Of a stretch of DNA of 64,000 bases, positions 1 to 64,000 are shown in pieces. Source of the stretch: an uncultured Rubrobacteraceae bacterium (GTDB taxonomy: Bacteria > Actinomycetota > Rubrobacteria > Rubrobacterales > Rubrobacteraceae); the NCBI GenBank assembly GCA_902806085.1, contig CADCVH010000001.1, positions 1 through 64,000 on the forward strand, given 5' to 3'. How positions within the stretch are numbered: the first letter of the stretch is position 1; each line of letters begins with the position of its first letter. A program made the position numbers and the translations under genes. The notes beneath the pieces were generated by a model, which saw only the letters and a list, made by a program, of their open reading frames with translations, made no database searches and was not told where the DNA came from.

Positions 1-88
1 GGCGCTCTACAACACGGACGGTACGCCGATGCCCCAGGGGGCGGCCTTCAACGTGGCCGTCTCGGGGGACCCAGCGCCCCCAGGGTAG
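1..88 (+). CDS. C-terminal end of an unidentified protein (5' end outside window)
   Basis: An open frame enters from the left edge (first full codon at 2) and stops at TAG 86-88, giving 28 residues that end in a Pro-rich tail (SGDPAPPG). The segment contains Asn-Thr-Asp-Gly-Thr and a short hydrophobic stretch. I do not recognise the family. The frame and codon use fit the genome, so it is probably the real end of a gene. Confidence 0.5.
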   Translation, partial: ALYNTDGTPMPQGAAFNVAVSGDPAPPG

Positions 89-212
89 AGCAACGGACGC
101 GGACCGCCAAGCGGAGGCGCAGCTTCGAGTAAGGTGCCTCTCCGCGCGATTCGGTGAACTGATACGGCGCGCCGATACGCCCGCGAGGAAAGGTCGCGCC
201 GGGGCCACCTGC

Positions 213-572
213 TTGGCGCGGAGTCTGTCATCCGCGACGACCTCGTCGTGGCTCGTTCTCGGAGACCTCCATCGGCGGTTCCGTGGGCTCGGGGGCTCCG
301 GACCGCACGTCCCCCACGCTTACGTGGAGACCGTGGAGCAGACGGCGGGCCTGCCGCGACCTGTGGTCGCCCTGTGCGGCGTAGCGCCGCCGGAGACGGA
401 GCCTGAAAGATTGTGCTTCGAGAGGAGGCTGCAGATGGCCGAGCCGGGGCCGCGCCCGTCTCTCCCGGAAGGGTGTACCGAGATCGGCCCCAGCGCCGTA
501 CTCTCCCGTCACCTCGACGGTACCGACGACCCGGGCTACTACCTCCTCCGGTTTTGGGAGGATCGAGTTTAG
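213..572 (+). CDS. Hypothetical protein, start uncertain
   Basis: The frame has GC-rich third positions, especially from about 321 to the TAG at 570-572, and ends in an aromatic, acidic segment (GYYLLRFWEDRV). The N-terminal part to about 320 is low complexity, so the true start may be GTG 324. It converges with the minus-strand gene at 569-787 with a 4-base overlap, an arrangement that favours two real genes. I recognise no domain and infer no function. A competing minus-strand frame over 228-512 is rich in Arg and Pro and looks like a shadow. Confidence 0.4.
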   Translation: MARSLSSATTSSWLVLGDLHRRFRGLGGSGPHVPHAYVETVEQTAGLPRPVVALCGVAPPETEPERLCFERRLQMAEPGPRPSLPEGCTEIGPSAVLSRHLDGTDDPGYYLLRFWEDRV

Positions 573-787
573 CTTTCTCCCTCCTGCTCCGCAGCGTCCT
601 CCTCCGCGGCCTTACGCACCTCCCGCGGGTCCATCCCCGCGGCGCTAAACGCGGCGACCATGGATCCATCGGCGCGGCGCGGCGTCGGCACGTCGGCGTC
701 CCATTGGACGTGGTAGCCGGCGGGGAGCCCCAAGTCTTCCTCACTCCACACCCGTGTAGGACTCCCACGGCGAAGGTCCGGATACAC
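569..787 (-). CDS. Small hypothetical protein (72 aa)
   Basis: The 72-residue acidic protein contains LGLPAGYHVQWD, then DGSMVAAFSAAGMDPREVRKAAEED. It resembles a short family of unknown function that I recall from actinobacteria: an Asp/Gly-rich beta portion followed by a helix with Arg-Glu pairs. There is no signal peptide or membrane segment. It converges with the plus-strand hypothetical gene ending at 572. The family resemblance is from memory, so function stays open. Confidence 0.6.
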   Translation of the reverse strand: MYPDLRRGSPTRVWSEEDLGLPAGYHVQWDADVPTPRRADGSMVAAFSAAGMDPREVRKAAEEDAAEQEGES

Positions 788-814
788 CGGCTCGCGACGA
801 ATGTGCGTTGGGGC

Positions 815-893
815 ACCGCATCTTGCGGCGCGGTGTCCCTACACAAGGAAGTCCATCCTGGCACCGAACGGGCACCGCCACATTGTGGCGCAG
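815..893 (+). repeat. Two similar imperfect hairpins in a gene-free stretch
   Basis: Between 788 and 1060 I see no convincing gene. Two segments, near 818-843 and 869-895, both begin GGCACCGC and return to a GGTG-type complement after a short loop (ATCTTGCGG and ACATTGTGG), so each could fold into a similar stem. They may be diverged copies of one small element. No promoter or terminator could be tied to them. Confidence 0.25.
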
Positions 894-1060
894 GTGGCTG
901 GCGACGCTAACGCGGTTTCCGCATCGGGAGATAATCCCTCAGGTTTCTCTAGGCGAACCCCCGCGGGTGCGATTCTCATGGCCCGCGGAAGGCCCGCCTA
1001 TCGCTTCGGGGCTTATAAGTGGCCGTCCCTGTGCTTAGCAACCTCCAACTAGGCGCCGCT

Positions 1061-1684
1061 TCAAGGCTTTCGGCGCACGAGCCCCGCAGCTTGGAGCCTG
1101 TTCTTGACCCCCAGGGCCTTGAAGGCGCCCCCGAGGTGGTGCTTGACGGTGGACTCCGCCAAAAACAGGCGCCGGGCTATCTGGGCGTTGGAGAGCCCCT
1201 CGGCGACCAGCTCCAAGATCTCCAGCTTGCGTGGCCCGAGGGCGAAGTGGGCCGGCGAACGCTCGCCCACGAATTCTTTCAACAACTCCCTGGGAAGCAC
1301 GGTCTCCCCATCGAGGGCTAAAGAGAGGGCGCGGGCTATCTGCTCAGAACCCATGCGAGCGTGCACGAAACCGCGGGCTCCGGCCCGCACCGCGGTCCTC
1401 GCCAACGACAACTCGGCGCACGGACCGAAGACCACGATGGGAACCTCGGGCGCTTCTGCCTTCGCCCGCCCCACCCCCTCGGTGACCTCGTGAGGGGCGC
1501 TCGCCCACGAAACCACCAGCGCGATACGGCTCGACTTCGGGGCACTTTCCCCGCCCCGGACGTGGGCCGTTGCCTTCAGCGCGTCCTCTATACTCAGCAG
1601 GGAGACCTGGTCCGGAAAGTTCGCCCAGACAAGGCCCAAAAACTCTCGGTCTTGCCGAGGGTGCCCGCTACTTTCGGGTGCCAT
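1061..1684 (-). CDS. LuxR/NarL-type transcription regulator with a degenerate receiver domain
   Basis: The 207-residue protein has a receiver-like N-terminal half and a C-terminal LuxR helix-turn-helix (about 145-205: LGPRKLEILELVAEGLSNAQ, then ESTVKHHLGGAFKALGV). The strand that should carry the phospho-acceptor reads RIALVVSWAS, with no Asp at the usual site. The later PIVVFG, a Ser in place of the usual Thr/Ser region and AGARGFVHA follow receiver topology. It probably works without phosphorylation or senses another input. The start is the second ATG, 7 bases after AGGAGGTG on the minus strand. No partner kinase is adjacent. The target is unknown. Confidence 0.85.
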   Translation of the reverse strand: MAPESSGHPRQDREFLGLVWANFPDQVSLLSIEDALKATAHVRGGESAPKSSRIALVVSWASAPHEVTEGVGRAKAEAPEVPIVVFGPCAELSLARTAVRAGARGFVHARMGSEQIARALSLALDGETVLPRELLKEFVGERSPAHFALGPRKLEILELVAEGLSNAQIARRLFLAESTVKHHLGGAFKALGVKNRLQAAGLVRRKP

Positions 1685-1889
1685 CCATAATCACCTCCTA
1701 CAGCCATATGCCCGGCGGAGATTGCAGAGCGGCAACAGCCGAGTAACGATTCGGTAACAGGGAGGGGCTAGGCGTGAGCCTCGGGAACCCCTCAACCCCC
1801 CGCAGCGGCGCGGCCTGTGGCGGTGCGTTTTCGGGGGGATGATGAATAAGCTCGAGTAAAGGAGCATCGAGAGAAGGGGGCATCGGGCG

Positions 1890-2066
1890 GTCGGCAGGAC
1901 CATAGCGGCGGTCACCGTAGGCGAGGCCGTAGGCGGGGGGCTTGGGTTAATGATCGGCCTGATGCGCGGGGCGGATAACCCGTCCGTCTACACCACCACC
2001 GGCATAGCGGTAGGGGTGCAGGCGCCTCCATCATGCTCGGAGGCCGCTGAGGAGGTCCGGGGCTAG
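1890..2066 (+). pseudogene. Possible remnant of a small membrane protein
   Basis: Within the roughly 600 bases between the LuxR gene and the riboswitch, one frame reads a hydrophobic Gly/Ala/Ile-rich stretch (VGEAVGGGLGLMIGLM, then TTTGIAVGV) up to TAG 2064-2066. It has no ATG, GTG or TTG start in frame after the upstream TAA, so at best it is a decayed gene. I see nothing else codable from 1685 to 2228. Confidence 0.25.
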
Positions 2067-2228
2067 GAAGCGGCGCATTCTGCGTCCCGTACATCCATCA
2101 ACCTTGCAGCGAGGTGCGCATCGGGCCGATAGCGTGTGCTTTAAAGGGGCGTTTCTGACCCTATAGGACCGTGGGGCTATGCAGGATTCTGCAAGTGAAT
2201 TCCCGAGGCGTCCACAAAGTTGGAGAAA

Positions 2229-2252
2229 GCTCGCGGAACGCGTTCCGCGAGC
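2229..2252. promoter_or_regulatory. Perfect 24-bp palindrome upstream of the riboswitch
   Basis: The half site GCTCGCGGAACG is followed directly by its exact reverse complement with no spacer. It lies about 60 bases before the c-di-GMP riboswitch and 145 bases before the HD-GYP start. A symmetric dyad of this length fits a dimeric repressor or activator site; as RNA it could form only a hairpin with a very tight loop. No T-run follows. The regulator is not identifiable. Confidence 0.5.
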
Positions 2253-2289
2253 GTAAGCACGCCCACGGTTTGTGGCGTCCTGCGTGGGG

Positions 2290-2388
2290 TACGCTTGGCC
2301 TGTCCACGAAAAGGCAAACCCGCCGCGAGGCGGGGGCGCAAAGCCCACGGGCCTCTCCTCTCGGGAGAGGCTGCCGGGCCGCCGAAGG
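2290..2388 (+). promoter_or_regulatory. Cyclic di-GMP-I (GEMM) riboswitch
   Basis: The diagnostic GEMM-I elements occur in order. GGCAAACC is at 2313-2320, then a P2 stem CCCGCC with a GCGA tetraloop (GNRA type) and GGCGGG, then GCGCAAAGCC at about 2336-2345. A P3 stem follows, built on GGGCCTCTCC and its complement, closing with GCCGGGCC near 2373-2380. The GNRA loop docks into the second hairpin in known members. The 3' edge runs into GAAGGAG (2384-2390), the ribosome binding site of the HD-GYP gene. P1 may pair CTTGGC (2293-2298) with GCC(G)AAG and so mask that site. This suggests translational control by c-di-GMP; the direction (on or off) cannot be read with certainty. Confidence 0.8.
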
Positions 2389-2396
2389 AGAAGATC

Positions 2397-3509
2397 GTGC
2401 GAGACCGCAAGAATGGGCCATGTCCCGCCCACGAACCCGGGACGCCCGAGGCGGGCCGGCTGGAGGAGTTGGCCGACCTCGCGTCCGACCGCACGCCCGA
2501 CACCTTAAGCCGCACGATGGCCCTGGCCAGGGAGACGCTTGGGATGGAGGTCGCCTTTGTCTCGGAGTTCGCCGGCGACCGGATGTTGTTCCGGGCCCTG
2601 GAAGGCGACGCCGAGTCTTTCGGGTGGCGCGAGGGCGGGGGCGTCCCGCTGGAGGGCACCTTCTGCAAGCGGGTGGTCGACGGCGCCCTACCGAGCGTGG
2701 TCCCCGACGCCAGGAACGACGGGCGCGTCGGCGGCCTGGCGGTCACGCGCGAGGCGGACATCGGCTCCTACGTCGGCCTGCCCCTGCGGTTCTCCGACGG
2801 GCGCGTCTACGGCACGCTGTGCTGCCTGAGCCACTCCCCGGAGGTGCGCCTGCGGGAGCGCGACGCCCGGTTCATGGAGCTGCTCGCCCGTTTGGTGGCC
2901 GAGCAGATCGAACGCGAGGAGATGGAGGCGGAGAGGCGTCGTCTGGAGGTCAGGGCGGCGGGGGCGGGGGCGCTGCTGGCCGCCCTGGGGGCCCGCGACG
3001 GGTACACCGGCGCGCACTCCGAGGCGGTGGTCGGGTACGCGGTGGGCGTGGCGCGCCGGATGGGGCTCCCCGAACGGGAGGTCGCCGAGGTCGAGCAGGT
3101 CGCCCTGCTGCACGACGTGGGAAAGGTCGGCGTTGCCGACGCCATCCTGAACAAGCCGGGGCCGCTCGACGACGCCGAGCGGGAGGTCATGCGGATGCAT
3201 CCCGCGATCGGTGAGGGGATCGTCGCGGCCACGAAGGGGCTCGCCCACCTCGCGACGGCGATCAGGGCGGAGCACGAGAGGTGGGACGGGAAAGGCTACC
3301 CCGACGGGCTCTCGGGCGAGGAGATACCGCTTGCCGGCCGCATCGTCCTGGTGTGCGACGCCTTCCACGCCATGACCTCCGATCGCCCCTACCGCGAGGC
3401 GATGGGGGTCGAGGCCGCGCTGGGGGAACTGCGCAAGCACGCCGGCGCGCAGTTCTGCCCCCGCACCGTCGAGGCCTTCCTGGGCATGGTCGAACAGGAT
3501 CCCGCGTGA
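2397..3509 (+). CDS. GAF-HD-GYP protein, putative c-di-GMP phosphodiesterase
   Basis: From GTG 2397 the protein is 370 residues. An N-terminal GAF domain (about 15-175; LPSVVPDAR, IGSYVGLPL, YGTLCCLSH) precedes an HD-GYP domain (about 195-365). Seen motifs are LLHDVGKVGV, the HPAIGEGI helix, EHERWDGKGYPDGL and DAFHAMTSDRPYR. HD-GYP enzymes hydrolyse c-di-GMP to pGpG or GMP at a di- or tri-iron site. The first His of the usual HHE is Glu here. A longer frame from ATG 2220 would run through the riboswitch; GTG 2397 has GAAGGAG six bases upstream and is preferred. With the riboswitch this is a likely c-di-GMP feedback loop. The GAF ligand is unknown. Confidence 0.88.
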   Translation: MRDRKNGPCPAHEPGTPEAGRLEELADLASDRTPDTLSRTMALARETLGMEVAFVSEFAGDRMLFRALEGDAESFGWREGGGVPLEGTFCKRVVDGALPSVVPDARNDGRVGGLAVTREADIGSYVGLPLRFSDGRVYGTLCCLSHSPEVRLRERDARFMELLARLVAEQIEREEMEAERRRLEVRAAGAGALLAALGARDGYTGAHSEAVVGYAVGVARRMGLPEREVAEVEQVALLHDVGKVGVADAILNKPGPLDDAEREVMRMHPAIGEGIVAATKGLAHLATAIRAEHERWDGKGYPDGLSGEEIPLAGRIVLVCDAFHAMTSDRPYREAMGVEAALGELRKHAGAQFCPRTVEAFLGMVEQDPA

Positions 3510-3895
3510 GTTGACCCCCGAAGCCCCGTGATCCCGGGGCACCGTCCCCCGAGTCACCGTACGTACTAGCAGGGATGCTCCATGACGTTGGGTAAACCGC
3601 ACAGCTTTGCGGCCAGCGGCACGGGCTCACGCTCGGCCCAGGATCGCCACGCTCCGGTTCGTGAAGAAGCCCGGCGACGCAAACCGCCATTCCCTCGCCC
3701 CCGAGATTACCGACAGATCTGTCTCCGCGAACCTCAGGTCGAACCCTTCTCGTGAGGTTCGCTTTCATAGGAGTTCTCGGAAACCCGCGCGGGCAACAAG
3801 GGCCTTGCCGATCCCGGGCCCCGCCGCGTCTGTGCGGCGGTCGGGTGCGGATATAGCCCGAGGCCAAGCAAGCGAGCCCATCTAGGGGCCGATAG
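3510..3895. other. Gene-free stretch with several inverted repeats
   Basis: No supported gene. Seen are a GCCCCG...CGGGGC hairpin just after the HD-GYP stop (about 3522-3539, possible terminator without a T-run), a 10-base inverted repeat GCGAACCTCA (3727-3736) with its complement at 3753-3762, and CCGCCGC/GCGGCGG at 3821-3840. They could belong to a structured leader of the next gene. No known riboswitch consensus matched by eye. Confidence 0.4.
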
Positions 3896-4102
3896 ATGAC
3901 CGAACAGCCCGGGCAGTCCAAGGGCAAGAACTACGACCTCATCGCCGTGCTCTACCACTCTGCGGACAACGTGGAGTCTTCGAAGACCTACGTCCAGGAC
4001 GGCGACCGGAAGCTCGCGGGGTTCTTCAACGGCATCTTCAAGAGCAATCTCCGGGCGACCCAGCAAGCCAAGGAGATGCTTATGGCCCGTGGCCGAAGCT
4101 AA
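3896..4102 (+). CDS. Small conserved hypothetical protein (68 aa)
   Basis: The 68-residue protein contains YDLIAVLYHSADNVES, DGDRKLAGFFNGIF and ATQQAKEML. It resembles a family of short alpha-helical proteins, recalled from actinobacteria and cyanobacteria, with a D-L-I-x-V-L-Y-H opening and a QELAxFF-like helix. It is likely a small helical bundle with no signal peptide. The start is ATG 3896; GGGG at 3883-3886 is a weak ribosome site. Function is unknown. A short GGCCCG-AAGA-CGGGCC hairpin followed by TTTCG (about 4232-4252) may end its transcript. Confidence 0.65.
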   Translation: MTEQPGQSKGKNYDLIAVLYHSADNVESSKTYVQDGDRKLAGFFNGIFKSNLRATQQAKEMLMARGRS

Positions 4103-4321
4103 AAGAGTAACGCGCGCACGACCGGGCCGGGCTCCCTCGGGTTCTTTTCGCGCTTGTTCACCCAACAGCGTAGGAAGGGGCTTCCAAGAAACCTGGTGCG
4201 GGACTAGCACCCTGGGGCTAGCCGAGGACCGGCCCGAAGACGGGCCTTTCGACCGATGCGCCGCACCGACGGGCCGCGTTACGCTACCCCCGTTACGACA
4301 CACACTGGAGACACACGTCTC

Positions 4322-4364
4322 GGCCCGAGCGGGGCTCGGCGGTTCGCCGCGCCCCGCTCGGGCC
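4322..4364 (+). promoter_or_regulatory. Near-perfect 20-bp hairpin before the secreted repeat protein
   Basis: GGCCCGAGCGGGGC (4322-4335) pairs exactly with 4351-4364, and inside it CGGCG pairs with CGCCG around a GTT loop with one mismatch between. The hairpin ends 17 bases before ATG 4382 and just before its GGAAGGGG ribosome site. There is no T-run. It could be an RNA-stability or translation-control element; a role as terminator of the upstream small gene is also possible. Confidence 0.5.
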
Positions 4365-4381
4365 ATCGGAAGGGGCGACGG

Positions 4382-4936
4382 ATGAGAACAACGGCGATGG
4401 TGCTGGCGGCGACGCTCGTGTTGCTGGCCGCGGCGGGCGGCGTCGCGTGGGCGGCCACGATCGGCTGCCCCAACGACCCCCAGGACCCCGGCTTCTGCTA
4501 CGGGACCGAGGAGGCAGACACCATGCTGGGCGGCGCGGAAAGGGACTACATGGACGGCCGCCCCGGCGAGGACGTCCTGTACGGCCGCCGCGGTCCCGAC
4601 CATCTCGAGGGCGGCGACGACACCGACCGCGACCGCATCTACGGCGGGCGCGGGCGCGACGACATCTCCGACAACGACCCTGAGGATGCTTACGGCAGGG
4701 ACGAGAAGCGCGGCGGCCCGGGCGACGACCGGATAGTGGGCCACGAAGGCCCCGAGCGACTCTTCGGGGGCGGGGGCGACGACACGATAGAGACGCCACC
4801 CTACGTGGACGGGCCCGCCGACACGATCCGTTGCGGCCCGGGTAAGGACACCGTCTTCTACAAGGTGGGGGTCGACGAGGTGGCCGACGACTGCGAGATC
4901 AGGAAACCGCACGACGGGATCAGGAATCCGCAATGA
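4382..4936 (+). CDS. Secreted RTX-like calcium-binding repeat protein
   Basis: The protein has 184 residues with a signal peptide (MRTTAMVLAATLVLLAAAGG, cleavage near AWAA). Degenerate GGxGxDx-type nonapeptides follow: GTEEADTMLGG, GRPGEDVLYGRRGPD, YGGRGRDDI, GGPGDDRIVG, FGGGGDDTI and CGPGKDTVFY. These build a calcium-bound parallel beta-roll in RTX proteins. The C-terminus (VADDCEIRKP) is typical of actinobacterial haemolysin-type repeat proteins. ATG 4382 has GGAAGGGGCG upstream and a clean signal peptide; a frame extending back to 4256 is not needed. It overlaps the next, broken gene by 4 bases. No type I exporter is nearby. Extracellular role unknown. Confidence 0.75.
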   Translation: MRTTAMVLAATLVLLAAAGGVAWAATIGCPNDPQDPGFCYGTEEADTMLGGAERDYMDGRPGEDVLYGRRGPDHLEGGDDTDRDRIYGGRGRDDISDNDPEDAYGRDEKRGGPGDDRIVGHEGPERLFGGGGDDTIETPPYVDGPADTIRCGPGKDTVFYKVGVDEVADDCEIRKPHDGIRNPQ

Positions 4937-5888
4937 TGAGAAGGACGACGATGCTGGCGGCGCTGGTCGGGGGCTGGCGGCGTTGGCGTGGGCGTAGGGG
5001 CCCGCCGAGGCGGCCTTCCCCGACGAGAATGGCAAGATAGCCTTCTCCGCGTACGAGGCCGGCCCAGGAGATGAGCACGTCATATTCTCGGTGAATCCCG
5101 ACGGTTCCGACAGGACCCGCCTGACCGACCGCAGCGGCCCGAATTACGACGGCGGCGGCGACTACGACCCCGACTGGTCCGACCCCAGCGGCTATATCCA
5201 CATCATGGGCGCCGATGGCTCCGGTCAGTCGCGTATCGCCTTCTCTCCTCGTTCCTACTTAGCCTTCTCGGGATGGGACGACGACGGCTTGTGCAAGACC
5301 GAATACGAAGGGGGTGAAGTGGACGAAGGTACGCCTGGTTGCCAGGATGGCGACTCGGAAATCTTCGTGTCGAGCGCGGACGGATCCGACCGGATCCAGG
5401 TCACCGACAACGGGTATCTGATCAGCGAAGGCCACCCCGCCTGGTCGCCTGACGGTAGCAAGATCGCCTTCGGAAGCTACGGCGAGGGCTCCGGCATCTA
5501 CGTCATGGGCGCGGACGGCTCCGACCCGACCCTGATTGCCGCTCCCGGCTTCGACCCCGACTGAGGAACGTACCCCGCGTCCCCGCCGCCCGGCGACGCG
5601 AGGCCGACGATCACCCGCCCCCGTCCCGCTCCCGGCTCGACGCTGCCCCGACGTGCCACCACCCTGGGGGCACTCGTGCGCGACGAGGACGACGAGCTGG
5701 CGAAGTCCGACATACGGCTCTACTTGGACGGACGGGTGAAGGGCTTCTCTTACGACCCGGCCACCGACCGACTATCCCGCGCCACCAAGCGCCTCTCCTA
5801 CGGCTGGCACCGCGTTAGGGTGGAAGCCGAGGACGGGCCGGGCAACGGCACGAAAAGGGCCTGGTCTTTCAGGGTAACGAGGAGGTAG
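4933..5888 (+). pseudogene. Broken secreted beta-propeller (PD40/TolB-like) gene
   Basis: ATG 4933 opens a signal peptide (MMRRTTMLAALVGG). The reading then needs a frameshift near 4970 to continue as LAALAWA, a TAG (about 4996-4998, where CAG is expected) and FPDENGKIAFSAYE. The body has PD40 repeats (NPDGSDRTRLTD, SADGSDRIQVTD, PAWSPDGSKIAFGS). TGA 5562-5564 interrupts it where Trp is expected (FDPD-stop-GTYP), and the same frame runs on through an Ig-like C-terminal part (DIRLYLDGRVKGFSYD, SYGWHRVRVEAEDGPG) to TAG 5886-5888. One frameshift and two nonsense codons with an otherwise intact frame point to recent decay. Sequencing error is a rival explanation. Confidence 0.75.
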
Positions 5889-5954
5889 GTAGGAACCCGC
5901 CCCTTGTAGCCGCTAGCTCCGCCCCCACCGTCGATCAGTCCACGCACGAACCCC

Positions 5955-6299
5955 ATGGCGTATAACGGTCCTATCGTGGTGAAAACGAGGCCCACCACCG
6001 ATGCCGAAAGGCGCTGCAATACACTGTTCCGAGCGGTGCTGGGGAAGGCCGCCAAGGACGTCCTCGCTCCGGTGCACCCGGACGACCTGGCGCGGTCGGA
6101 GGGGATCATAGCCCACGCGTTGGGCAACCCGGGCGCCTCGTCGTACGCGGGGCTGCGCCTCGGGCACGCGGACGGCCCGTGGCGGCGCGTGGAGTCGGCC
6201 TGCACCAACCTGCTGGACGACCCGGCGGTGGGCGGCGTCATGTTCAACTCGCGAGACGTCACGGAGCGCAAGAAACCGGAGGAGAGTCTGAGTTGGTGA
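5955..6299 (+). pseudogene. PAS-domain fragment of a lost sensor protein
   Basis: The 114-residue frame contains the back half of a PAS domain with its PAC motif: VHPDDLARSEGIIAHAL, LRLGHADGPWRRVESACTNLL, VGGVMFNSRDVTERK. Such segments normally sit inside sensor kinases, diguanylate cyclases or PAS/LuxR proteins. Here the upstream part does not look like a PAS core, and the frame stops at 6299 with no output domain. I read it as a remnant; a stand-alone short PAS protein is less likely. Confidence 0.6.
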
Positions 6300-6649
6300 C
6301 GTCGGTCGTCGATGTCTGGCGGTTGACAGAGATGTTTAGCGAAGCGCCCTGGATCGCTTGCGCCCCGGCGATAGACCCTGCTAGGCGCGGGACAAGGGTC
6401 ACGAACGGTACGCTACCTTCGTCTTGTTTGTGTCCTCTAGTTGCATCTGGAGCGACCCTAGAGCTTAGCCACGTGCGCAATCGAGGCTGGTCCTGTACGG
6501 CTAGCCTCTTTTGAGGCATCCCGGCGTGCCGCGCCTGCTGCTGCCGGTCGAATACCGGGGCAGGGCGGCACCGGGCGCATTTATACCGAAAGCGGCAAAG
6601 GTTAGAGTAGGGTCTCCCAGCGAGCGTTAGGGAAGGGAGGTGCGAGCAC
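6300..6649. other. Leader region with a likely promoter for the micro-ORF/HD-GYP unit
   Basis: There is no gene of ordinary size. TTTATA (6580-6585), 17 bases, then TAGAGT (6603-6608) matches a housekeeping promoter (-35 four of six). The same -10 sequence occurs in the better promoter at 10830-10858. A transcript starting near 6615 would carry both micro-ORFs, the hairpin and the HD-GYP gene. Confidence 0.45.
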
Positions 6650-6679
6650 ATGACTTTTTTCCATAAGAGGAGCTGGTAG
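6650..6679 (+). CDS. Micro-ORF 1, nonapeptide MTFFHKRSW
   Basis: ATG-ACT-TTT-TTC-CAT-AAG-AGG-AGC-TGG-TAG encodes MTFFHKRSW. The ribosome site GGAGGTG (6636-6642) lies 7 bases upstream, close to ideal. It is the first of two tandem nonapeptides ending FHKRSW. Codons differ between copies at silent positions (CAT/CAC, AGC/TCC, TAG/TAA), which suggests selection on the peptide. It lies about 35 bases after the predicted transcription start and upstream of an HD-GYP gene. Possible roles are a leader peptide, a ribosome-stalling peptide or a signalling peptide; none is shown. Confidence 0.6.
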   Translation: MTFFHKRSW

Positions 6680-6766
6680 GGAGGTTCGGGTGAAAGGATT
6701 TCGGCGTCGGGTGGCCTGTCGGCCTTCCGCCGCGCACGAGGGGACGACGAAGGGGGGTGGGGTCAG

Positions 6767-6796
6767 ATGGGCTACTTCCACAAGAGGTCCTGGTAA
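6767..6796 (+). CDS. Micro-ORF 2, nonapeptide MGYFHKRSW
   Basis: ATG-GGC-TAC-TTC-CAC-AAG-AGG-TCC-TGG-TAA encodes MGYFHKRSW, with AGGGGGG (6751-6757) as ribosome site. Six C-terminal residues and the position of the stop are identical to micro-ORF 1, 117 bases upstream, whereas residues 2-3 (TF versus GY) and the flanking DNA differ. It ends 91 bases before TTG 6888 of the HD-GYP gene. The pair looks like an old duplication held by peptide-level constraint. Confidence 0.6.
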   Translation: MGYFHKRSW

Positions 6797-6887
6797 ACGC
6801 CGCCTTGCGCAGATTGTGCCGGGCCTGCCGCGTATGCGATGATGCGCGTATGGCGGAGATCCGGCACGCGGCAAACGGGGGCGGGTT

Positions 6888-8282
6888 TTGGGCGGCGACG
6901 TAGGCCTCAAGGCCTACGTCGCCGCCCTGGCCGCGCTCTCGCTGGCGCTTGCCGCGTCGTGTGCCCACCAATTCGGCGTCGAGCTCGGGCCGCGCTACGT
7001 GGTCGGGGCGGTGGCGTTCGGCGCGGTCCTGGCCCTCGCGGAGTTGTTCCCCGTGCGTGTGGGAGACCACTCGGAGGTGAGCGCCGTGGACGCCGGGCTG
7101 GTCCTCGCGTCGGTGGTCTTGGGTCCTCTCTGGGCGGTTCCCGCAGCGTTCTCCTGCGCCCTGGTCGAGGGCAACGGGGACCCCTTGAGGACCTCCCACG
7201 CGGCGGCCCGCAACGCCGCCGAGGTCCTTCTGGCAGGGGCGGCCTTCTCGTTCGTGACCCCGCCCCTGCTCTCCTCGGGAGACCCGGTTTCGAAGGCCGC
7301 GGCGGTGTACGCGACCCTGGCAGCGGCTGCGGTGCTCCTCGTCGCGAACAACGCCCTCGACGCATGCCTGCTGAAGGCCAAGTACGGCCAGGCGTTTGGG
7401 CAGACCTGGGAGGACGTGCTCAAGCCGTACCTCCTCTCCGACGCGGTCAACGTCCTGACGGCAAGTCTGGGTACGCTGGCGCTGCTCTCCTACGGTCCGG
7501 TCGCCGCGGTGGTGCTCGTAGCGGGATCCGTGGGCAGCCAGGCGCTGGTCTTGCGCTCCCGCGAGCACGCCAGGAGAAGCAGAGAGTTGGAGACCGAGAA
7601 TGCTGCCCTCAAGCGCGCCCTCGCCGGTGCCGGTATGACCTTCGGATCGCTGGCGGCGGAGGCGCTGGGGCGCAAGGACGGATACACGCACCGCCACGCG
7701 GCGGCAACGGCGGTCTACGCCGCCGACCTCGCACGCGAGATGAAGCTGGGCGAGAAGCGGGCCGAGGAGTTGCGACTGGCCGGCCTGCTGCACGACGTCG
7801 GCATGGCCTTCCTCCCCGAGGAGCTCTTGCTCGCGGGGGGCAGGGCCAATTCCGTGGCCCAAAGGGAGCTCGCGGAGCACCCGGCGCTGGGCGAGGCGGC
7901 GCTCGCCTCGGTACCGGGCTACGAGGAGCTGTCCCGGTGGGTGAGGTGGCACCACGAGAGGCCCGACGGGCGGGGCTACCCGGACAAACTCCGCGGGTCC
8001 TGGATACCAGTCGAGGCGAAGATACTCGCCGTCGCCCAGGCCCACGCCGACCTGGTACTCGACGGGCCGAGCTGCCCCGGTGTTCCCCCGCGAGAGGCGC
8101 GGGAGCGTTTGGCGGCGGACATGGACGCGGGGTTCGACGGGACGGTGCTCAAGGCCTTCCTGAGGATTCTCGACACTGAGTCGGAGGGCTACCGCAACGC
8201 CGACGACCACCGGTTCGTGTTGCCCGGCCGGTCGGGACCGCGCGGCGTCCTCGAAGAGGACGCCGCGGGCGCGCCCTCGTAA
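6888..8282 (+). CDS. Membrane HD-GYP domain protein
   Basis: The protein has 464 residues from TTG 6888. About six hydrophobic helices form a MASE-like sensor region (8-205; LKAYVAALAALSLALAASC, VVGAVAFGAVLALAELFPV, then AAVLLVANNALDACLL). A short coiled coil (RRSRELETENAALKRAL) and an HD-GYP-like domain (about 245-430) follow. LLHDVGMAF has Met in place of the usual Lys, HPALGEAAL and HHERPDGRGYPDKLRG are kept, and the DAFDAMTSDRPY block is replaced by AQAHADLVLDGPSC. It may be a weak phosphodiesterase or a c-di-GMP-responsive scaffold. The first codons lie in a perfect 17-bp hairpin. The micro-ORFs lie upstream in the same direction. Confidence 0.8.
   Translation: MGGDVGLKAYVAALAALSLALAASCAHQFGVELGPRYVVGAVAFGAVLALAELFPVRVGDHSEVSAVDAGLVLASVVLGPLWAVPAAFSCALVEGNGDPLRTSHAAARNAAEVLLAGAAFSFVTPPLLSSGDPVSKAAAVYATLAAAAVLLVANNALDACLLKAKYGQAFGQTWEDVLKPYLLSDAVNVLTASLGTLALLSYGPVAAVVLVAGSVGSQALVLRSREHARRSRELETENAALKRALAGAGMTFGSLAAEALGRKDGYTHRHAAATAVYAADLAREMKLGEKRAEELRLAGLLHDVGMAFLPEELLLAGGRANSVAQRELAEHPALGEAALASVPGYEELSRWVRWHHERPDGRGYPDKLRGSWIPVEAKILAVAQAHADLVLDGPSCPGVPPREARERLAADMDAGFDGTVLKAFLRILDTESEGYRNADDHRFVLPGRSGPRGVLEEDAAGAPS
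6890..6927 (+). promoter_or_regulatory. Perfect 17-bp hairpin across the start of the HD-GYP gene
   Basis: GGGCGGCGACGTAGGCC (6890-6906), loop TCAA, then the exact reverse complement (6911-6927). It overlaps the TTG start (6888-6890) and codes for the first residues GDVGLKAYVAA. In mRNA it would bury the start codon. No T-run follows, so termination is less likely than translation control. Confidence 0.6.
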
Positions 8283-8295
8283 AGGACTACGGACG

Positions 8296-8523
8296 GTGGG
8301 GCCACTGCGCAGGTCGATGTCGGTGCGGCTAGAAGAAGGCGTCTACCTTCGCCTACGACGTCAGTGCGCCCGGAGCGGGGTGCCTACGAGCGCCCTGGTC
8401 CGGGCGCTCGTCCACCGCTGGCTCGACGATCAGGAGGACAAAGGGGAGGTGGCGGCCGGGCAGGTGGAAGGTCCAAAACGGGACCGGCAACCGGGGCTCT
8501 TCGGCGAGGAAGAAGGGCGCTGA
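8296..8523 (+). CDS. Small ribbon-helix-helix-like protein
   Basis: The 75-residue protein has MSVRLEEGVYLRLRRQC, then SGVPTSALVRALVHRWLDD. This is the beta-strand plus two helices of a CopG/Arc-type ribbon-helix-helix DNA binder. A hydrophilic tail ends in LFGEEEGR. The start is taken as GTG 8296, after AAAGGA at 8282-8287; ATG 8317 would begin exactly at MSVRL and is also possible. It lies 13 bases after the HD-GYP stop, so they may be co-transcribed. No toxin gene is beside it. Likely a local regulator, target unknown. Confidence 0.6.
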   Translation: MGPLRRSMSVRLEEGVYLRLRRQCARSGVPTSALVRALVHRWLDDQEDKGEVAAGQVEGPKRDRQPGLFGEEEGR

Positions 8524-8838
8524 GACGGCCTCGAGCGGTGGGTCGAACGTGGAGAAGGCGAAGGCGGCGCCGTGGACCCGTCGGCGCGCCGGAGCCCGGC
8601 GCCTTAACCTGACCGGTACGCGTCCGTCACTCGCCCGGACCTCAAAGGCTACGACCCGAGACCCTCGAGGTTCAGGTTCATGGGAAGGGCAACGAGGGGA
8701 GGATGGTCCACGTCGAGGGCGGGGCCGACCGGGCCGCTCACGACGTGTGAAGCGGACGACCAGCCCGGGGGACGGACCCCCGGCGGTCGTGTAATAAACT
8801 CAGTCGGTCGACGAAGTTCCCGATCAAAGGAGAAATCT
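8524..8838. other. Intergenic region with a GC-rich hairpin
   Basis: No supported gene. CCGGGGG...CCCCCGG near 8771-8790 forms a short stem and is followed by TCGTGTAATAAA, which may be a weak terminator or part of the promoter of the next gene. AAAGGAG (8826-8832) is the ribosome site of the aldo/keto reductase. The Arg-rich frames here look like chance. Confidence 0.4.
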
Positions 8839-9825
8839 GTGAGAAGCCGGAATCTGGGCGGCGAGGGGCTTGTGGTATCCGAGATCGGCCTCGGCTGCAT
8901 GGGAATGAGCGAGTTCTACGGCACCGAGGACGACGAAGAATCCATCGCCACCATCCACCGCGCTATTGAGCTCGGCGTCACCTTCCTCGACACCGCCGAC
9001 ATGTACGGCCCGTTCACCAACGAGCGGCTCGTCGGCAGGGCCATAGCCGGGCGGCGCGAGCAGGTCGTGCTAGCCACCAAGTTCGGCAACGAGCGCGCCG
9101 AAGACGGCACCAGGCTCGGCGTCAACGGCCGGCCGGATTACGTAAGGAAGTCCTGCGACGCCTCCCTCGGGCGGCTGGGCGTGAACCACATAGACCTCTA
9201 CTACCAGCACCGGGTCGACCCCGACACGCCCGTCGAAGAGACCTTCGGGGCCATGAAGGAGCTTGTCGAGGCCGGGAAGGTCCGCTACCTCGGCATCTCC
9301 GAGGCGGCGCCCGAGACAATCCGCAAGGCGCACTCGGTGCACCCGCTCAGCGCGTTGCAGACGGAGTACTCGTTGTGGAGCCGGGACGTGGAGGACGAGA
9401 TCCTGCCGACCGTCCGCGAGCTCGGCATCGGCTTCGTCGCCTACAGCCCGCTTGGACGCGGTTTCCTAACCGGCCAGATCCGGAGCCCCGAGGACTTCGA
9501 CGAGGGCGACTACCGCCAGAACTCCCCGCGCTTCCAGGGCGAGAACTTCCACAAGAACCTGGAGCTCGTCGAGAGGGTGCGCGAGATCGCCGACGAGAAG
9601 GGCGTGGCCCCCGGCCAGCTCGCCATCGCGTGGCTGCTCCACAGGGGCGAGGACATCGTCCCCATCCCGGGCACCAAGCGCCGCCTGTACCTCGAAGAGA
9701 ACGCCGCCGCCGTGGACGTGGAGTTGTCCGACGAGGACCTGGGGCGCATCGACGAGGTCGCCCCGGCTGGCGCCGCCTCAGGCGGGCGCTACGACGAGGC
9801 GGGCATGGGCACCGTCAACCGCTAG
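8839..9825 (+). CDS. Aldo/keto reductase, YajO/Tas-like group
   Basis: The protein has 328 residues from GTG 8839, with AAAGGAG six bases upstream. It is an (alpha/beta)8 NADPH-dependent oxidoreductase. Motifs are [13 protein letters not shown], the [12 protein letters not shown] segment (catalytic Asp and Tyr), VLATKFGNE (catalytic Lys), [12 protein letters not shown] (catalytic His), and the cofactor-binding [17 protein letters not shown]. In this subgroup enzymes reduce aldehydes or ketones. The VOC gene starts 9 bases after the stop, so the two probably form an operon, perhaps in aldehyde or methylglyoxal handling. Substrate cannot be read from sequence. Confidence 0.9.
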
Positions 9826-9833
9826 GGGGACCT

Positions 9834-10223
9834 TTGGCTCCGGACGTCAGGCTGGACCATTGCGTGATCCACGTCTCCGAGTGGGCCCGGTCCAACGCCT
9901 TCTACCGGGACGTGCTGGGCGCCGAGCCCGTGCGGGCGCGCGCCGGCTGGGCCTACCGCTTCGGCGCCCAGCAGCTCAACGTGCACGGCCCGGGCGTGGA
10001 CGCCGAGCCGGTCGCCAGGGTTCCCGTGCCGCCGGGCGGGAGCGACCTCTGCTTCGAATGGCCCGGGGAGATCGAAGGGGCGGAGCAGCACCTCCGGCGT
10101 CACGGCGTCGAGGTGGAGATGGGCCCGGTCGGACGCCGAGGGGCCGGGGGCGCCGGCACGAGCCTGTACTTCAGGGACCCCGACGGCTCGCTCCTGGAGT
10201 TCATCTCGTACGCGAACGCTTGA
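9834..10223 (+). CDS. VOC/glyoxalase-superfamily protein
   Basis: The protein has 129 residues from TTG 9834, after AGGGGGA. The two beta-alpha-beta-beta-beta modules of the vicinal oxygen chelate fold can be followed: LDHCVIHVSEW...FYRDVLGAEPV, FGAQQLNVHGPG, LCFEWPGEIEGAEQHLRRHG and SLYFRDPDGSLLEFISY. Metal-ligand candidates are His9, His54 and Glu in LLEF. Members include glyoxalase I, fosfomycin-modifying enzymes and dioxygenases; this short single-domain form resembles uncharacterised virulence-protein-like VOC members. It is linked to the aldo/keto reductase. Confidence 0.85.
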   Translation: MAPDVRLDHCVIHVSEWARSNAFYRDVLGAEPVRARAGWAYRFGAQQLNVHGPGVDAEPVARVPVPPGGSDLCFEWPGEIEGAEQHLRRHGVEVEMGPVGRRGAGGAGTSLYFRDPDGSLLEFISYANA

Positions 10224-10328
10224 AGGGTCACGCGCGACCTCACGAGCCGCACGTCGCCGACCTGTGGCATGATCCCAAATGGGTAGTACTACGCGCCGGC
10301 GCGATAGCCGGCGGAAGGGGGAAGGACG

Positions 10329-10793
10329 ATGGCCGAAGTGAAGTACGTCTCGCGGGTAGAGGTGGAGCCGGTCGAGGGGAAGACGCGGCGGGCCTACGTG
10401 CCGGGCGAGGAGGAGCCGGTTCTCTTCGGGGTCCACTCGGAGGTCGCCGAGCACTACGGGGTCTCCCCGGGGGACGAGGAGCCGCACGCGAGCACTTTGG
10501 ATTACGTGGTGGCCGCGGCAGGCGGGTGACTGCTCGGCACCTTTGCCGGCGCGCTGGGAGCGCGCCAAGTCTCTTTCGAGTCGCTCAGGGCCGACACCGT
10601 GGGGGAGGTGGAGGCCGAGGGGAAGGTGCTGGTGATCAAACGCATCAAACAGACCTTCCACCTTGGCGTCGCCGAAGAGGACCGCGAGACCGTCGAGCGG
10701 GTGCTCTCGGTGTACGCGGACTCGTGCCCGGTGGCGCGGTCACTCAAGGGGAGCATCGAGATCTCGAGCGAACTCGACTTCGTCCCTACGTAA
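10329..10793 (+). CDS. OsmC-like peroxidase with in-frame TGA at the catalytic Cys (candidate selenoprotein)
   Basis: Codons 1-66 (MAEVKYVSRVEVEP...LDYVVAAAGG), TGA at 10527-10529, then codons 68-154 (LLGTFAGALGARQVSFESL...DFVPT) form one uninterrupted frame. In OsmC/Ohr proteins the motif AAxGGC-x-x-G-T-F carries the peroxidatic cysteine exactly where TGA stands. The second catalytic cysteine is kept (SCPVARSL, Cys133). The proteins reduce organic peroxides. Reading TGA as Sec gives a complete 154-residue OsmC protein; read as stop, neither half is useful. An 8-bp hairpin follows the TGA at a suitable distance. GGAAGGGGGAAGG precedes ATG 10329. The rival explanation is a TGC to TGA nonsense mutation or a sequencing error, since other nonsense-bearing genes occur in the window. 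Confidence 0.65.
10548..10566 (+). promoter_or_regulatory. SECIS-like hairpin downstream of the OsmC TGA
   Basis: GGCGCGCT (10548-10555), loop GGG, AGCGCGCC (10559-10566): an 8-bp perfect stem. The apical loop starts 26 bases after the TGA and opens with G. From memory, bacterial SECIS elements need a hairpin whose loop lies roughly 16-37 bases after UGA, with a G in the first two loop positions. This fits, but GC-rich DNA makes hairpins by chance. Confidence 0.5.
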
Positions 10794-10829
10794 ATTGTCG
10801 TAATTTTTCTTAAAGAACGCGCAACACTG

Positions 10830-10858
10830 TTGACAAGGGTTTGGGACGGCGCTAGAGT
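10830..10858 (+). promoter_or_regulatory. Strong sigma-70-type promoter
   Basis: TTGACA (10830-10835), 17-base spacer, TAGAGT (10853-10858), embedded in a local AT-rich patch (TAATTTTTCTTAAAG). The consensus -35 and ideal spacing make it the clearest promoter in the window. It would drive the 28-residue ORF at 10897. Confidence 0.7.
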
Positions 10859-10896
10859 GCTGTCGCTGTTGTTGTCGTGAAAGGACCGAGGCTTTG

Positions 10897-10983
10897 ATGC
10901 ACATCCACCACGCGAACATAGGAGTTCCGGTGTTCGGGGGAGAGGTGCGTCCCAAGGTCCGCCCGGTCACGATGAGAACGTGA
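10897..10983 (+). CDS. Short ORF, 28 aa, His-rich N-terminus
   Basis: ATG 10897 to TGA 10981 encodes a 28-residue peptide that begins MHIHHANIGVPVFGG and ends RPVTMRT. AAAGGA (10880-10885) is a plausible ribosome site about 11 bases upstream. It lies between a consensus promoter and a strong hairpin (11009-11042), so promoter, ORF and hairpin form a self-contained unit of about 180 bases. It could be a leader peptide controlling the following genes, a small protein, or a chance ORF in a small RNA. I know no matching family. Confidence 0.45.
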   Translation: MHIHHANIGVPVFGGEVRPKVRPVTMRT

Positions 10984-11008
10984 GCATTTAGCTCAACAGA
11001 CTTCTCAA

Positions 11009-11042
11009 CGAGGCCCCCGGACCAAACGGACCGGGGGCCTCG
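11009..11042 (+). terminator. GC-rich hairpin, likely terminator or attenuator
   Basis: CGAGGCCCCCGG (11009-11020) pairs exactly with CCGGGGGCCTCG (11031-11042) around a 10-base loop. AGCTTTGC follows, so the T-run is weak. Its position 25 bases after the short ORF suggests a terminator or attenuator. Confidence 0.55.
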
Positions 11043-11146
11043 AGCTTTGCGCCAACGGGCAGGGCTACGGTCTCCGACTCCGATCCCGTAACGGGCACCA
11101 CCCGAGGTACGGACGCGACGGAAAGAGACGAGAAGAGGAGAAAGGG

Positions 11147-11359
11147 ATGTACCGGGATTTCTACGCAGCGCAGGACCGCGCGCTCAGGCAACAAGAGCTC
11201 GCCGACAAGGTGGCCGAGCGACAACGTTACGCGCGGCCAACGAACAGGCTCTCGATGCGCGCGCGGCTGGCCCGCCGGCTCTTCCTGCTGGCGGTCGCCG
11301 CCGAGAGAGAAGAGACGTGGCGCGTGGTCTGGGAGCGGCTCGAAGCCAGGCGGCCGTAG
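11147..11359 (+). CDS. Small basic helical protein (70 aa)
   Basis: The 70-residue protein has many Arg and Ala residues: MYRDFYAAQDRALRQQELADK, RARLARRLFLLAVAAEREETW and VVWERLEARRP. It should be almost all helix, with an amphipathic or weakly membrane-associated stretch near 45-55. AGAGGAGAAAGGG precedes the ATG. The ABC-2 exporter genes follow at 11478, so it may belong to their operon. No known domain was recognised. Confidence 0.6.
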   Translation: MYRDFYAAQDRALRQQELADKVAERQRYARPTNRLSMRARLARRLFLLAVAAEREETWRVVWERLEARRP

Positions 11360-11477
11360 GCGCGAGGGCGGACGTCGGCGCGGGAAGGGGTTGCCTGCCC
11401 GCGCGGCCATCGGCGGTCGGCCACCAGCAAGAGAAAGAGGCCGTGGCCGGCCGCTCCAGAAGGAGGGGGTTTTCGGG

Positions 11478-12263
11478 ATGAAGGCGTTAGAGCTAAAAAA
11501 CGTGGACAAGAGCTTCAAGAAGCGCCGGGGGGAGGTGGTGCGGGCGCTCGATGGGATCTCGCTCTCCGTGGGCAAGGGGGAGGTGGTCGGTATCCTCGGG
11601 CCGAACGGGAGCGGGAAGAGCACGCTCGTTCGTGTGATCTCGACGCTCGTCCTGCCCGACGCCGGTAGCGTCGAGGTCTTCGGGGTGGACGCGGTGCGGC
11701 ACCCCAAGCAGGTGCAGCGCAGCATGAACCGGGTAAGCGTCGAGGCGAGCTTCTTCAAGAAGCTCTCGGCGATGGAGAACCTGCTCTACGGCGCCAAGCT
11801 CTACGGCGTCACGAGCCGGGAGGCAAGGCCCAGGATCGGGGAGATCCTCGAGAACATCGGCTTCGCCCGCAAGCGCGCCACCGAGCCGATGGAGCACCTG
11901 AGCCGCGGGATGCAGCAGAAGATAGCGCTCGCCAGAGCGCTCCTGACCAGCCCCGTCCTGATGCTCCTCGACGAGCCCACGACGGGCCTCGACCCGCGCA
12001 GCAAGAAGGACGTGCAGGCGTTTATCCTTAGGATAAGGACCGCCCACGACTCCTCGATCCTTTTGTGTACGCACGACATGGGCGAGGCCGAGGAACTCTG
12101 CGACCGGGTCGGCATCATGGTCGACGGCAGGATACTCGCCTTGGAGAGGCCGGAGGAGTTGAAGCGCCGCTACGCGACCAACGGCCGCGTGCCGACTCTG
12201 GAAGAGACGTTTATGGCCGCGACCGGCTTCTCGGTCGAAGAGGCCAGCGCGGAAGGAGAATAA
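11478..12263 (+). CDS. ABC-2 type exporter, ATP-binding protein
   Basis: The protein has 261 residues from ATG 11478 (AGAAGGAGG upstream; an earlier in-frame start would add an Arg-rich tail). Walker A GPNGSGKST, Q-loop region QRSMNRVSVEASFF, signature LSRGMQQK, Walker B VLMLLDEPT and the switch His in LLCTHDMGEAEE are all seen. It powers export through the permease that begins 3 bases after its stop. The pair resembles the NatA/DrrA-like ABC-2 group; substrates range from drugs to glycolipids and Na+. Substrate unknown. Confidence 0.92.
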   Translation: MKALELKNVDKSFKKRRGEVVRALDGISLSVGKGEVVGILGPNGSGKSTLVRVISTLVLPDAGSVEVFGVDAVRHPKQVQRSMNRVSVEASFFKKLSAMENLLYGAKLYGVTSREARPRIGEILENIGFARKRATEPMEHLSRGMQQKIALARALLTSPVLMLLDEPTTGLDPRSKKDVQAFILRIRTAHDSSILLCTHDMGEAEELCDRVGIMVDGRILALERPEELKRRYATNGRVPTLEETFMAATGFSVEEASAEGE

Positions 12264-12266
12264 GAG

Positions 12267-13109
12267 ATGAGGGGTCCAGTCAAACCCGGGTGGCTGGTCG
12301 AGATGATCGCCGTCTGGGGCTACGTCCAGAGGAACTACTTTCTGACCAAGCGGTACTTCATGTGGGAGGTCGTCTGGCTGACTTTCACCACGGTCAATGC
12401 CATGTCCATAACGTTTATCGGGGCCGGGGCCGCCGAGCAGCCGGGTGGGGAGGCTATCCCTGTTGAGTACTATATGACGTTCCTACTCATCGGTGCGCTG
12501 ATCTGGAGTTATCTGTCCATGATCTTCGACATCCTCTCCGAGACGGTGCAGTGGGAGCGGTGGGAGGGGACGATCGAGTACACCTTTATGAGCCCGACGA
12601 GCCGGGTCACCCACCTGCTCGGGATGGGCGTCTACGCCATCGTCTACGGCATCATCCGAACGGCCATCGTCCTCGGCGTCGCCATGCTCGCCTTCGACCT
12701 TGACCTTGGCAACGCCAACTACTTGGCGGCCCTGATCGTCCTGGCCGTGTGCAGCATCTCGCTCGTAGGGTTTGGCGTGGTCGCCGCCGTCATGCCGCTG
12801 CTCTCCCCCGAGAAGGGCCAGCAGGTGACGTACATCGTCTCAGCACTCTTACTCTTGGTCTCCGGCGTCTACTACCCTGTGGACGTCCTTCCCGACTGGA
12901 TGGAGCCGCTCGCCACCGTTTCGCCGGTCACCTACGGCCTCGAAGGCTCCCGCGACGCCCTCCTGGAAGGCGTCGGCGTAACAGGGCTCTGGGGGAGCAT
13001 CTGGCCGCTGCTTGTGATGGGCGTGGTCTTCGTGCCGCTCGGGATCTGGGTCTTCCACCTCGGCGAAAACTACGCGAAGCGGACCGGGAAGCTGAAGAGG
13101 AGCGGCTAG
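12267..13109 (+). CDS. ABC-2 type exporter, membrane permease
   Basis: The 280-residue protein has six predicted membrane segments, including MTFLLIGALIWSYLSMIFDI, HLLGMGVYAIVYGIIRTAIV and YLAALIVLAVCSISLVGFGVV, then YIVSALLLLVSGVYYPVDVL. The GVYYPVDVLPDW...SPVTYGLEGSRDALL stretch is typical of ABC-2 permeases. It acts with the ATPase immediately upstream. The C-terminus is basic (KRTGKLKRSG), on the cytoplasmic side. Confidence 0.9.
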   Translation: MRGPVKPGWLVEMIAVWGYVQRNYFLTKRYFMWEVVWLTFTTVNAMSITFIGAGAAEQPGGEAIPVEYYMTFLLIGALIWSYLSMIFDILSETVQWERWEGTIEYTFMSPTSRVTHLLGMGVYAIVYGIIRTAIVLGVAMLAFDLDLGNANYLAALIVLAVCSISLVGFGVVAAVMPLLSPEKGQQVTYIVSALLLLVSGVYYPVDVLPDWMEPLATVSPVTYGLEGSRDALLEGVGVTGLWGSIWPLLVMGVVFVPLGIWVFHLGENYAKRTGKLKRSG

Positions 13110-13136
13110 GAGTTTCAGGGTCGACGGGCCGCGGCT

Positions 13137-13571
13137 TTATCGGCCGACCAGCTCTGCCCGCCCGTCGAGGGCTTCGGCGTTGCGGGCGAGCTGGCGGTCC
13201 GAGGTCAAGAGGGTGATGTCTTCGGCAGAACACAGCGCGAGGTGCAGGGCGTCGGGCGGCTTGAGCGGGAGATCGAAGCGGGCGACAAAGTCGCGGGCGA
13301 GCCCGTAGTGCCTGGTGCTTAAACCGTGCCGGTCGTAGAGGCCATCCTGCAGGTGGGCGGCGAAAAGGTTGGATACTTCTCTCGCCTCTTGGCGGGTGAG
13401 GTCCCCGATCCTCGTCCTCAGGGAGACCGCGGCAAAGAATTCAAGCTCGACCAGCGCGCTGATCTTCGGGCCATCGGCCTCCGCGTAGACGCCCTGAACC
13501 GCGGCGCTGTTCTCTTCGGGAAGGTAGTAGGCGACAACGACGCTGGTGTCGAAGTAACGCGTCAGAATCAG
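13137..13571 (-). CDS. PIN-domain (VapC-like) toxin ribonuclease
   Basis: About 144 residues. YFDTSVVVAYYLPEEN carries the first acidic residue; SALVELEFFAAVSLR, PPDALHLALCSAEDITLLTS and the later D residues complete the PIN-like set of four metal-binding acids. These proteins cut RNA with Mg2+ or Mn2+ when free of antitoxin. The frame overlaps the end of the Phd gene by 4 bases, but no ATG, GTG or TTG lies there; CTG 13571 or CTG 13565 is the likely start, which may keep toxin translation low and coupled. Confidence 0.8.
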   Translation of the reverse strand: MILTRYFDTSVVVAYYLPEENSAAVQGVYAEADGPKISALVELEFFAAVSLRTRIGDLTRQEAREVSNLFAAHLQDGLYDRHGLSTRHYGLARDFVARFDLPLKPPDALHLALCSAEDITLLTSDRQLARNAEALDGRAELVGR

Positions 13572-13831
13572 TACCTCGCCTCCCGCCGCAACTTGGCGAC
13601 GGTCTCGCTGGCAGGCTCGCCCTTCAAGCCTATGGACGCCCGGAACTCCGTCAAGTCCGGGAACCGCCCGGGCCCCCGGGCCGGCGGCACCAGGCGGGCG
13701 ACCTCCTTGCCGCGGCGCAGGATCGAGATTTCCTCCCCCGACTCCGCCCGCTCCAAATACGCCCGCAGGTTCTCCCGCACCTCCCTGACGCTTGCCCGCT
13801 CCACGAGGCCTCCTTCCGATGTACGCGACAA
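13568..13831 (-). CDS. Phd/YefM-type antitoxin
   Basis: The 87-residue protein has the Phd N-terminal DNA-binding fold: ASVREVRENLRAYLERAESG, EEISILRRGKEVARLVPP. A C-terminal toxin-binding tail follows (RASIGLKGEPASETVAKLRR). It binds the PIN toxin downstream and represses its own promoter in this family. The start is taken at 13831. It overlaps the toxin gene by 4 bases, so the pair forms one operon. Confidence 0.85.
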   Translation of the reverse strand: MSRTSEGGLVERASVREVRENLRAYLERAESGEEISILRRGKEVARLVPPARGPGRFPDLTEFRASIGLKGEPASETVAKLRREARY

Positions 13832-13954
13832 GTGTACGTTTGATGAACACGCGCGTACGGGTTTGGAAACCGCCCCACCGGCTCGCGTAGGCCTCGGGCG
13901 GGACCATCGCGACGGGGTAGCAGGCTACGTTTCGGCCGCCCCTCTTGTCGTCGT

Positions 13955-14893
13955 CTAGCTCTCGGCCAGGTGCTTCTCCAGGTCGTCCACGACGCCCTCA
14001 GCCGCCGTGGGGCCGATGCCGAGCATCCAGAGGTCGTCGGAGACCTCGTAGACGCGGTCCCGCCGGACGGCGTCGAGCCTCTGCCAGAGGGGGTCGGATG
14101 TGATCTCCTCCTCCGTCGAATCCTCGGGCGCGCCGTACACGGTCACGAAGACGGCGTCCCCGTCCATCTCCGGTATCTCTTCCTCGCTCGCGTTCAGGAT
14201 GGCGAACTCGTCCACGTCCTGCGAGGGGGGCCGCGGAAGCCCCGCGTCTTCGAGCACGGTCCCGATGAAAGACTCCCTCTGGTAGATGCGGGTCTCGCCC
14301 GGCAGGAAGCGGACCACTGAGACCTGCGTATCGCCGAGCCGGTCTCCCATCGCGCCCCGGAACTCCTCGAGCCGGTCTTCGTAGCCGGCCATCACCCCTT
14401 CGGCCTGCCGCGCCCGGTTCATGGCCTCGGCGTGCTTCTCGAAGTTCTCTTTCCAGGTGACGCCGGTGGTCTCGGTGAAGACCGTGGGCGCTATCCGGCT
14501 TAGCTGGTCGTAGATCTGCTCGTGGCGGAGCTTGCTCGATAGGATGAGGTCGGGTTTCAGGGTGGCGATCTTCTCCAGGTTCGGTTCTTCGATGGTGCCC
14601 ACGTTCTCGATCCCGCCGGTGTCTTCGAGGTAGGAGGGAAGCCCGAGCTCCTCGACGGCCTCCACCGATCCGACCGGCGTCACCCCGAGCGACATGGCGC
14701 CGTCCAACTCGCCCGTGTCGAGCACCACGACCCGCTTCGGCGTCCCCCGCACCTCCGTCTCGCCCATGGCGTGCTCCACGGTCCTCGCCTGCCCGGACGA
14801 CCCACCGCCTCCCTCGCCACCGCCGCAGGCCGCCAGCACGAACGCAGCGACCGCGAGAAGCGCGAAAGCCAGACGCTTTTTGATCCAGATCAA
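13955..14893 (-). CDS. Siderophore/iron(III) ABC transporter, substrate-binding lipoprotein
   Basis: The protein has 312 residues from TTG 14893, with GGAGGA eight bases upstream; longer frames would run into the Fur-like box. The lipoprotein signal KKRLAFALLAVAAFVLAACG has lipobox LAAC. The FepB/FhuD-type class III fold shows in TPKRVVVLDTGELDGAMSLG, IENVGTIEEPNLEKIATLKP and DLILSSKLRHEQIYDQLSRI. It captures ferric siderophores outside the membrane for the divergently encoded permeases. Confidence 0.88.
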   Translation of the reverse strand: MIWIKKRLAFALLAVAAFVLAACGGGEGGGGSSGQARTVEHAMGETEVRGTPKRVVVLDTGELDGAMSLGVTPVGSVEAVEELGLPSYLEDTGGIENVGTIEEPNLEKIATLKPDLILSSKLRHEQIYDQLSRIAPTVFTETTGVTWKENFEKHAEAMNRARQAEGVMAGYEDRLEEFRGAMGDRLGDTQVSVVRFLPGETRIYQRESFIGTVLEDAGLPRPPSQDVDEFAILNASEEEIPEMDGDAVFVTVYGAPEDSTEEEITSDPLWQRLDAVRRDRVYEVSDDLWMLGIGPTAAEGVVDDLEKHLAES

Positions 14894-14938
14894 TTGATTC
14901 GTCCTCCCAAACCCTGTATCTTGGCGTCTCATGTTGCT

Positions 14939-14957
14939 ATTGACAATCATTATCAAT
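14939..14957. promoter_or_regulatory. Fur-like operator between divergent iron genes
   Basis: ATTGACAAT-C-ATTATCAAT is a 9-1-9 palindrome with one mismatch. Its core TGACAAT-C-ATTATCA matches the Fur 7-1-7 box (TGATAAT-n-ATTATCA) at 13 of 14 arm positions. It lies between the binding protein (minus strand) and the permease genes (plus strand), where one repressor dimer could shut both under iron-replete conditions. TTGACA within it may also be a -35 element. Confidence 0.75.
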
Positions 14958-15034
14958 GGCGCGGGCAAAGATAGTGGGGTTTGCGGTTCGCGTCAACAGG
15001 GGTGTGATCCGGGTCAGGTCGGGGGCGGCTAGGG

Positions 15035-16036
15035 GTGCGGATCTTGCGTTCGCGTTCCGCGCTGCTGGTCGGGCTTTTGGGGTGTTCTGTGGTGCTGCTC
15101 CTGTGCCTGTTGGCGAGCGTGCGGTTCGGGGCGGCCCGGATCGGGACGTGGGACGTGATCGGGGCCTTCGTGGGCTACGGCGGCTCGGAGGACGACCTGA
15201 TCGTCCGCACCCTGCGCGTGCCGCGCGCCCTGATCGCCGCCCTCGTGGGCGCCGCCCTGGCCGTGGCCGGCGCCATCATGCAGGGCCTGACCCGGAACCC
15301 GCTCTCGGACCCCGGCATACTCGGCATCGAGGCCGGCGCCGCCCTCGCCGTTGTCGGCGCCGTCTTCTTGCTCGGGGCCTCCTCGCTCACGACCTACGCC
15401 CTGTTCGCGTTCGTGGGGGCGGCCGTCGCGGCGGTCGTCGTCTACGGGTTGGGGTCGCTCGGGGGCGGGATGAACCCGGTGAAGCTCGTCGTGGCCGGGG
15501 CGGCGCTCGCGGCCTTGCTCTCGTCGCTCACGACTGCCGTGCTCATCTTCAATCGCAGGACGCTGGAAGAGATCCGGTTCTGGCTCGCCGGCTCGGTGGC
15601 CGGGAGGGACCTGGACCTGCTCTTGCAGGTGCTCCCTTACGTCTCCGCCGGGCTGCTCCTCGCGTTCGTCCTGAGCCGCCAGATCACGGCCCTCGCGCTC
15701 GGCGAGGACGTCGCCACCGGGCTCGGCCAGCGCACGGCGTGGGTAAAGATCTTCTCGGTGGCCGCGGTCGTGTTGCTCGCGGGGAGCGCGGTGGCCATCG
15801 CGGGGCCGATAGGGTTCGTCGGGCTCGTCGTCCCGCACGTGGCGCGCTTCTTCGTCGGGGTGGACTACCGCCGGATCCTGCCCTACTCGGCCTTGCTCGG
15901 GGCGGTGCTGCTCGTCTCGTCGGACATAGCCGCGAGGGTCGTGCTCAGGCCGCAGGAGCTGCCCCTCGGGGTAATGACCGCCCTCGTCGGGGCGCCGTTC
16001 TTTGTCTACCTGGCGCGAAGGGGGGCGAAGGGTTGA
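15035..16036 (+). CDS. Siderophore ABC transporter permease, FecCD family (first subunit)
   Basis: The 333-residue protein starts at GTG 15035 and has eight to ten membrane helices. FecCD hallmarks are [40 protein letters not shown] and GAALAVVGA, then [33 protein letters not shown] and the C-terminal [10 protein letters not shown]-like segment. It pairs with the second permease to form the BtuC-type channel. The stop overlaps the TTG start of the next gene. Confidence 0.92.
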
Positions 16037-17076
16037 AGGGTCGGACGGTCATCAGGCCGTGGGGCGGGCGGGTCTCGGTGCGGCTGGACCCGCGCTCGGC
16101 GCTCGTTTTTGTCCTGCTCGGGCTCGTCGCTTTCGCGGGCGTCGTCGCCAACGTGGGGGTGGGGGAGTACCAGATCCCGCCCCTCGACGTGATACGGGCC
16201 CTCTTCGGCATGGAGTCCGGCGACGGCAATTACGGCTTCATTGTCAACGTGTTGCGGTTGCCGCGGGCGCTGGTGACGGTGCTCGTCGGGGCCGCGCTCG
16301 CGGTCTCCGGGGCGATATTGCAGGGCCTCACGCGCAACGATCTGGCAGCACCCGACATCGTCGGGGTCAACGCCGGGGCCGGGCTCGCGGCCGTTACCCT
16401 GATCGTGGCCTTCCCTTCGGTCCCCGCCGCGTTCTTGCCGCCGGCGGCCTTCGGGGGGGCGGTCGTCGTGGCCGTGCTGTTGTACTTGCTCGCGTGGCGG
16501 GGGAGCAGCTCCCCGACGCGGCTCGTCCTTATTGGGGTGGGGTTGAGCGCGGTGGCTACGGCGCTCACGACGTTCATGATCACGTTCGGGGAGATCCAGC
16601 AAGTGGGCCAGGCCCTCGTGTGGCTCACGGGCAGCGTCTACGGGCACTCCTGGGAGTAGATCTTCACCCTCCTGCCCTGGCTGGCCGTATTCCTGCCGCT
16701 CGCCCTCCTGCGCTCCCGCCACCTGAACGCCCTGACCCTGGGCGACGAGGTCGCGACGGGCCTCGGCGCCCGCGTCGAGCTCGAGCGGGGCTTGCTGGTC
16801 CTCGCCTGCGTCGCCCTCGCGGCCTCGGCCGTCGCCACGGCCGGCACCATCGGCTTCGTCGGCCTGATGGCCCCGCACGTCGCGAGGAGGCTCGTGGGCC
16901 CAACCCACGGCGGCCTGCTGCCCGTGGCCGCGATGACCGGCGGGGCCCTGGTCGTGCTGGCCGACCTCGTGGGCAGGACGCTCTTCGCACCCGTGGAGAT
17001 ACCGTGCGGCATCGTCACCGCCGTCGTGGGGGCCCCGTTCTTCCTGTACCTGCTCTACAAGACCCGCAAGACGTGA
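16033..17076 (+). pseudogene. FecCD permease (second subunit) interrupted by an amber codon
   Basis: From TTG 16033 the frame encodes [40 protein letters not shown] and WLTGSVYGHSWE, then meets TAG at 16657-16659. The same frame continues intact to TGA 17074-17076 ([68 protein letters not shown]). Homologues commonly have Gln or another residue here, so CAG to TAG is the simplest change. The second half has no good ribosome site near its beginning. Options are a recent null allele, amber readthrough, or a sequencing error. Without this subunit the transporter could work only as a homodimer of the first permease. Confidence 0.75.
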
Positions 17077-17245
17077 GACGGGCCGCGGTGCAAGAAGGCG
17101 CGGAAGCCCCGGGGTGGCCCGTGACCGCAAACCCCCGGCGGCCCCCTCCGGACGCGGCGCGGAGGGACCGCGCCTTCGCGGTGGGCGGTGACGCGGACCT
17201 CGTACTCGACGACCTCCAAAGACACCCGACAAGGAGAGAAACCTT

Positions 17246-18292
17246 ATGAAAAAACCAGCGATGACGCCCAGGACACCCACACGAGGCCGCGGACCGACCC
17301 GCGGGCAGTTCCTTGCCGGTGTCGGGGGCCTGTTGCTGCTTGGCGGCTGCGGCGGGACCGGCGGCGGTGACGGCGGGGAGGGTTCTGGCGGGACGATAAA
17401 GCACAAGTACGGCGGGACGGAGGTTTCCGGATACCCCGGTCGGGTCGTCACGGTGGGTTTCACCGACCAGGACCCCGTGCTGGCGCTCGGGGTCGCGCCC
17501 GTCGCGGTGCGCGAGTGGTTCGGGGAGAAGCCCCACGCGACGTGGCCCTGGGCCCAGGACGAGCTGGGCGACGGCGAGCCGGAGGTCCTGACCTCGACGG
17601 AGCTCAACTTCGAGCAGATAGCGGGCCTCGACCCCGACCTGATCGTCGGCGTCTCCTCGGGCATGACCCGGCAGGAGCACGATACGCTCTCGGAGATAGC
17701 CCCGACCCTTGCCCAGTCCGGCGAGTTCGTGGATTACGGCGTCCCCTGGCAGGAGCAGACGCGCGCCGTAGGCCGCGCTTTAGGCCGGCAGGACCGGGCC
17801 GGGGGGATCGTCTCCGACGTGGAAGCGCGCTTTGCCGGGGTCCGCGAGGCACACCCGGAGTTCGAGGACGCCACCGGGGTGGTGGTCGGGCTCACGGTCG
17901 AGGACGACTCCTACACCCCTTCTCCCTACGGGCCCCAGGACGTTAGGGGGCGGTTCATGTCCTCCCTCGGGTTCCGGATACCCCAGGAGATCGCCGACCT
18001 CACCGGCGATTCCTTTTTCGCGGACCTCAGCCGCGAGCGCCTGGAGCTTATCGATACCGACGTACTGGTCTGGGTCACGGTGTTGGCGGAGAGCTTCGAG
18101 GCCGTCCGGACCGATCCGCTGTACCGTCGGCTCGACGCCGCCCGGGAGGGCCGCGACCTCTTCCTGGAAGAGGCCCTATCCGCCGCGCTCTCGTTCGGCA
18201 CCGTCCTGAGCCTGCCGTTCCTGCTCGATGATCTGGTGCCGATGCTCGCGGCGGCCGTAGACGGCAACCCCGACACCGAGGTGGCGTCATGA
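17246..18292 (+). CDS. Second siderophore-binding lipoprotein
   Basis: The 348-residue protein starts at ATG 17246 (AAGGAG upstream). The basic N-region TRGRGPTRGQFLAGVGGLLL ends in a lipobox near LLGGC, and the preceding Arg residues hint at Tat export. Binding-fold motifs are IKHKYGGTEVSGYPGRVVTV, LALGVAPVAVREWFG and FEQIAGLDPDLIVGVSSGM. It differs from the minus-strand binding protein, so the locus may take up two types of siderophore. Its stop overlaps the FhuF-like gene (ATGA). Confidence 0.88.
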   Translation: MKKPAMTPRTPTRGRGPTRGQFLAGVGGLLLLGGCGGTGGGDGGEGSGGTIKHKYGGTEVSGYPGRVVTVGFTDQDPVLALGVAPVAVREWFGEKPHATWPWAQDELGDGEPEVLTSTELNFEQIAGLDPDLIVGVSSGMTRQEHDTLSEIAPTLAQSGEFVDYGVPWQEQTRAVGRALGRQDRAGGIVSDVEARFAGVREAHPEFEDATGVVVGLTVEDDSYTPSPYGPQDVRGRFMSSLGFRIPQEIADLTGDSFFADLSRERLELIDTDVLVWVTVLAESFEAVRTDPLYRRLDAAREGRDLFLEEALSAALSFGTVLSLPFLLDDLVPMLAAAVDGNPDTEVAS

Positions 18293-19143
18293 CCCGCCAC
18301 CTTCGTATAAAGGGGGTTCGTGATCGGCGAACGACCGGCTCGCCGCTCGCGGCGACGCTGGAGCGCGTTTCGGAGGCGGGGTCTTGGGGCGAAATCCGGC
18401 TCTTCGGCTATGCGGGATCCCCCGCCGGCCCGGGATGGTCCACGGCCGCGGAACTCTGCTCCGACGCGCCGGTCCTCGACGACCTACTGCGATGCTTCGG
18501 GCGGGAGCATGGGACGGAGATCCCGCAGGTAACGGGGAGCCTCTTCCTGAAGGGCTACCTCTGGCGCGTCCTCGCGCCGGTCGTCGCCGCCTTCCTCCTC
18601 GAGCGCCGGGTGCCGGACCTTGGGCCGGGTAGCGTGGCGCTGCGCTTCGACGGGCGCGGCTTCCCGGCGGACCTGGCCGTGGACGGCACTTTCGCCGCCC
18701 TGCCAGACGACCCCGGCGCCGGGCATCCCAGCGCGCTGGTTGTGGCTTCCGAGGAAGACCTGTCGCGTTATCTGGGGGAGAGGTTCGCCGGGGCCCACCT
18801 GCCGGGCTTGCTAGCCGCGCTTCGCCCGCGGGCGCGCAGGGGGCTAGGCGCCCTTCGGGAGATGGCCGTGGACGCGGTCGCCGACGCGTTCCTGATCGTC
18901 GGCCAGGGTCTGGGACGGGAAGAGGAGGCCGTCGGCCTAGCCGAAGGGGTGCTCGCCGGCCCGTCCCCGCTCTCCGGGTCCACCAACTATTTCGTGGTGG
19001 AGCGCGGCGGACGCCGCGAGACGGGCCGGGTGCGCAACGCCTGCTGCCTCTACTACAGGCTCGAGCGGGACGCCTGCCTCACCTGCCCCCGCGACGTCCG
19101 GGCGGAGAAAACGGGCGAAGCGTCGGGGGTCGGGAGCCGTTGA
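18289..19143 (+). CDS. FhuF-like ferric-siderophore reductase
   Basis: The 284-residue protein shows the FhuF C-terminal signature [22 protein letters not shown]-x10-C-x2-C binds a [2Fe-2S] cluster. The middle region ([20 protein letters not shown]) matches the family. FhuF proteins reduce Fe(III) in the imported siderophore so iron is released in the cytoplasm. Overlaps with the binding protein upstream and the ATPase downstream (4 bases each) show tight coupling. Confidence 0.85.
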
Positions 19144-19991
19144 GCAAGCTGCGAACCGAGAAGGTCAGGCTCGGCTACGACGATACCGTCGTGATCGACG
19201 GGCTCACCGTCGCGGTGCCGGGGGGTAGGATCACCTCCGTCGTCGGCCCCAACGGCTGCGGCAAGTCCACGCTGCTCCGGTCCCTCGCCCGCCTCATGAA
19301 GCCGCGCGGCGGCGCGATCTACCTCGACGGCGACGCCATCTCGAACCTCCCCACCCGCGAGGTCGCCAGGCGCCTCGGCATCCTGCCCCAGAACCCAGCC
19401 GCCCCGGAGGGTCTCACCGTCGGGGAGCTGGCGGCCCAGGGCCGCTACCCGCACCAGGGCTGGCTGCGGCAGTGGTCCAGGGAGGACGAACGCGCCGTCG
19501 AGAAGGCCCTGGAGACGACCGGCGTCCTCGAGTTCGCCGACAGGCCGTTCGACACCCTCTCGGGCGGGCAGCGCCAAAGGGCCTGGATCTCGATGGCCCT
19601 GGCGCAGGAGACCGAGACCCTGCTCCTCGACGAGCCGACCACCTTCCTGGACATGGCCCACCAGATCGAGGCGCTCCAGCTCCTGTACAGGCTAAACCGC
19701 GACGAGGGCCGCACCATCCTCATGGTCCTCCACGACCTCAACAACGCCGCCCGCTACTCGCACCACGTGGTCGCGCTCTCCAGGGGACGGGTCTTCGACG
19801 CCGGGCCGCCTACCGAGGTCGTGACGCCGCGGCTCCTGCGAAACGTCTTCGGTGTGGAGGCGGACGTCGTCCCCGACCCGCGCACCGGCCTCCCCCTTTG
19901 CGTCCCCTACGGCTTGAGCGCGGATTCAGGCGACGGAGACCCGGGTCGGCCCGCCGGGGATCGGGCGGCGGCCCGGGGCTTCGGGAGCTGA
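19140..19991 (+). CDS. Siderophore ABC transporter ATP-binding protein (FecE/FhuC family)
   Basis: The 283-residue protein starts at TTG 19140. Walker [11 protein letters not shown]-loop LGILPQNP, signature [11 protein letters not shown], Walker [19 protein letters not shown] and H-loop [12 protein letters not shown] are all present. The TTFLDMAHQ variant is characteristic of iron-siderophore ATPases. It energises the FecCD permeases upstream. The C-terminal tail after [10 protein letters not shown] is low complexity. Confidence 0.93.
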
Positions 19992-20051
19992 GGAAGCCCC
20001 GGGTGCTGCTCTTCCAGGTGCCCTGCCGGCCGACCGGCCGGCGGGGCGCTA

Positions 20052-20231
20052 TCAGGGGCAGCGGCTGCCCGGGTTGTTGTACTTCTCGTTCTGGCGCCAG
20101 CGGTAGAACTCGCCGCGGTTCATGGGCCGGCGGCCAGGGTGGGTAGACGAGTGGACGACCAGGTACTTGTCGTAGGCGTTCTCGCCCGAGATCTCCTTGA
20201 GGTATTCCCAGATGGCGCGTAGGGGGTTCAT
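20052..20231 (-). CDS. ybdD: YbdD/YjiX (DUF466) small protein linked to CstA
   Basis: The 59-residue protein begins MNPLRAIWEYLKEISGE and contains AYDKYLVVHSSTHPGRRPMN and GEFYRWRQNEKYNNPGSRCP. The N-terminal aromatic helix, D/Y-x-Y-x-x-H, the HPxxxPM and the EF-x-x-x-RQ...Y pattern match YbdD/YjiX. It lies directly after cstA (20243-22357) with AGGAGG two bases before ATG. In enterobacteria the YbdD-type partner is needed for pyruvate uptake by CstA or BtsT. Confidence 0.85.
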   Translation of the reverse strand: MNPLRAIWEYLKEISGENAYDKYLVVHSSTHPGRRPMNRGEFYRWRQNEKYNNPGSRCP

Positions 20232-20242
20232 CGCCTCCTATT

Positions 20243-22357
20243 CTAGCTCCCCGTGCCCACGGGCTCGCGCTCTTCCACGGGCTGGCCCTCGGAGTCCAGG
20301 CGCGACTCTTCCCAGGGGGCCTCGCTCAGGTCCGGCTCCTTGCGACCGCGGATGATGCCGAACCACACGCGGGTGGCGTCCACCAGCACGATGATGATGA
20401 GGAGCGCGAACAGGATCGAGAGCACGCCGTCCACGGTGGAGTTCGTGATGATCTGGCGCACGTCGTCGGCGCTCTGGGCCGTGCCGTAGAGCTCGCCGTT
20501 GGCGAGGGCCTCCTGGGCGGCCCCTCTCTGGGCGAAGAAGCCGAGGCCGGGGTCCGGGGAGAAGATCTTCATCCAACTCGCCGTGAGCGTCACGGAGGCG
20601 TCCCATAGGAGCGGCAGCCCCGTAACCCAGGCGTAGCGGAGCTTGCCCATCTTTATGAGGATGGTCGTGCCAACGGTGAGGGCGACGGCCGCGAGGAGCT
20701 GGTTGGCGATGCCGAAGAGGGGGAAGAGCTGGTTGATGCCGCCCAAAGGGTCGTTCACGCCGACGTAGAGGAAGTAGCCCCAGGCCCCGACTATGAGGGC
20801 GCTGGATATAAGGTTCCCCGGCAGCCACGAGGGGTTGGCGAAGGGGCGGTAGACGTTGCCGATCATGTCCTGGATCATGAACCGGCCAACGCGAGTTCCC
20901 GCATCAACGGTCGTCAGGATAAACAGCGCCTCGAACATGATCGCGAAGTGGTACCAGAACGCTTGAAGCGCGGGGCCCCCTATCAGGCCCGAGAAGATCG
21001 CGCTCATCCCCACCGCCAGAGTCGGAGCCCCGCCGGTCCGCCCGACGATGCTCTCCTCCCCGACGTTGTTCGCCGTCGTCTGAAGCGTCTCCGGGGAGAC
21101 GGAGAAGCCGAACCCGTTGACCGCCTGCGAGGCGGACTGCACGGTATCCCCGAGCACGCTCGCCGGGGCGTTCATAGCGAAGTAGATGCCGGGGTCGAGG
21201 GTGGTGGCGGCGATCAGGGCCATGATGGCGACGAACGACTCCATGAGCATCGCCCCGTACCCGATAAACCGGGTCTGGCTCTCTTTCTGGATCAGCTTCG
21301 GCGTCGTGCCCGAGGCCACGAGCGCGTGGAACCCGGATAACGCCCCGCAGGCTATCGTGATAAAGACGAACGGGAAAAGCGGGCCGGCAAAGACCGGGCC
21401 CTCGCCGTTGAAGGCGAAGGGGGTGGCTTTCGGCATCTGGATGGCCGGCAGGGTGAACATGATGCCGATCGCCAGGAGCATGATCGTCCCGATCTTCATG
21501 AACGTCGAGAGGTAGTCGCGGGGCGCCAGGAGCACCCAGACCGGCAGGACGCTCGCGATAAAGCCGTAGGCGATGAGGGCGAAGACGATCTGGTTCGGGC
21601 TGAACGTCCAGAAGTCGGCGTAGGGGCTGGACTCCGCGATCCAACCGCCACCGATGATCGCCAGGAACAGGAGCCCAATCCCGATAATCGAGACCTCAAG
21701 GACGCGCCCCGGCCTAAGGAACCTCAGGTAAACGCCCATAAGAAGCGCTATGGGCAGGGTCATGGCTATGGAGAAGGAGCCCCAAGGCGATTCCGCGAGC
21801 GCGAGCACCACGACGAGGGCGAGCACGGCGAGCAGGATGACCATGATCGAGAGCACGGCCACCAGCGCCGCGACGCCGCCTACGGGGCCTATCTCCTCCC
21901 GCGCCATTTGCCCGAGGGTCTTCCCATCGCGCCTCATGGAGAAGAACAGCGTCGTCATGTCCTGGACAGCACCTGCCAGGATCACGCCGACGATGATCCA
22001 GACCGTCCCCGGCAGGAACCCCATCTGCGCCGCAAGCACGGGCCCCACGAGCGGCCCGGCCCCCGCTATCGCGGCGAAGTGGTGCCCGAAGAGCACGCGC
22101 CTGTCCATCGGCTCGAAGTCCCGCCCGTTGTTGAGGCGTTCGGCCGGCGTCGCCCTGGAGTCGTCGGTCTCGAGGACCTTCTTCTGTATGAACCGGGCGT
22201 AGAACCTGTAGGCGATGGCGTAGGAGGCGATGGCCGCGAAGAGCAGCCAGCCCGCGTTTACCGTCTCCCCGCGGGAGAGCGCGAGTACCCCCCAGCAGAC
22301 CGCCCCGACAAGGGCGATGCCTACCCACACGCCGTACCGACGGATGCTATTCCCCAT
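20243..22357 (-). CDS. cstA: Carbon starvation protein A (pyruvate transporter family)
   Basis: The 704-residue, about 16-helix membrane protein has CstA landmarks. These include NNGRDFEPMDRRVLFGHHFA, AIAGAGPLVGPVLAAQMG, DMTTLFFSMRRDGKTLG and CGALSGFHALVASGTTPKLI, then GTRVGRFMIQDMIGNVY and LFPLFGIANQLLAAVAL. The family imports pyruvate, and some members import peptides. GGGAGGG precedes ATG 22357. It is encoded with the ybdD partner downstream. Confidence 0.93.
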   Translation of the reverse strand: MGNSIRRYGVWVGIALVGAVCWGVLALSRGETVNAGWLLFAAIASYAIAYRFYARFIQKKVLETDDSRATPAERLNNGRDFEPMDRRVLFGHHFAAIAGAGPLVGPVLAAQMGFLPGTVWIIVGVILAGAVQDMTTLFFSMRRDGKTLGQMAREEIGPVGGVAALVAVLSIMVILLAVLALVVVLALAESPWGSFSIAMTLPIALLMGVYLRFLRPGRVLEVSIIGIGLLFLAIIGGGWIAESSPYADFWTFSPNQIVFALIAYGFIASVLPVWVLLAPRDYLSTFMKIGTIMLLAIGIMFTLPAIQMPKATPFAFNGEGPVFAGPLFPFVFITIACGALSGFHALVASGTTPKLIQKESQTRFIGYGAMLMESFVAIMALIAATTLDPGIYFAMNAPASVLGDTVQSASQAVNGFGFSVSPETLQTTANNVGEESIVGRTGGAPTLAVGMSAIFSGLIGGPALQAFWYHFAIMFEALFILTTVDAGTRVGRFMIQDMIGNVYRPFANPSWLPGNLISSALIVGAWGYFLYVGVNDPLGGINQLFPLFGIANQLLAAVALTVGTTILIKMGKLRYAWVTGLPLLWDASVTLTASWMKIFSPDPGLGFFAQRGAAQEALANGELYGTAQSADDVRQIITNSTVDGVLSILFALLIIIVLVDATRVWFGIIRGRKEPDLSEAPWEESRLDSEGQPVEEREPVGTGS

Positions 22358-22445
22358 GGTCCCTCCCGCCCTTCCCTAAGGCCCTTACGAGATAGGACGG
22401 CATCCTAGCACAACGGAAAAGCGTATTGGAAGTCGAAGGCCGCCC

Positions 22446-23168
22446 CTAGAAACGGGTGCGCAACAGACGCGGCGCGGTGAGGCAGACGGCGAGGGCCATG
22501 ACCGCGCAGATGAGCAGGGGGTAGACGATGGCCTCGAACGGAACGGTATCCGTAGCCAGGCCGAAGACGGTTTTGAGGGCGTCGTTGGCGTAGGCGAAGG
22601 GGACGAAGCCACGCAGGGTCAGCATGATGCCATCGGGGTTCTGGTTGCGGAAAAAGCCGGAGAGGTAGATCAGGGGGAACAACACGGCGGTCGCGTAGAG
22701 CAACACGTCCGCCGGCGACGAGGTGAAGTTGGCTATAAAGATGCCTATGCAGTTCGCCGCCACGAGCGTCGCGAACAGCGCCACGCCCGTCGCCAAGACC
22801 CATACCAGGGGTATCGGATGCAGGAGAAACACGACCAGGAGCGCTGGAAGCAGTTGCAGAAAGTCAAGCACGGCGTTGACGGCGAGGACCTCGAAGACGA
22901 TGCGGTAGGGGGAGAGGGGTGTCAGGGAGACGCGGACCAGGATCCCGTCGTTCAGGTCGGAGGTCAGGGTCTCGCCGGCGCCGAAGGTCCCGGCCATGAC
23001 GGCGACGATGCCTATGACGGCGGCGGCGTACTGGGCCGGGATGTCGCTGGCGGCGACGGGGCCGATGATCGCGAGCGGGTACAGCATCTTTATCGCGAGC
23101 GCGAACCTCTTCCCAAAGAAGAGCGCCACGTCCTTCTTCCAGTAGGCGTCCGGCGGGCTAATCCTCAC
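22446..23168 (-). CDS. ABC-2 type permease
   Basis: The 240-residue protein has six hydrophobic segments, including IKMLYPLAIIGPVAASDIPA, AAVIGIVAVMAGTFGAGETL, LQLLPALLVVFLLHPIPLV and LLYATAVLFPLIYLSGFF. SGFFRNQNPDG...GFVPFAYANDALK resembles the late-loop pattern of ABC-2 permeases. It overlaps the upstream ATPase by 11 bases. Export function is likely; substrate unknown. Confidence 0.85.
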   Translation of the reverse strand: MRISPPDAYWKKDVALFFGKRFALAIKMLYPLAIIGPVAASDIPAQYAAAVIGIVAVMAGTFGAGETLTSDLNDGILVRVSLTPLSPYRIVFEVLAVNAVLDFLQLLPALLVVFLLHPIPLVWVLATGVALFATLVAANCIGIFIANFTSSPADVLLYATAVLFPLIYLSGFFRNQNPDGIMLTLRGFVPFAYANDALKTVFGLATDTVPFEAIVYPLLICAVMALAVCLTAPRLLRTRF

Positions 23169-24111
23169 GGCGCAACGCCTCCCCCGTAAGCTTCACGAAC
23201 ACGTCCTCCAGGTTGGGCCGCTCCACCGAGAGGCTAACGATGTCCCCGCCCGAACGCACCAGGCCGGCTACCACGTCCGCGACGATGCCCGGCCGCTCGT
23301 CGCAGTGAACCACCAGGTTGCGGCCCTCGGGCACGACGCGCCCCACGCCTTCGACCCTCTCCACGGGGCCGTACTCCACCGGGTTGCGAAGGGTCGCCGA
23401 GATCCTCCGCACGCCCTGGACGGAGGAGATCAAAGCCTCCGGCGTGTCCTGGGCGACCACCTTGCCCCGGTACAGGAACGCCACCCCGTCGCACAGCGCC
23501 TCGACCTCGTCGACCTGGTTGCTCGCGAGCACGACGGCCACGCCCGCATCGGAGAGCTCCCGCACCTTGCGCTGAAACGCGAGCTGGGAGGTGTAGTCCA
23601 GGCCGAGCGAGGGCTCGTCGAGGAGCAAGACGTCCGGGCGATGGGCAAGCGCCTCCACGAGCGCGAGCTTCTTACCCATGCCGTAGGAGTAGGTCTTGAC
23701 CCTGTCGTCCGCGTACTCGGAGAGGTCGAAGAAATCGAGGAGTTCCGAGACCACGGCCTCGGCCTTCGCCTCCTCCACCCCGTAGGCCCGCGCGAAAAAG
23801 TACGCGTTGGCCCTGCCTGTCAGGTCGCCGTAGTGGGTCGGGCGGTCCACCATCAGGCCCATCCGCGCCCTGACCTTGCGCTTCTCCCTGAGCCCGTCCG
23901 CGCCCGCCACCCGGAACGTGCCGCCGTCCGGCTCTATCGCCGTGGAGAGGACGCGGAGCAGCGTGCTCTTCCCCGAGCCGTTCGGCCCAACGAGACCGAA
24001 GATCTCGCCCGGGGCCACCGAGAAGCTGACGTCCTCGACGCCGCGACCGCTGCTCTTGTAGCGGCGGGAGACGTTCTTTGCTTCCAGTGCCGGATCGGGA
24101 GGCTTCGCCAT
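23158..24111 (-). CDS. ABC-2 exporter ATP-binding protein
   Basis: The 317-residue protein has Walker A GPNGSGKST, MGLMVDRPTHYGDLTGR in the Q-loop to helical region, signature YSYGMGKKLAL, Walker B VLLLDEPSLGLDY and VVLASNQVDEVE (the usual switch His is Asn). A C-terminal extension of about 85 residues (RISATLRNPVEYGPVERVEG onward) is typical of DrrA-like exporters. It pairs with the overlapping permease. Confidence 0.9.
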   Translation of the reverse strand: MAKPPDPALEAKNVSRRYKSSGRGVEDVSFSVAPGEIFGLVGPNGSGKSTLLRVLSTAIEPDGGTFRVAGADGLREKRKVRARMGLMVDRPTHYGDLTGRANAYFFARAYGVEEAKAEAVVSELLDFFDLSEYADDRVKTYSYGMGKKLALVEALAHRPDVLLLDEPSLGLDYTSQLAFQRKVRELSDAGVAVVLASNQVDEVEALCDGVAFLYRGKVVAQDTPEALISSVQGVRRISATLRNPVEYGPVERVEGVGRVVPEGRNLVVHCDERPGIVADVVAGLVRSGGDIVSLSVERPNLEDVFVKLTGEALRRED

Positions 24112-24223
24112 GCCAGCATTCTAGCGCCGGCCCCCGTCGCCGGCTGTGGTGCGCCTCACCCCACGCCCGCGCGCCGGTGGGGTATGGTAGTTCCGTCCCT
24201 GTCGGAGACGCGGAGGAGGACGG

Positions 24224-25099
24224 ATGGCCGGGAACGCGAAGGTGGCCTTGCTCGGGACCGGGATCATGGGCGCCGCGATGGCGCGCAACCTGATCGAAGC
24301 CGGCACGGAGGTCCGCGCCTGGAACCGCTCCCGCGAAAAGGCGCAGCCGCTCGCAAGCGACGGCGCGGCGGTCTTCGAAGACCCCGTGGAGGCCGCGTCC
24401 GGCGCGGACTTCCTGCTCACCATGCTCTCCGACGCCGACGTTATAGAAGGGGTCGTGGGGAACGGCGTCCTTCCGGCGCTGGCGGACGGCGCGGTGTGGC
24501 TCCAGATGAGCACGGTGGGGGAGAGGGGCAACGAGAACCTGGCCCGGCTCGCCGCGGAGAACGACGTCGCCTACGTGGACGCGCCCGTACTGGGGACGAA
24601 GGCGCCGGCCGAGCAGGGGCAGTTGGTCGTGCTGGCCTCCGGGCCGGAGGACGCGCGAAGAAAAAGCGAGCCCGTCTTCGACGCCGTCGGGAGCAAGACG
24701 GTGTGGCTCGGCGAGGCGGGGGAGGGTAGCCGCCTCAAGCTCGTCGTCAACAACTGGATCGTGGGCCTCCTCGGCGTGCTGGCCGAGACGATCTCGTTCG
24801 CCCGGGCCACCGGCGTGGACCCGCAAAAGTTCCTGGAGACGATAGAGGGCGGCCCGCTCGGCCTACCCTACGCCCAGATGAAGGGCGCCATGATGGTCGC
24901 AGAAGACTTCCCGACGAGCTTCTCCGCGAAGCTCGCCCGCAAGGACGCCGGCCTGGTCCTCGACGCCGCCAGGGACAGGGCCCTCGATATGGCCCTGGCC
25001 TCAGCCGTCGCCGCCCGATTCGACGAGGCGATAGAGGCCGGCCACGGCGAAGAAGACATGGCCGCCATCTACCAGGCCGCGAAGCCGAGACAGCAGTAG
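24224..25099 (+). CDS. Beta-hydroxyacid dehydrogenase (3-hydroxyisobutyrate dehydrogenase-like)
   Basis: The 291-residue protein starts at ATG 24224. The Rossmann motif LLGTGIMGAAMARNLIEAG, the substrate segment DAPVLGTKAPAEQGQLVVLA and the catalytic Lys region GSRLKLVVNNWIVGLL are seen, followed by the all-helical C-terminal domain. The family oxidises beta-hydroxyacids such as 3-hydroxyisobutyrate, tartronate semialdehyde or gamma-hydroxybutyrate with NAD(P)+. Substrate is not resolved. Neighbours give no pathway hint. Confidence 0.9.
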   Translation: MAGNAKVALLGTGIMGAAMARNLIEAGTEVRAWNRSREKAQPLASDGAAVFEDPVEAASGADFLLTMLSDADVIEGVVGNGVLPALADGAVWLQMSTVGERGNENLARLAAENDVAYVDAPVLGTKAPAEQGQLVVLASGPEDARRKSEPVFDAVGSKTVWLGEAGEGSRLKLVVNNWIVGLLGVLAETISFARATGVDPQKFLETIEGGPLGLPYAQMKGAMMVAEDFPTSFSAKLARKDAGLVLDAARDRALDMALASAVAARFDEAIEAGHGEEDMAAIYQAAKPRQQ

Positions 25100-25225
25100 A
25101 GGGGCCAAACCGCACCACCAATCCCCCGTCGTACGCGCGACCGGGTCGGCGCTTGTGTCGGAAGTCCTCGCGGCCTTTGTGCCAGTGCTCCCGCCCGAGC
25201 TTGGCCCCCTTCCGCCAACGAAAAA

Positions 25226-25245
25226 GCGGCCCCCGAAGGGGCCGC
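25226..25245 (-). terminator. Intrinsic terminator (UUCG tetraloop)
   Basis: On the minus strand GCGGCCCC-TTCG-GGGGCCGC is followed by TTTTT. An 8-bp stem with a UUCG loop and a T-run is a textbook intrinsic terminator. It lies 24 bases after the stop of the small Arg-rich gene. Confidence 0.9.
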
Positions 25246-25268
25246 CTCGCTTCGAACCCTTCGGCGCT

Positions 25269-25391
25269 TTAGGTGTTGCGGCGGCGCCTGCGACGACGGC
25301 GCCTGTTGCCGCCACCGGAGTTGCTGCCGCCACTGTTGCTGCCGTCCCGGGCGCTGGTCCGGGCCGGGGACATCTGGGTGAACTTGGCCAT
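25269..25391 (-). CDS. Small Arg-rich protein (40 aa)
   Basis: ATG 25391 has AGGAGG eight bases upstream and gives a 40-residue protein: MAKFTQMSPARTSARDGSN, a Ser/Gly/Asn linker, a run of nine to ten Arg and terminal Asn-Thr. The polyarginine tail suggests nucleic-acid binding. A strong terminator follows, which supports a separate gene. A longer in-frame start at 25466 is possible but has a poorer ribosome site. Function unknown. Confidence 0.65.
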   Translation of the reverse strand: MAKFTQMSPARTSARDGSNSGGSNSGGGNRRRRRRRRRNT

Positions 25392-25700
25392 CTTGTTTGC
25401 CTCCTGGGCTTCGTGTTCCTTCAACTTTACGAACCCTATGATGCCGCCCGGACGTTGGGCGGCCATTAGAGCCGGGTGAGGATCCTCTCATCCGCGAAAG
25501 TTCTGGTGACCCGAGGAGGGGAAGGCCGGCAAGCGGCCCGCTTCCGGGGCCGTGGGTCGCTACCGCGCGGCGTTACCCCACGGATTGGGGGGTACGCATA
25601 CGCCGGGTGATCGACGGCGGGGTTTGAGAAACGGTCACCCCGGAGCAACGCGCGGGGGCGCTATAATCCGGGGAGACGAGGCAGACCGAGGAGAATTCGA

Positions 25701-25889
25701 GTGGCTGAGAAGACCGAGATCACCTGGGACCCGGAGGCCGACCGGCGCATAAGACGAAGCCCCTTCCTCATGCGCCGCTTTATCCGCAAGCGCATAGAAG
25801 ACCGCGTCGCCGGACGCGGACGCACCCACGTCACCGAGGCGGACGTGGACGAGAGCGCCGGCATGTACCGGCAGTACCGCTTCAAGTAG
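25701..25889 (+). CDS. Stand-alone PCP_red-type domain protein (62 aa)
   Basis: The 62-residue protein starts at GTG 25701 (GAGGAG upstream; TATAAT at 25672-25677 is a likely -10). ITWDPEADRRIRRSPFLMRR, FIRKRIEDRVAGRG and VTEADVDESAGM follow the PCP_red domain seen at the end of the protochlorophyllide reductase ChlB/BchB subunit: W-x-x-E/D-A, helix, P-F-x-x-R, then I-E...A/V and a final T-x-x-V helix. No chlorophyll genes are present. The same domain occurs three times in the large USP protein at 38482-40842. Confidence 0.75.
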   Translation: MAEKTEITWDPEADRRIRRSPFLMRRFIRKRIEDRVAGRGRTHVTEADVDESAGMYRQYRFK

Positions 25890-26009
25890 GTTTACGGGCT
25901 TCGGGTCTTGCAGGGCCGCCCCGTCCCCGCGGTCGAAACGCCGCGGCCGGTACGGGCGCACCACACCGCTCCGGAAACCTGACGGCTTGGGCCCGAGACC
26001 CGATGCCTC

Positions 26010-26059
26010 AAAAATCCGGGCCGGCGAGGCGTCCTTTTGGCGGACGTTCGCCGACCCGG
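26010..26059 (-). terminator. Terminator of the amino acid ABC operon
   Basis: CCGGG(CCGGCGA)GGCGTCC and its near-complement form a long imperfect hairpin (26016-26059). On the minus strand it is followed by ATTTTTG (26010-26015). It lies about 160 bases after the stop of the ATPase at 26221. The stretch 25890-26220 contains no ordinary gene; a tiny ATG-GAC-TGC-TAA frame near 26098-26109, with AGGAGG upstream, lies in this 3' region. Confidence 0.65.
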
Positions 26060-26220
26060 TCCACGGGCCCGTCGGGGCCCGCAGAAGGTTGTCGACTTAG
26101 CAGTCCATCGGACCCTTTCCTCCTATTCGAGGTGCAACAACCACGGACATAGTATCATCTCTTTCGAAACCCGTGCCAGCCTCCCCGCTACAACTTTCGG
26201 GACATTTCGTCCGGACCGGG

Positions 26221-26973
26221 CTAGAGGCGGCCCGCCTCGATGATGCGGCGGAGAAAGCGCGCCGTGCGCGGGTTCTCCGGCGAAGAGAAGATCCTCTCGG
26301 GCGGGCCCTGTTCCAGAATCCTGCCATCTTCCAGAAAGCACACGCGGTCGGCGATGTCGCGGGCGAAGCCCATCTCGTGGGTCGCTATGAGCATGGTCAT
26401 CCCCTCGTGCGCGAGCTCCCTGATGACCGAGAGGACCTCCGCGACGAGTTCGGGGTCGAGCGCGCTCGTTACCTCGTCCAGGAGCATGATGGAGGGGCGC
26501 ATCGCGAGCGCCCGCACTATCGCCACCCGCTGCTGCTGGCCGCCCGAGAGCCGATCCGGGTACTCGTCCCTCCTGCCCGCCAGGCCGAAGCGTTGCAGGA
26601 GCGAGATGGCCATCTCGTCGGCCGTCTTACGGTCCATCTTGAGCGCTTCGCGGGGGGCGAGCGTGACGTTGCGCAGGACTGTCATGTGGGGGAAGAGGTT
26701 GAAGGACTGGTAGACGATGCCGATGCGCCGGCGGACGCGGTCCGCGTCCACGCCCGCGGCGGTGATCTCCTCGCCCTCCACCACCACGCGTCCCGAGTCC
26801 AGGGGCTCGACCAGGTTGGTGCACCGGAGCAGGGTGGACTTGCCCGAGCCCGAAGCCCCGATCAAGCAGACCACCTCGTGCGGGGCGACCGTGAGGTCGA
26901 TGCCCTTGAGCACCTCGTTCTCCCCGAACGACTTGCGGATGTTCTCCAGGATGAGGGCCGGCGCATCGGTCAC
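26221..26973 (-). CDS. Polar amino acid ABC transporter, ATP-binding protein
   Basis: The 250-residue protein has Walker A GASGSGKST, Q-loop IGIVYQSFNLFPHMTVLRN, signature LSGGQQQRVAI, Walker B IMLLDEVTSALDPEL and H-loop MLIATHEMGFARDIADR. The QSFNLFPH and ALDPELVAEV motifs are typical of GlnQ/HisP-type ATPases. It overlaps the permease by 4 bases and is the last gene of the operon. Confidence 0.94.
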   Translation of the reverse strand: MTDAPALILENIRKSFGENEVLKGIDLTVAPHEVVCLIGASGSGKSTLLRCTNLVEPLDSGRVVVEGEEITAAGVDADRVRRRIGIVYQSFNLFPHMTVLRNVTLAPREALKMDRKTADEMAISLLQRFGLAGRRDEYPDRLSGGQQQRVAIVRALAMRPSIMLLDEVTSALDPELVAEVLSVIRELAHEGMTMLIATHEMGFARDIADRVCFLEDGRILEQGPPERIFSSPENPRTARFLRRIIEAGRL

Positions 26974-27863
26974 GCCAACCCCCCGGCCTGGCGGCGGCGT
27001 TTGTCGCGGGCGATGAGCCGGTCGGTGAAGCGGGCGAGGGGGATGGTGATGAGGACGAAGAGGAGTGCGGCGACCACGTAGCTCGCGTAGTTGAACTGGG
27101 AGGCGCCGTAGATCTGGGCCGCCCTCGCGGCCTCTATGGAGCCCAGCACCGAGACGAGCGCCGTGTCCTTCTGCAGCCCGATAAAGTCGTTGAGCAGCGG
27201 CGGGATCACGCGCCGTATGGCCTGCGGCAGCACGACGAAGCGCAGGGACTGGAAACGGGAGAGGCCCAGGGATCTGGCGGCGGCGTTCTGGCTCTCGTGG
27301 ACGGACTCGATGCCGGCCCTGTACACCTCAGCGACGTAGGCCGAGTAGACGAGGACGAGGGCGATGATGCCGTAGGTGACGTCCGAGAGGTACGAGAAGT
27401 AGGCGATGCCCAGGCCCGGCACGCCGAACCCGATGATGTACAGCACCAGGATCAGGGGAACCCCCCGGAAGACGTCCGTGTAGACGATCGCGACCACCCG
27501 AAACGGGAAAAAGGCAGGCCCCGGTATCCCGCGGACCACCGCGATCACGAGCGCGAAGACCAGGATCAGGACCTCCGAGATCGCGAAGATGTAGACGTTC
27601 AGCAAAAAAGCCCCGAGAACGGAGGGCTCGCCCGGGGTCCCCCGCAGCGACTGCCAGAGGTGGAACGGGCTGAAGAACCTCTCCGCCACGAGCCCGCTCC
27701 CCGGCGCGAGCGCCACGACGAGCGCCACGGCCGCGAAGAACGCGACGGTGCTCACGCTGGAGACGAGCACCGCCCGGTTACCGAGGACCCGGCTCCCCCG
27801 CCCGGAGCCCGCGGGCGTGGACGGCTCCGGGTCGTTTGCAGGTCCGGTCCCCCGGGTCGTCAA
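26970..27863 (-). CDS. Polar amino acid ABC transporter, permease
   Basis: The 297-residue protein has five to six membrane helices and the HisM-type EAA loop EVYRAGIESVHESQNAAARSLG. Upstream are YTDVFRGVPLILVLYIIGFG and the extra N-terminal hydrophobic helix (VSTVAFFAAVALVVALAPGS). Together with the ATPase and the binding protein it completes an importer for a charged or polar amino acid. Confidence 0.92.
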   Translation of the reverse strand: MTTRGTGPANDPEPSTPAGSGRGSRVLGNRAVLVSSVSTVAFFAAVALVVALAPGSGLVAERFFSPFHLWQSLRGTPGEPSVLGAFLLNVYIFAISEVLILVFALVIAVVRGIPGPAFFPFRVVAIVYTDVFRGVPLILVLYIIGFGVPGLGIAYFSYLSDVTYGIIALVLVYSAYVAEVYRAGIESVHESQNAAARSLGLSRFQSLRFVVLPQAIRRVIPPLLNDFIGLQKDTALVSVLGSIEAARAAQIYGASQFNYASYVVAALLFVLITIPLARFTDRLIARDKRRRQAGGLA

Positions 27864-27864
27864 G

Positions 27865-28698
27865 CTACTTCTCTAGGGTTGGGACTTCCAGGTACTGCTG
27901 GAGGTGCTCGTCGCGGAGCTCTTTGAGGGTCCCGTCCCCCTTCATCCTGCGCAGCACCTCGTTTACGCAGCCGACGAGCGGGTTGCCCTCCTCGAAGAGC
28001 ATCCCGAACTCTTCACTACCCGGGTACTGGCCGATGACCTCGGAGTCCCCTATCTCGATGTCGCGCAGGTAGACCGTGGTCACCAGGTCGGTCACGAACG
28101 CGTCGATCTGGCCGCTTTCGAGCGCGCTTCTGGCGTCGTTGGTCGAGTCGTAGACCTTTGCCTGCTCCTCGGGCTCGATGGTCGTGTTCACGAAGTCGAG
28201 CGCCGTGGTGCCGACCTGGGCCCCCAGGCGGTCGTCTTCGAGGTCGGAGAGGCTCTCGGCGTCGGCGGCGGGGGAATCGTTGAGGACGAGGACGCCCTGG
28301 GCGTTCTCGAAGTAGCCGTCGGAGAAGTCCACGACCCGCTCGCGTTCTGGGGTGATGGTGATCTGGTTGATGTCGAAGTCGTAGTCCTTGGCGCCGGGCG
28401 CGTAGGACTTGTTGAATGGCTCGACGACCCACTTTATGGGAAGGTCCATGCGCCTGGCCACTTCGCCGGCGACCTCGCCTTCGTAGCCCCCGTAGCTTTG
28501 CGGATCGCCTTTAAACCACGGCGGGTAGGCGGGTTTGTCCGTCGCGACCGTCAGCGTACCGTCCTCGAAGAGCGGGGGTTTCTCGAGGTCGCAAGAGGCC
28601 TGGCCTTCAGAAGAAGATCCCTCGCTCGTCGCGCCGCCGCAACCGGCCAGGAACAGGCTCGCGGCCAACAACCCGGCCAGCACCATCCGCTCTCTCAC
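27865..28698 (-). CDS. Polar amino acid-binding lipoprotein
   Basis: The 277-residue protein starts at GTG 28698. The signal VRERMVLAGLLAASLFLAGC has lipobox LAGC. The family-3 solute-binding fold follows: GTLTVATDKPAYPPWFKGD, YEGEVAGEVARRMDL, FDINQITITPERERVVDFSD, GAQVGTTALDFV and DAFVTDLVTTVYL. It opens the three-gene operon. The ligand, probably an amino acid, is not determined by sequence. Confidence 0.9.
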   Translation of the reverse strand: MRERMVLAGLLAASLFLAGCGGATSEGSSSEGQASCDLEKPPLFEDGTLTVATDKPAYPPWFKGDPQSYGGYEGEVAGEVARRMDLPIKWVVEPFNKSYAPGAKDYDFDINQITITPERERVVDFSDGYFENAQGVLVLNDSPAADAESLSDLEDDRLGAQVGTTALDFVNTTIEPEEQAKVYDSTNDARSALESGQIDAFVTDLVTTVYLRDIEIGDSEVIGQYPGSEEFGMLFEEGNPLVGCVNEVLRRMKGDGTLKELRDEHLQQYLEVPTLEK

Positions 28699-28824
28699 GC
28701 GCCGACTCCGATCTTCTCTGAAGTATTGTGAGCTTGCCCAACCGTGGGAGCCGGCAGTATAGGGACCGCGCCAAACGGTTTCAATCGTAGGACGCATCCG
28801 GGGCGGCGGCTTATACTTGCGCGG

Positions 28825-30246
28825 GTGAGCGCCGGACCGAGCGAACCTCGACAGGTCGACGTCCGCCTGCTGCTGGCGTTCGTCTGCGCCACGGCCTTCG
28901 CGGTCGTCCTGAACGGTACGATGCTGCCCGTCGCGCTGCCGGAGATCGGGGCCGCGCTGTCGCTTGGTCCCGTGGCCCTCGGTTGGATCATCACCGGCTA
29001 CTTCCTCGTGAACGGGGTCGCCATTCCCTTCTTCGGGCGCCTGGCCGACCTGTACGGGGTGGCCCTGCTCTACGGCGTGGGCCTCGCGACGTTCTTTCTC
29101 GGCTCCGTCGTGTGCGTCCTCGCCCCCGGCTTCGGACTCCTGATGGCGGGCAGGCTCGTGCAGGGCGCGGGCGCCGCCGCGGTGGTCGGCCTCGGCCCGA
29201 CGGCGGTGAGCCTCGTCTTTCCGCCGGAGAGGCGCGGAAGGGCCCTCGGGCTCGTGGGCGCGGCGATCGGGGCCGGCGCCGCCTCCGGCCCCGTCCTCGG
29301 GGGGGTCGTAACCGACCTTTTCGGCTGGCGCGCGCTCTTCGCGGCCGGCGCCCTCTTCGGCGCCCTGGCGCCGTTCGCCTTCAGGGTGCTGCCGAGGGGC
29401 GCCACCTCGCCCGGCGGCCGGTTCGACCTCGCCGGCGGGCTGCTCTTTGCCTTCGCGCTCGGCGGGGCGCTGCTGGCGCTCACGCGGGGGGCCGGGGGCG
29501 GCGTGGGGGATCCCGTCTTTCTCCTCTCCGCCGCGGTTGCGGTCGTTGCGCTGGCCGGTTTCGTGCTCCGCCAGGCGACGGCGCCGGTCCCGTTCGTGCC
29601 GCGGGTGTTGCTCGCGAACCGGGGCTACGTGTGGTTGTGCGTGGCGACGCTGCTGCTGGTCGGCGTGATCATAGCCGTTGAGGTCGCGGTGCCGCTGCCG
29701 CTCGCGCGGCTCAACGGCCTGGGTGCCACGCAGATAGGGCTCGTGCTGTTGCCTTCGGCGCTCCTGACCATCGTCTGGGGGCCCGTGTCCGGTGGGATCG
29801 TGGACCGGCTCGGCGTGGCCGCGCCGACGGCCCTGGGCGCTGCGGCCTGCGTTTTGGCCCTCGTGTTGCTCTCGGGTTTCGGCGTCGGGGGGCCGGTCTG
29901 GGTGACGGGGGCGCTCGTGGCGGTCGTGGGCGCCGGGACCACCCTAGCCAAGATCGCCACCTCCACCGGCGTCTCGCTCGCCGTGCCGGAGGAGAACCTG
30001 CCCTCCGGCATCTCCGTCAACGAGATGGTCTGGATCTCGGGCGCCGGCATCGGCACGGCGCTCGTCTCGGCCGTCGCCGCCGCCCGCGGGGGCACCCCGG
30101 ACCCGATCAACCCCCTCCACGCCGGCCCCGGCGTCGACTACAGCGACGCCTTCCTCTCGCTTGCCGTACCCCTGATCCTGGTCGTGCTGGTCTCGGCCAA
30201 ACTGGAGAGGACCTATCGGAAAGGCCGGCGACGGGGGGCAGCCTGA
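28825..30246 (+). CDS. MFS transporter, DHA2-like (14 helices)
   Basis: The 473-residue protein starts at GTG 28825. Motif C-like and A-like segments are seen: GWIITGYFLVNGVAIPFFGR, LADLYG, RLVQGAGAAAVVGLGPTAVS, PPERRGRALGLVGAAIGAGA and ASGPVLGGVVTDLFGWRALF. DHA2 members are proton-driven drug efflux pumps. It is divergent from the amino acid ABC operon, with about 125 bases between starts. Substrate unknown. Confidence 0.9.
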   Translation: MSAGPSEPRQVDVRLLLAFVCATAFAVVLNGTMLPVALPEIGAALSLGPVALGWIITGYFLVNGVAIPFFGRLADLYGVALLYGVGLATFFLGSVVCVLAPGFGLLMAGRLVQGAGAAAVVGLGPTAVSLVFPPERRGRALGLVGAAIGAGAASGPVLGGVVTDLFGWRALFAAGALFGALAPFAFRVLPRGATSPGGRFDLAGGLLFAFALGGALLALTRGAGGGVGDPVFLLSAAVAVVALAGFVLRQATAPVPFVPRVLLANRGYVWLCVATLLLVGVIIAVEVAVPLPLARLNGLGATQIGLVLLPSALLTIVWGPVSGGIVDRLGVAAPTALGAAACVLALVLLSGFGVGGPVWVTGALVAVVGAGTTLAKIATSTGVSLAVPEENLPSGISVNEMVWISGAGIGTALVSAVAAARGGTPDPINPLHAGPGVDYSDAFLSLAVPLILVVLVSAKLERTYRKGRRRGAA

Positions 30247-30316
30247 TGGTTGCACGGGAGAGGTTTGGGGAAACATCTAGAATATTCGTGGAGACGGCGA
30301 CGGAGGAGAGCGAGAG

Positions 30317-31372
30317 ATGACCGAGGCAGTGCAGAATGAGAGCCCGCTGCGGAGCGACCGCGGCTCGACCACCATCAAGGACACGGTCGTCTCCAAGATC
30401 GCGGGTATGGCCGCCGGGGAGGTGGAGGGCGTTCACATGGGGGGCGGGGCCTCCCGGTCGGCGGGAGGCCTGCTCGAAGGGATAACGGGCTCGGACAGCA
30501 CCACCCGCGGCGTGAGCGTCGAGGTCGGCTCCGTCGAGACGGCCATAGACCTGAAGATGGGCATAGACTACGGCAAGAACATCCTCGGCACCGTCGGCGA
30601 GGTGCGGCAGAAGATCACCGAACGCGTCCAGAACATCACGGGCCTGAAGGTCACCGAGCTCAACGTGACCATAGCCGACGTCATCTTCCCGGACGACGAG
30701 CAAGACGCAGGAAACGGAAGCCAGCAGGGGGCCATCGCGGGTTCCTCCAGGACCGGCCCGGAGTTCGAGACGCGCACGATGCCCAGGAGTGAGCTCCGGC
30801 CCGGCGCCGCCGAGCGCGAGACCACCCCCGTGGAGCCAACCAGCCGGACCTACACGGAGGGCAGCAGCGGCCCGATCCCCGAGGAAGAGGTCCGCGCCGA
30901 GGGCGCGCCCGTCGAGGAGGACGAGGTCCGCTGGATGCGACCCGGCGACGAAGGCACGTCCACAGAGAACACGTCCATAGAGAACACGTCCATAGAGAAC
31001 ACGTCCATAGAGAACACGTCCATAGAGAACACGTCCATAGAGAACACGTCCAGGGAGAGCGCGTCCACGGAGAACACGTCCAGGGAGAGCGCGACCACGG
31101 AGAATACGTCCACGGAGGGCGTGTCCACCGAAGAAGGCGCCACGACATCCGAAAGCGAGGCGTCCGGGGATGAGGCCGGACCGGCGACCGGCGGCACGGG
31201 TGGGACCGGCACAGGGAGCACCGGCACAGGGAGCACCGGAACGACCGGAAGTGGGGATACCGGGGCGACCCGGAGCGGGGACGAGAGGACGCGGGAGATA
31301 GACCGCGAGCGGGTCTCCGAGGTCGAGGAGCGCCGTTCCCGCAGGCGCAGGCGCCGCAGCGAGGAGAGTTAG
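30317..31372 (+). CDS. Asp23/Gls24 family protein with a long repetitive acidic tail
   Basis: The protein has 351 residues. Residues about 18-135 form an Asp23/Gls24 domain: TIKDTVVSKIAGMAAGEVEG, VSVEVGSVETAIDLKMGIDY and EVRQKITERVQNITGLKVTE, then LNVTIADVIFP. The rest is disordered: Glu/Pro-rich, then about twelve ENTSI-like pentapeptides, Gly/Thr/Ser repeats and a basic C-terminus (ERRSRRRRRRSEES). Asp23-like proteins link to cell envelope stress or membrane scaffolds. GAGAGAG precedes ATG 30317. The repeats look like recent slippage. Confidence 0.85.
   Translation: MTEAVQNESPLRSDRGSTTIKDTVVSKIAGMAAGEVEGVHMGGGASRSAGGLLEGITGSDSTTRGVSVEVGSVETAIDLKMGIDYGKNILGTVGEVRQKITERVQNITGLKVTELNVTIADVIFPDDEQDAGNGSQQGAIAGSSRTGPEFETRTMPRSELRPGAAERETTPVEPTSRTYTEGSSGPIPEEEVRAEGAPVEEDEVRWMRPGDEGTSTENTSIENTSIENTSIENTSIENTSIENTSRESASTENTSRESATTENTSTEGVSTEEGATTSESEASGDEAGPATGGTGGTGTGSTGTGSTGTTGSGDTGATRSGDERTREIDRERVSEVEERRSRRRRRRSEES
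30956..31135 (+). repeat. 15-bp coding tandem repeat (about 12 units)
   Basis: Unit ACGTCCATAGAGAAC (Thr-Ser-Ile-Glu-Asn). Five units (30971-31045) are identical; one before and six after are diverged by a few bases, for example ACGTCCAGGGAGAGC. Length stays a multiple of three, so copy changes alter the protein tail without breaking the frame. A separate pair of ACCGGCACAGGGAGC units lies near 31205-31234. Confidence 0.95.
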
Positions 31373-31387
31373 GACCCTTCCTGCCCC

Positions 31388-31885
31388 TTGGCGAAGGACC
31401 TCCTCGGCCCGGACCTGAAGCTCCTCTTCTGCGGGTACAACCCGTCGCTCAGGTCCGGGGCCACGGGCTACCACTACGCCCACCCGGGCAACCGCTTCTG
31501 GCGCGTCCTGCACGCCGCCGGCCTCACCGACCGCCTGCGTAAGCCGGAAGAAGACCGGGCGCTGCTCGAAGAGGGCATCGGCTTCACGAACCTCTGTCCG
31601 CGTCCCACCCGCAGGGCCGACGAGCTCTCGCGGGAGGAGATCCGGGCCGGCGCCGAAGAGCTCAAAGCCACGCTCGAACGCCACGAACCCCGCGCCGTGG
31701 CCTACACGGGCATAGGCGTCTACAAGTGGTTCCGGGCCACCTCGAAGGTCGGGTGGGGCGTGCAGCCGGAGCCCGCCGTGCCCGGCGTGGTGGACGTCGT
31801 CGTGCCCTCGCCCTCGGGCCTCAACCGGATGAGCTTCGATGAGCTCGTCGAGCACTACCGGGCCCTGGTGCCTTTCGTCCGGTGA
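31388..31885 (+). CDS. mug: G/U(T) mismatch-specific DNA glycosylase (Mug)
   Basis: The 165-residue protein starts at TTG 31388. Family motifs are LLFCGYNPSLRSGATGYHYA (active-site GxNPS region with Asn), HPGNRFWRVLHAAGL, FTNLCPRPTRRADELS and the late PSPSGLNRMSFDEL wedge motif. It removes uracil or thymine opposite guanine after deamination, important in GC-rich DNA. It lies 15 bases after the Asp23 gene. Confidence 0.92.
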   Translation: MAKDLLGPDLKLLFCGYNPSLRSGATGYHYAHPGNRFWRVLHAAGLTDRLRKPEEDRALLEEGIGFTNLCPRPTRRADELSREEIRAGAEELKATLERHEPRAVAYTGIGVYKWFRATSKVGWGVQPEPAVPGVVDVVVPSPSGLNRMSFDELVEHYRALVPFVR

Positions 31886-32156
31886 CGACGGCCACAGGAA
31901 AGCCGGAGGGACCTAAAACGTAGAGCACCAAGAGGTTCCCGGCGAGGACCGGTTCGACGGGCCCCCGACTTGGGAGCCCGATGTGGGAGCCCGACGCGAA
32001 GACCGTCGGCGTGTTCTCCGGCAACCAGGCGCCCGCCAGGTGTATCCGGCGCACCAACCTTTCGGGTTCCCGTGCCGGCGTTTGGGGTGGGCGCGGGGCC
32101 GCCCTCGTCATGCTAGGCTGGTCGTGGTTTCGGTGGCTACGTCCCAAGGAGGATCC

Positions 32157-33212
32157 ATGGAGTACCGGCGTCTCGGCCGTTCCGGGCTGTTCGTCTCGTC
32201 TTTGACCCTCGGCACGATGACCTTCGGGGGGGGCGGGTCCTTCAACAAGGTCGGCTCGACCGACGTCGAGGGGGCCACCCGGCAGGTGGACATGTGCCTG
32301 GACGCCGGGGTCAACCTCTTCGACACGGCGGACATCTACTCCTCCGGGGAGTCCGAGGAGATCCTGGGTGCGGCCATCTCCGGCCGCCGCGACCGGCTGC
32401 TGCTGGCGACCAAGGCGCGCATGCCGGTCGGCGACGGCCCCAACGACGCCGGCCTCTCCCGCCACCACATCATCCGCCAGTGCGAGGCGAGCCTGAGGCG
32501 CCTCGGCACCGACTACATCGACCTCTACCAGGCCCACGAGTGGGACGGCGTGACGCCGCTCGAAGAGACCTTGGAAGCCTTCGATTCCCTCGTCCGCTCC
32601 GGCAAGGTCCGCTACGTCGGCTGCTCCAACTACGCCGGCTGGCAGCTCATGAAGGCCCTCGGGGTGGCCGAGCGGCACGGGTACGGGCGGTACGTGAGCC
32701 AGCAGATCCACTACACCCTGGAGGCCCGCGACGCCGAGTACGAGCTCGTCCCCCTATCGCTCGACCAGGACTGCGGCATCCTCGTCTGGAGCCCGCTCGC
32801 GGGCGGCCTGCTCTCGGGCAAGTACCGCCGCGACGAGGACGCCACGGAAGGACGCCACTTCGAGGGCTGGGACGAGCCCCCCATCCGGGACGAGAAGAGG
32901 CTCTACGACATCATAGAGGTTCTCGTCGAGGTCGCCGAAGCCCACAACGTCTCCGCCGCCCAGGTCGCCCTCGCCTGGCTCCTCGGCCGCCCCGGCGTCA
33001 CCTCCATCGTCGTCGGCGCCCGCACCGACGAACAACTCGCGGACAACCTCAAAGCGGCCGACCTGACCCTGACAGAAGACGAGCGCAAACGCCTCGACGA
33101 CGTCAGCGTCCCGCCGCTCATCTACCCCTTCTGGCACCAGCTAAAGACCGCCTCAGACCGCCTCGGCCCGGCCGACATGCCGCTCCTCGGCCCGCGTTTG
33201 GAGAACGGGTAA
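32157..33212 (+). CDS. Aldo/keto reductase, potassium-channel beta/YhdN-like group
   Basis: The 351-residue protein starts at ATG 32157, with AAGGAGG upstream. Motifs are YRRLGRSGLFVSSLTLGTMT, FDTADIYSSGESEE (Asp, Tyr), LLLATKARM (Lys), YIDLYQAHEWDG (His), ILVWSPLAGGLLSGKYRRDE and the NADP-binding IVVGARTDEQLADNL. It differs clearly from the reductase at 8839. Substrate unknown. The 270 bases upstream (31886-32156) hold no convincing gene. Confidence 0.9.
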   Translation: MEYRRLGRSGLFVSSLTLGTMTFGGGGSFNKVGSTDVEGATRQVDMCLDAGVNLFDTADIYSSGESEEILGAAISGRRDRLLLATKARMPVGDGPNDAGLSRHHIIRQCEASLRRLGTDYIDLYQAHEWDGVTPLEETLEAFDSLVRSGKVRYVGCSNYAGWQLMKALGVAERHGYGRYVSQQIHYTLEARDAEYELVPLSLDQDCGILVWSPLAGGLLSGKYRRDEDATEGRHFEGWDEPPIRDEKRLYDIIEVLVEVAEAHNVSAAQVALAWLLGRPGVTSIVVGARTDEQLADNLKAADLTLTEDERKRLDDVSVPPLIYPFWHQLKTASDRLGPADMPLLGPRLENG

Positions 33213-33303
33213 GACGAACGCCGGATAAACGGCGTAGGGGCGGGCTTCGGACCCGCCCGCCCGACGGTAGGGCGGGGCGAGGACCAACCTCCGCGGGCGT
33301 ATA

Positions 33304-34281
33304 ATGCCGGCCATGATCGTGGACAACGCCATCTACGTCGACGGTCTTCGGACGGCCGAGCCGGGGTCCCTCGAGGAGGCCTACGAGGCCTGCCGCAGCC
33401 AGAGGGGCGTCGCCTGGATCGGGCTGTACAAGCCGACGGAAGAGGAGTTCGAATCCGTCGCCGGGGAGTTCGAACTTCACCCTTTGGCCGTCGAGGACGC
33501 GACGGAGGCCCACCAGCGGCCCAAGCTGGAGCGCTACGGCGGGACGCTCTTCGTCGTGCTCAAGCCCGCCCGCTACCTCGACGACGCGGAGAGGGTCGAG
33601 TTCGGGGAGATCCACATCTTCGTGGGCGAGGGCTTCGTCATCACCGTGCGCCACGGCGAGGCGCCGGACGTGGGCGAGGTGCGGCGGGGCCTGGAGGCGA
33701 ACCCGGACCTGCTCAAGCATGGGCCGGAGGCCATCTTGCACGCCATCATGGACAGGGTCGTGGACGACTACGGGCCTGTGGTGGACGGGCTGGAGAACGA
33801 CATCCAGGAGATAGAGTCCGAGGTCTTCGGCGGCAACGCCAACGTCTCCCGGCGCATCTACGAGCTGTCGCGGGAGGTGATCCAATTCCAGAGGGCCGCC
33901 CAGCCCTTAAGGGAGGTCCTGAACGACCTGCTGCGGGGCGAGGCCATCGAGGTGGACGACGAGGTGCGCCGCTACCTGCGCGACGTCCAGGACCACGTCT
34001 TCCAGGTCACCGAGAGGCTCGCCAGCTTCCGCGAGCTCTTGCAGAACATCCTCAGCGTCAACCTGACGATGGTCAGCCTCTCGCAGAACGAGCAGGTAAA
34101 GAAGATCAGCGCCTGGGCCGCCATCCTCTTCGCGCCGACCCTCGTCGGCACCGTCTACGGCATGAACTTCGACCACATGCCCGAGCTGCACTGGCTCCTC
34201 GGTTACCCCTTCGCCCTGGCGCTGATGGCCCTGATCTCGGCGGTGCTTTACCTCTCGTTTAAACGCCGCGGCTGGATGTAG
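33304..34281 (+). CDS. corA: CorA-type Mg2+/divalent metal channel
   Basis: The 325-residue protein has an N-terminal alpha/beta cytoplasmic domain (WIGLYKPTEEEFESVAGEFE, LHPLAVEDATEAHQRPK, EIHIFVGEGFVITVRHGE) and a long helix. Two C-terminal membrane helices follow with the signature GTVYGMNFDHMPEL (GMN selectivity loop). The last residues KRRGWM are basic. It mediates Mg2+ (or Co2+/Ni2+) influx as a pentamer. The intergenic DNA upstream has a GGCGGG-CTTCGGA-CCCGCC hairpin near 33240-33262, possibly the terminator of the reductase. Confidence 0.92.
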   Translation: MPAMIVDNAIYVDGLRTAEPGSLEEAYEACRSQRGVAWIGLYKPTEEEFESVAGEFELHPLAVEDATEAHQRPKLERYGGTLFVVLKPARYLDDAERVEFGEIHIFVGEGFVITVRHGEAPDVGEVRRGLEANPDLLKHGPEAILHAIMDRVVDDYGPVVDGLENDIQEIESEVFGGNANVSRRIYELSREVIQFQRAAQPLREVLNDLLRGEAIEVDDEVRRYLRDVQDHVFQVTERLASFRELLQNILSVNLTMVSLSQNEQVKKISAWAAILFAPTLVGTVYGMNFDHMPELHWLLGYPFALALMALISAVLYLSFKRRGWM

Positions 34282-34455
34282 CAACGTAACACGCCGGCTG
34301 CGCCGAAAGCCCGGATCTTCGGGTTCCACCGGCGTGGTAGGGGCTGGCTCGAAACGCGCGCGGGCGGTCGTCCCGGCTTCGTAAGACACGGTGTGCGCCG
34401 GCGGGGGTGTCGGGTTTAATTGCGGGAACGTCCCACATCCGTGAGGGAGTAGCGT

Positions 34456-35463
34456 ATGGCAGAAGGCAGGCCCGCCATCCTGGCCGAAGGGCTGGAGAAG
34501 AGCTACGGCACGACCCGCGCCCTGGCCGGGCTCGACCTGGCGGTGGAGGAGGGCACTGTGTTAGGTCTTCTGGGGCCCAACGGCGCCGGCAAGACCACGG
34601 CGGTTCGCATCCTGACAACGTTGCTGGCGCCCGACGCCGGGCGGGCCGAGGTGACCGGCCTCGACGTGGTCAGGCAGGCGGACGAGCTGCGCTCGAAGAT
34701 CGGGCTCACGGGGCAGTACGCCGCGGTGGACGAGTACCTCACGGGTAGGGAGAACCTGGAGATGGTCGGGCGGCTCTACCACCTCTCGAAGAAGTACTCC
34801 CGCAAGCGGGCCGACGAGCTGCTGGAGCGCTTCGATCTAACGGGGGCCGGCTCGCGGCTGGTAAAGACCTACTCCGGCGGGATGCGCCGCCGCCTCGACC
34901 TCGCGGCATCCCTCGTGTACTCCCCGCCGATCCTCTTCCTCGACGAGCCGACGACGGGCCTCGATCCCAGGAGCCGCCTGGCGATGTGGGAGATCATAGG
35001 CGAGCTCGTCTCCGGCGGGACGACCCTCCTCCTGACGACCCAGTATCTCGACGAGGCCGACCGGCTCGCCGACCGCATAGCCGTCGTGGACACGGGGCGC
35101 GTCATCGCCGAAGGAACCGCCGACGAGCTCAAAGCGAAGGTCGGCGGCGAGCGCCTCGAGCTGGTCGTCTCCGAAGACAGCGACCTCCGGACCGCGGCCC
35201 GGGCCCTCGAACGCCACGCGAAGGGCGGAGCCGGCGGCGGTGTCCGAACCGACGTCGACCGCCGCCACGTCGGCGCCACCGTCGAGGGAGGGGCGCGCCT
35301 GCTCGTCTCCGTCGTGCGCGACCTAGACGCCGCGGGCGTCCAGGTGGACGACCTGGGCCTGCACCGGCCCACCCTGGACGACGTCTTCCTCGCCCTCACC
35401 GGCCGCGCCGCGGAGCCGTCGGAGGAAGGGCTGCCCGGCCATCAAGAGAAGGAGACCGCATGA
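34456..35463 (+). CDS. DrrA-like ABC exporter ATP-binding protein
   Basis: The 335-residue protein has Walker A GPNGAGKTT, VDEYLTGRENLEMVGRLYHL, signature YSGGMRRRLDLA, Walker B ILFLDEPTTGLDPRSR and H-loop region LLLTTQYLDEADRLADR (Gln at the switch position, as in the DrrA group). A C-terminal domain of about 100 residues follows. DrrA proteins drive export of antibiotics or lipids. The stop overlaps the permease start (ATGA). Confidence 0.93.
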   Translation: MAEGRPAILAEGLEKSYGTTRALAGLDLAVEEGTVLGLLGPNGAGKTTAVRILTTLLAPDAGRAEVTGLDVVRQADELRSKIGLTGQYAAVDEYLTGRENLEMVGRLYHLSKKYSRKRADELLERFDLTGAGSRLVKTYSGGMRRRLDLAASLVYSPPILFLDEPTTGLDPRSRLAMWEIIGELVSGGTTLLLTTQYLDEADRLADRIAVVDTGRVIAEGTADELKAKVGGERLELVVSEDSDLRTAARALERHAKGGAGGGVRTDVDRRHVGATVEGGARLLVSVVRDLDAAGVQVDDLGLHRPTLDDVFLALTGRAAEPSEEGLPGHQEKETA

Positions 35464-36278
35464 GTGCCGCGAACGTCCGTCCCGAGGAGGCGCGTCCGTT
35501 GCAGCGGAGCAGGCTGTACTGGGCGTTCGCGGATGGGTGGGTGCTCGCGAAGCGGAACCTCGTCCAGATCCCGCGCATCCCCGAGCTGCTCGTCTTCGCG
35601 ACCATCCAGCCGGTCATGTTCGTGCTGCTCTTCCGCTACGTCTTCGGAGGGGCCATAGACGTCGGCGGGGAGAGCTACGTCAACTACCTGATGGCCGGCA
35701 TCTTCGTCCAGACCGTCGCCTTCGGCGCCGTGACCACCGGCATCGGCCTCGCCGAGGACCTCAAGCGCGGCCTCGTCGACCGCTTCCGTAGCCTCCCGAT
35801 GTCCCGCTCCGCCGTGCTCACCGGCCGCACCATCGCCGACCTGGTGCGCAACGTCTTCGTCGTCCTCGTCATGCTCCTCGTCGGCCTGCTCGTCGGTTTT
35901 CGTCCCGAGGCCGGCGTCGCGGGATGGGCCGGGGCCGTCGGGCTCTTGCTCCTCCTCAGCTTCTCGTTCTCCTGGATCGGGGCGACCGTGGCCCTCCTCA
36001 TAGGCAGCGTCGAGGCCGTCCAGTCCGCGGGCTTCATCTGGCTCTTCCCCCTGACCTTCGCCAGCAGCGCCTTCGTCCAGACAGACAACATGCCGGACAT
36101 CCTACGCGCCTTCGCCAACAACCAGCCCATCACCCTGATCGTGGACACCGTCCGCGGCCTCCTCCTCGATCGGCCCGTAGGCCCAGAAGGCTGGCAGGCC
36201 CTCGCCTGGTGCCTCGGCATCCTCCTCGTCTTCGTCCCGCTCTCCGTCTCCCTCTACAGGCGCGTCTCGGCACGCTGA
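35460..36278 (+). CDS. DrrB-like ABC-2 permease
   Basis: The 272-residue protein has six helices, including LLVFATIQPVMFVLLFRYVF, YLMAGIFVQTVAFGAVTTG, LVRNVFVVLVMLLVGLLVGF and VQSAGFIWLFPLTFASSAFV. The ABC-2 motif GLAEDLKRGLVDRFRSLPMS is kept. With the overlapping ATPase it forms a two-gene drug-type exporter; substrate unknown. Confidence 0.92.
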   Translation: MSAANVRPEEARPLQRSRLYWAFADGWVLAKRNLVQIPRIPELLVFATIQPVMFVLLFRYVFGGAIDVGGESYVNYLMAGIFVQTVAFGAVTTGIGLAEDLKRGLVDRFRSLPMSRSAVLTGRTIADLVRNVFVVLVMLLVGLLVGFRPEAGVAGWAGAVGLLLLLSFSFSWIGATVALLIGSVEAVQSAGFIWLFPLTFASSAFVQTDNMPDILRAFANNQPITLIVDTVRGLLLDRPVGPEGWQALAWCLGILLVFVPLSVSLYRRVSAR

Positions 36279-36396
36279 GGCGCCCGGTCTCCTCCCCGCT
36301 AACCGCCCCGCGGAGCCGGGCAAATACGCCGTTTGCGTGATGCGTCCCGGGCCTCCTAGGGCGTACCCTGAGTTCTTAAGGGGATGGAGGGTCGGG

Positions 36397-36438
36397 ATGA
36401 TCTGCATGCTGATTACAAACGACGGGGTCGCCGCGTGA
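36397..36438 (+). CDS. 13-codon ORF overlapping the next start
   Basis: ATG 36397 encodes MICMLITNDGVAA. GGAGGG (36386-36391) lies five bases upstream. Its TGA (36436-36438) overlaps GTG 36435 of the SnoaL-like gene as GTGA, the usual form of translational coupling. It may be a coupling leader or chance. Confidence 0.35.
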   Translation: MICMLITNDGVAA

Positions 36439-36839
36439 TCTCCGGCAGTCCGCGGCGCAGCGGACTGCCCGCCGCGGGCGAGCTCGCGGAGGATGTCACG
36501 ACGGTGCGCGCGGCGTACCGGGCGCTAGAGGCCAGAGACGAACAGGCGCTGAGCCGCTACGTGGACCCACGGGTCGTGTGGGTCCACCCGTTGGTCACGC
36601 GCCTCCCCTTCGACGGAACGCTGCGCGGCCTCCCCCACATCCTGCGCGCGGCCTTTCGCCGAAACGAGGAAGGCACTACCGCATGCCTCTGCGCAGACAC
36701 CTTCTTGGAGATGGGCGACGGCGTACTCGTCGCAGGACGGTTCCTCGGAGTTGGCGGGAAGACCGATGAGCCTTTCTTGCACGAGTGTCACGTGAGGGAC
36801 GGCAGAATATTCTGCGTACGCGGGTACCCTGCGGCTTAG
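36435..36839 (+). CDS. SnoaL/NTF2-fold protein
   Basis: From GTG 36435 the protein has 134 residues (from ATG 36384 it would be 151). LAEDVTTVRAAYRALEARDE, RYVDPRVVWVHPLVTRLPFD, GTLRGLPHILRAAFRRNEEG and ECHVRDGRIFCVRGYP follow the cone-shaped alpha+beta NTF2-like fold used by SnoaL-type cyclases and ketosteroid-isomerase-like proteins. Catalytic residues cannot be assigned. It stands alone. Confidence 0.7.
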   Translation: MISGSPRRSGLPAAGELAEDVTTVRAAYRALEARDEQALSRYVDPRVVWVHPLVTRLPFDGTLRGLPHILRAAFRRNEEGTTACLCADTFLEMGDGVLVAGRFLGVGGKTDEPFLHECHVRDGRIFCVRGYPAA

Positions 36840-36947
36840 CGCTGACCCCCAGATGTCACGCTACCCTGTCGAGGTCGTCTAGGACGCGAGGAAGTCCCCC
36901 AGCCCGATAACCGGATGATCTCTAGTGCTCTGTTGAAGTCGCTGTAT

Positions 36948-37070
36948 CTAGACGTCGAGCACGACGTCCGAGAGCAGGCTGCCGATGCAGATCAAGCGGA
37001 GCCCCTTCTCCGGCTCCTCGTCGCCGAGGGCGAAGGCCGTGCCCCGGTCGATTCCCCGCCTTCGAGGCGC
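36948..37070 (-). pseudogene. C-terminal remnant of a duplicated 2Fe-2S ferredoxin
   Basis: The minus strand reads TAFALGDEEPEKGLRLICIG, then SLLSDVVLDV and stop. This closely matches the end of the intact ferredoxin at 38024 (MAFAIGDEELGKGLRLICIG, SPLSDVVLDA). Upstream, LEG is in another frame before GID, so a frameshift lies near 37058, and the N-terminal cysteine loop is missing. It is a decayed partial copy about 1 kb from its parent. Confidence 0.75.
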
Positions 37071-37093
37071 TACCGGGTATGGGTGGTGCGGTC

Positions 37094-37954
37094 TCACAGG
37101 CGCAGACGCGGCGGCCGGGGCGCGATGAGGTGCACGAGCGCGAACAGTTCGAGGCCGAAGGGCGGGTAGCCGAGGAAACCCAGGAGCGGCATCTCGAAGA
37201 CGTGCAGGAACTCGACACCAGGGGTGTTGTAGGTCCACTTCGGGTAGGACCAGAAGTTCCACATCTCCCAGAAAAAGCCGCACGCCAAGGCGCCGAGGGC
37301 CAGCGCAGCGACCGGCCGCCAGTCCCCGCGTGCGAGGTACGACAGCAACGATGGCCGCCCGCGCCACGCGTTGATCGGCTCCGCGAGGAAGAAGGCCGAG
37401 CCCCACAGGAGCGGATAGAAGTACCCGGGCAGCGCCATCGAGAGCGCGACCATGGCGGCCCCGGTGCCGAGCATCGCGAGCAAGAGGCCCCGCGTGGGCT
37501 CCAGGCGCGGCCCACCGGAGAGGCGGCGCATCCAGCCCGCGGAGCGCACGAACTCGGCCGTCTCGAAGACGGCCGGCATCACCGTGGAGAACGAGAGGGT
37601 AGTCAGCAGGAAGTACGTGAGCGCGTCGAACCGGTCGCCGCCGAGGTACTCCCAGTTGTGGGTGCGCTCGTTGAACGCCTCGAACAGCCACCACGCCGGC
37701 GCCGAGCACGCGAACAGGAGCGCGAAGTCCCGCGGCGAGCGCGTGAGGATCGAGGTGCCGCTGCGGCGCAGCACGAGGGCGTCCACCAGGAGCGCGTAGC
37801 CGAGCCACAGCGGGAAGAACAGCAGGTGGGTGCGCAGGCCCGGCAACCCCCAGTTCAAGGGCCAAGCCAGGGCGATGAGGAGCACACCGAACCAGCCGTG
37901 CGGGGCCAATGCCGGACCCAGACGCCGAAGACGTTGCGCCGATAAGCGACTCAC
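37094..37954 (-). CDS. Integral membrane protein of unknown function
   Basis: The 286-residue protein has about eight hydrophobic helices rich in Trp and aromatic residues, including GWFGVLLIALAWPLNWGLPG, LLFFPLWLGYALLVDALVL, ALLFACSAPAWWLFEAFNER and LALGALACGFFWEMWNFWSY. Conserved-looking polar residues inside helices (FEAFNERTHNW, FWEMWNFWSYPKW) suggest an enzyme or transporter. It lies between the ferredoxin remnant and the intact ferredoxin. No known family recalled with certainty. Confidence 0.75.
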   Translation of the reverse strand: MSRLSAQRLRRLGPALAPHGWFGVLLIALAWPLNWGLPGLRTHLLFFPLWLGYALLVDALVLRRSGTSILTRSPRDFALLFACSAPAWWLFEAFNERTHNWEYLGGDRFDALTYFLLTTLSFSTVMPAVFETAEFVRSAGWMRRLSGGPRLEPTRGLLLAMLGTGAAMVALSMALPGYFYPLLWGSAFFLAEPINAWRGRPSLLSYLARGDWRPVAALALGALACGFFWEMWNFWSYPKWTYNTPGVEFLHVFEMPLLGFLGYPPFGLELFALVHLIAPRPPRLRL

Positions 37955-38023
37955 GTTGCTATCTTAGGGCGAATCTTCGTCGCTGAGGCCTCGTCGGGAT
38001 CCCTCTTCGAGCGGTCGCCGGGA

Positions 38024-38293
38024 TCAGGCGTCGAGGACCACATCGGAGAGCGGGCTGCCGATGCAGATGAGGCGCAGGCCTTTGCCGAGCTCTTCGTCCC
38101 CGATGGCGAAGGCCATGTCCTGGTCGATCTCGCCCTCCAGGCACTTCTGGATGCACGTCGTGCACGTGCCGCTGCGGCAATCGTAGGGGAGGTTGAGCCC
38201 GGCGTCCTCGGCCGCTTCGAGGATGTACTCGTCCTCCGCAACCTCCAGGGTCAGGCCGCTCTTCTCGAAGGTAACCTTGTGCTTCTTCGCCAC
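38024..38293 (-). CDS. Plant-type [2Fe-2S] ferredoxin
   Basis: The 89-residue protein starts at GTG 38293, with AGGAG upstream; a longer frame would start in the intergenic repeats. VTFEKSGLTLEVAEDEYILE and DAGLNLPYDCRSGTCTTCIQ give C-x4-C-x2-C, and the fourth ligand lies in RLICIGSP. It carries single electrons, probably to an oxygenase or reductase elsewhere. Its C-terminus is duplicated as a remnant at 36948-37070. Confidence 0.9.
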   Translation of the reverse strand: MAKKHKVTFEKSGLTLEVAEDEYILEAAEDAGLNLPYDCRSGTCTTCIQKCLEGEIDQDMAFAIGDEELGKGLRLICIGSPLSDVVLDA

Positions 38294-38355
38294 TTCATCT
38301 CCTGACAAGAATAGCCCCGACCCCGAACGTCGCGGAGCCGGAGCTATCGAATTAT

Positions 38356-38472
38356 GGGTTCTAGGTTCGAGGTCGCCCGCTGCCCGGGCTTCGAGGTTCG
38401 AGGGGTGAGTGATCGGGGCCACGCCTCGAATGGCACCCCTAAAGCCTAGAACCTAAAACCTAGAGCCTGATG
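38356..38472. repeat. Degenerate heptamer repeats (CCTNRAR) in inverted orientation
   Basis: From 38438 the units CCTAAAG, CCTAGAA, CCTAAAA, CCTAGAG and CCTGATG run head to tail. On the other strand, 38356-38372 and 38386-38405 read as CCTCGAA, CCTAGAA, CCC and CCTCGAA, CCTCGAA. The two sets face each other and could form an imperfect cruciform between the ferredoxin and USP genes. A related ACCTAAAACGTAGAGC lies at 31911-31926 after mug. Confidence 0.6.
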
Positions 38473-38481
38473 CCTTCTAAC

Positions 38482-40842
38482 CTACCTCTGCTCGAACTCC
38501 TCGCCGGGCGCGCCGCACACGGGGCACTCCTCGGGGGGCTGTACGCCCTGCATCTCCTCGCCGCAGGTGCCGCAGGCCATCGTTACGGTCATGGGCGGGT
38601 GCGGGGCCCCGCCGTTCTCGGCCTCGATGGACTCGCCTGTGTCTTTGGCGAGGTCTGCTATGGAGACCTTGCCGGTGATGACGTCCTCCATCGTGGTGCG
38701 GGCGCCGCTCAAGGCGTCCTCGGCGAGGGGCAGGTCTATGCGGGTGACGCCGCGCTCGCGGGCGAGCTTCTCGGTCATGTTGCGCGAGATGTTGCGCATA
38801 AAGCCCTTGGGCGCCCGGTCGAGGCGGTCTATGGCCTCCTGCGTCCAGGTGAACTCCTTGGAGCCGCCCTCGGGGACCTTCAGCTCTTCGCCGGCCTTCC
38901 GGAAGGCCGTGTGGTCGATGGGGCAGGCAGCACCCGTGGTCTCCTGGACCTGCTGCTTGGCGTGGCTCACCGGGCAGCCGCCAGCCTTCGGCCCCTCTGC
39001 CTCGACCTCGGGGGCCTCGCGGCCGGTCTCCTCGCGGTACTGCTGCTCGACGTACTCGCGGGTGATGGTGGAGTAGCCCTTCTTGAGGGCGCTCTTCTCC
39101 ACGCGGGCCCTGACGCGGCGCTTCTCCTGCCACTCCTCCAGGGAATCGAGGAGGACGGTTGCGTCCTCGGTCCAGTGAAGCTCGCGGCCGTCGTAGACCT
39201 CCGAGAGGTTCATGGTCTCGTCGCCACTCGTGGTAGCGATCCCGGCGTCAACGGCGTGGAAGTGGGTCGGGCCGGAGCCGCAGACCGGGCACTTCGCGGG
39301 CTTGCCCTTGGCGACGTAGCGGCAGACGTCGCACTCGAAGCGGTCCTGGCCCTGGGCGACGCGGTGAATCTCGTCCCGGACGTCGGCGGAGACGCCCTCG
39401 ATGTCGCCCTGGTCCTCGCTGCGGCCGAACCCGCCGCGGCCGGCCTCCAGGATCTCGTCCTTGGTGACCTCGCCGTTGCCGTTTTTGTGACCGTTGCCGT
39501 TCGCCTTGCCGTTAACGGCTCCGTTGCCATTACCGTTCGCCTTGTCTGCCGTGCGCTCGTCGAAGTCCTTGAAGAGGGAGTCGATGGGCTTCTCCTCGCC
39601 CATGGCTTCGGCCTCGCGCATCTGGTCGCCGATGGCGCGCATGGACTCCATGGCGCCGGGGGGGAGGATGCTCTTGATGACCTCGTCGATGACGCCCGTG
39701 GTTATTACCGTGTAGCCCTTCTCGATGGCGTAGCGGATGATCGCGCCGGTCGCCATGCCGACGACGAAGCCGGGGATGCGGTCGAGGCGCAGCAGGGCCT
39801 CGTCGGTCCAGGTCATGTGCTCTTCGGCGGTGTACAGGTCGGGCGCCTGGTACTCGTAGTTGCCGATCAGGACGTTCGTCGGCAGGTAGCGCATCATGTT
39901 CTCGGTGTTGCCGCCGATGTCCATCTCGTCGTCGGAGTGGTAGCCGATGCGGCCCATCACCACGAGCGTCGGGTTGACCTCGTTTACGTACTTCATCGTC
40001 TGCTCGAAGGGCTTGCCGGCGAGCAGCGTCGTCTTGAGCTCCACGCCCTCGTCCTCGGCGATCTTCTTGGCGACCTCCAGGTGTGCCGTGTAGATCTTGG
40101 CGAGCCCGGAGTCGATGATCTCCTCGTGCAGCTTCTCCTGCTCCTTGAACCGGAACACCTTCTGCGCCTTGCTCGAAAGAACGCCCGCGATGGAGTGGAA
40201 CATCGCGTAGTGGAAGTACGGGTCGAAGACCGAGATGGCCTCGACGGTCCCGCCGAACTCGCGGGCGAGGCTTATCGCGCGCTTGAGGCCGCCGAGCGAC
40301 TTGGCCGAGCCGTCCACGGCGACGACGATGTGCTCGAACGGCGAACGGTCGAGGTCCTTGACGATGAGGGTGTCGGCCTTGGTCAGGCGGCGGACGACGC
40401 GCTCGGTGACGGTGCCGAGCACGGTGTCCTTGACGGCGGCCATCCCCATGGCGCCGATGACGACGAGGTCGAAGTCGTTGTCGTTCACGTCCTCGACGAT
40501 GACCTTGAAGTTCTTGCCCTCCAGCGAACGGCGGACGAGCTCGACGTCGTGCTTCTCGCACAGCGGTTCGAGGACGTCGATGTAGGAGTCGGTGATTATC
40601 TCCAGGCCCTTGGTGATGAGCTGGTCGTGGATCTTGCGCTGGCGCTTCATCTCGTCCTCGTCGCGGAACTCCTCCGGGAGCCCGGACTCCATCTGACGGA
40701 AGCGGACGTCGTGCATCTTGGCGGCGTAGGCGTGGCAACCCGCGACCCTGCCCCCGAACTGCCGCGCAACGTCGACGCCGATGACGCACGCCTGGTTGGA
40801 GTAGTCCGAGTTGTCGACCGGGACGTAGATCTCTTTGTACAT
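38482..40842 (-). CDS. Large stress protein: two UspA domains, three PCP_red-like domains, two zinc ribbons
   Basis: The protein has 786 residues. USP domain 1 is about 1-165 (IYVPVDNSDYSNQA; nucleotide motif IGAMGMAAVKDTVLGTVTE). USP domain 2 is 170-328 (IVVAVDGSAKSLGGLKRAI). PCP_red-like segments lie at 343-390 (MTWTDEALLRLDRIPGFVVG), 555-600 (LHWTEDATVLLDSLEEWQEK) and 664-710 (FTWTQEAIDRLDRAPKGFMR). An Asn/Gly linker is at 435-458. Rubredoxin-like zinc ribbons have CDVC...CPVC (504-521) and CGTC...CPVC (757-776). USP domains bind ATP or AMP under stress. The combination suggests a redox or metal-linked stress scaffold; the role of the PCP_red parts is unknown. Confidence 0.88.
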   Translation of the reverse strand: MYKEIYVPVDNSDYSNQACVIGVDVARQFGGRVAGCHAYAAKMHDVRFRQMESGLPEEFRDEDEMKRQRKIHDQLITKGLEIITDSYIDVLEPLCEKHDVELVRRSLEGKNFKVIVEDVNDNDFDLVVIGAMGMAAVKDTVLGTVTERVVRRLTKADTLIVKDLDRSPFEHIVVAVDGSAKSLGGLKRAISLAREFGGTVEAISVFDPYFHYAMFHSIAGVLSSKAQKVFRFKEQEKLHEEIIDSGLAKIYTAHLEVAKKIAEDEGVELKTTLLAGKPFEQTMKYVNEVNPTLVVMGRIGYHSDDEMDIGGNTENMMRYLPTNVLIGNYEYQAPDLYTAEEHMTWTDEALLRLDRIPGFVVGMATGAIIRYAIEKGYTVITTGVIDEVIKSILPPGAMESMRAIGDQMREAEAMGEEKPIDSLFKDFDERTADKANGNGNGAVNGKANGNGHKNGNGEVTKDEILEAGRGGFGRSEDQGDIEGVSADVRDEIHRVAQGQDRFECDVCRYVAKGKPAKCPVCGSGPTHFHAVDAGIATTSGDETMNLSEVYDGRELHWTEDATVLLDSLEEWQEKRRVRARVEKSALKKGYSTITREYVEQQYREETGREAPEVEAEGPKAGGCPVSHAKQQVQETTGAACPIDHTAFRKAGEELKVPEGGSKEFTWTQEAIDRLDRAPKGFMRNISRNMTEKLARERGVTRIDLPLAEDALSGARTTMEDVITGKVSIADLAKDTGESIEAENGGAPHPPMTVTMACGTCGEEMQGVQPPEECPVCGAPGEEFEQR

Positions 40843-41053
40843 GTACCGCTCCCCTAACCGTAAGGACGCCGGATCTGGTGTTCTCCAAGTTGCAGCACAA
40901 AAGCGCCACTCTCGCGTACGCGTAATGTACCTTTAACCCCCCTACACCGCAAATAAAAGCGTTCACACGGATAAATACCGCGTCCCGCTGGAAAATCCGC
41001 CCCATCTGCCCGAGTATGACCGGGGAGACCGACCGAAAAGGAGGCCGTCCGGG

Positions 41054-41995
41054 ATGGACGCCGACGCGACGGAACGGGGCAGGAGAATAACCGAGGACCG
41101 GGGGGCTTACGCGGCGGGAGCCGCCTTCGTCGACGACGAGTTCGTGCCGGTGGGTGAAGCGCGCATCCCCATCCTCGACTGGGGCTTCTTGCGCTCGGAC
41201 GCGACCTACGACGTGGCCCACGTCTGGCGGGGGAGCTTCTTCCGGTTGGAGGACCACCTCGACCGCTTCGAGCGGGGAGTGGCGAAGCTGCGCATGAGCC
41301 TGCCTCACGGGCGGGGCCGCATACGCGAAATTCTCGTCGAGTGCGTGCGCCTGAGCGGACTGCGCGACGCCTACGTGGAGATCATCTGCACCCGCGGGAT
41401 ACCGAAGCCCGGCTCGCGCGATCCGCGCGATTGCGAGAACCGCTTCTACGCCTTCGTCGTGCCTTTTATCTGGATCTTCACCCCCGAAAAGCAGGAGCGG
41501 GGCCTCCACCTCACCGTCAGCCCCGTCGAGCGCATAGCGCCGGAGGCGGTCGACCCGACGGTCAAGAACTACCACTGGCTCGACCTCCAGGCCGCCCTCC
41601 TGGACGCCTACGACCGCGGGGGAGAGACGGCGGTCCTCGTGGACCGGCACGGCAACGTGGTAGAAGGCCCCGGCTTCAACGTCTTCGCCGTGAAGGACGG
41701 CCGCGTCTCGACGCCGGACCGGGGCGTCCTCGAAGGCGTCACCCGCAGGACCGTTATAGAGCTTGCGGGGGAGCTGGGGGTCCCCCTAGAGGCGAGGCCC
41801 GTCTCCGCCCGCGAGCTCCGGCTCGCCGACGAGGCGTTCGCCTCCAGCACGGCCGGCGGGATCATGCCCTTTACGACCGTCGACGGCTCCCCGCTTGGCG
41901 ACGGCAGGCCCGGCCCCGTCACCGGGCGCTTGCGCGAGGCGTACTGGAACCTCCACCGCGACCCCCGCTTCTCCCTGGCCGTCGAGTACGACTGA
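41054..41995 (+). CDS. Class IV PLP aminotransferase
   Basis: The 313-residue protein starts at ATG 41054 (AAAAGGAGG upstream). Fold-type IV motifs are PILDWGFLRSDATYDVAHVW, RLEDHLDRFERGVAKL, PTVKNYHWLDLQAALLDAYD (Lys forms the Schiff base), VVEGPGFNVFAVKDGRVSTP, VLEGVTRRTVIELA and AFASSTAGGIMPFTTVDG. It resembles the branched-chain and D-amino acid aminotransferase and aminodeoxychorismate lyase superfamily. The specific substrate is not certain. Confidence 0.9.
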   Translation: MDADATERGRRITEDRGAYAAGAAFVDDEFVPVGEARIPILDWGFLRSDATYDVAHVWRGSFFRLEDHLDRFERGVAKLRMSLPHGRGRIREILVECVRLSGLRDAYVEIICTRGIPKPGSRDPRDCENRFYAFVVPFIWIFTPEKQERGLHLTVSPVERIAPEAVDPTVKNYHWLDLQAALLDAYDRGGETAVLVDRHGNVVEGPGFNVFAVKDGRVSTPDRGVLEGVTRRTVIELAGELGVPLEARPVSARELRLADEAFASSTAGGIMPFTTVDGSPLGDGRPGPVTGRLREAYWNLHRDPRFSLAVEYD

Positions 41996-42002
41996 CCCGG
42001 GT

Positions 42003-43286
42003 TCAGCCCTCCACGCGCGAGGTCCAGACCCCGTAGCCAATGAGGCGGCCCGGCAGGTCGCGCAGCACGGGAATCTTCGGCAGCAACCTCAGCAAGAGCG
42101 GGGGGGAGAAGGGCCTGTTCGATCCGAGGGCCGGCGCGAGGACGTTCTTCTGGATCTGGGCCTGGAAGGCCTGGATCACCCTGGTCGGCAACTCCCGCCG
42201 CCGCTGCACCGCCGCGAGTTGCTTCTCGCTAAGAGCAACAAGCCGCCCCTGGCTCTCGCGCAGCGGCCCGACCAGGATGTTCGCCGCCGATACGGCGTCC
42301 TGGACGGCGTAGTTGATGCCGACCCCCGCAACCGGGCTCATCACGTGGGCCGCGTCCCCGATGAGCAGGAGCCCCGGCCTGTGCCACGTCGGGCAACGGC
42401 TCGACTCGACCGAGAGCAGCGAGACCTTGCGCCAGTCCGTCAGGTGTTCCACCCGGTCGGCGAACTCGGGGATAAGCTCGGCGAACTGCCGCTTGAGCTC
42501 CCCGATTCCTTCGTGGCGGAGCTCCGGGAAGGTGCCCTTCGGGATAACGTACCCGGCCTGCCAGTGGTCGTCGCGGTCGAGCATGATCGCGATGTGCCCC
42601 CTCCCGAACCGGCCGACGAGGCCTTCGGTGTCCCCGGGCTTCCTCGGCACCCTGAACCAGAGCACGTCCATCGGCGGCGAGGTCTTTATGGGCTCTATCC
42701 CGGCGAGCCGCCGCACCCGGCTCCCGCGCCCGTCCGCCCCGACGGTGAGCGCCGCCCGCACCTCGTGGCGCCCGTCCTCGTCCTCGTAGGAGACGCCGCG
42801 CACGACGCCGCTCTCTTCGACGAGCTCACGCACCCGTGCCCCCATCACGAGCCGGAAGTTCGGGTACTTTTTCGCCTCCCCGGTGACGAGCTCAAGAAAG
42901 CTCGTCTGGGGCATGACGGTGACGTAGGGGAACTTCGTCTTGAGGCGCGAGAGGTCTATGGGCGAGAACGGGCCCTCCTCGGTCTGGATGGTGATGTTGG
43001 AGATCTTGCTGTGCCGCAGCTTCAGAAGCCGGTCGGCGAGCCCCAGATGGTCCATGATCTCCATGACCGAAGGGTGCAGCGTGTCCCCCCGGAACTCGCG
43101 GTCAAAGTCCGGGTGCGCCTCGAGAAGCGTCACGTTCACGCCTTTCCGGGCCAGCAACAACGCCAGCACGGCCCCCCCTGGCCCCCCGCCCACGACGACG
43201 CAGGTGGTGCGCGTCACGTCCGAGACCCCGTGGGGTTCCGCGAGGCCGGTGTTCGCCCTCTTCCTCTTCTCCGCTGTCTCCGTCAC
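42003..43286 (-). CDS. FAD-dependent aromatic-ring monooxygenase-like protein
   Basis: The 427-residue protein has VVVGGGPGGAVLALLLARKG (FAD Rossmann GxGxxG), the middle ALTVGADGRGSRVRRLAGI (DG motif) and LLLIGDAAHVMSPVAGVGIN (GD motif). These three define class A flavoprotein monooxygenases such as UbiH, PHBH and TfdB. A TetR gene starts in the same direction 27 bases upstream of the start, so they form a regulatory pair. Substrate is probably aromatic or a polyketide-like compound; unproven. Confidence 0.88.
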   Translation of the reverse strand: MTETAEKRKRANTGLAEPHGVSDVTRTTCVVVGGGPGGAVLALLLARKGVNVTLLEAHPDFDREFRGDTLHPSVMEIMDHLGLADRLLKLRHSKISNITIQTEEGPFSPIDLSRLKTKFPYVTVMPQTSFLELVTGEAKKYPNFRLVMGARVRELVEESGVVRGVSYEDEDGRHEVRAALTVGADGRGSRVRRLAGIEPIKTSPPMDVLWFRVPRKPGDTEGLVGRFGRGHIAIMLDRDDHWQAGYVIPKGTFPELRHEGIGELKRQFAELIPEFADRVEHLTDWRKVSLLSVESSRCPTWHRPGLLLIGDAAHVMSPVAGVGINYAVQDAVSAANILVGPLRESQGRLVALSEKQLAAVQRRRELPTRVIQAFQAQIQKNVLAPALGSNRPFSPPLLLRLLPKIPVLRDLPGRLIGYGVWTSRVEG

Positions 43287-43312
43287 GGCATGACCTCCTT
43301 CGCTGGCCTTCT

Positions 43313-43918
43313 CTAAACCTTCGGCCCCAACCCTTCGAGAAAGATGCCGACGGCCGTCTCCATGTGCTCTTCGTCAGTGAGGCCGTCGGCGCGCAGGGCG
43401 GGGAACAGGATCTTGCCGGCGGCCTGGGGGATGAGCATCCCCACGAAGGCCCGCGCGCTGGAACGGGTGTCGTGGGGCCGCAGCCGGCCGAGCTCGACCT
43501 GGCGCGACAGGTACCCCTTGAGAAAACCGAGCACCCTCGCCGCCGTCGCCTTGCCGAGCATGTCCGCGAGCCCCGGACGCCTCATTGCCTCCCCCACCAG
43601 GAGCTTCATCATGCGCTGGCTGACCGGGTTGTTGACGGTCGCGAAATACGCCCGCGCTATCTCCGGCAGGACCTCCTCGGGCGGACGGTCCATCATGGAC
43701 GCGGGGTCCTCGACCGCGCTCCGCAGCGGCGCGTGCGTCGTCAGGACCGCGTTGAAGAGGGCCTCCTTGTCCGGGAAGTACCAGTAGATCAAAGCCGGAG
43801 ACTGCAACCCCGCCGCCCCCGCTATGCTCTTGATCGTCGCCCCCTTGAACCCCTTCGTCGAGAACTCCTCGAACGCCGCGTCCAGGATCTGCCCCCGCCT
43901 GCCCGCCTCCTCCGCCAA
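43313..43918 (-). CDS. TetR family repressor
   Basis: The 201-residue protein starts at TTG 43918, with AAGGAGG upstream. The HTH is RGQILDAAFEEFSTKGFKGA, TIKSIAGAAGLQSPALIYWY, FPDKEALFNAVL. The ligand domain follows with no recognised specificity. It lies directly upstream of the monooxygenase on the same strand and likely represses the shared promoter until a small molecule binds. Confidence 0.92.
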   Translation of the reverse strand: MAEEAGRRGQILDAAFEEFSTKGFKGATIKSIAGAAGLQSPALIYWYFPDKEALFNAVLTTHAPLRSAVEDPASMMDRPPEEVLPEIARAYFATVNNPVSQRMMKLLVGEAMRRPGLADMLGKATAARVLGFLKGYLSRQVELGRLRPHDTRSSARAFVGMLIPQAAGKILFPALRADGLTDEEHMETAVGIFLEGLGPKV

Positions 43919-43934
43919 CCAATCCTCCTTGATC

Positions 43935-43980
43935 GAACGTTCAATAACCGCAGTCTAGCCATGATTGAACGTTCTGTCAA
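43935..43980 (-). promoter_or_regulatory. Promoter with two GAACGTTC operators (TetR/monooxygenase operon)
   Basis: On the minus strand TTGACA (43975-43980), 17 bases, TAGACT (43952-43957) is a strong promoter. The palindrome GAACGTTC occurs at 43967-43974, touching the -35 element, and at 43935-43942, downstream of the -10. Both are flanked by TTGA/TCAA-like bases (TTGAACGTTC). Centres are 32 bp apart, about three helical turns. Confidence 0.7.
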
Positions 43981-44030
43981 GAGCACGAAGTAACCCAGTT
44001 GTTTGTCGTGTTACGGGGTAGACTGCTCTG

Positions 44031-44588
44031 ATGACGATCGATACTTACGGGATGAAGTTCGCGAAGCTCTACAGGCGGTGGATCGGACACGACCTGGCGG
44101 ATCACGGCCCGGACCTCGGGAGTTTCCGACCCGGGTTCTACGAAGGGCTTCGACGGGAGGATGAGCCGGTAGTGTGGGGGTTCATCGAGGAGAATTACCT
44201 GCTCAGGTATAGGGACTTCTTGAGAATCGAGTTCGAGTGGAGCGCCGATGGGTTGTGGCGAATACCGTTCCCTGGTTCCGTGGGGATAGGCGAGTATCGG
44301 TCGCCGGCGGACTACGGAATGCCCGGGCCGTTGGCCGCGAGGCTTCACGCGTGGCAGGCCAATCTCGATACTAGGGACCCGACAGCGGAACCTGAGGACG
44401 AAGACTTCGACTACGAGGCGTCGGACGCCGAGGGCCTGGAGATAGCCAAACAAGTCAAGCTGTTCCTCGGAGACGATTACTACGTCGATTACTACGTCGA
44501 GTTTCGGCCTTTCCGGGAGATCGTCCTGCGGGAAGGCGGGGCGGTCGAGCTCGAAGTGCCGGCGTTCATCACCGATCTGGCCCGATGA
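44031..44588 (+). CDS. Hypothetical protein (185 aa)
   Basis: An acidic 185-residue protein begins MTIDTYGMKFAKLYRRWIGH and contains VVWGFIEENYLLRYRDFLRI, EFEWSADGLWRIPFPGSVGI and DYYVDYYVEFRPFREIVLRE. It has no signal peptide or membrane helix. It overlaps the DUF4385 gene by 4 bases (ATGA), so the two are translated together. I recognise no family. Confidence 0.7.
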   Translation: MTIDTYGMKFAKLYRRWIGHDLADHGPDLGSFRPGFYEGLRREDEPVVWGFIEENYLLRYRDFLRIEFEWSADGLWRIPFPGSVGIGEYRSPADYGMPGPLAARLHAWQANLDTRDPTAEPEDEDFDYEASDAEGLEIAKQVKLFLGDDYYVDYYVEFRPFREIVLREGGAVELEVPAFITDLAR

Positions 44589-45004
44589 GCTACCCGTACG
44601 ACGGCGTGGATTTGCGGGAGCATCCGGAGGCGTACCGGGTTGGGCGCGGGGAGCAGGGCGTGTTCCACGCCGAGCCTTACAAGGGCGAGTTGTTGCCGCT
44701 GTGGAGCTTCAAGACCGAGGAGGCGGCGCGGGAGTCGTCCGGGAAGATCTACGCGAAGTTCGAGGAGTACCGTTCGGAGGGCGACTTCGTCGGGATGGAC
44801 GTCGCCAGGAAGTACTTGCAGATGGGATGGACCAGAGCCCGGCGCTACGCCAAGTACGAGGGCGGCAAGAAGAGCAAGCCCCGCGAGGAGGAAGACCCGG
44901 AGAAGAGCCGGGCGGCGGAGATTTTCCGCGAGAAGTGGCGCCTGGCGGCGGAAGACGAGGAGTACCTGCGGCTCAAGGGGGAGCACAAGCGGCGAAACGA
45001 GTAG
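44585..45004 (+). CDS. DUF4385 family protein
   Basis: The 139-residue protein matches the DUF4385 pattern: YPYDGVDLREHPEAYRVGRG, EQGVFHAEPYKGELLPLWSF, GDFVGMDVARKYLQMGWTRA and RRYAKYEGGKK. Function of the family is unknown. The C-terminus is charged and helical. It is coupled to the upstream hypothetical gene. Confidence 0.85.
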   Translation: MSYPYDGVDLREHPEAYRVGRGEQGVFHAEPYKGELLPLWSFKTEEAARESSGKIYAKFEEYRSEGDFVGMDVARKYLQMGWTRARRYAKYEGGKKSKPREEEDPEKSRAAEIFREKWRLAAEDEEYLRLKGEHKRRNE

Positions 45005-45054
45005 CGGTTTCGGGCGTATAAGGCTTCTGGAGCAACGAGCAAAAGGAGAGAGTT

Positions 45055-45285
45055 ATGCGCAACCCGATACTGGCGGCCATCCTCAGCGTCATCGTCGCGG
45101 GGCTCGGACAGATCTACAACGGCCAGATAGGCAAGGGCGTCATCTTCATAATCCTCCAGATCATCAACGGCGCGTTGACGCTCGTCTTGATCGGTTGGAT
45201 CCTCATGCCCATAGTGGGCCTCTGGGCGACCATCGACGCCTACCTCGTCGCGAAGCGCAACAACGAGAGGTACGGCTTGGGGTAA
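45055..45285 (+). CDS. TM2-like small membrane protein
   Basis: The 76-residue protein has two hydrophobic helices: ILAAILSVIVAGLGQIYNGQ, then KGVIFIILQIINGALTLVLI and GWILMPIVGLWATIDAYLVA. The GLGQIYNGQIGKG turn and W-x-x-x-D-A-Y-L ending match TM2-domain-like proteins. AAAAGGAGAG precedes ATG 45055. Function is unknown. Confidence 0.8.
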   Translation: MRNPILAAILSVIVAGLGQIYNGQIGKGVIFIILQIINGALTLVLIGWILMPIVGLWATIDAYLVAKRNNERYGLG

Positions 45286-45295
45286 CATCCTCGGT

Positions 45296-45487
45296 ATGGA
45301 CGCACGTGAACTGTTGACCCTGGAGAGCGCCGTCACCGCCATAGACGAGGCGGCCTCCGCCGTCGCCCGCGAGGTCGAACGCGACCGCCTGCGCGAGACC
45401 TCCCTGGCCCGCCTCTCCACCGTCGAAGCCGAGCTAAACCGAAGCCGCATCGCGCTAGAGAAGATCATAAAAGAGGAGACCCGCTAG
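45296..45487 (+). CDS. Small helical protein (63 aa)
   Basis: The 63-residue acidic protein (DARELLTLESAVTAIDEAAS, VEAELNRSRIALEKIIKEE) is likely one long coiled helix. It begins 10 bases after the TM2-like stop and is probably co-transcribed. No family was recognised. Confidence 0.6.
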   Translation: MDARELLTLESAVTAIDEAASAVAREVERDRLRETSLARLSTVEAELNRSRIALEKIIKEETR

Positions 45488-45496
45488 CGCTGGCCG

Positions 45497-45621
45497 GCAC
45501 GCTGCGGCCAACGCCCCGCTCCCAGCACCGCGCGGCGCGACCCTCAGCACGTCCCCCCGGGACCAAGCCGGAGGCCGAAGACCGGTGGCGTGCCGAAAGC
45601 GGAGGCGAAGCCGCAGCGTGC
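45497..45621. repeat. 12-bp inverted repeat around an intergenic core
   Basis: GCACGCTGCGGC (45497-45508) and its exact complement GCCGCAGCGTGC (45610-45621) enclose about 100 bases between convergent genes. AGCGTGCT occurs again near 45643-45650. The arms could close a structured RNA or act as a bidirectional terminator, but no T-run is present. Confidence 0.45.
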
Positions 45622-45647
45622 TGACCATCTAGCGTAGCCCCAGCGTG

Positions 45648-46796
45648 CTAGCTCGCGCATCCTCCGGTGCTTACAGGTTCGGTGCGGGCGGCGGCCACCG
45701 GCAGGTGGCTCGCGACCAGGCGGGAGGGGATGCCGAAGCCGGCGTTGCTTGAGTCGGCGCGGCTGGCGAAGATGGTGGAAACCACCTCGCCGTCGGCGTT
45801 GACTGCGGGGCCGCCCGAGTTTCCGGGGCGGACAAAGACGCGGAAGCCGGTGACGACGCGTTCGACCGGGCCCTCGTTGTAGGCGTCGCCGGAGATGACC
45901 CGTTTGGTCTCCCCGGTGCGGGCGGGGCGCACGTCTAGCGGGCCGTTCTGGGGGAACCCGATCACGGCCGCCGGCTCGCCCATGCGGGGGGGTGCGAGCG
46001 GCAGGGGGGAGAGGCCGAGCTTCCTTACGCGCAGGATGGCGACGTCGTTCTTCTCGTCGAAGAGGACGACCCGCGCCCGCAGGCTAGGGCCCACGCCCTG
46101 GGGCTGCACCCTCGTGACCGTCTCGCCGGCGACGACGTGGGCGTTGGTGACGACGAGGTTTCTGGAGGCGACCCAGCCCGAGCCCTCCACGCCGTAGCCG
46201 CAGGCAACGCCGGTTACCCGCACGGTCCCCGCGGCAGCCGCCTCCACCTCCGGGTCGGAGACGATGTCCTCCTCGGGGGGCGCGACGTCCGGGTTCGGGC
46301 CCCGGATCTCGGGCAGCGGGTCGATCTCGGCGGCCGCCCGGGTGAGCATCCCGGCTGGCATCCGCTCGTTGAGGGAGCGCAGGATCTTCGACTCTTCGAC
46401 GACCGGGTGCAGGCCGGCGAGCGGGGGGGACTGCAAGGCGAAGACCCCCACGGCCCACACCAAAACGAGCGAGAGCGCGAGGCCCAAAGCGCCGCCCCCG
46501 AGCCCGTCCAGGGCCGACGAGGCTGGGCCCGTGAGCCGGTTGCGCAGGGCCCCCCCGACGATGCGGGCCAGGATCTCCCCTAGCACCGCGAAGGCCACGA
46601 TGCAGATAAGGGTGATGCCGAGGCCGTAGATCGGGTTGCCCCCGTCCGGCGCGAGCGACGGCGCGATCCTGGACCCGACCGAAGCCCCAACCACCACGCC
46701 CACGAGCGAGAACACGCCCGCAAGAAACCCGGTGCGCGCACCGCGCAACACCGCCAGAACGACGAAGAGGCCGATGAAAAGGTCGAGCGCCACCAT
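45648..46796 (-). CDS. MarP-like membrane serine protease
   Basis: From ATG 46796 the protein is 382 residues; longer frames add an Arg-rich tail. The N-terminus is a CvpA-like four-helix membrane domain (about 1-125; DLFIGLFVVLAVLRGARTGF). The C-terminus is a chymotrypsin-fold protease with His220 (VVTNAHVVAG), Asp251 (EKNDVAILRV) and Ser327 (RPGNSGGPAV). MarP protects mycobacteria against acid and oxidative stress by periplasmic cleavage. The last residues contain Cys (TGGCAS). Confidence 0.9.
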   Translation of the reverse strand: MVALDLFIGLFVVLAVLRGARTGFLAGVFSLVGVVVGASVGSRIAPSLAPDGGNPIYGLGITLICIVAFAVLGEILARIVGGALRNRLTGPASSALDGLGGGALGLALSLVLVWAVGVFALQSPPLAGLHPVVEESKILRSLNERMPAGMLTRAAAEIDPLPEIRGPNPDVAPPEEDIVSDPEVEAAAAGTVRVTGVACGYGVEGSGWVASRNLVVTNAHVVAGETVTRVQPQGVGPSLRARVVLFDEKNDVAILRVRKLGLSPLPLAPPRMGEPAAVIGFPQNGPLDVRPARTGETKRVISGDAYNEGPVERVVTGFRVFVRPGNSGGPAVNADGEVVSTIFASRADSSNAGFGIPSRLVASHLPVAAARTEPVSTGGCAS

Positions 46797-46884
46797 TCGC
46801 AAGATTCTACTCTTTAGCACGGCGCTTCGCGGCGTGCTGGTGGCCCGCGAAGCCGGAGCGTGACGGCCCGGTATAATCCTCCCC

Positions 46885-47934
46885 ATGAGAGCCGCCGAGT
46901 TTCTGCCGGAAGTACAGAAGACGTTCGAGGAGAGCGGGGAGCCGGGCTACCGTCTGGGCCAGGCCTACGCCGCCCTGACGGTCTCGCTCGTTCGGGACTG
47001 GGAGGAGGCTACCAGCCTGCCGAAGGGGTTGCGCGAGGCCTTGAACGAGGCCGCGCCGGCGGCGGTGCTCGACCTGCGCGACGCCTCCCGGGCCACCGAC
47101 GGGACGAGGAAGTACCTTTTCCACACGCACGACGGGCACGCGATAGAGACCGTCATGATCCCGGAGAGGGGGCGGCACACCGTCTGCATCTCGACGCAGG
47201 TGGGGTGCCCTATGGCTTGCAAGTTCTGCGCGACGGGGCTTTTGGGCATCAAGCGGAACCTGAAGGCGCGCGAGATCGCCGAGCAGGTCCTCGTCGCCGC
47301 CCGCGACATCGCCCCCGAGAGGGTCTCAAACGTCGTGGTGATGGGGATGGGCGAGCCGATGCTGAACTACAACGAGACCGTGAAGGCCCTCAGGGTCCTC
47401 AACGACGGCGACGGGTTCGGGCTCGCGGCGCGGCACATCGCGGTCTCGACGAGCGGGCTCGTGGACAAGATCCGGCGTTTCGCCGACGAGCCGGAGCAGT
47501 TTCACCTCGCGATCTCGCTGCACACGCCCTTCGGGGACGAGCGGGAGGAGATCATGCCCGTCGCCTCCCGCCACTCCATCCCCGAGCTCATGGACGCCGC
47601 CCGGTACTTCGTGGACACGACGCGCCGCAAGCTCTTTTTCGAGTACACCCTGCTCGCCGGCGTGAACGACCAGCCCCGCCACGTCGAGGCGCTGGCGGAG
47701 CTTCTGGACCACCCCCTCTACCACCTCAACCTTCTCCGCTTCAACTGGACGGACACCGGCTTCTCGGCGACGAGCAAGGGGGACGCCAAGGCGTTCCTGC
47801 GCTACGCGAAGGAGCTGGGTCTCTCGGCGACGCTGCGGCCGAGCCGGGGGCAGGACATAGACGCCGCCTGCGGCCAGCTCGCCGCGAAGGACCTGCGCGG
47901 CCGCCCCGCCGTCCCCATGCTCCCAAGGCCTTGA
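46885..47934 (+). CDS. rlmN: 23S rRNA (adenine2503-C2)-methyltransferase RlmN
   Basis: The 349-residue radical SAM enzyme has the cluster motif [12 protein letters not shown] (Cys108, Cys112, Cys115), [51 protein letters not shown] and the late [16 protein letters not shown] with the mechanistic Cys. It methylates A2503 of 23S rRNA and A37 of some tRNAs. It is divergent from marP. Its TGA overlaps the TTG start of the PH-domain gene. Confidence 0.95.
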
Positions 47935-48410
47935 GGGACGAGCCTTCGGAGAGGTTGGATCCGCGGGCAAAGGTCGTTTGGAGGATCTCGGGCGCCCTGA
48001 ACATGCTCCCGCTCCTGGCAGGTGCCGGGTTCGGCAGCTTCGTCCTGCTGAGGTGGGTCGAGACGTCGCTTTTTATCGGGATACTTCCCGTGCTCGGGGT
48101 GCTCGTGCTCGCGGTCTTCTCCGTCTTCGTCGCCCCGGGGCTCAGGTGGCGGCGGTGGCGGTACGAGATCCGGCCCGACGAGGTGGACCTGCAGCGCGGG
48201 GTCTGGTGGGTGAGCCGGACGCTTGTGCCCCTGGCCCGCATCCAGCACGTGGACACGCGGCAGGGGCCCCTGCAGCGGCGCTACGGGCTCTCGACCGTCG
48301 TCTTCCACACGGCTGCCGGGCCGAACCAGATCCCCGAGCTCTCCACCCCGATAGCCGCCGAAGCCCGCGACCGCATAGCCGCCCTCACCAGGGAGCAGGA
48401 TGAACTCTGA
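47931..48410 (+). CDS. PH (YdbS-like) domain membrane protein
   Basis: The 159-residue protein starts at TTG 47931. Two membrane helices ([40 protein letters not shown]) precede a bacterial PH domain: [40 protein letters not shown] and [11 protein letters not shown]. The V-P-x-x-R-I-Q-x-V-D motif is typical of YdbS. It overlaps the next gene, a YdbT-like partner. Confidence 0.9.
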
Positions 48411-49902
48411 GGCGGACCCGCTCTCCCGCCTCCACCCCGCGGCGATGGTCATAAACGCCCTGAAGTCGATCCGGCGCCTGGTGAGCGCCTCGGCCCTGCC
48501 CGGAATAGTCGTCCTCTTCAGCCAGGGGCTGAGCCCCCTGACCATCGCCCTCGTCCTGCTCGGCGCCGTGGTGCTGGTGGTGCTCGCGGCGGTGTGGGGC
48601 TTCCTATCGTGGCGGGCGACGACCTACGGGGTGGTCGGGGGCGCGTTCCGGCTGCGGCAGGGCGTCCTCCAGAAAAACGAGCGGACGATACCCCTGGAGC
48701 ACGTGCAATCCGTCGACACCGTGCAGGGGATAGTCCAGAGGATCTTCGGCGTCTACGAGGTGCGGGTCGAGACGGCGGGCGGCGGCTCGGGCGAGCCCGA
48801 CGCCTCGCTGCCCGCGCTCGGACGCGGGGCGACGGAGGCGCTGCGGCGCGAGATCGAGGGCTCGAGAAGAGAGCCCGTGGGTACGGAAGAAGAGGCGGGG
48901 CCGGAGATCCTGCGGCGGCTCTCTGTGCGGGATCTCCTGATCGCGGGCGCGACCAGCGGCCAGATCGGGATCGCCCTCTCCCTGCTCGCCGTCGGCTCCC
49001 AGGTCTTCGACGAGTTCTTGTCTGAGGCGTTTTTCCGGGACCTGGTCGAGAGGCTGGCCCCGAACGCGCTGGTGGTGGTCCTGATTCTCGTGCCGGTGGT
49101 CGCGCTGTTTGCCTGGCTGCTCGCCATCGCCGGGACGGTCCTGGCCCACTTCGGCTTCACGCTCTCCCGGGACGGGGATTTCCTGTACATCAAGCGCGGC
49201 TTGCTGGAGCGCCGGGAGGCGACGATCCCGCTCGGGCGCATCCAGGCCGTCCGGATCTCCGAGGGCGTCCTGCGCCAGCCTTTCGGCCTCGCCTCCCTGC
49301 GCGTCGAGAGCGCCGGCTACGGGGAGGACGCAGGCGTCTCGGCCGTGATGTTTCCCCTGCTGCCCCGCGACGAAGTGCAGATGCTCCTGCGCGAGGCCGC
49401 CCCCGAGTTCGCAGTAGACCCGCCCCTGGTGCCCCTCCCGCGCCGCGCGCTGCGCCGCTACGTCTTCCGGGGCTGCGTGCCGGGCCTGATCCTCGCCGCT
49501 GCGGCCATCCTGGTTTCGTACCTCGTCTTCGACGCCGCCTTCGGGCTCCCGGCGCTGCTCCTGGTCCCGCTCTTTGCCCTGTACGGCTGGCAGCGCTTCA
49601 GGGACGCGGGCTGGGCCCTGGAGGATGACCGCCTCGTGGTCCGCTCTCGGAGCCTGGCCCGCGTGACCGTCGTGGCCCCCCGGCGCAGGCTCCAGTCGCG
49701 AAGCGTCTTCCAGAGCCCCTTCCAACGCCGCCTCCGGCTCGCGACCTTCGGGACGGAGGTCGCGTCGGGGGCCGGCGGCTCCGCGCTGGAGGTCACGGAC
49801 CTGGGCTCCGACGACGCCGGGCGTCTCGTCGAGATGCTCTCGGCACGCACGCCTTTTCGGACGGGCAGCGAAGAGCCGGGCCGGAGGGACCATCCAGCGT
49901 GA
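48400..49902 (+). CDS. PH (YdbT-like) domain membrane protein
   Basis: The 500-residue protein repeats the module of two helices plus a PH domain three times: VLQKNERTIPLEHVQSVDTV, LLERREATIPLGRIQAVRIS and the weaker RSLARVTVVAPRRRLQSRSV. In Bacillus the YdbS/YdbT pair gives resistance to some membrane-active peptides. It follows the YdbS-like gene with an 11-base overlap. Confidence 0.88.
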   Translation: MNSEADPLSRLHPAAMVINALKSIRRLVSASALPGIVVLFSQGLSPLTIALVLLGAVVLVVLAAVWGFLSWRATTYGVVGGAFRLRQGVLQKNERTIPLEHVQSVDTVQGIVQRIFGVYEVRVETAGGGSGEPDASLPALGRGATEALRREIEGSRREPVGTEEEAGPEILRRLSVRDLLIAGATSGQIGIALSLLAVGSQVFDEFLSEAFFRDLVERLAPNALVVVLILVPVVALFAWLLAIAGTVLAHFGFTLSRDGDFLYIKRGLLERREATIPLGRIQAVRISEGVLRQPFGLASLRVESAGYGEDAGVSAVMFPLLPRDEVQMLLREAAPEFAVDPPLVPLPRRALRRYVFRGCVPGLILAAAAILVSYLVFDAAFGLPALLLVPLFALYGWQRFRDAGWALEDDRLVVRSRSLARVTVVAPRRRLQSRSVFQSPFQRRLRLATFGTEVASGAGGSALEVTDLGSDDAGRLVEMLSARTPFRTGSEEPGRRDHPA

Positions 49903-50214
49903 CCGCGTCGACCCGGCCCTCGAGTTCGAGCCCCGGGTAGCCCGTACGTGGCCCACCTGTCCCGGATATGCCGGGGGATGGCTGCCGGAGAGGCTCCCCT
50001 GGTTGCGTTTCTTGCGGCCTCCGGAGCCCACCGTACCGAGGCGCGGCCCTCCCCTCGTCTCTTCAGAGTGCGAGGCTCTTATAGTAATATTCGGCGCCAT
50101 ACGGATGGCGGCCCTGGAATCTACTCACGGTCGGTTCCACGGGTGCGGAGGGATTCCGAGCCATCCTTTGGAGGGGTCTACGCATGTTGGTGGAGTATCG
50201 ATAAGGGGGTTGGT
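49903..50214 (+). promoter_or_regulatory. Leader of the secreted protease, with a candidate promoter
   Basis: No separate gene is supported here. TTCAGA (50062-50067), 17 bases, TAATAT (50085-50090) is a candidate promoter in a local AT-rich patch, giving a leader of about 115 bases. AAGGGGG (50203-50209) serves as ribosome site for TTG 50215. Confidence 0.4.
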
Positions 50215-51180
50215 TTGAAGGGTCGGCACGAGTCGGGCGAGGGGTGCGCAAGGCGCACCCGTGGGCGTTACCTGTTGGCGCTTGTCCTCGCGGTGGTGAT
50301 GGGTTTGGTGGCGGCGCTGCCGGTGTTCGCCGCGGAGGACGGGGGCACCACCGAGGAGGGCGCCGCGCCGCCGGAGGGGGCCGAGGAAGGTGGGACCGTC
50401 GAGCCCCAGGTGGTCGGGGGCGAGCCGGTGCCTACGGGCACGTTCTCGTTCATGGTCTCCATACAGGCAGACAGGAGCGACGCGCGGCCGTACCGGGAGC
50501 ACTTCTGCGGGGGCTCCCTTATCGACGAGAACAGCGTGCTGACGGCGGCGCACTGCGCGGACCTCATAAGCAGGGTCAACAGCCCGAACACCGTCTCCTT
50601 CAGGGACGTCAGGATCGCCATCGGGCTCACGGAGCTGAACGGCCGGCAAGGGGTGGCGCGTCGGATCTCGAGCCTCTCGAACGTCAGGATACACCCCCTC
50701 TACAACGGCGCGAGGAGCAGCAAGTACGACGCCGCGGTCATCAACCTCGCGACCCCCGTAGATCTCCAACCGCTCCTGCTCGCCAAGGAGGGGAACAACG
50801 GGTTGGAGCGTCCGGGCCGCACGGCGGTGGTCGCCGGTTGGGGCAACACCATCCGGCAGGGCCCGAACTTCTCGCAGCCCGACAGGTTCCCCAACCGCAT
50901 GCACAGGGCCTACCCGCCGATCGTCTCCGACGCAAGGGGCGAAAAGATCTACGGGATCAGCTACGTCCCCCGGCTCATGGTGAGCGCGGGCAAGCCCGGG
51001 GTCGACACCTGCCAGGGCGACTCCGGCGGCCCGATGTGGCGCACCACGGACGCGGGACGACGCCAGATCGGGATCACCAGCTTCGGGGCCGGTTGCGGGG
51101 CCCGCGGCTTCCCCGGCGTCTACGCCGAGGTGAACAACCCCGGGATAAGGAACTTTATCGAGAACGCGGCCTTTAACTAG
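50215..51180 (+). CDS. Secreted trypsin-like serine protease (S1A)
   Basis: The 321-residue protein starts at TTG 50215. A signal peptide (RGRYLLALVLAVVMGLVAAL) and an acidic propeptide (about 41-67) lead to VVGGEPVPTG, the activation site of S1 proteases. The triad is His113 (LTAAHC), Asp172 (SKYDAAVINL) and Ser270 (CQGDSGGP). Asp264, six residues before Ser270, is the trypsin specificity residue, so cleavage after Arg or Lys is expected. A strong terminator follows. It acts outside the cell. Confidence 0.92.
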   Translation: MKGRHESGEGCARRTRGRYLLALVLAVVMGLVAALPVFAAEDGGTTEEGAAPPEGAEEGGTVEPQVVGGEPVPTGTFSFMVSIQADRSDARPYREHFCGGSLIDENSVLTAAHCADLISRVNSPNTVSFRDVRIAIGLTELNGRQGVARRISSLSNVRIHPLYNGARSSKYDAAVINLATPVDLQPLLLAKEGNNGLERPGRTAVVAGWGNTIRQGPNFSQPDRFPNRMHRAYPPIVSDARGEKIYGISYVPRLMVSAGKPGVDTCQGDSGGPMWRTTDAGRRQIGITSFGAGCGARGFPGVYAEVNNPGIRNFIENAAFN

Positions 51181-51198
51181 GCCGAACCGCTTCGTCCG

Positions 51199-51240
51199 GG
51201 GGCCCGCGGCCGGGTTGGCCGCGGGCCCCGTTTTGTTGCG
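51199..51240 (+). terminator. Intrinsic terminator
   Basis: GGGCCCGCGGCC (51200-51211), loop GGGTT, GGCCGCGGGCCC (51217-51228), then CGTTTTGTT. A 12-bp perfect stem with a T-rich tail ends the protease transcript between convergent genes. Confidence 0.88.
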
Positions 51241-51252
51241 GGATCGCCCGGG

Positions 51253-54132
51253 CTACTGGCCGCTGACGGCGCCCTCGGGCAATACCCCGGGTATATCGAG
51301 GTCGGGGGCGCGGGCGTCCATGCGCCGGACGGTGCTCTTGCCGTCTTCGTCCTCCTCTACCATCCAGACCTCGTCTACCAGGGCGGACTCCTGCACCTCG
51401 CCGACGTGGCTTATGATGAAGATCTGGCCGAACGACCGCTTGAGACGCTCCAGCGCCAGCAGCACGTTGTTGCGCCTCCCCGCGTCGAGGCTCCCGAAGA
51501 CCTCGTCCAGCACGAGGAACCCCAAAGTGTTCCCGCCGCGGGCCGCGACGAGCCGGGAGAGCGCGACCCGGGCCGAGAGGCTCGCGACGTCGGCCTCGCC
51601 CCCGGAGAAGCGCTCGATGGCGTAGGAGTCGTCGAAGCGGTCCAGCAGCCTGACGCGGTAGTTCTCGTCGAACTCCATGCTCTCGTAGCGGCCGTCGGTG
51701 AGCTCCCTGATCAGGCCCGATGCTTCCGCCTCCAGCATCGGCCGCGCCCGGGCGGTCAGGGAGCGGAAGAACTCCGTGAAGAGCCCGTCCATCTCGTCCA
51801 TACGCGCCGCGGCCGACGCCCGCTCGTTGGCGAGCTTGCGGTCGTCGTCGAGGCGCTTGAGCTCCGTCTTGGCCCGCTCGATGCGGTAATCGGCATCCTT
51901 CCAGTCGCCGCCGAGCCCCTCCCTCGCGTCCCGCAGCCCGGAGGCGCGCTCCTCCGCCGCGGACACCCTCGCAGACGCCGCCTCGTAGGCTGCCTCGTCG
52001 AAGCTTAAAGCGGAGATTTCGGCCTGCAACCGCTCGGCGGTCTTGCCGGCCTCCTCCACCCGCTCCCTGGCCTCCCGCAGCGCCTCCTCGACCCCGTCCC
52101 GGGTCTCGAGCCGCCGCCCCAGCTCCTCGACGCGGCCCTGCGCCCGCTCCAGGCGGTCTTTCTCTTCCTTTTTCCGGCGGTGTTCGTCCGCGTCGTAGGA
52201 GAGGCCGGCCAGCTCCTCGAGTTGCGTCATCAGCTTCGCCACCCGCTCCGTCAGCCTCGCGTGCTCGTGGGCGAGGCTCGCCACGGCCGGCCTGGCGTCG
52301 CGCACGGCCCGCAGGCGCTCGCGCCGGCCGCTGGCCGCCTCGAGGTCCCCCTCGGTCGGGGCCGCGGAGCCCCCCAGGCGCTCCCGGAGTCCCCGGAGGT
52401 TTCCGGAGAGGGTTTCGAGCGTCTCCAGCCGGTCGGCGGCCCGGTCGTTGGCGCGGGCCAGGGTTTCGCGAAGGACGCGCCAGCGGTCCAGCTTCGTCTT
52501 TAGCCTCTGCAGCTTCTCGGCGGTCTCGGCGGCCGAGGCGGCCAGCTTCTCGGCCTCGGCGGTCTCGGCCGCGGCGCGGCGGCGGAGGGAGGCGGCCTGG
52601 CGCTTGAGGGTGTCGGAGATCTCCTCCTGCTCCCCGCCCTCGAAGCCGCGGTGGCACGTGGGGCAGTGGTCCTCGGCCCCGCTGTCTATGGCCTCCCGCG
52701 CCTTGTCCACGTTCTTCGCCTCGCGCTCGTCGGCGTTGGCCCGGCCCCGGTGGTGCGCGGCGACCTCCTTGAGCTTCTCCTCCTCCTCGCGAAGATCCTT
52801 CTCCCGGCGCTCCAGGTCCTCGCCACCGGAGAAATCCTCCAACTCTTCCTGGAGCTCCCTCGCCCCGTCCCTCGTGTCCTCGTACCGTTCCCTGGCGGCC
52901 CGCTCCTCTTCGGTGGCAACCTGAAGTTCCTTGTGACGGGAGGAGAGTTCCTTGAGTTCCTCGTGGTGGGCCTCTGCCCTCGCCAGCTCCTCTGAGACGC
53001 CGCCGAGTACCGCGACCGCCTCCAGCAGCAGCTCCGGCCCGTCGAGGTCGAAGAGGGCGTGGAACCCCGGCAGGACCTCCTCGTCCCCGCCGTCCAACTC
53101 CTCCAACACGTTCCAGACCTCGCCCTCGATGTCCGAGATGCGCCGCTGACCCTGCAGGCACTCCCGGCGGTCCCTGTCACGCTGCTCCGCCCGCCGCCGG
53201 TCCTCGTCCAGCTTTTCGAGCTCCGCCGTGACCTCCGGCAATTTGGCCGTCTGCGGCCTCAGCCGCCCGAGCTCCTCCTCCGCGGCGGCGAGGTCCGCCA
53301 GGTCCTTCTCCCCCTCGGCCACCCGGTCCGCGGCCCGGCGCCCCTCGGCCTCCGCCGCGCGCAGATCCGCCGTAAGGCGCGAGTGCTCGCGGTAGGACTT
53401 CTCCAGCGAGTCGCGGACCGCGCGGGCGGACTTCAACTCTTCCTCCGCCGAGCCAAGCGCTTCTGAGGCCTTCTCCAGCTCCCCCTCCAGGCGTTCGCAG
53501 GCCTCGCGCGCCTCGTTGAGTTCGGCCTGGAAGGATTCGAGGTCCGCCTCGGCGAGGCGTTTTTCGAGAACACGGGCCTCCGAGCGCAGGGCGTTGCGGT
53601 CTTCGCGCAGCAAGGCCTGGGCCGCCTCGACGCCGCCGATGCCGAGGAGCTTGGAGATTCGGCGGACGCGGCTTATGCCGTCGTCCTGGGCGAAAAAGCG
53701 CAGCTCCTTCTGGCGGGCGTAGAAGGTTGCCTCGAAGGCGGTGCGGTCCATGCCGAGCAGCGTCTCCTCGACCCACCGGATCACGTCGGAGGTCCCCGTG
53801 ACGATGGTCCGTCCCTCGCCGTCGCGCACCTCGGCGCTCGTCGAGCCGCCCTTGAGCTGGCGCCGTACCGTGTACGACCCGCCGTCCGTCGCCAGCGTGG
53901 CCTCCACGATGGACGGGTCCTTCGTCGAGCCGCCGCTCCACGGAATGGACTCGTTCGCGAACCGCGGCCCGCCGCCCCTCGAACCGAAGAACGCCCACAG
54001 GATGCTCTCGAAAAGCGTGGACTTGCCCGCCCCGTTCGTGCCGACCACCCCGATGGCGCCCTCGGGGGGATAGAGCTCTATCGGGTCGCGCAGTTGCTTG
54101 TAGTTCTGGATAAAGAGGCGTTCCAGGATCAC
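51253..54132 (-). CDS. sbcC: SbcC/Rad50-like ATPase
   Basis: From GTG 54132 the protein is 959 residues. It has Walker A GVVGTNGAGKST (31-39), long coiled coils, a zinc hook CPTC near residue 490 (DHCPTCHRGFEGG), the ABC signature IERFSGGEADVASLSARVAL and Walker B NTLGFLVLDEVFGSLDAGRR. With SbcD it forms the Mre11-Rad50-type nuclease that opens DNA ends and hairpins. The start overlaps the sbcD stop by 4 bases. Confidence 0.93.
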   Translation of the reverse strand: MILERLFIQNYKQLRDPIELYPPEGAIGVVGTNGAGKSTLFESILWAFFGSRGGGPRFANESIPWSGGSTKDPSIVEATLATDGGSYTVRRQLKGGSTSAEVRDGEGRTIVTGTSDVIRWVEETLLGMDRTAFEATFYARQKELRFFAQDDGISRVRRISKLLGIGGVEAAQALLREDRNALRSEARVLEKRLAEADLESFQAELNEAREACERLEGELEKASEALGSAEEELKSARAVRDSLEKSYREHSRLTADLRAAEAEGRRAADRVAEGEKDLADLAAAEEELGRLRPQTAKLPEVTAELEKLDEDRRRAEQRDRDRRECLQGQRRISDIEGEVWNVLEELDGGDEEVLPGFHALFDLDGPELLLEAVAVLGGVSEELARAEAHHEELKELSSRHKELQVATEEERAARERYEDTRDGARELQEELEDFSGGEDLERREKDLREEEEKLKEVAAHHRGRANADEREAKNVDKAREAIDSGAEDHCPTCHRGFEGGEQEEISDTLKRQAASLRRRAAAETAEAEKLAASAAETAEKLQRLKTKLDRWRVLRETLARANDRAADRLETLETLSGNLRGLRERLGGSAAPTEGDLEAASGRRERLRAVRDARPAVASLAHEHARLTERVAKLMTQLEELAGLSYDADEHRRKKEEKDRLERAQGRVEELGRRLETRDGVEEALREARERVEEAGKTAERLQAEISALSFDEAAYEAASARVSAAEERASGLRDAREGLGGDWKDADYRIERAKTELKRLDDDRKLANERASAAARMDEMDGLFTEFFRSLTARARPMLEAEASGLIRELTDGRYESMEFDENYRVRLLDRFDDSYAIERFSGGEADVASLSARVALSRLVAARGGNTLGFLVLDEVFGSLDAGRRNNVLLALERLKRSFGQIFIISHVGEVQESALVDEVWMVEEDEDGKSTVRRMDARAPDLDIPGVLPEGAVSGQ

Positions 54133-55286
54133 GCGCCCGGCTCCTCGCTCGCCGCCCGCGCCAGGTACCCGCGCCCCTTCTCCAGAAACTCCTCCGCGAA
54201 CGCCTTCTCGAGCTCCCCGCGCTCCCGTCGAGAATCCACGAACTGGGCGAACTCCTCCCCGAGCGGCCCGAAGACCGCCGAAGGCTGGCCGTCCGCGTCC
54301 GCCGTTTCGGGGCTCTCCTCCGGGTGGATCTCCAGGCTGAAGTTCAGGCACCGCCGTTGCAGATCCCGCAGAAGCTCCCTGTCCACCCCGCTCGCCACCC
54401 CGCGCCTGACGTCGTAGGCCCTCAGCCGCACGATGGCCCCGTCCAGATCCACGCCCGAGACGCGCGACTGGACCTCTTCAGTCAGGGCCGCGGAATCCAT
54501 CTCCTTCGCGCTTATCTTCGGGAGGTCGATCATGGGCCGGGTCTCTATTCCGACGTGCTCGACGCTCTTGAGCCCGTCCCCGTCGAACTCTACTATCGCG
54601 AACCCCGGCTCCGACGCGACCTCGCCGAACCCGAAGCGCTCCGTCGCCCCCGCGTAGAAAGCGTTCGGCTTGTGTTCGTGAAACTCGTGGTAGTGGCCGA
54701 GGGCTACGTAATCGAAGGGGGCGGAGATCATGTTGGATTGCAGGTTCGCCTCGCCCATCTCGTGCTGTTTCGCCTCCAGCCCCGGCACCATCCCGTGCGT
54801 CACGAGGATGTTCACGTCCGCGTCCCGCGCCGGCATCACCGCCCCCGTCCCGAACACGGCCCCGTGCGGCACCAGCGTGACGCCCACGTTCATCCCGTCG
54901 AATTCATCCGACCAGTAATCCAGCTCAAACCCGTGCGCCGAATGCACGTTCACCAGGTTCGCGTACTCCAAAGCGGCCGTCGTCGTCCGCAGCCGCGGCG
55001 TCTCGTGATTGCCCGCCGCAACGACGTAGGGGATGCCCGCCCGGGCGGTGATACGGGCCGTCTGCTTCAAGAACCCGATGATCACGTGGGTAGCGGGCCG
55101 GACGGAGTCGAAGACGTCGCCTGAGTGGATCACGACATCCACGTCCCGCTCCAGGATGGCGTCGACGGCCCGCCCGTAGGCCTCCTGGACGTCCACCTCG
55201 CGCTGGTTACGGTTCGACTTCGGGTCGAGCCGCGCGTACCGCGAGTACCCGAGATGCGTATCCGAGATATGGGCTATGCGGACTAT
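54129..55286 (-). CDS. sbcD: SbcD/Mre11-like nuclease
   Basis: The calcineurin-like phosphoesterase motifs are HISDTHLGYSR (D-x-H), DVVIHSGDVFDS (GD), VVAAGNHET (GNH) and the LVTHGM and ALGHYHEF His motifs. The frame must begin near 55286 to include D-x-H, but it has no ATG, GTG or TTG between the upstream stop and that motif. Candidates are ATA 55286, GTC 55283 or another rare start; GGAAGGA lies about 10 bases before ATA. ATG 55196 would remove the first metal motif. Length is about 385 residues. Confidence 0.88.
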   Translation of the reverse strand: MVRIAHISDTHLGYSRYARLDPKSNRNQREVDVQEAYGRAVDAILERDVDVVIHSGDVFDSVRPATHVIIGFLKQTARITARAGIPYVVAAGNHETPRLRTTTAALEYANLVNVHSAHGFELDYWSDEFDGMNVGVTLVPHGAVFGTGAVMPARDADVNILVTHGMVPGLEAKQHEMGEANLQSNMISAPFDYVALGHYHEFHEHKPNAFYAGATERFGFGEVASEPGFAIVEFDGDGLKSVEHVGIETRPMIDLPKISAKEMDSAALTEEVQSRVSGVDLDGAIVRLRAYDVRRGVASGVDRELLRDLQRRCLNFSLEIHPEESPETADADGQPSAVFGPLGEEFAQFVDSRRERGELEKAFAEEFLEKGRGYLARAASEEPGA

Positions 55287-55359
55287 GCGGTCGAGGTCCT
55301 TCCCGTTTCGAGATCTTCGCTATTCTAGCCGGAGCCTTTGACTTTTTCGCTGGGTCGTT

Positions 55360-55799
55360 CTAGTCACCAGTTTCCGGATCACTCCTCGCGATCGCATCGA
55401 GAAAGTCGCTCGGGGTGAGAACGTCCACGCCCCGAAAGGGGTTCGGCACCAGCAGATCATCGTCGCCGCTCACGATACAGTCCGCTCTGCCGTTCACGGC
55501 CAACTCCAAGAACTTGTCGTCTTTCGGATCACGGCAGACCCGGACGGTTTCCTGGATCTCCACCAGCGTCGCTCCCGGAGCAAGCCCTGCAAGAAGCGCT
55601 CGCGCTGTTCCTCGGTCACGTATCGTCGGAATTTCTCACGCCCGAGCACTTCGCTGATCTCGGAGACGACATCCGCCGAAACGATCACCTCGCCATCCCG
55701 CAGAACGACGAAGAATGCTCGAGCCGGTTTACCCGCGTCGAAAAGAAGGGCGCTAACGAGGACGTTGGTGTCGAAGACGCAGCGCGGGTCACTCCTCAC
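55360..55799 (-). pseudogene. Frameshifted PIN-domain toxin (COG1569-like)
   Basis: The first frame (55799 to about 55590) reads CVFDTNVLVSALLFDAGKPA, IVSADVVSEISEVLGREKFR and EEQRERFLQGLLRE. The rest continues in another frame: LVEIQETVRVCRDPKDDKFL, ADCIVSGDDDLLVPNPFRGV, LTPSDFLDAI, to TAG 55360-55362. A one-base loss near 55575-55590 explains it. All acidic PIN residues are present across the two frames, so decay is recent, or the frameshift is programmed or a sequencing error. It overlaps the upstream antitoxin by 11 bases. Confidence 0.8.
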
Positions 55800-56016
55800 G
55801 CAGCAACTCGTCCAGCTTTCTTTCCGTCAAGCCACGTGCTTGTGCCGCTTCGGAAGTCTCCCGCATGACCTCTTCCAACGAGTCGGACGGTCTCGTAACC
55901 TGACTCAAACGCAGGCTGAGGAGTAAGTCTATCCTTTTCCGTTCTTCCGCCGACGCTGCCACGTAGCCATCCGCAGCCTCCGCATCGACCTTGATGGTGA
56001 TCCCACGCGTATCCAT
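55789..56016 (-). CDS. Putative antitoxin for the broken PIN protein
   Basis: The 75-residue acidic protein begins MDTRGITIKVDAEAADGYVA and contains EERKRIDLLLSLRLSQVTRP, SLEEVMRETSEAAQARGLTE and RKLDELLREE. The beta strand followed by two helices and a tail is the usual antitoxin layout. It precedes the frameshifted PIN toxin with an 11-base overlap. With the toxin broken it may persist as an orphan repressor. Confidence 0.75.
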   Translation of the reverse strand: MDTRGITIKVDAEAADGYVAASAEERKRIDLLLSLRLSQVTRPSDSLEEVMRETSEAAQARGLTERKLDELLREE

Positions 56017-56056
56017 CAGTTACCTCGAAGCAAATTGTCTACGACGCAAAGCACTT

Positions 56057-56293
56057 CTACAGTTTAGCGCAGGAGGAATACGACACGAACATGCGCTCAG
56101 TGTCGGCGACGAAAGCCAGACTAGCTCGGATATCCTCTTCTTCGAGGTCGGGAAAATCCGTCACAATCTCTTCATGCGACATGCCGGACGCAAGATAACC
56201 GAGAACGTCATAGACGGTGATCCTCGTACCCTGAATGCACGGCTTCCCGCCTCGCATGTTGGGATCTATGGTTATGCGCTCTCGATAGTCCAT
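56057..56293 (-). CDS. DUF433 antitoxin-like protein
   Basis: The 78-residue protein shows the DUF433 hallmark: ITIDPNMRGGKPCIQGTRIT, VYDVLGYLASGMSHEEIVTD and FPDLEEEDIRASLAFVADTE. Such proteins usually pair with a DUF5615 (Mut7-C-like PIN) toxin encoded just downstream. Here no such toxin follows; the next gene is a different antitoxin. It is probably an orphan left after toxin loss. Confidence 0.88.
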   Translation of the reverse strand: MDYRERITIDPNMRGGKPCIQGTRITVYDVLGYLASGMSHEEIVTDFPDLEEEDIRASLAFVADTERMFVSYSSCAKL

Positions 56294-56329
56294 GCTTGAA
56301 GTGTACGGCGCGAGATGAGTCGCTTCAAT

Positions 56330-56812
56330 TCAGGTCCGTGTTTGATGCTGGGCAATTAGCTCTCGGACGAGGGGCACCAGTTCGTTCGGGATCTCCATTA
56401 AGGTCTGATCCTGCCTCTCGAAGGCGGCTTCGTCCTCAGCGACTGCCTCATCTTCGGTCTGCTCTTCGTAGTGTGCGAGAACCTTCCGTATCCTCTCTGT
56501 GTCCCACCCTGGTGGAAGATTCGCCTGGCTCTCTCTCCTCTCCACCACGATCAAGGACAGTACTCCGACGATCAATGAAACTATCCAGAAACGTCTGTCC
56601 GCCCTCTCGTTGTCCAGCCATCTGGCTAGTTCACCTAGCGTAGTCACTTGCGCCGCTTTTTCTTTTGTCTCGTTTTGCTCTTCAAAGCTGTAGATGTAGA
56701 CAACAGGGTGTATGTCTGCGTAGATGAAGCTCCTCGTGCTCGGTTCTACCCCAGTAATCTGAATAGGGCGCCCTACTACAGTTATCGCATGAGGAAAAAC
56801 TCCTTGCTTCAT
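56330..56812 (-). CDS. Hypothetical protein with one membrane helix, low-GC island
   Basis: The 160-residue protein contains TRSFIYADIHPVVYIYSFEE, a single helix RFWIVSLIVGVLSLIVVERR near the middle and an acidic tail. Its DNA is visibly AT-richer (about 50% G+C) than all neighbours, which suggests acquisition from elsewhere. ATG 56812 follows the stop of the upstream gene directly (TGAATG), so the two are translationally coupled. No family recognised. Confidence 0.65.
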   Translation of the reverse strand: MKQGVFPHAITVVGRPIQITGVEPSTRSFIYADIHPVVYIYSFEEQNETKEKAAQVTTLGELARWLDNERADRRFWIVSLIVGVLSLIVVERRESQANLPPGWDTERIRKVLAHYEEQTEDEAVAEDEAAFERQDQTLMEIPNELVPLVRELIAQHQTRT

Positions 56813-57073
56813 TCATTCTTTCATTAACTCATCTGGTGTACGCTGACTAATTCTTCTCTCCAGTGCAAAAAAGAGGGCTTCGTCTTCGTCTCTTCGGATG
56901 AACGTTTTGGGACAACCTTCCGCGCTATTGAGCTGTTCCAACCCCTCAAGGGCCTTGCTTCTTCCAGTCAATTCATCCCACCAGCCGAACTGCTCACCGA
57001 GCGCGAAGATCAAGGTCGCTGATGGTGCTAATGTCAACAGAATCAACTCAAAAATGGGATTGTTCGGCCCCAT
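56813..57073 (-). CDS. Small membrane protein, low-GC island
   Basis: The 86-residue protein has one hydrophobic helix near the N-terminus (IFELILLTLAPSATLIFALG), then WWDELTGRSKALEGLEQLNS and EALFFALERRISQRTPDELM. It is coupled to the 160-residue gene and shares its low G+C. The two may form a membrane complex, perhaps a defence or stress unit, but nothing proves this. No family recognised. Confidence 0.6.
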   Translation of the reverse strand: MGPNNPIFELILLTLAPSATLIFALGEQFGWWDELTGRSKALEGLEQLNSAEGCPKTFIRRDEDEALFFALERRISQRTPDELMKE

Positions 57074-57154
57074 TGCAGGTATTTCTATCGTTTCGAGAAC
57101 AGTACATATTCGGAAGTCTCTTTGACTCCTTACTTCTCTAGCCCCTCACGGACA

Positions 57155-59200
57155 CTAGTCTCTCATCCGGTCCAGGCCGGAGAGGATCTGGGACGACTCG
57201 CGCCTTCTGGCCGGACGATTGCCGCGGGTGAGGTTCCAGCGGAAATTTTTGTAGGGGTCGGCGGCGCCGTGGCCGGTGCGGTGGGCGGCCTGGACGGCGT
57301 CTAGCGCCTCGAAGACCTGCTCCTCGGGGACGCCTTCTATGTCGCCCCTTATGGCGGTTATTGCTGGTGGTTTGCCGGTCTTTATTAGGCCGCGCATGAC
57401 GGCGAGGACGGAGGTTGCGGCGTCGCCCTTGCGCTCGCCGAAGATGTCGGTGCCCTGCTTGCCCATGAGGACCATCGGGCGCGGGAAGGTGCCGAAGACG
57501 GGGACGGCGTAGTGGGCGTGGCGCAGGAGGAGCCGGCCTTTCTCGAGCTGAAGTAGCTCCTCGCGGGTGGTGCCGGAGAAGGAGCGGTAGCTGCTGTTCG
57601 TGAGTTCTTCGTCGCCTATGCGGCCGTAGAGGCTGGTGGCGGCGTTGCCGACTACCTCGTCGTCCACCTTGGAGCGGAACTGCTGGGCGCCGAAGAGGGT
57701 GAGGTTGAGGTGTCGTCCGCGGGCGGAGATGTCCACGAGGGTGTCCTTGAGGCTGCTGGTTTTGGAGCCGGAGGGGGCGTACTTGTTTAGCTCGTCCACG
57801 AAGATCACTAGTTTGTCTACGCCGAGGCGGCCTTGCTCGGCCATCTCCCAGACGCTGTTTATGACCTTGGTGACGACGAGGTCCTGGGGGACGCCGGCGA
57901 GGTGCGAGATGTCCACGACGCGCATCTCGCGGTCCCCGAACGGGCCATCCACCTGCGGGGAGTCGCCGTACTCGACGCGGCCGTGGACGAGGAGGCCGGC
58001 GCATTTGCTTGGTAGCACGCCGAAGCGGTTGCGGACCTTGGCGATGGTCGCCTGGTGGTGGCCGTTCCAGTAGGAGCTCTCGGACTCCTCGAAATACTCG
58101 AAGGCCTCGTCCAGCTGGGAGTGGAAGCCGCGCATGGTCCTGACCGGGACGGACCTTAGGTACTCGACGAAGCCCTTGAACTTGTCGTCGTAGTCCGTGG
58201 GGTCGAAGATGCGCCCTGCGTGGGGGAGGACGTCTTCGAGGTCCCACACGATGGGGTGGACGCAGGTGTCCTCGCCCCGGGCGTTGCGCAGGGTGTTGAG
58301 GTCCTTGGTCCGGAGGTCCGCGGCGTGCACCATGCCGTCGCCGCCGTCCTTGCCGAAGGCGAGCGGGGCGAAGATGCGGAGGTTCTCGAAGGGCTTTATC
58401 TCGAGGCCTAAGGCCTCGTACATCTCGCGGTCCTCGCGGGGGAGGGGCTTCTGGTTGGCCTTTTTGTAGCGGTCGGCGAGGTCGGGGTCCTCCTCGGGGT
58501 CCACCTCGACGGGCTTGTCCAGGAAGAGGAGGTCGGCGCCCTTGACGTTGAACATGAGGGCGGCGACCTTTTTGTCCTTGACGGTCTGGAAGGTGCTCGC
58601 GATGGTGAACAGGGCGTGGCTGGTCTTGGTGGAGAGGCCGCTCATGCCGGTGATGTTGAGGTGGCCGGCCTCCGGGCCTAGCAGGTAATCGCCGTCGACG
58701 AAGAGGGGGGTGCGCTGGGGGGAGCCGTCCTTCTCGTTGCCGTTCTCGTGGAGGAGCATCGGGATCTTGTGCCCCGCGAAGTCCTCGGTGCCCAAAGCGT
58801 ACTCGATGGCCGCCCCCGTGGCGAAGAAGACCGGGCCGGTGCGGACCGGGCGCTTGGACTTCTTCGTCTCGTGGCGGTGCTTGGTGGCGAGCACGCGCGC
58901 CTTGAAGACCAGGATCTCCACCCGCTCGGAGAGCGCTTCGAGGGCCGGGTCGCCGTCGTAGGCGTAGAAGTCGTCGAGGAACGACTGGAGATCCGAGTAT
59001 CTTCTCGGGTCGTCGAGGACGGCGACGGCCGTGGCGTCTTCTGCCTCGGCGGCGACGATGTGGCCGATGTCCAGGTTCTGGGCGGCTTCCGTCTCGGCGG
59101 TCCAGAAAAAGAACTCGTGGGCGGTGGCGGGGCTGTCCTCGCTAGTAACGACGCGGCCTATGGGACCGAGGTCCAGGTCCAGGAAGTGGTCGTGAAGCAA
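57155..59200 (-). CDS. HerA-like ATPase (DUF87)
   Basis: The 681-residue protein starts at TTG 59200 (GGAGGG upstream). The N-terminal HAS-barrel-like part is followed by a RecA/FtsK-like ATPase. The P-loop is the variant ITGMSGLSTKTSH (185-193) with Lys192, and Walker B is KLVIFVDELNKYAP (Asp469, Glu470). GAQQFRSKVDDEVVGNAATS and ISARGRHLNLTLFGA match the late HerA motifs. HerA hexamers translocate DNA and feed NurA for 5' end resection. It starts two bases after the nurA-like stop. Confidence 0.85.
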   Translation of the reverse strand: MLHDHFLDLDLGPIGRVVTSEDSPATAHEFFFWTAETEAAQNLDIGHIVAAEAEDATAVAVLDDPRRYSDLQSFLDDFYAYDGDPALEALSERVEILVFKARVLATKHRHETKKSKRPVRTGPVFFATGAAIEYALGTEDFAGHKIPMLLHENGNEKDGSPQRTPLFVDGDYLLGPEAGHLNITGMSGLSTKTSHALFTIASTFQTVKDKKVAALMFNVKGADLLFLDKPVEVDPEEDPDLADRYKKANQKPLPREDREMYEALGLEIKPFENLRIFAPLAFGKDGGDGMVHAADLRTKDLNTLRNARGEDTCVHPIVWDLEDVLPHAGRIFDPTDYDDKFKGFVEYLRSVPVRTMRGFHSQLDEAFEYFEESESSYWNGHHQATIAKVRNRFGVLPSKCAGLLVHGRVEYGDSPQVDGPFGDREMRVVDISHLAGVPQDLVVTKVINSVWEMAEQGRLGVDKLVIFVDELNKYAPSGSKTSSLKDTLVDISARGRHLNLTLFGAQQFRSKVDDEVVGNAATSLYGRIGDEELTNSSYRSFSGTTREELLQLEKGRLLLRHAHYAVPVFGTFPRPMVLMGKQGTDIFGERKGDAATSVLAVMRGLIKTGKPPAITAIRGDIEGVPEEQVFEALDAVQAAHRTGHGAADPYKNFRWNLTRGNRPARRRESSQILSGLDRMRD

Positions 59201-59201
59201 T

Positions 59202-60350
59202 CTAGTTCCCTCCGTCGGATGCGAGTAATTGGCGTTCCAGCCTCGAGTAAGCCCGTTCGGAGCCCTGCACGAGGGGTTTGAGTATCTTCTCGACGTAACG
59301 TATGGGGTAGATCATGGCCGGCCACCTCGGGTCCGGCTTCGCCAGCGGCGCCCGCTCGGCGATGATCCAGCGCGAGATCTCGTCTATCTGCACGGGTTCG
59401 GTGTCCCGCGGCGCCTCTACCCTCATCAAGGACCCCAGGGCGTCGGCCCCCCGCTGCGGCGGCCACATCCTGAGGTACCAGGAGGTGCGGCGCTCGCTAT
59501 GGTCCCGCCGCAACTGCCAGTCCGGGACGAAGCTCGTCGTGCGCATCCCTGGCTCGAGATCCAGGAGCATCCCGACGTCTTTGCCGACGAACTCGGGTCG
59601 GGCGACGCTCTTTATGAGGCCGATGGCGCGGCGGTTGGACTCCCTGATGTCCTTGAGCTGGCCGTCGACCGCGATCCAGGCGTCCGGTTCCTCGAGCGTC
59701 TTGTCGTCGAGCTCCCACTGGCGGAGCATCTCCCCCTCGAGCCTCTCCCTAAGCGCCCGGACCCTCACCCGCGCCCTCTCCCGCATCCCGACGTAGTCGG
59801 AAGGGTCGGCGTCGGCCATGTACTCGGCGGAGTCCATGATCAGGTGCGGGGAGGAGGGCACGTCCTCCGGGCCGAACGGGGAGAAGCCGGCCTCGATCAG
59901 CAACTCCCAGAACGCCTCGACCGAGGTTTCGCCGGCGCTGCGCGGCAGGATCACGGCCTGCACCACGACCGGCGGTTCTTCGAGCGGCATGCGCGAGAAC
60001 CGGCGGTTGCAGCGGTTGATGATGGCGGCGGCCACGGTCGCCACGATCACCGGCGACATCCCGATGCGCCCGATCTCGCGCGAGCTCTGCACCCCATCGA
60101 GGAAGTAGCAGAGCTTGGACGTGCCGTCGTCCCGGCCTATCTCCCGCGGCCCCGGCGGCTCCTCGAGATGGAACGGACGCCCCTGGGGCGCCCCGTCTTC
60201 CTCGTCCTCCACCGGACGGTGGGCAAACTGCTGGGCCTCGAGGTCTACCGTCCCGGCACCCGCGGTTACATGGATGCCCCTGCGCCCGGCATCGTCCAAC
60301 GCCCGGCTTATCTTTGAGACAAAATCTTCGGAAGCGCTCCCCGCCAGCAT
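59202..60350 (-). CDS. NurA-like nuclease
   Basis: The 382-residue protein carries NurA-type motifs: LCYFLDGVQSSREIGRIGMS (Asp85 for metal), PDAWIAVDGQLKDIRESNRR (second acid), IGLIKSV and a C-terminal EISRWIIAERAPL-like segment near the expected His/Asp region. NurA nucleases degrade the 5' strand together with HerA. Gene order nurA-herA with a 1-base gap supports the call. An RNase H-like fold is expected. Confidence 0.78.
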   Translation of the reverse strand: MLAGSASEDFVSKISRALDDAGRRGIHVTAGAGTVDLEAQQFAHRPVEDEEDGAPQGRPFHLEEPPGPREIGRDDGTSKLCYFLDGVQSSREIGRIGMSPVIVATVAAAIINRCNRRFSRMPLEEPPVVVQAVILPRSAGETSVEAFWELLIEAGFSPFGPEDVPSSPHLIMDSAEYMADADPSDYVGMRERARVRVRALRERLEGEMLRQWELDDKTLEEPDAWIAVDGQLKDIRESNRRAIGLIKSVARPEFVGKDVGMLLDLEPGMRTTSFVPDWQLRRDHSERRTSWYLRMWPPQRGADALGSLMRVEAPRDTEPVQIDEISRWIIAERAPLAKPDPRWPAMIYPIRYVEKILKPLVQGSERAYSRLERQLLASDGGN

Positions 60351-60391
60351 GGCCGGAAGTATACGCGGGACGGGTTCGGAAGACTAACCGC

Positions 60392-60976
60392 CTAACCTTC
60401 ATCCTCCGCGTCAGGTTCAGAGACAAGCGACTCGAACTGCCGCTCCGCCAGGCCGACCGCGGACCGGAAGCTCCGGCGTTCTTCGGGTGTGCCGGCGTAG
60501 GCGTCGCGGGCCATCTTCAGGATCTTTTTGGCTTCGCCGCGCTGCCTCTCCGCGTTCGGGATCTCCTTGGAGAACGCGTAGACGAGGTCGCCGTCTTCCT
60601 CGTAGTAGAAGTGGAAGAACACGTCCCCCTGCCGCCCGAGGCCGGTGAGGGCGGCGTCGCCGGAGACCTGGCTCACGTTCAGGAGCGTCGCCGCCGAGAA
60701 GGGCCCGCCGTCCATCGGGTAGACGGTGAACGCCAGGCGCACGACGGGCCCGTAGAACGTTTTGTAGAACTCCAGCTGCCGCACGATGCGGGCCGGTCCC
60801 CTGATGCCTTCGATCTCCCCCCGCGAGGCCGCCACCACCACGTGCCCCTTCGGCGGCCTCATGGACTCCCGCCCCTGCGTCGAGACCATGCGCGCCTGCG
60901 CCCCGCGTTCGAGCACCGCGGAGGCCAGGCTCTTACGCACGCCCTCGGGGAGTTCGAGCCCCTTGCTCTCGGTCAA
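60392..60976 (-). CDS. Hypothetical protein in the nurA-herA operon
   Basis: The 194-residue protein starts at TTG 60976, which overlaps the TGA of the M20 peptidase (TTGA). It contains GVRKSLASAVLERGAQARMV, LEFYKTFYGPVVRLAFTVYP, VFFHFYYEEDGDLVYAF and RDAYAGTPEERRSFRSAVGL. It is soluble and aromatic in the middle. It lies 41 bases before nurA in the same direction. No domain recognised; a role with NurA is possible only by position. Confidence 0.7.
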   Translation of the reverse strand: MTESKGLELPEGVRKSLASAVLERGAQARMVSTQGRESMRPPKGHVVVAASRGEIEGIRGPARIVRQLEFYKTFYGPVVRLAFTVYPMDGGPFSAATLLNVSQVSGDAALTGLGRQGDVFFHFYYEEDGDLVYAFSKEIPNAERQRGEAKKILKMARDAYAGTPEERRSFRSAVGLAERQFESLVSEPDAEDEG

Positions 60977-62337
60977 GCCGAAGACCCCTCGTTGCCGAAG
61001 CGCCCGAAGAAGCGGGCAAAGTAGCCGACGGCCTCGAAGTAGTCGTCGAGGCGGACGGACTCGTTGGGGGCGTGGATGCGGCTCCCGGCGTTGGCCACGT
61101 TGCCTGTCATGATGGTGGGTATCCCGAGCTCGGTTGCGAAGAGCGAGGTCGGGCCGCTGCCACCGATGGTGGGGAAGACGACCGCGTCGTCGCGGCCGAG
61201 GTCCTCCCACGCGCCGACCGCGGTCCGCACGACGGGCGAATCGACGGGCGTCTTGGCCGCCTCGACGCCGTGCAGGTCCACCACCTCGACGTCCTCGAAG
61301 CCGCGGCGGTCCAGGTGGTCGCGCAGGAGTTTCAGGACCGGGCCGGGGCTCTGGCCGACCACGAGCCGGAAGTCCATCTTCACGAACGCCCCGGACGGGA
61401 CGATGGTCTTCGGGCCGGGGCCGGTGTAGCCGCTCATGATGCCGGCTATGTTCGCCGTCGGGCGCAGGAGATACTCGCGCAGGGCGGCCTCGCCGGTCAG
61501 GTTCCGGTCCAGGGCCTCCACGCCCCAGAGCTTTTTCAGGGCCTCGTCGTCGAAGGGGATCTTCTCTATGGCCGCGAGTTCCTCGTCGGAGGAGGGTTCT
61601 ATTATCTCGTCGAACCCGTCTAGCGTGATCTCGCCGTTCTCGTCCTTGATGGTCCTCAGCGCCTGGACGAGACGCCACACGGGGTTGGGCGCTATGCCGC
61701 CGTACATGCTGTGCAGGTCGTGGGAGGCGCCGCGGGCTCGAAGCTCGACGTAGGCCATCCCCTTCGTGCCGCACTCGATGCTTGGGCGCCCGGCCTCGTC
61801 CTTCACCGCGCCCTCCCACAGGCAGGCGTCGGCGGAGAGGAGGTTCGCGTTCGCGCGGACGAAATGGGCCAGGTTCGGGCTGCCGACCTCTTCCTCGCCC
61901 TCTATGAGGAACTTGAGCTTGAAGGGGAGCGGGCCGTGTTCTTGCATATACAGGCGCAGGGCCTGAATGCGGGCGAGGACGTCGCCCTTGTCGTCGGCGA
62001 CGCCGCGGGCGTAGAGGGAACCGTCGCGGACCGTAGGCTCGAACGGGTCGCTCTCCCAGAGGTCCAGGGGCTCGGGTGGTTGCACGTCGTAGTGGCCGTA
62101 GGAGAGGAGCGTGCGGTCACCGTCACCTATCTCGGCGTAGACGACCGGGTGTCCTTCCGTCTCCATGATGCGGGTTTCGGCCCCGGCGTCCCGCAGTTTG
62201 CCCGCGACCCATTCCGCGCACGCTCTGAAACCCTTCCCGTCGTCCTCGCGGGCGGAGATCGAGGGCATCCGCAGGAACTCCTTCAGCTCCTCCAGCAGGG
62301 CGTCCTTCGACTCTTCTATACGTCTGTCGGTCTGCAT
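60973..62337 (-). CDS. M20 family metallopeptidase (dipeptidase-like)
   Basis: The 454-residue protein starts at ATG 62337 (GGAGG upstream). Zinc-ligand motifs are LLSYGHYDVQPPEP, YARGVADDKGDVLARIQALR, IEGEEEVGSPNLAHFV, DACLWEGAVKDEAGRPSIEC and the late TGNVANAGSRIHAPNESVRL with the final His. A dimerisation lid is inserted between. It hydrolyses dipeptides or short peptides. Possibly transcribed with the genes downstream on the minus strand. Confidence 0.93.
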   Translation of the reverse strand: MQTDRRIEESKDALLEELKEFLRMPSISAREDDGKGFRACAEWVAGKLRDAGAETRIMETEGHPVVYAEIGDGDRTLLSYGHYDVQPPEPLDLWESDPFEPTVRDGSLYARGVADDKGDVLARIQALRLYMQEHGPLPFKLKFLIEGEEEVGSPNLAHFVRANANLLSADACLWEGAVKDEAGRPSIECGTKGMAYVELRARGASHDLHSMYGGIAPNPVWRLVQALRTIKDENGEITLDGFDEIIEPSSDEELAAIEKIPFDDEALKKLWGVEALDRNLTGEAALREYLLRPTANIAGIMSGYTGPGPKTIVPSGAFVKMDFRLVVGQSPGPVLKLLRDHLDRRGFEDVEVVDLHGVEAAKTPVDSPVVRTAVGAWEDLGRDDAVVFPTIGGSGPTSLFATELGIPTIMTGNVANAGSRIHAPNESVRLDDYFEAVGYFARFFGRFGNEGSSA

Positions 62338-62443
62338 CAAAGATCCTCCGTTCGGTTCGTGGGCAGGTTAGCATCTCGATGGGTCCACGCCATCCGGGTG
62401 TCCAGCCCTGGGGCTGCTGTTATATTGGGGACGGAGGTTGTCT

Positions 62444-62980
62444 GTGGAGCAGAAACCGGATCGCGAGCTAGAAAAGCGCCGGGAGGGACCCGCCCGTCGG
62501 AGTTCCGACGCGGACGAGTTCTGGAGCGGTATCGGCCTCGACGTGGACAGCATGGGCCCGACGGCCCAGCTCACGACCTCGCTCGCGGTCCTGATTCCCG
62601 TGGTGGTCGCATCCGTCGCCGTTTTGTTCTTTTTCACCAACTTCTGGTGGTTTGTTTTCTTTTTCGGGTGGGCGCTCTTCCCGGCCTTCGGGTTGTTGCT
62701 CCGGGGCATCGCGGGGTTGTCCGAGGGGGAGGGGCGGAGGGGGCTCCACGGATCGAACGACAAAGAGCGCGAGCTGCTCTCCGTGTTGCGCGAACACGAA
62801 GAGATCACGCCGACCGGGGCCGCGATGGAGACCTCGCTGACCGTGGAGGAGGCCGACGGCATGCTCAAGGACCTGGCCGCCAAGGGCCACCTGGAGGCGA
62901 GGGTGCGCGGGGGCGGCATCTTCTACGGTCTCTGGCGGGCGGAGGACTCGGAGAAGCGGGGGATCGAGGAGGGGCGTTAG
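62444..62980 (+). CDS. Membrane protein with a C-terminal winged-helix-like part
   Basis: The protein has about 178 residues from GTG 62444 (ACGGAGG six bases upstream). Two hydrophobic helices (LAVLIPVVVASVAVLFFFTN, FFGWALFPAFGLLLRGIAGL) are followed by ERELLSVLREHEEITPTGAA, METSLTVEEADGMLKDLAAK and GHLEARVRGGGIFYGLW, which looks like a MarR-type winged helix. Such small 2TM-wHTH proteins are of unknown function. Confidence 0.7.
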   Translation: MEQKPDRELEKRREGPARRSSDADEFWSGIGLDVDSMGPTAQLTTSLAVLIPVVVASVAVLFFFTNFWWFVFFFGWALFPAFGLLLRGIAGLSEGEGRRGLHGSNDKERELLSVLREHEEITPTGAAMETSLTVEEADGMLKDLAAKGHLEARVRGGGIFYGLWRAEDSEKRGIEEGR

Positions 62981-63070
62981 GTGTCGTGGCGGGTGGCGCC
63001 CGTGTTATCATTCTGTGCCCGGAAGGGGTTTCGGCGCGTGAGATCGAGAGCATAGGGTAAACACGTCTTT

Positions 63071-63811
63071 ATGGAAGAGCGCAGGATACCGGAGACGCTC
63101 GAAGAGGCCTACGGGCTGCGGGACTCGGCGGGCTCGTTGCAGGAGAGGGACTTCTACCAGGAGCAGGTCTACCTGCTGCGGCGCGAGGAGTACCGTTCGC
63201 GCGGCATCCGCACGGAGATCTCCTCCCGCCGCCGCGAGCGCCAGAGCGCTCTTGAGTTCTCCCGCGAGATGTTCTTCCTCGAGGTCGCTGAGATCTCGGG
63301 CCGCCGCTCCGGGAGCCGCGAGGCCCGCGCCACCCAGCAGGATGCCCGCCGCTACGCCACCCGCCTCGACACCCACGCCTTCCTGAAACAGCTCGCCTCG
63401 CCCCACTCGGGCGCCGTCGAGCTCTACCGGCGCAACTACCTGGAGCTACTGAGGATGGGCAAGTCTCCGGCCGAGGCCTACTACCTCTCGCGGGTCATAG
63501 GGCTCGCGGGCGAGGGGGAGTTCCGCCGGGCCACCGAGAGCGTTCGGGAGTCCGGCTACCCGACCAGGGGGCGGCTCGCCTACACGGTCGAGAAGACGGC
63601 CATCCAGATAAGGGACCTGCCGGGGGGCATGATCCTTATCCTGCTCACCTTCTTCGCCTCGCTCTTCGCCTTCGTGTGGGCGACGCAGACTTGGAGCCAG
63701 GCAGGGGCGGGAACCATCTTCTTCGTCTCTTTGGGCCTGATCGCGGCCAGCGCCCTGATGCTGATCTCGGCCATCTTTATCGTCACCTTTATCAGGTCGA
63801 TAAACAAATAG
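63071..63811 (+). CDS. Hypothetical protein with two C-terminal membrane helices
   Basis: The 246-residue protein has a charged helical N-terminal part (ERDFYQEQVYLLRREEYRSR, RERQSALEFSREMFFLEVAE). It ends with two helices (MILILLTFFASLFAFVWATQ, IFFVSLGLIAASALMLISAI) and KSINK-like polar residues. No family recognised. It lies 90 bases after the 2TM-winged-helix gene and could be linked with it. Confidence 0.7.
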   Translation: MEERRIPETLEEAYGLRDSAGSLQERDFYQEQVYLLRREEYRSRGIRTEISSRRRERQSALEFSREMFFLEVAEISGRRSGSREARATQQDARRYATRLDTHAFLKQLASPHSGAVELYRRNYLELLRMGKSPAEAYYLSRVIGLAGEGEFRRATESVRESGYPTRGRLAYTVEKTAIQIRDLPGGMILILLTFFASLFAFVWATQTWSQAGAGTIFFVSLGLIAASALMLISAIFIVTFIRSINK

Positions 63812-63916
63812 CCCCGGCACGAGTGCGCCTTTTGCGCCGTACAGGACGCTTCGATATTCTCTGCTACCGCCGATCTCCGTCACCGTGAACCGTCGACTTT
63901 CTGGCCGCCTATCCGA

Positions 63917-64000
63917 TCACCCCGCCTTGCTCGCCAGTATCTGGTCAACCACGCCCTTGGGGTTGTCGGTCGTTCCGACGTAAATGCTGTGGTTCTTGCC
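63917..64000 (-). CDS. C-terminal end of an unidentified protein (5' end outside window)
   Basis: A minus-strand frame enters from the right edge and ends at TGA 63917-63919. Its last 27 residues include HSIYVGTTDNPKGVVDQIL and terminal ASKAG. Codon use fits the genome. Too short to identify. 63812-63916 holds no gene. Confidence 0.5.
   Translation of the reverse strand, partial: GKNHSIYVGTTDNPKGVVDQILASKAG

Follow-up and report, generated by a model that had tools for sequence, protein, structure and literature searches.

Leaderless peptides of 8 aa are encoded beside the RopB receptor gene in Firmicutes (PMC10518010). In another group of described systems the very short ORF belongs to a leader: MsrDL, a hexapeptide ORF located between the MFS gene mefA and msrD, stalls at its own stop codon (PMC10314930). 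Biarylitide precursor genes consist of five codons and are sometimes present in multiple copies (PMC13417212). Among HD-GYP proteins, DvhD is a catalytically inactive receptor of c-di-GMP (PMC13090378).

A pair of micro-ORFs upstream of an HD-GYP gene, found in a 64-kb stretch of Rubrobacteraceae DNA (the window, i.e., the whole stretch that was analysed), and the related arrays in other Rubrobacteraceae shared features with these systems. As in the leaderless communication peptides that pair with RopB (LCP/SIP), an ultrasmall ORF preceded by a Shine-Dalgarno (SD) site (8 codons in LCP/SIP) and lacking a signal sequence sits beside a receptor gene, if the HD-GYP neighbor is indeed a receptor, and the peptide code varies between receptors. 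The RopB peptides are hydrophobic, their receptor is a cytosolic RRNPPA transcription regulator, and tandem copies are not mentioned (PMC10518010), whereas the Rubrobacteraceae arrays have tandem copies, mostly cationic Trp-terminated peptides and a membrane S-component/HD-GYP protein, and belong to Actinomycetota. Because the receptor differs, the peptides are cationic and the copies are tandem, the arrays were not assigned to the LCP class; by analogy, the RopB peptides appear to be the best precedent for a trans-acting reading.

The arrays resembled TnaC and MsrDL (PMC8429421, PMC10314930) in the very short ORF, the critical C-terminal residues and the apparent importance of stop codon identity, and gene order of the mefA-msrDL-msrD type (MFS gene, micro-ORF, regulated gene) was also found. 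TnaC and MsrDL differ in that they are not tandem identical copies and in having other peptides and other downstream genes. Biarylitide genes are accompanied by a dedicated P450 and tailoring enzymes, whereas none were recognised at the arrays. DvhD is similar in having an HD-GYP domain that has lost its HD pair, and its structure (9rbz) was among the top fold matches, in the low-confidence part of the model; it carries a periplasmic dCache domain, in contrast to the S-component-like membrane domain and micro-ORF array seen here. No description of such micro-ORF arrays was found in the open-access literature searched, and the family is apparently undescribed so far.

Twin Micro-ORFs in the Window

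Two nine-codon ORFs were located on the forward strand of the window: micro-ORF 1, encoding MTFFHKRSW (ATG to TAG, positions 6650-6679), and micro-ORF 2, encoding MGYFHKRSW (ATG to TAA, positions 6767-6796). Each started 7 nt after a strong SD-like site (GGAGGTG at 6636-6642 and GGGGGTG at 6753-6759; matches to the GGRGGTG pattern spanned 6636-6679 and 6753-6796) and stopped right after Trp, which confirmed the positions given in the original prediction. Its description of the DNA also held: within the shared FHKRSW segment the twins differed only silently (CAT/CAC, AGC/TCC), and their flanks were unrelated (31-38% identity for the pair, at or near chance).

The FHKRSW hexapeptide, which had been expected in relatives, was absent elsewhere. 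An exact search of the genome itself and eight other genomes of the genus returned only the twins, so FHKRSW was discarded as a conserved feature; the closest match in the genus was a single FHKRWW in another genome. The original prediction had named the lack of FHKRSW micro-ORFs in relatives as grounds for its rejection, and relatives did lack them; that test was too narrow, because they carry micro-ORFs at the same place that encode different Trp-terminal peptides.

Micro-ORF Arrays Across Rubrobacteraceae

Homologues of the adjacent HD-GYP gene were present in 33 of 39 Rubrobacteraceae genomes. Upstream of most of the closer homologues stood micro-ORFs in tandem, 6-11 codons long, each with an ATG or GTG start behind a ribosome site resembling GGAGGTGA. 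There were one to four copies per locus, and the last residue of these HD-GYP-adjacent micro-ORFs was always Trp. Examples of the encoded peptides were MARRSW (four copies, with ATG or GTG starts), MFWARKSW/MFWARSSW, MTDRWRTW/MLDRWRTW, MSEGKARFW (three copies), VSEGKIHAW (three copies) with VAEGKIHAW, and VREGKSHIW. Across 41 upstream regions, the combination of an SD site, an ATG or GTG start and a short ORF ending in TGG and a stop codon was observed 77 times against 0.84 expected from shuffled sequence (maximum of 4 in 100 shuffled runs), while no last codon other than TGG occurred more than three times. The TGG-stop class of micro-ORFs is not due to chance. In a pattern scan of the 39 genomes, with the hit list judged by inspection, multi-copy clusters occurred only at these HD-GYP loci.

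The curated set contained 73 micro-ORFs from 33 loci. Starts were ATG in 53 and GTG in 20 of these, and stops were TAG in 38, TAA in 34 and TGA in one (i.e., TAA or TAG in 72 of 73). HD-GYP genes ended in TGA in 20 of 42 cases; relatedness ignored, the chance of at most one TGA among the micro-ORF stops was about 2e-19. Position -2 before the Trp was mostly occupied by Arg (28), Lys (25), His (10) or Asn (6), and the peptides of the set were mostly cationic. Successive copies were evenly spaced, mostly at 68-104 nt, with unstructured spacers between them (mean z +0.34). Rfam gave no match at the arrays, nor in 20 leaders.

Two irregular copies were also seen. At locus L050 (G025:C1) an additional copy upstream of VPELKKNAW had decayed: it reads MPKLKNNAW and has CAA where the stop would be. 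At locus L030 (G002:C77) an isolated MSFRDLW ORF with a good ribosome site was found off the array, 702 nt upstream of the HD-GYP gene; it may be a chance occurrence.

Selection on the Encoded Peptides

Within loci, 80 of 123 codon differences between copies were silent, compared with 22 expected (73 of 93, compared with 17.6, for the last five codons). The binomial probability of the overall bias was about 1e-30, which is indicative only as the pairs are not fully independent (copies of one locus, related genomes). Amino acid identity between copies was 87% within a locus and 17% between loci; at sites with the same residue, the codon differed 30% of the time within loci and 57% of the time between them. 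The flanks of copies were random (28% mean identity over all pairs). By these measures the copies are old, with peptides that nevertheless match. At locus L020, four copies ending in ARRSW had 62% codon differences, and this locus together with L019, L024 and L049 was near saturation at silent sites, with the peptide still the same or nearly the same. In sister genomes all copies had been replaced together: three copies of EGKSHIW corresponded to four of EGKIHAW, and two of ARKSW to two of ARKIW. Computationally, these comparisons show the micro-ORFs to be under selection as translated peptides, as had been proposed for the duplicated pair in the window.

Paralogous loci within one genome had a mean peptide identity of 0.19, as different as unrelated loci. 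Such loci encode different peptides in one genome, so the code goes with the locus rather than with the ribosome. The simplest inference from these patterns is that all copies at a locus would have to match one locus-specific partner. Copies at four loci (L048, L017, L021, and L042) had no silent difference at all, and gene conversion may contribute to within-locus identity there.

The HD-GYP Partner Protein and Its Gene Neighborhood

The gene downstream of the twins (6888-8282, forward strand, TTG start) encodes a membrane HD-GYP protein of 464 aa (Pfam HD_5, 7.5e-27). Residues of about 30-205 (6975-7502) were predicted to form an ECF S-component-like transmembrane domain, and the HD-GYP domain (7671-8147) had both an intact HD dyad (LLHDVGM) and an intact HHERPDGRGYP motif by Pfam and alignment. 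The AlphaFold2 model, built on six sequences, was poor in its HD-GYP part and had pLDDT values mostly of 70-84 over most of the membrane domain. In fold comparison with VIA-align each of the top 22 rows was an ECF S-component or a related ECF subunit (Z 9-15); RibU, FolT, ThiT and biotin S-components were among them, with about 150-185 residues of this moderate-confidence model aligned. As modelled, the membrane domain has the six-helix ECF S-component fold. It was found in 24 of 396 genomes of a phylum sample, and all 24 were Rubrobacteraceae.

The HD pair was degenerate in 35 of 40 aligned homologues (HN in 16, QD in 12, MD in three, QN in two, RD in one, and CD in one), and the HHExxDGxGYP motif was kept nearly throughout. 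Among the five homologues with an intact pair, the window protein was the only one with an array; the other four were at loci without arrays. Judged from these residues, an HD-GYP protein lacking the HD pair, as in most relatives and not in the window, probably reads c-di-GMP rather than degrading it. Start codons of HD-GYP genes in the relatives were not always identifiable.

Two types of loci were distinguished. Most A-type loci, those of close relatives of the window gene, had the order MFS_3 transporter, array, HD-GYP gene and GAF-HD-GYP gene, and the MFS_3 gene was directly upstream in all nine A-type loci examined outside the window's own genome. None of those flanking genes was present at the window locus, which has the appearance of a module that has moved. 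In B-type loci the HD-GYP gene was the only shared partner and there was no MFS gene.

Promoter-Like Elements and Hairpins

A promoter-like element (P2) was identified by motif score between the last micro-ORF and the HD-GYP gene. In the window P2 spans 6814-6843 on the forward strand and has the form TTGTGC-N18-GATGAT, with TTGTGC at 6814-6819, an extended -10 element TATGCGATGAT at 6833-6843 and 18 bp between the hexamers; it was the sole match above a score of 15 on either strand of the window. The consensus was CTGTAC or TTGTGC, 18 bp, and an extended -10 of TGCTCTANAAT or TGTGCRANAAT. Spacing was exactly 18 bp in 30 of 33 loci, and the mean score over the 33 loci was 17.3, compared with 9.8 ± 0.5 in shuffles. 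Exact forms of the motif were nearly exclusive to these loci across the 39 genomes (9 of 11 and 7 of 7 matches). In HD-GYP relatives without micro-ORFs, a -10-like motif was seen by eye directly after the upstream MFS gene. From its sequence and position we infer that P2 is the promoter of the HD-GYP gene, downstream of the array. A housekeeping promoter was rejected as its identity, the motif being nearly confined to these loci; the fixed spacing and near-exclusive occurrence before this HD-GYP family suggest a dedicated sigma factor or activator.

The micro-ORFs had been placed on the leader of the HD-GYP gene. Their upstream position stands, and leader status is doubtful: the gene appears to be driven by a promoter of its own, the conserved element P2, downstream of the arrays. 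A separate array promoter (P1) is tentatively proposed from visual comparison with relatives: its -10 would be GTAGGGT at 6607-6613 (forward strand), about 36 nt upstream of micro-ORF 1, and in about a dozen loci GTAGCAT was seen by eye some 35-40 nt before the first copy.

An imperfect inverted repeat overlapping P2 (6816-6867, forward strand) was predicted to form a hairpin (RNA fold z -2.3). At many A-type loci with arrays this tail hairpin was strong (z to -7.7); most B-type loci and some of the A type had a weak one or none, and five relatives without arrays had none. It was considered as a general switch sequestering the SD site, and this was dropped since the effect was clear in only about 4 of 15 loci relative to shuffled upstream sequence. 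A further hairpin, predicted over the HD-GYP start codon, is real in the window, where a perfect 18-bp inverted repeat with a 2-nt loop (6890-6927) covers the first HD-GYP codons; it is not conserved, relatives having stems of 6 bp or less.

A Proposed Trans-Acting Peptide and Alternative Explanations

The favored reading, given a probability of roughly 0.45, is that the twin ORFs are multicopy genes of a leaderless peptide acting in trans on the adjacent receptor. The array would be transcribed on its own, and its several copies, with ribosome sites close to consensus and spacers free of structure, would supply a single short peptide, cationic and Trp-terminated (ending in FHKRSW in the window), in large amounts. 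Within the cell or from cell to cell, this peptide would serve as a ligand for what the adjacent gene encodes, a putative sensor in which an ECF S-component-like domain is fused to an HD-GYP domain, and the different peptides of different loci would keep paralogous modules insulated. The reading is favored because the peptide code follows the locus, because the number of copies and their ribosome sites look suited to output, and because the HD-GYP gene seems to be served by a promoter of its own. Several observations count against it. A free peptide would have no need for the near-exclusive use of TAA and TAG (72 of 73), a bias suggesting a role of termination itself. The array always lies immediately 5' of the gene with its copies evenly spaced, as in cis-acting leaders, and gene conversion could explain some of the identity within loci. 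The usual ligands of S-component folds are vitamins, not peptides. Neither the window locus nor the B-type loci have the MFS gene, and the window protein keeps its HD pair.

The main rival is a cis-acting termination-arrest leader, in which the nascent Trp-terminated peptide would stall the ribosome at UAA or UAG in response to a small molecule and alter transcription or translation of the HD-GYP gene. Its length of 6-11 aa would be in keeping with known short arrest leaders, for instance the hexapeptide MsrDL (PMC10314930), and the same explanation would cover stops that are nearly all UAA or UAG, Trp as the sole enriched last residue, constraint that is greatest over the last five codons, and the strong hairpin past the last micro-ORF in many A-type loci that five array-less relatives do not have. 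It leaves unexplained why variable residues are matched within a locus while paralogous loci in the same genome differ. Spacers without structure also speak against it, as do the weak or missing tail hairpin of most B-type and some A-type loci and an SD sequestration in the long transcript that is not general. A promoter-like element separates array and gene, and we know of none at that place in TnaC or MsrDL. A leader of this kind is considered less likely than the favored reading. Attenuation by Trp starvation was rejected, as most ORFs have one Trp codon and no biosynthetic or transport gene lies downstream.

The other explanations were given much lower weight. RiPP precursor micro-genes of the biarylitide kind, with several copies for dose, would agree with the aromatic C-terminal residue and have a parallel in the five-codon precursor genes known in bacteria, with up to six copies in Lysinibacillus (PMC13417212); they are improbable here, as the neighbors examined (21 regions, Pfam on some neighbors) included no recognisable modifying enzyme, whether P450, radical SAM or another kind, and the sole constant partner, with neighbor families partly annotated, was the HD-GYP gene. 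That the repeats are an RNA or DNA motif, such as a protein- or RNA-binding site with incidental reading frames, is very improbable: conserved GGAGGTGA and TGGTAR blocks and even spacing would be expected of such a motif, but not the silent-site bias, the interchange of ATG with GTG and of TAA with TAG, two-base switches among Ser codons and among Arg codons (AGC/TCC, CGN/AGR), unalignable flanks or the lack of an Rfam match in 20 leaders. Recent tandem duplication or gene conversion without selection for matching peptides would account for the identical copies at L048, L017, L021 and L042. It can hardly account for the family, in which the copies at most multi-copy loci share a peptide despite random flanks and many silent changes, and chance duplication yields neither 77 ORFs against 0.84 expected nor an end that is only Trp.

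Of the roles suggested in the original prediction, the sensed peptide or ligand of the membrane HD-GYP protein is the best supported candidate and the stalling leader its main rival. Matched copies within a locus and codes that differ between loci are as expected for a peptide matched to a local partner. More tentatively, a trans-acting peptide of this kind may define a new class of peptide signaling, in which arrays of two to four leaderless micro-genes (6-11 codons) encode a locus-specific Trp-terminated peptide for an adjacent S-component-like receptor whose HD-GYP module would be catalytically inactive in most relatives. A pathway from peptide to c-di-GMP would thereby exist in Actinomycetota, each genome having several orthogonal pairs. 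Should the adjacent protein bind the peptide as its ligand, a short peptide signal would be tied directly to a c-di-GMP receptor and several orthogonal natural pairs would be at hand for specificity tests; should the array prove to be an arrest leader, it would amount to a set of termination-arrest sensors present in several copies. Gene callers do not report genes anywhere near as small as these, yet selection is clear on peptides as short as six residues.

Other Features of the Window

Elsewhere in the window, a c-di-GMP-I-GGC riboswitch (2304-2387, forward strand; 60.6 bits, gathering threshold 59) was found at the 5' end of a GAF-HD-GYP gene. The corresponding ORF spans 2220-3509, and its true start is probably downstream of the riboswitch.

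What the first reader, a model, noticed from the sequence alone, without database searches (positions are those of the whole stretch)
10329..10793. Candidate selenocysteine-containing OsmC-like peroxidase
One frame encodes a complete OsmC-like protein except for TGA at codon 67, exactly where the peroxidatic cysteine (AAAGG-C-LLGTF) is expected. The second cysteine (CPVAR, residue 133) is kept, no other lesion is present, and an 8-bp hairpin with a G-first loop begins 19 bases after the TGA (loop at 26). Cys-to-Sec exchange at redox cysteines is the normal pattern of bacterial selenoproteins, and OsmC-like selenoproteins have, as I recall, been reported from marine metagenomes. If true, this organism uses Sec and the gene would be missed or split by standard annotation.
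Basis: partly seen in the sequence, partly recalled or inferred. Interest (0 to 1): 0.82.

Follow-up and report, generated by a model that had tools for sequence, protein, structure and literature searches.

The report
Second OsmC-type selenoprotein family
A Rubrobacter-like bacterium encodes a small peroxide-defence protein whose key sulfur amino acid is very probably replaced by selenocysteine, read from an internal stop codon; the same arrangement is kept in relatives across several phyla and forms a second lineage, apart from the one such family already catalogued.

Summary
Confirmed. The ORF at 10329-10793 is an intact OsmC-superfamily gene with one in-frame TGA (codon 67, 10527-10529). 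All 110 homologous loci examined, from six or more phyla, have TGA at that column, and 109 of 109 keep the second Cys. More distant relatives with Cys (TGC/TGT) there come from one family whose genomes lack SelA. The window's own genome has tRNA-Sec, SelA, SelB and a SelD that itself carries Sec. An 8-bp hairpin with loop GGG (10548-10566, loop 26 nt after the TGA) is conserved with codon choice frozen across codons 68-79; synonymous recoding rarely keeps it. AlphaFold gives a confident OsmC fold.

The gene is not a member of the catalogued OsmC-like selenoprotein family (NCBIfam NF041052, UxxT, from the Sargasso Sea): it scores 32 bits against a cut-off of 95, its motif is U-L-L-G-T, and a tree puts the two Sec groups on opposite sides of a 100/99 branch. 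Peroxidase activity is inferred, not shown.

The parts
10329..10793 (+). OsmC-superfamily selenoprotein gene, 154 aa plus TAA stop, Sec at codon 67
   Evidence: Open except for TGA67; PF02566 50 bits; 110/110 homologues with TGA
10527..10529 (+). in-frame TGA, read as selenocysteine at the peroxidatic position
   Evidence: TGA invariant in the family; TGC/TGT in Sec-less relatives
10548..10566 (+). bacterial SECIS-like hairpin, 8 bp, loop GGG
   Evidence: Fold and position; codon-level constraint and pair counts
10725..10727 (+). codon 133, conserved second (resolving) cysteine in CPVAR
   Evidence: 109/109 Cys; TGC and TGT both used, 13 each in Rubrobacteraceae
10315..10328 (+). probable ribosome-binding site upstream of ATG
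   Evidence: Sequence GGAAGGGGGAAGGACG-ATG read directly; inference
9834..10223 (+). upstream gene, VOC/glyoxalase-like by eye, ends in a normal TGA stop
   Evidence: Present beside osmC in two close relatives; no Pfam hit; shows TGA is an ordinary stop here
8821..9825 (+). aldo/keto reductase gene upstream (start codon not determined)
   Evidence: PF00248 277 bits; orthologues near osmC in other Rubrobacteraceae

Best explanation
The gene encodes a selenocysteine-containing OsmC-superfamily protein. During translation the UGA at codon 67 is recoded by SelB-Sec-tRNASec, recruited by the hairpin 19-37 nt downstream, so that a full 154-residue protein is made. By homology with OsmC/Ohr, Sec67 is the peroxidatic residue: it reduces an organic or fatty-acid hydroperoxide, becomes a selenenic acid, and is resolved by Cys133 as a selenenylsulfide that a cellular dithiol system reduces. 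Shown here: the gene, conservation of the UGA, the hairpin and its codon-level constraint, the Sec machinery, the Cys replacement in Sec-less relatives, the OsmC fold. Inferred: actual Sec insertion, the catalytic chemistry, the substrate and the reductant. The confidence given is for Sec insertion; for the hydroperoxidase chemistry it is about 0.65.
For: TGA in 110/110 homologous loci and Cys133 in 109/109 (loci). Own-genome tRNA-Sec at 64 bits, cut-off 47, anticodon UCA; selB 316 bits; selA 486 bits; selD 353 bits with its own Sec, KAGUGSK. 29 of 33 relatives carrying the TGA form have selA or tRNA-Sec; the other four are MAGs of 75-82% completeness. The four genomes with the Cys form lack selA. 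Codons 68-79 show a synonymous-difference ratio of 0.30 against 0.87 elsewhere in Rubrobacteraceae (0 of 20000 random column samples as low) and 0.70 against 0.92 in other phyla (1 of 20000). Stem pairs: Rubrobacteraceae mean 7.96 of 8, recoded 5.2; Cys relatives 3-6. AF2 pLDDT 94.5, best PDB match the OsmC-like protein 2onf, Z 15.2.
Against: No protein-level evidence. Peroxidase activity is inferred from fold and redox pair only. Sequence identity to solved OsmC/Ohr proteins is low (7-21%), and the catalytic Arg/Glu of Ohr was not mapped. Some homologues (SAR202-type Chloroflexi; L139) have a shifted or unrecognisable hairpin.
Confidence: 0.95

Rival explanations
1. Pseudogene or sequencing error: the TGA is a lesion in an ordinary Cys OsmC gene.
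For: A single TGA in an otherwise intact frame is what a fresh nonsense mutation looks like. One relative, G033, does hold a second degenerate copy with further stops.
Against: TGA in 110/110 loci from separate assemblies and phyla; purifying selection downstream of the TGA.
Confidence: 0.01
2. UGA is read as another amino acid (Trp by a reassigned code, or Cys by an unusual UGA-reading tRNA).
For: Cys is the residue in Sec-less relatives. Cys-inserting tRNAs that read UGA exist in some bacteria (own knowledge).
Against: TGA ends the upstream gene. The only tRNA-Sec-like gene over cut-off in the genome is a tRNA-Sec with selA/selB beside it; the weaker matches checked are ordinary Ser, Leu, Thr and Tyr tRNAs. 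The hairpin constraint needs an RNA-level role.
Confidence: 0.02
3. Sec is inserted, but the protein is not a hydroperoxide reductase; it may be a thiol-disulfide or other redox protein, or act on other electrophiles.
For: The OsmC superfamily includes members without shown peroxidase activity (own knowledge). The Rubrobacteraceae neighbourhood includes DsbA-like genes and an AhpD-related gene, and identity to proven peroxidases is low.
Against: Both redox residues sit 66 apart, as in E. coli OsmC (own knowledge: Cys59/Cys125), in the OsmC fold. AhpD-type 'peroxidase-related' neighbours fit peroxide defence.
Confidence: 0.3
4. It belongs to the known OsmC-like selenoprotein family NF041052, only diverged.
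For: The best NCBIfam match is NF041052; same superfamily and same Sec position.
Against: 32 bits against a cut-off of 95. At E 0.001 only 17 of 34 family members match at all, the best E-value being 2.4e-9. True members have U-x-x-[TS] and GC[YFH] motifs. The tree splits the two groups with Cys OsmC proteins on the NF041052 side, branch 100/99.
Confidence: 0.08

Closest known systems
OsmC-like selenoprotein of the Sargasso Sea / GOS (PMC1088965, PMC2398784; NCBIfam NF041052 OsmC_like_Se)
   Same: OsmC superfamily, Sec at the peroxidatic position, second Cys downstream, in-frame TGA
   Different: Redox motif UxxT and GC[YFH] there, U-[LM]-[LT]-G-T and CPVAR/CPVYR here; separate clade; score far below the family cut-off. 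That NF041052 is the Sargasso family is inferred from the shared UxxT motif
OsmC/Ohr Cys peroxidases (E. coli OsmC 1nye/1qwi, Xylella Ohr 1zb9) and the OsmC-like Ta0195 (2onf)
   Same: Fold (Z 12.7-15.2), two redox positions
   Different: Sec instead of the peroxidatic Cys; 11-19% identity
Cys relatives of this family in Sec-less Actinomycetota (G051, G110, G120, G169)
   Same: Same clade (32 of 47 rows), motif C-L-[IT]-GT-[FL], CPNAR in most
   Different: TGC/TGT at codon 67, hairpin not kept, no selA in the genome

Membership tests
OsmC superfamily (PF02566) | Profile match above gathering score | tested here: met
   50 bits against 27.5
OsmC superfamily (PF02566) | OsmC fold | tested here: met
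   AF2 pLDDT 94.5; Foldseek 2onf TM 0.79/0.86; the top 34 VIA rows are almost all named OsmC, OsmC-like or Ohr proteins
OsmC/Ohr peroxidases | Two redox positions, peroxidatic and resolving | tested here: met
   U67 in 110/110, C133 in 109/109
OsmC/Ohr peroxidases | Catalytic Arg and Glu of the active site | not tested
   R20, H36, H42, D58 are invariant but were not mapped on a peroxidase structure
OsmC/Ohr peroxidases | Thiol- or selenol-dependent hydroperoxide reduction | not testable with these tools
   Needs enzymology
Bacterial selenoproteins | In-frame TGA at a site that is Cys in homologues | tested here: met
   TGA 110/110; TGC/TGT in Sec-less relatives
Bacterial selenoproteins | SECIS-like hairpin shortly after the TGA with G in the apical loop | tested here: met
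   8 bp, loop GGG 26 nt after TGA; conserved. bSECISearch itself was not run
Bacterial selenoproteins | Sec machinery in the genome | tested here: met
   selA, selB, selD, tRNA-Sec
Bacterial selenoproteins | Selenium in the protein | not testable with these tools
   Needs 75Se or mass spectrometry
NF041052 OsmC_like_Se (Sargasso Sea family) | Score above curated cut-off of 95 bits | tested here: not met
   32.1 bits; over 34 members the best E-value is only 2.4e-9
NF041052 OsmC_like_Se (Sargasso Sea family) | Motif UxxT | tested here: not met
   ULLGT here; FULLTQ, FULLTH and FUMFSQ in members over cut-off
NF041052 OsmC_like_Se (Sargasso Sea family) | Common clade of the Sec forms | tested here: not met
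   Separated by a 100/99 branch, with Cys OsmC on the NF041052 side; long branches meet there, so a denser tree is wanted

The most novel reading that the evidence does not exclude
This is a second, independently evolved OsmC-type selenoprotein family, Sec-bearing in every member found in Sec-using genomes, spread over Actinomycetota, Chloroflexota, Acidobacteriota, Gemmatimonadota, Myxococcota and Poribacteria. It is missed by current family models and so presumably truncated in standard annotation.
Probability: 0.75. Interest if true: 0.6.

Novelty: new variant of a known kind. Interest (0 to 1): 0.52.

Why it matters
It adds a widespread Sec lineage to the OsmC superfamily, probably a second conversion of the same catalytic position, in soil, hot-spring and marine bacteria. 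Rubrobacter taiwanensis, Solirubrobacter pratensis and Lucifugimonas marina carry it, which makes it testable, and it gives annotators a clear model to build (U-[LM]-[LT]-G-T, CPVAR, SECIS).

Tried and rejected
Pseudogene, sequencing error and alternative code were rejected on conservation, selection and tRNA data. Membership of NF041052 was tested on 34 members, in 30 genomes (28 of them carriers; no match over cut-off) and against members over cut-off from the phylum of one carrier genome, G200. Plasmid records held no relative. A survey of flanking genes outside Rubrobacteraceae found no recurring neighbour. One search failed because 'of' needs a G handle. The first script for the Cys relatives read the wrong file and was rerun. 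The regex was too loose; one search replaced it.

Full report
Observation. The frame 10329-10793 encodes 154 residues with one interruption, TGA at 10527-10529 (codon 67), between AAAGG and LLGTF; Cys133 lies in CPVAR. Pfam OsmC matches at 50 bits, cut-off 27.5. A hairpin of 8 bp with loop GGG spans 10548-10566. Upstream lies a plausible Shine-Dalgarno (GGGAAGGA).

Is the TGA meaningful? Searching 197 related genomes and the GTDB species genomes gave 110 loci in which codon 67 could be aligned. It is TGA in all 110, and the second Cys is kept in all 109 that cover it. They come from Rubrobacteraceae, Solirubrobacterales, Acidimicrobiia, Chloroflexi (SAR202, Caldilineaceae, Dehalococcoidia), Acidobacteria, Gemmatimonadetes, a deltaproteobacterial/Myxococcota MAG and a Poribacteria MAG. 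(Some loci occur twice, once per collection; 93 distinct sequences entered the codon alignment.) Downstream of the TGA the protein is under purifying selection (dN/dS 0.16-0.37 against Rubrobacteraceae relatives).

Cys relatives. Six related genes without a stop at this column (G051, G110 twice, G120, G169 twice) have TGC or TGT there. All come from one family, f14, and none of those four genomes has selA; only G110 has a weak tRNA-Sec match of 51 bits. Of 33 genomes with the TGA form, 29 have selA or tRNA-Sec, and the four without are MAGs of 75-82% completeness. So Sec form and Sec machinery go together.

Machinery. The window's own genome holds tRNA-Sec (C130, 64 bits, UCA anticodon), selB and selA next to it, and selD on C74, itself a selenoprotein (KAGUGSK). 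selA and tRNA-Sec lie 2-2.5 kb apart here as in other Rubrobacteraceae, so C130 is unlikely to be a contaminant. Other tRNA-Sec-like matches that were checked are ordinary Ser, Leu, Thr and Tyr tRNAs. TGA is an ordinary stop elsewhere, for example in the upstream gene.

SECIS. In Rubrobacteraceae codons 74, 75, 76 and 78 are almost or completely frozen (GGC 25/26, GCG 26/26, CTG 26/26, GCG 25/25), while the same amino acids elsewhere vary freely. Over codons 68-79 the observed/expected synonymous difference is 0.30 against 0.87 elsewhere, and 0.70 against 0.92 in the other phyla; random column sets reach this in 0 and 1 of 20000 draws. 23 of 24 distinct Rubrobacteraceae sequences form 8 of 8 pairs; recoded versions do so in 2%. 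The pairing positions were chosen from the observed hairpin, so the recoding test alone is not a discovery test; the independent evidence is the codon freezing and the contrast with Cys relatives (3-6 pairs). Loop GGN starts at +27 in most phyla. SAR202-type Chloroflexi use a different register (GCC-CUUGA-GGC). Covariation in the strict two-sided sense is scarce, because first and second codon positions are held by the protein.

Fold and chemistry. AlphaFold gives pLDDT 94.5 with the OsmC order of elements; U67 lies in the long helix 56-78 and C133 between two later helices. The best solved match is the OsmC-like Ta0195 (2onf, Z 15.2), followed by OsmC and Ohr structures; the sequence alignment pairs one of its Cys with U67 and a later Cys with C133. 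From established OsmC/Ohr chemistry I infer that Sec67 attacks a hydroperoxide and Cys133 resolves it. In other Rubrobacteraceae the gene lies near an AhpD-type 'peroxidase-related' gene (TIGR01926), a DsbA-like gene and/or an aldo/keto reductase, consistent with redox defence; this is association only.

Comparison with the known. OsmC-like selenoproteins were reported from the Sargasso Sea (3 sequences, UXXT) and GOS (5 sequences, UxxT), and reviews of 2022 and 2026 list only that UxxT type (PMC1088965, PMC2398784, PMC9312934, PMC13188914). NCBIfam has a model, NF041052. Sec members above its cut-off that I fetched read FULLTQL, FUMFSQL and FULLTHV with a second motif GC[YFH]. The present family scores 32 bits against 95, none of 30 genomes searched (28 of them carriers) has a match over cut-off, and a 47-row tree puts the present family plus its Cys relatives on one side of a 100/99 branch and NF041052 Sec proteins, nested with Cys OsmC proteins, on the other. 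The simplest reading is two separate Cys-to-Sec events. Within the present clade support is low and long branches meet, so whether f14 reverted from Sec to Cys or kept an ancestral Cys is open. Papers on Rubrobacter xylanophilus count five selenoproteins and a tRNA-Sec there (PMC1794560, PMC5330540), so Sec use in the group is known; OsmC is not mentioned in the first of these.

Verdict. The gene is a selenoprotein gene with high confidence; its family is a new variant of a known kind; activity is inferred.

Noticed in passing
window 10828-11050: Conserved unit downstream of osmC: promoter-like TTGACA-17-TAGAGT, a 28-codon ORF (MHIHHANIGVPVFGGEVRPKVRPVTMRT, 10897-10980), then a strong GAGGCCCCCGG/CCGGGGGCCTC hairpin, then a conserved 70-aa gene (11147-11359). 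The motif PVFGGEVRP is kept in at least five other Rubrobacteraceae loci, and FGGEVRP occurs twice in L024: leader peptide, small peptide or RiPP-like precursor?
   Followed up: partly
window 2304-2387: c-di-GMP-I-GGC riboswitch aptamer, 60.6 bits, gathering 59.
   Followed up: no
own genome C74:4030-4953 (L018): SelD carries its own in-frame TGA (KAGUGSK), so this genome has at least two selenoprotein genes.
   Followed up: partly
L139 (G078), codon-67 equivalent: Divergent member with TGA but without the GAL.AR hairpin codons; its SECIS, if any, differs.
   Followed up: no
L140 (G033 C346) and L141 (G030 C1:3821617-3822028): A second, degenerate copy with TAA and TAG in G033, and a frame-broken copy in G030: decay or assembly error.
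   Followed up: no
L064: Record named Acidobacteria bacterium MGR_bin29, but its osmC falls inside the Rubrobacteraceae clade with 100/98 support: mis-binned contig or transfer.
   Followed up: no
L160, L161, L166: NF041052 Sec members over cut-off: two in one genome (G257), with ULLT, UMFS and ULLT motifs.
   Followed up: partly
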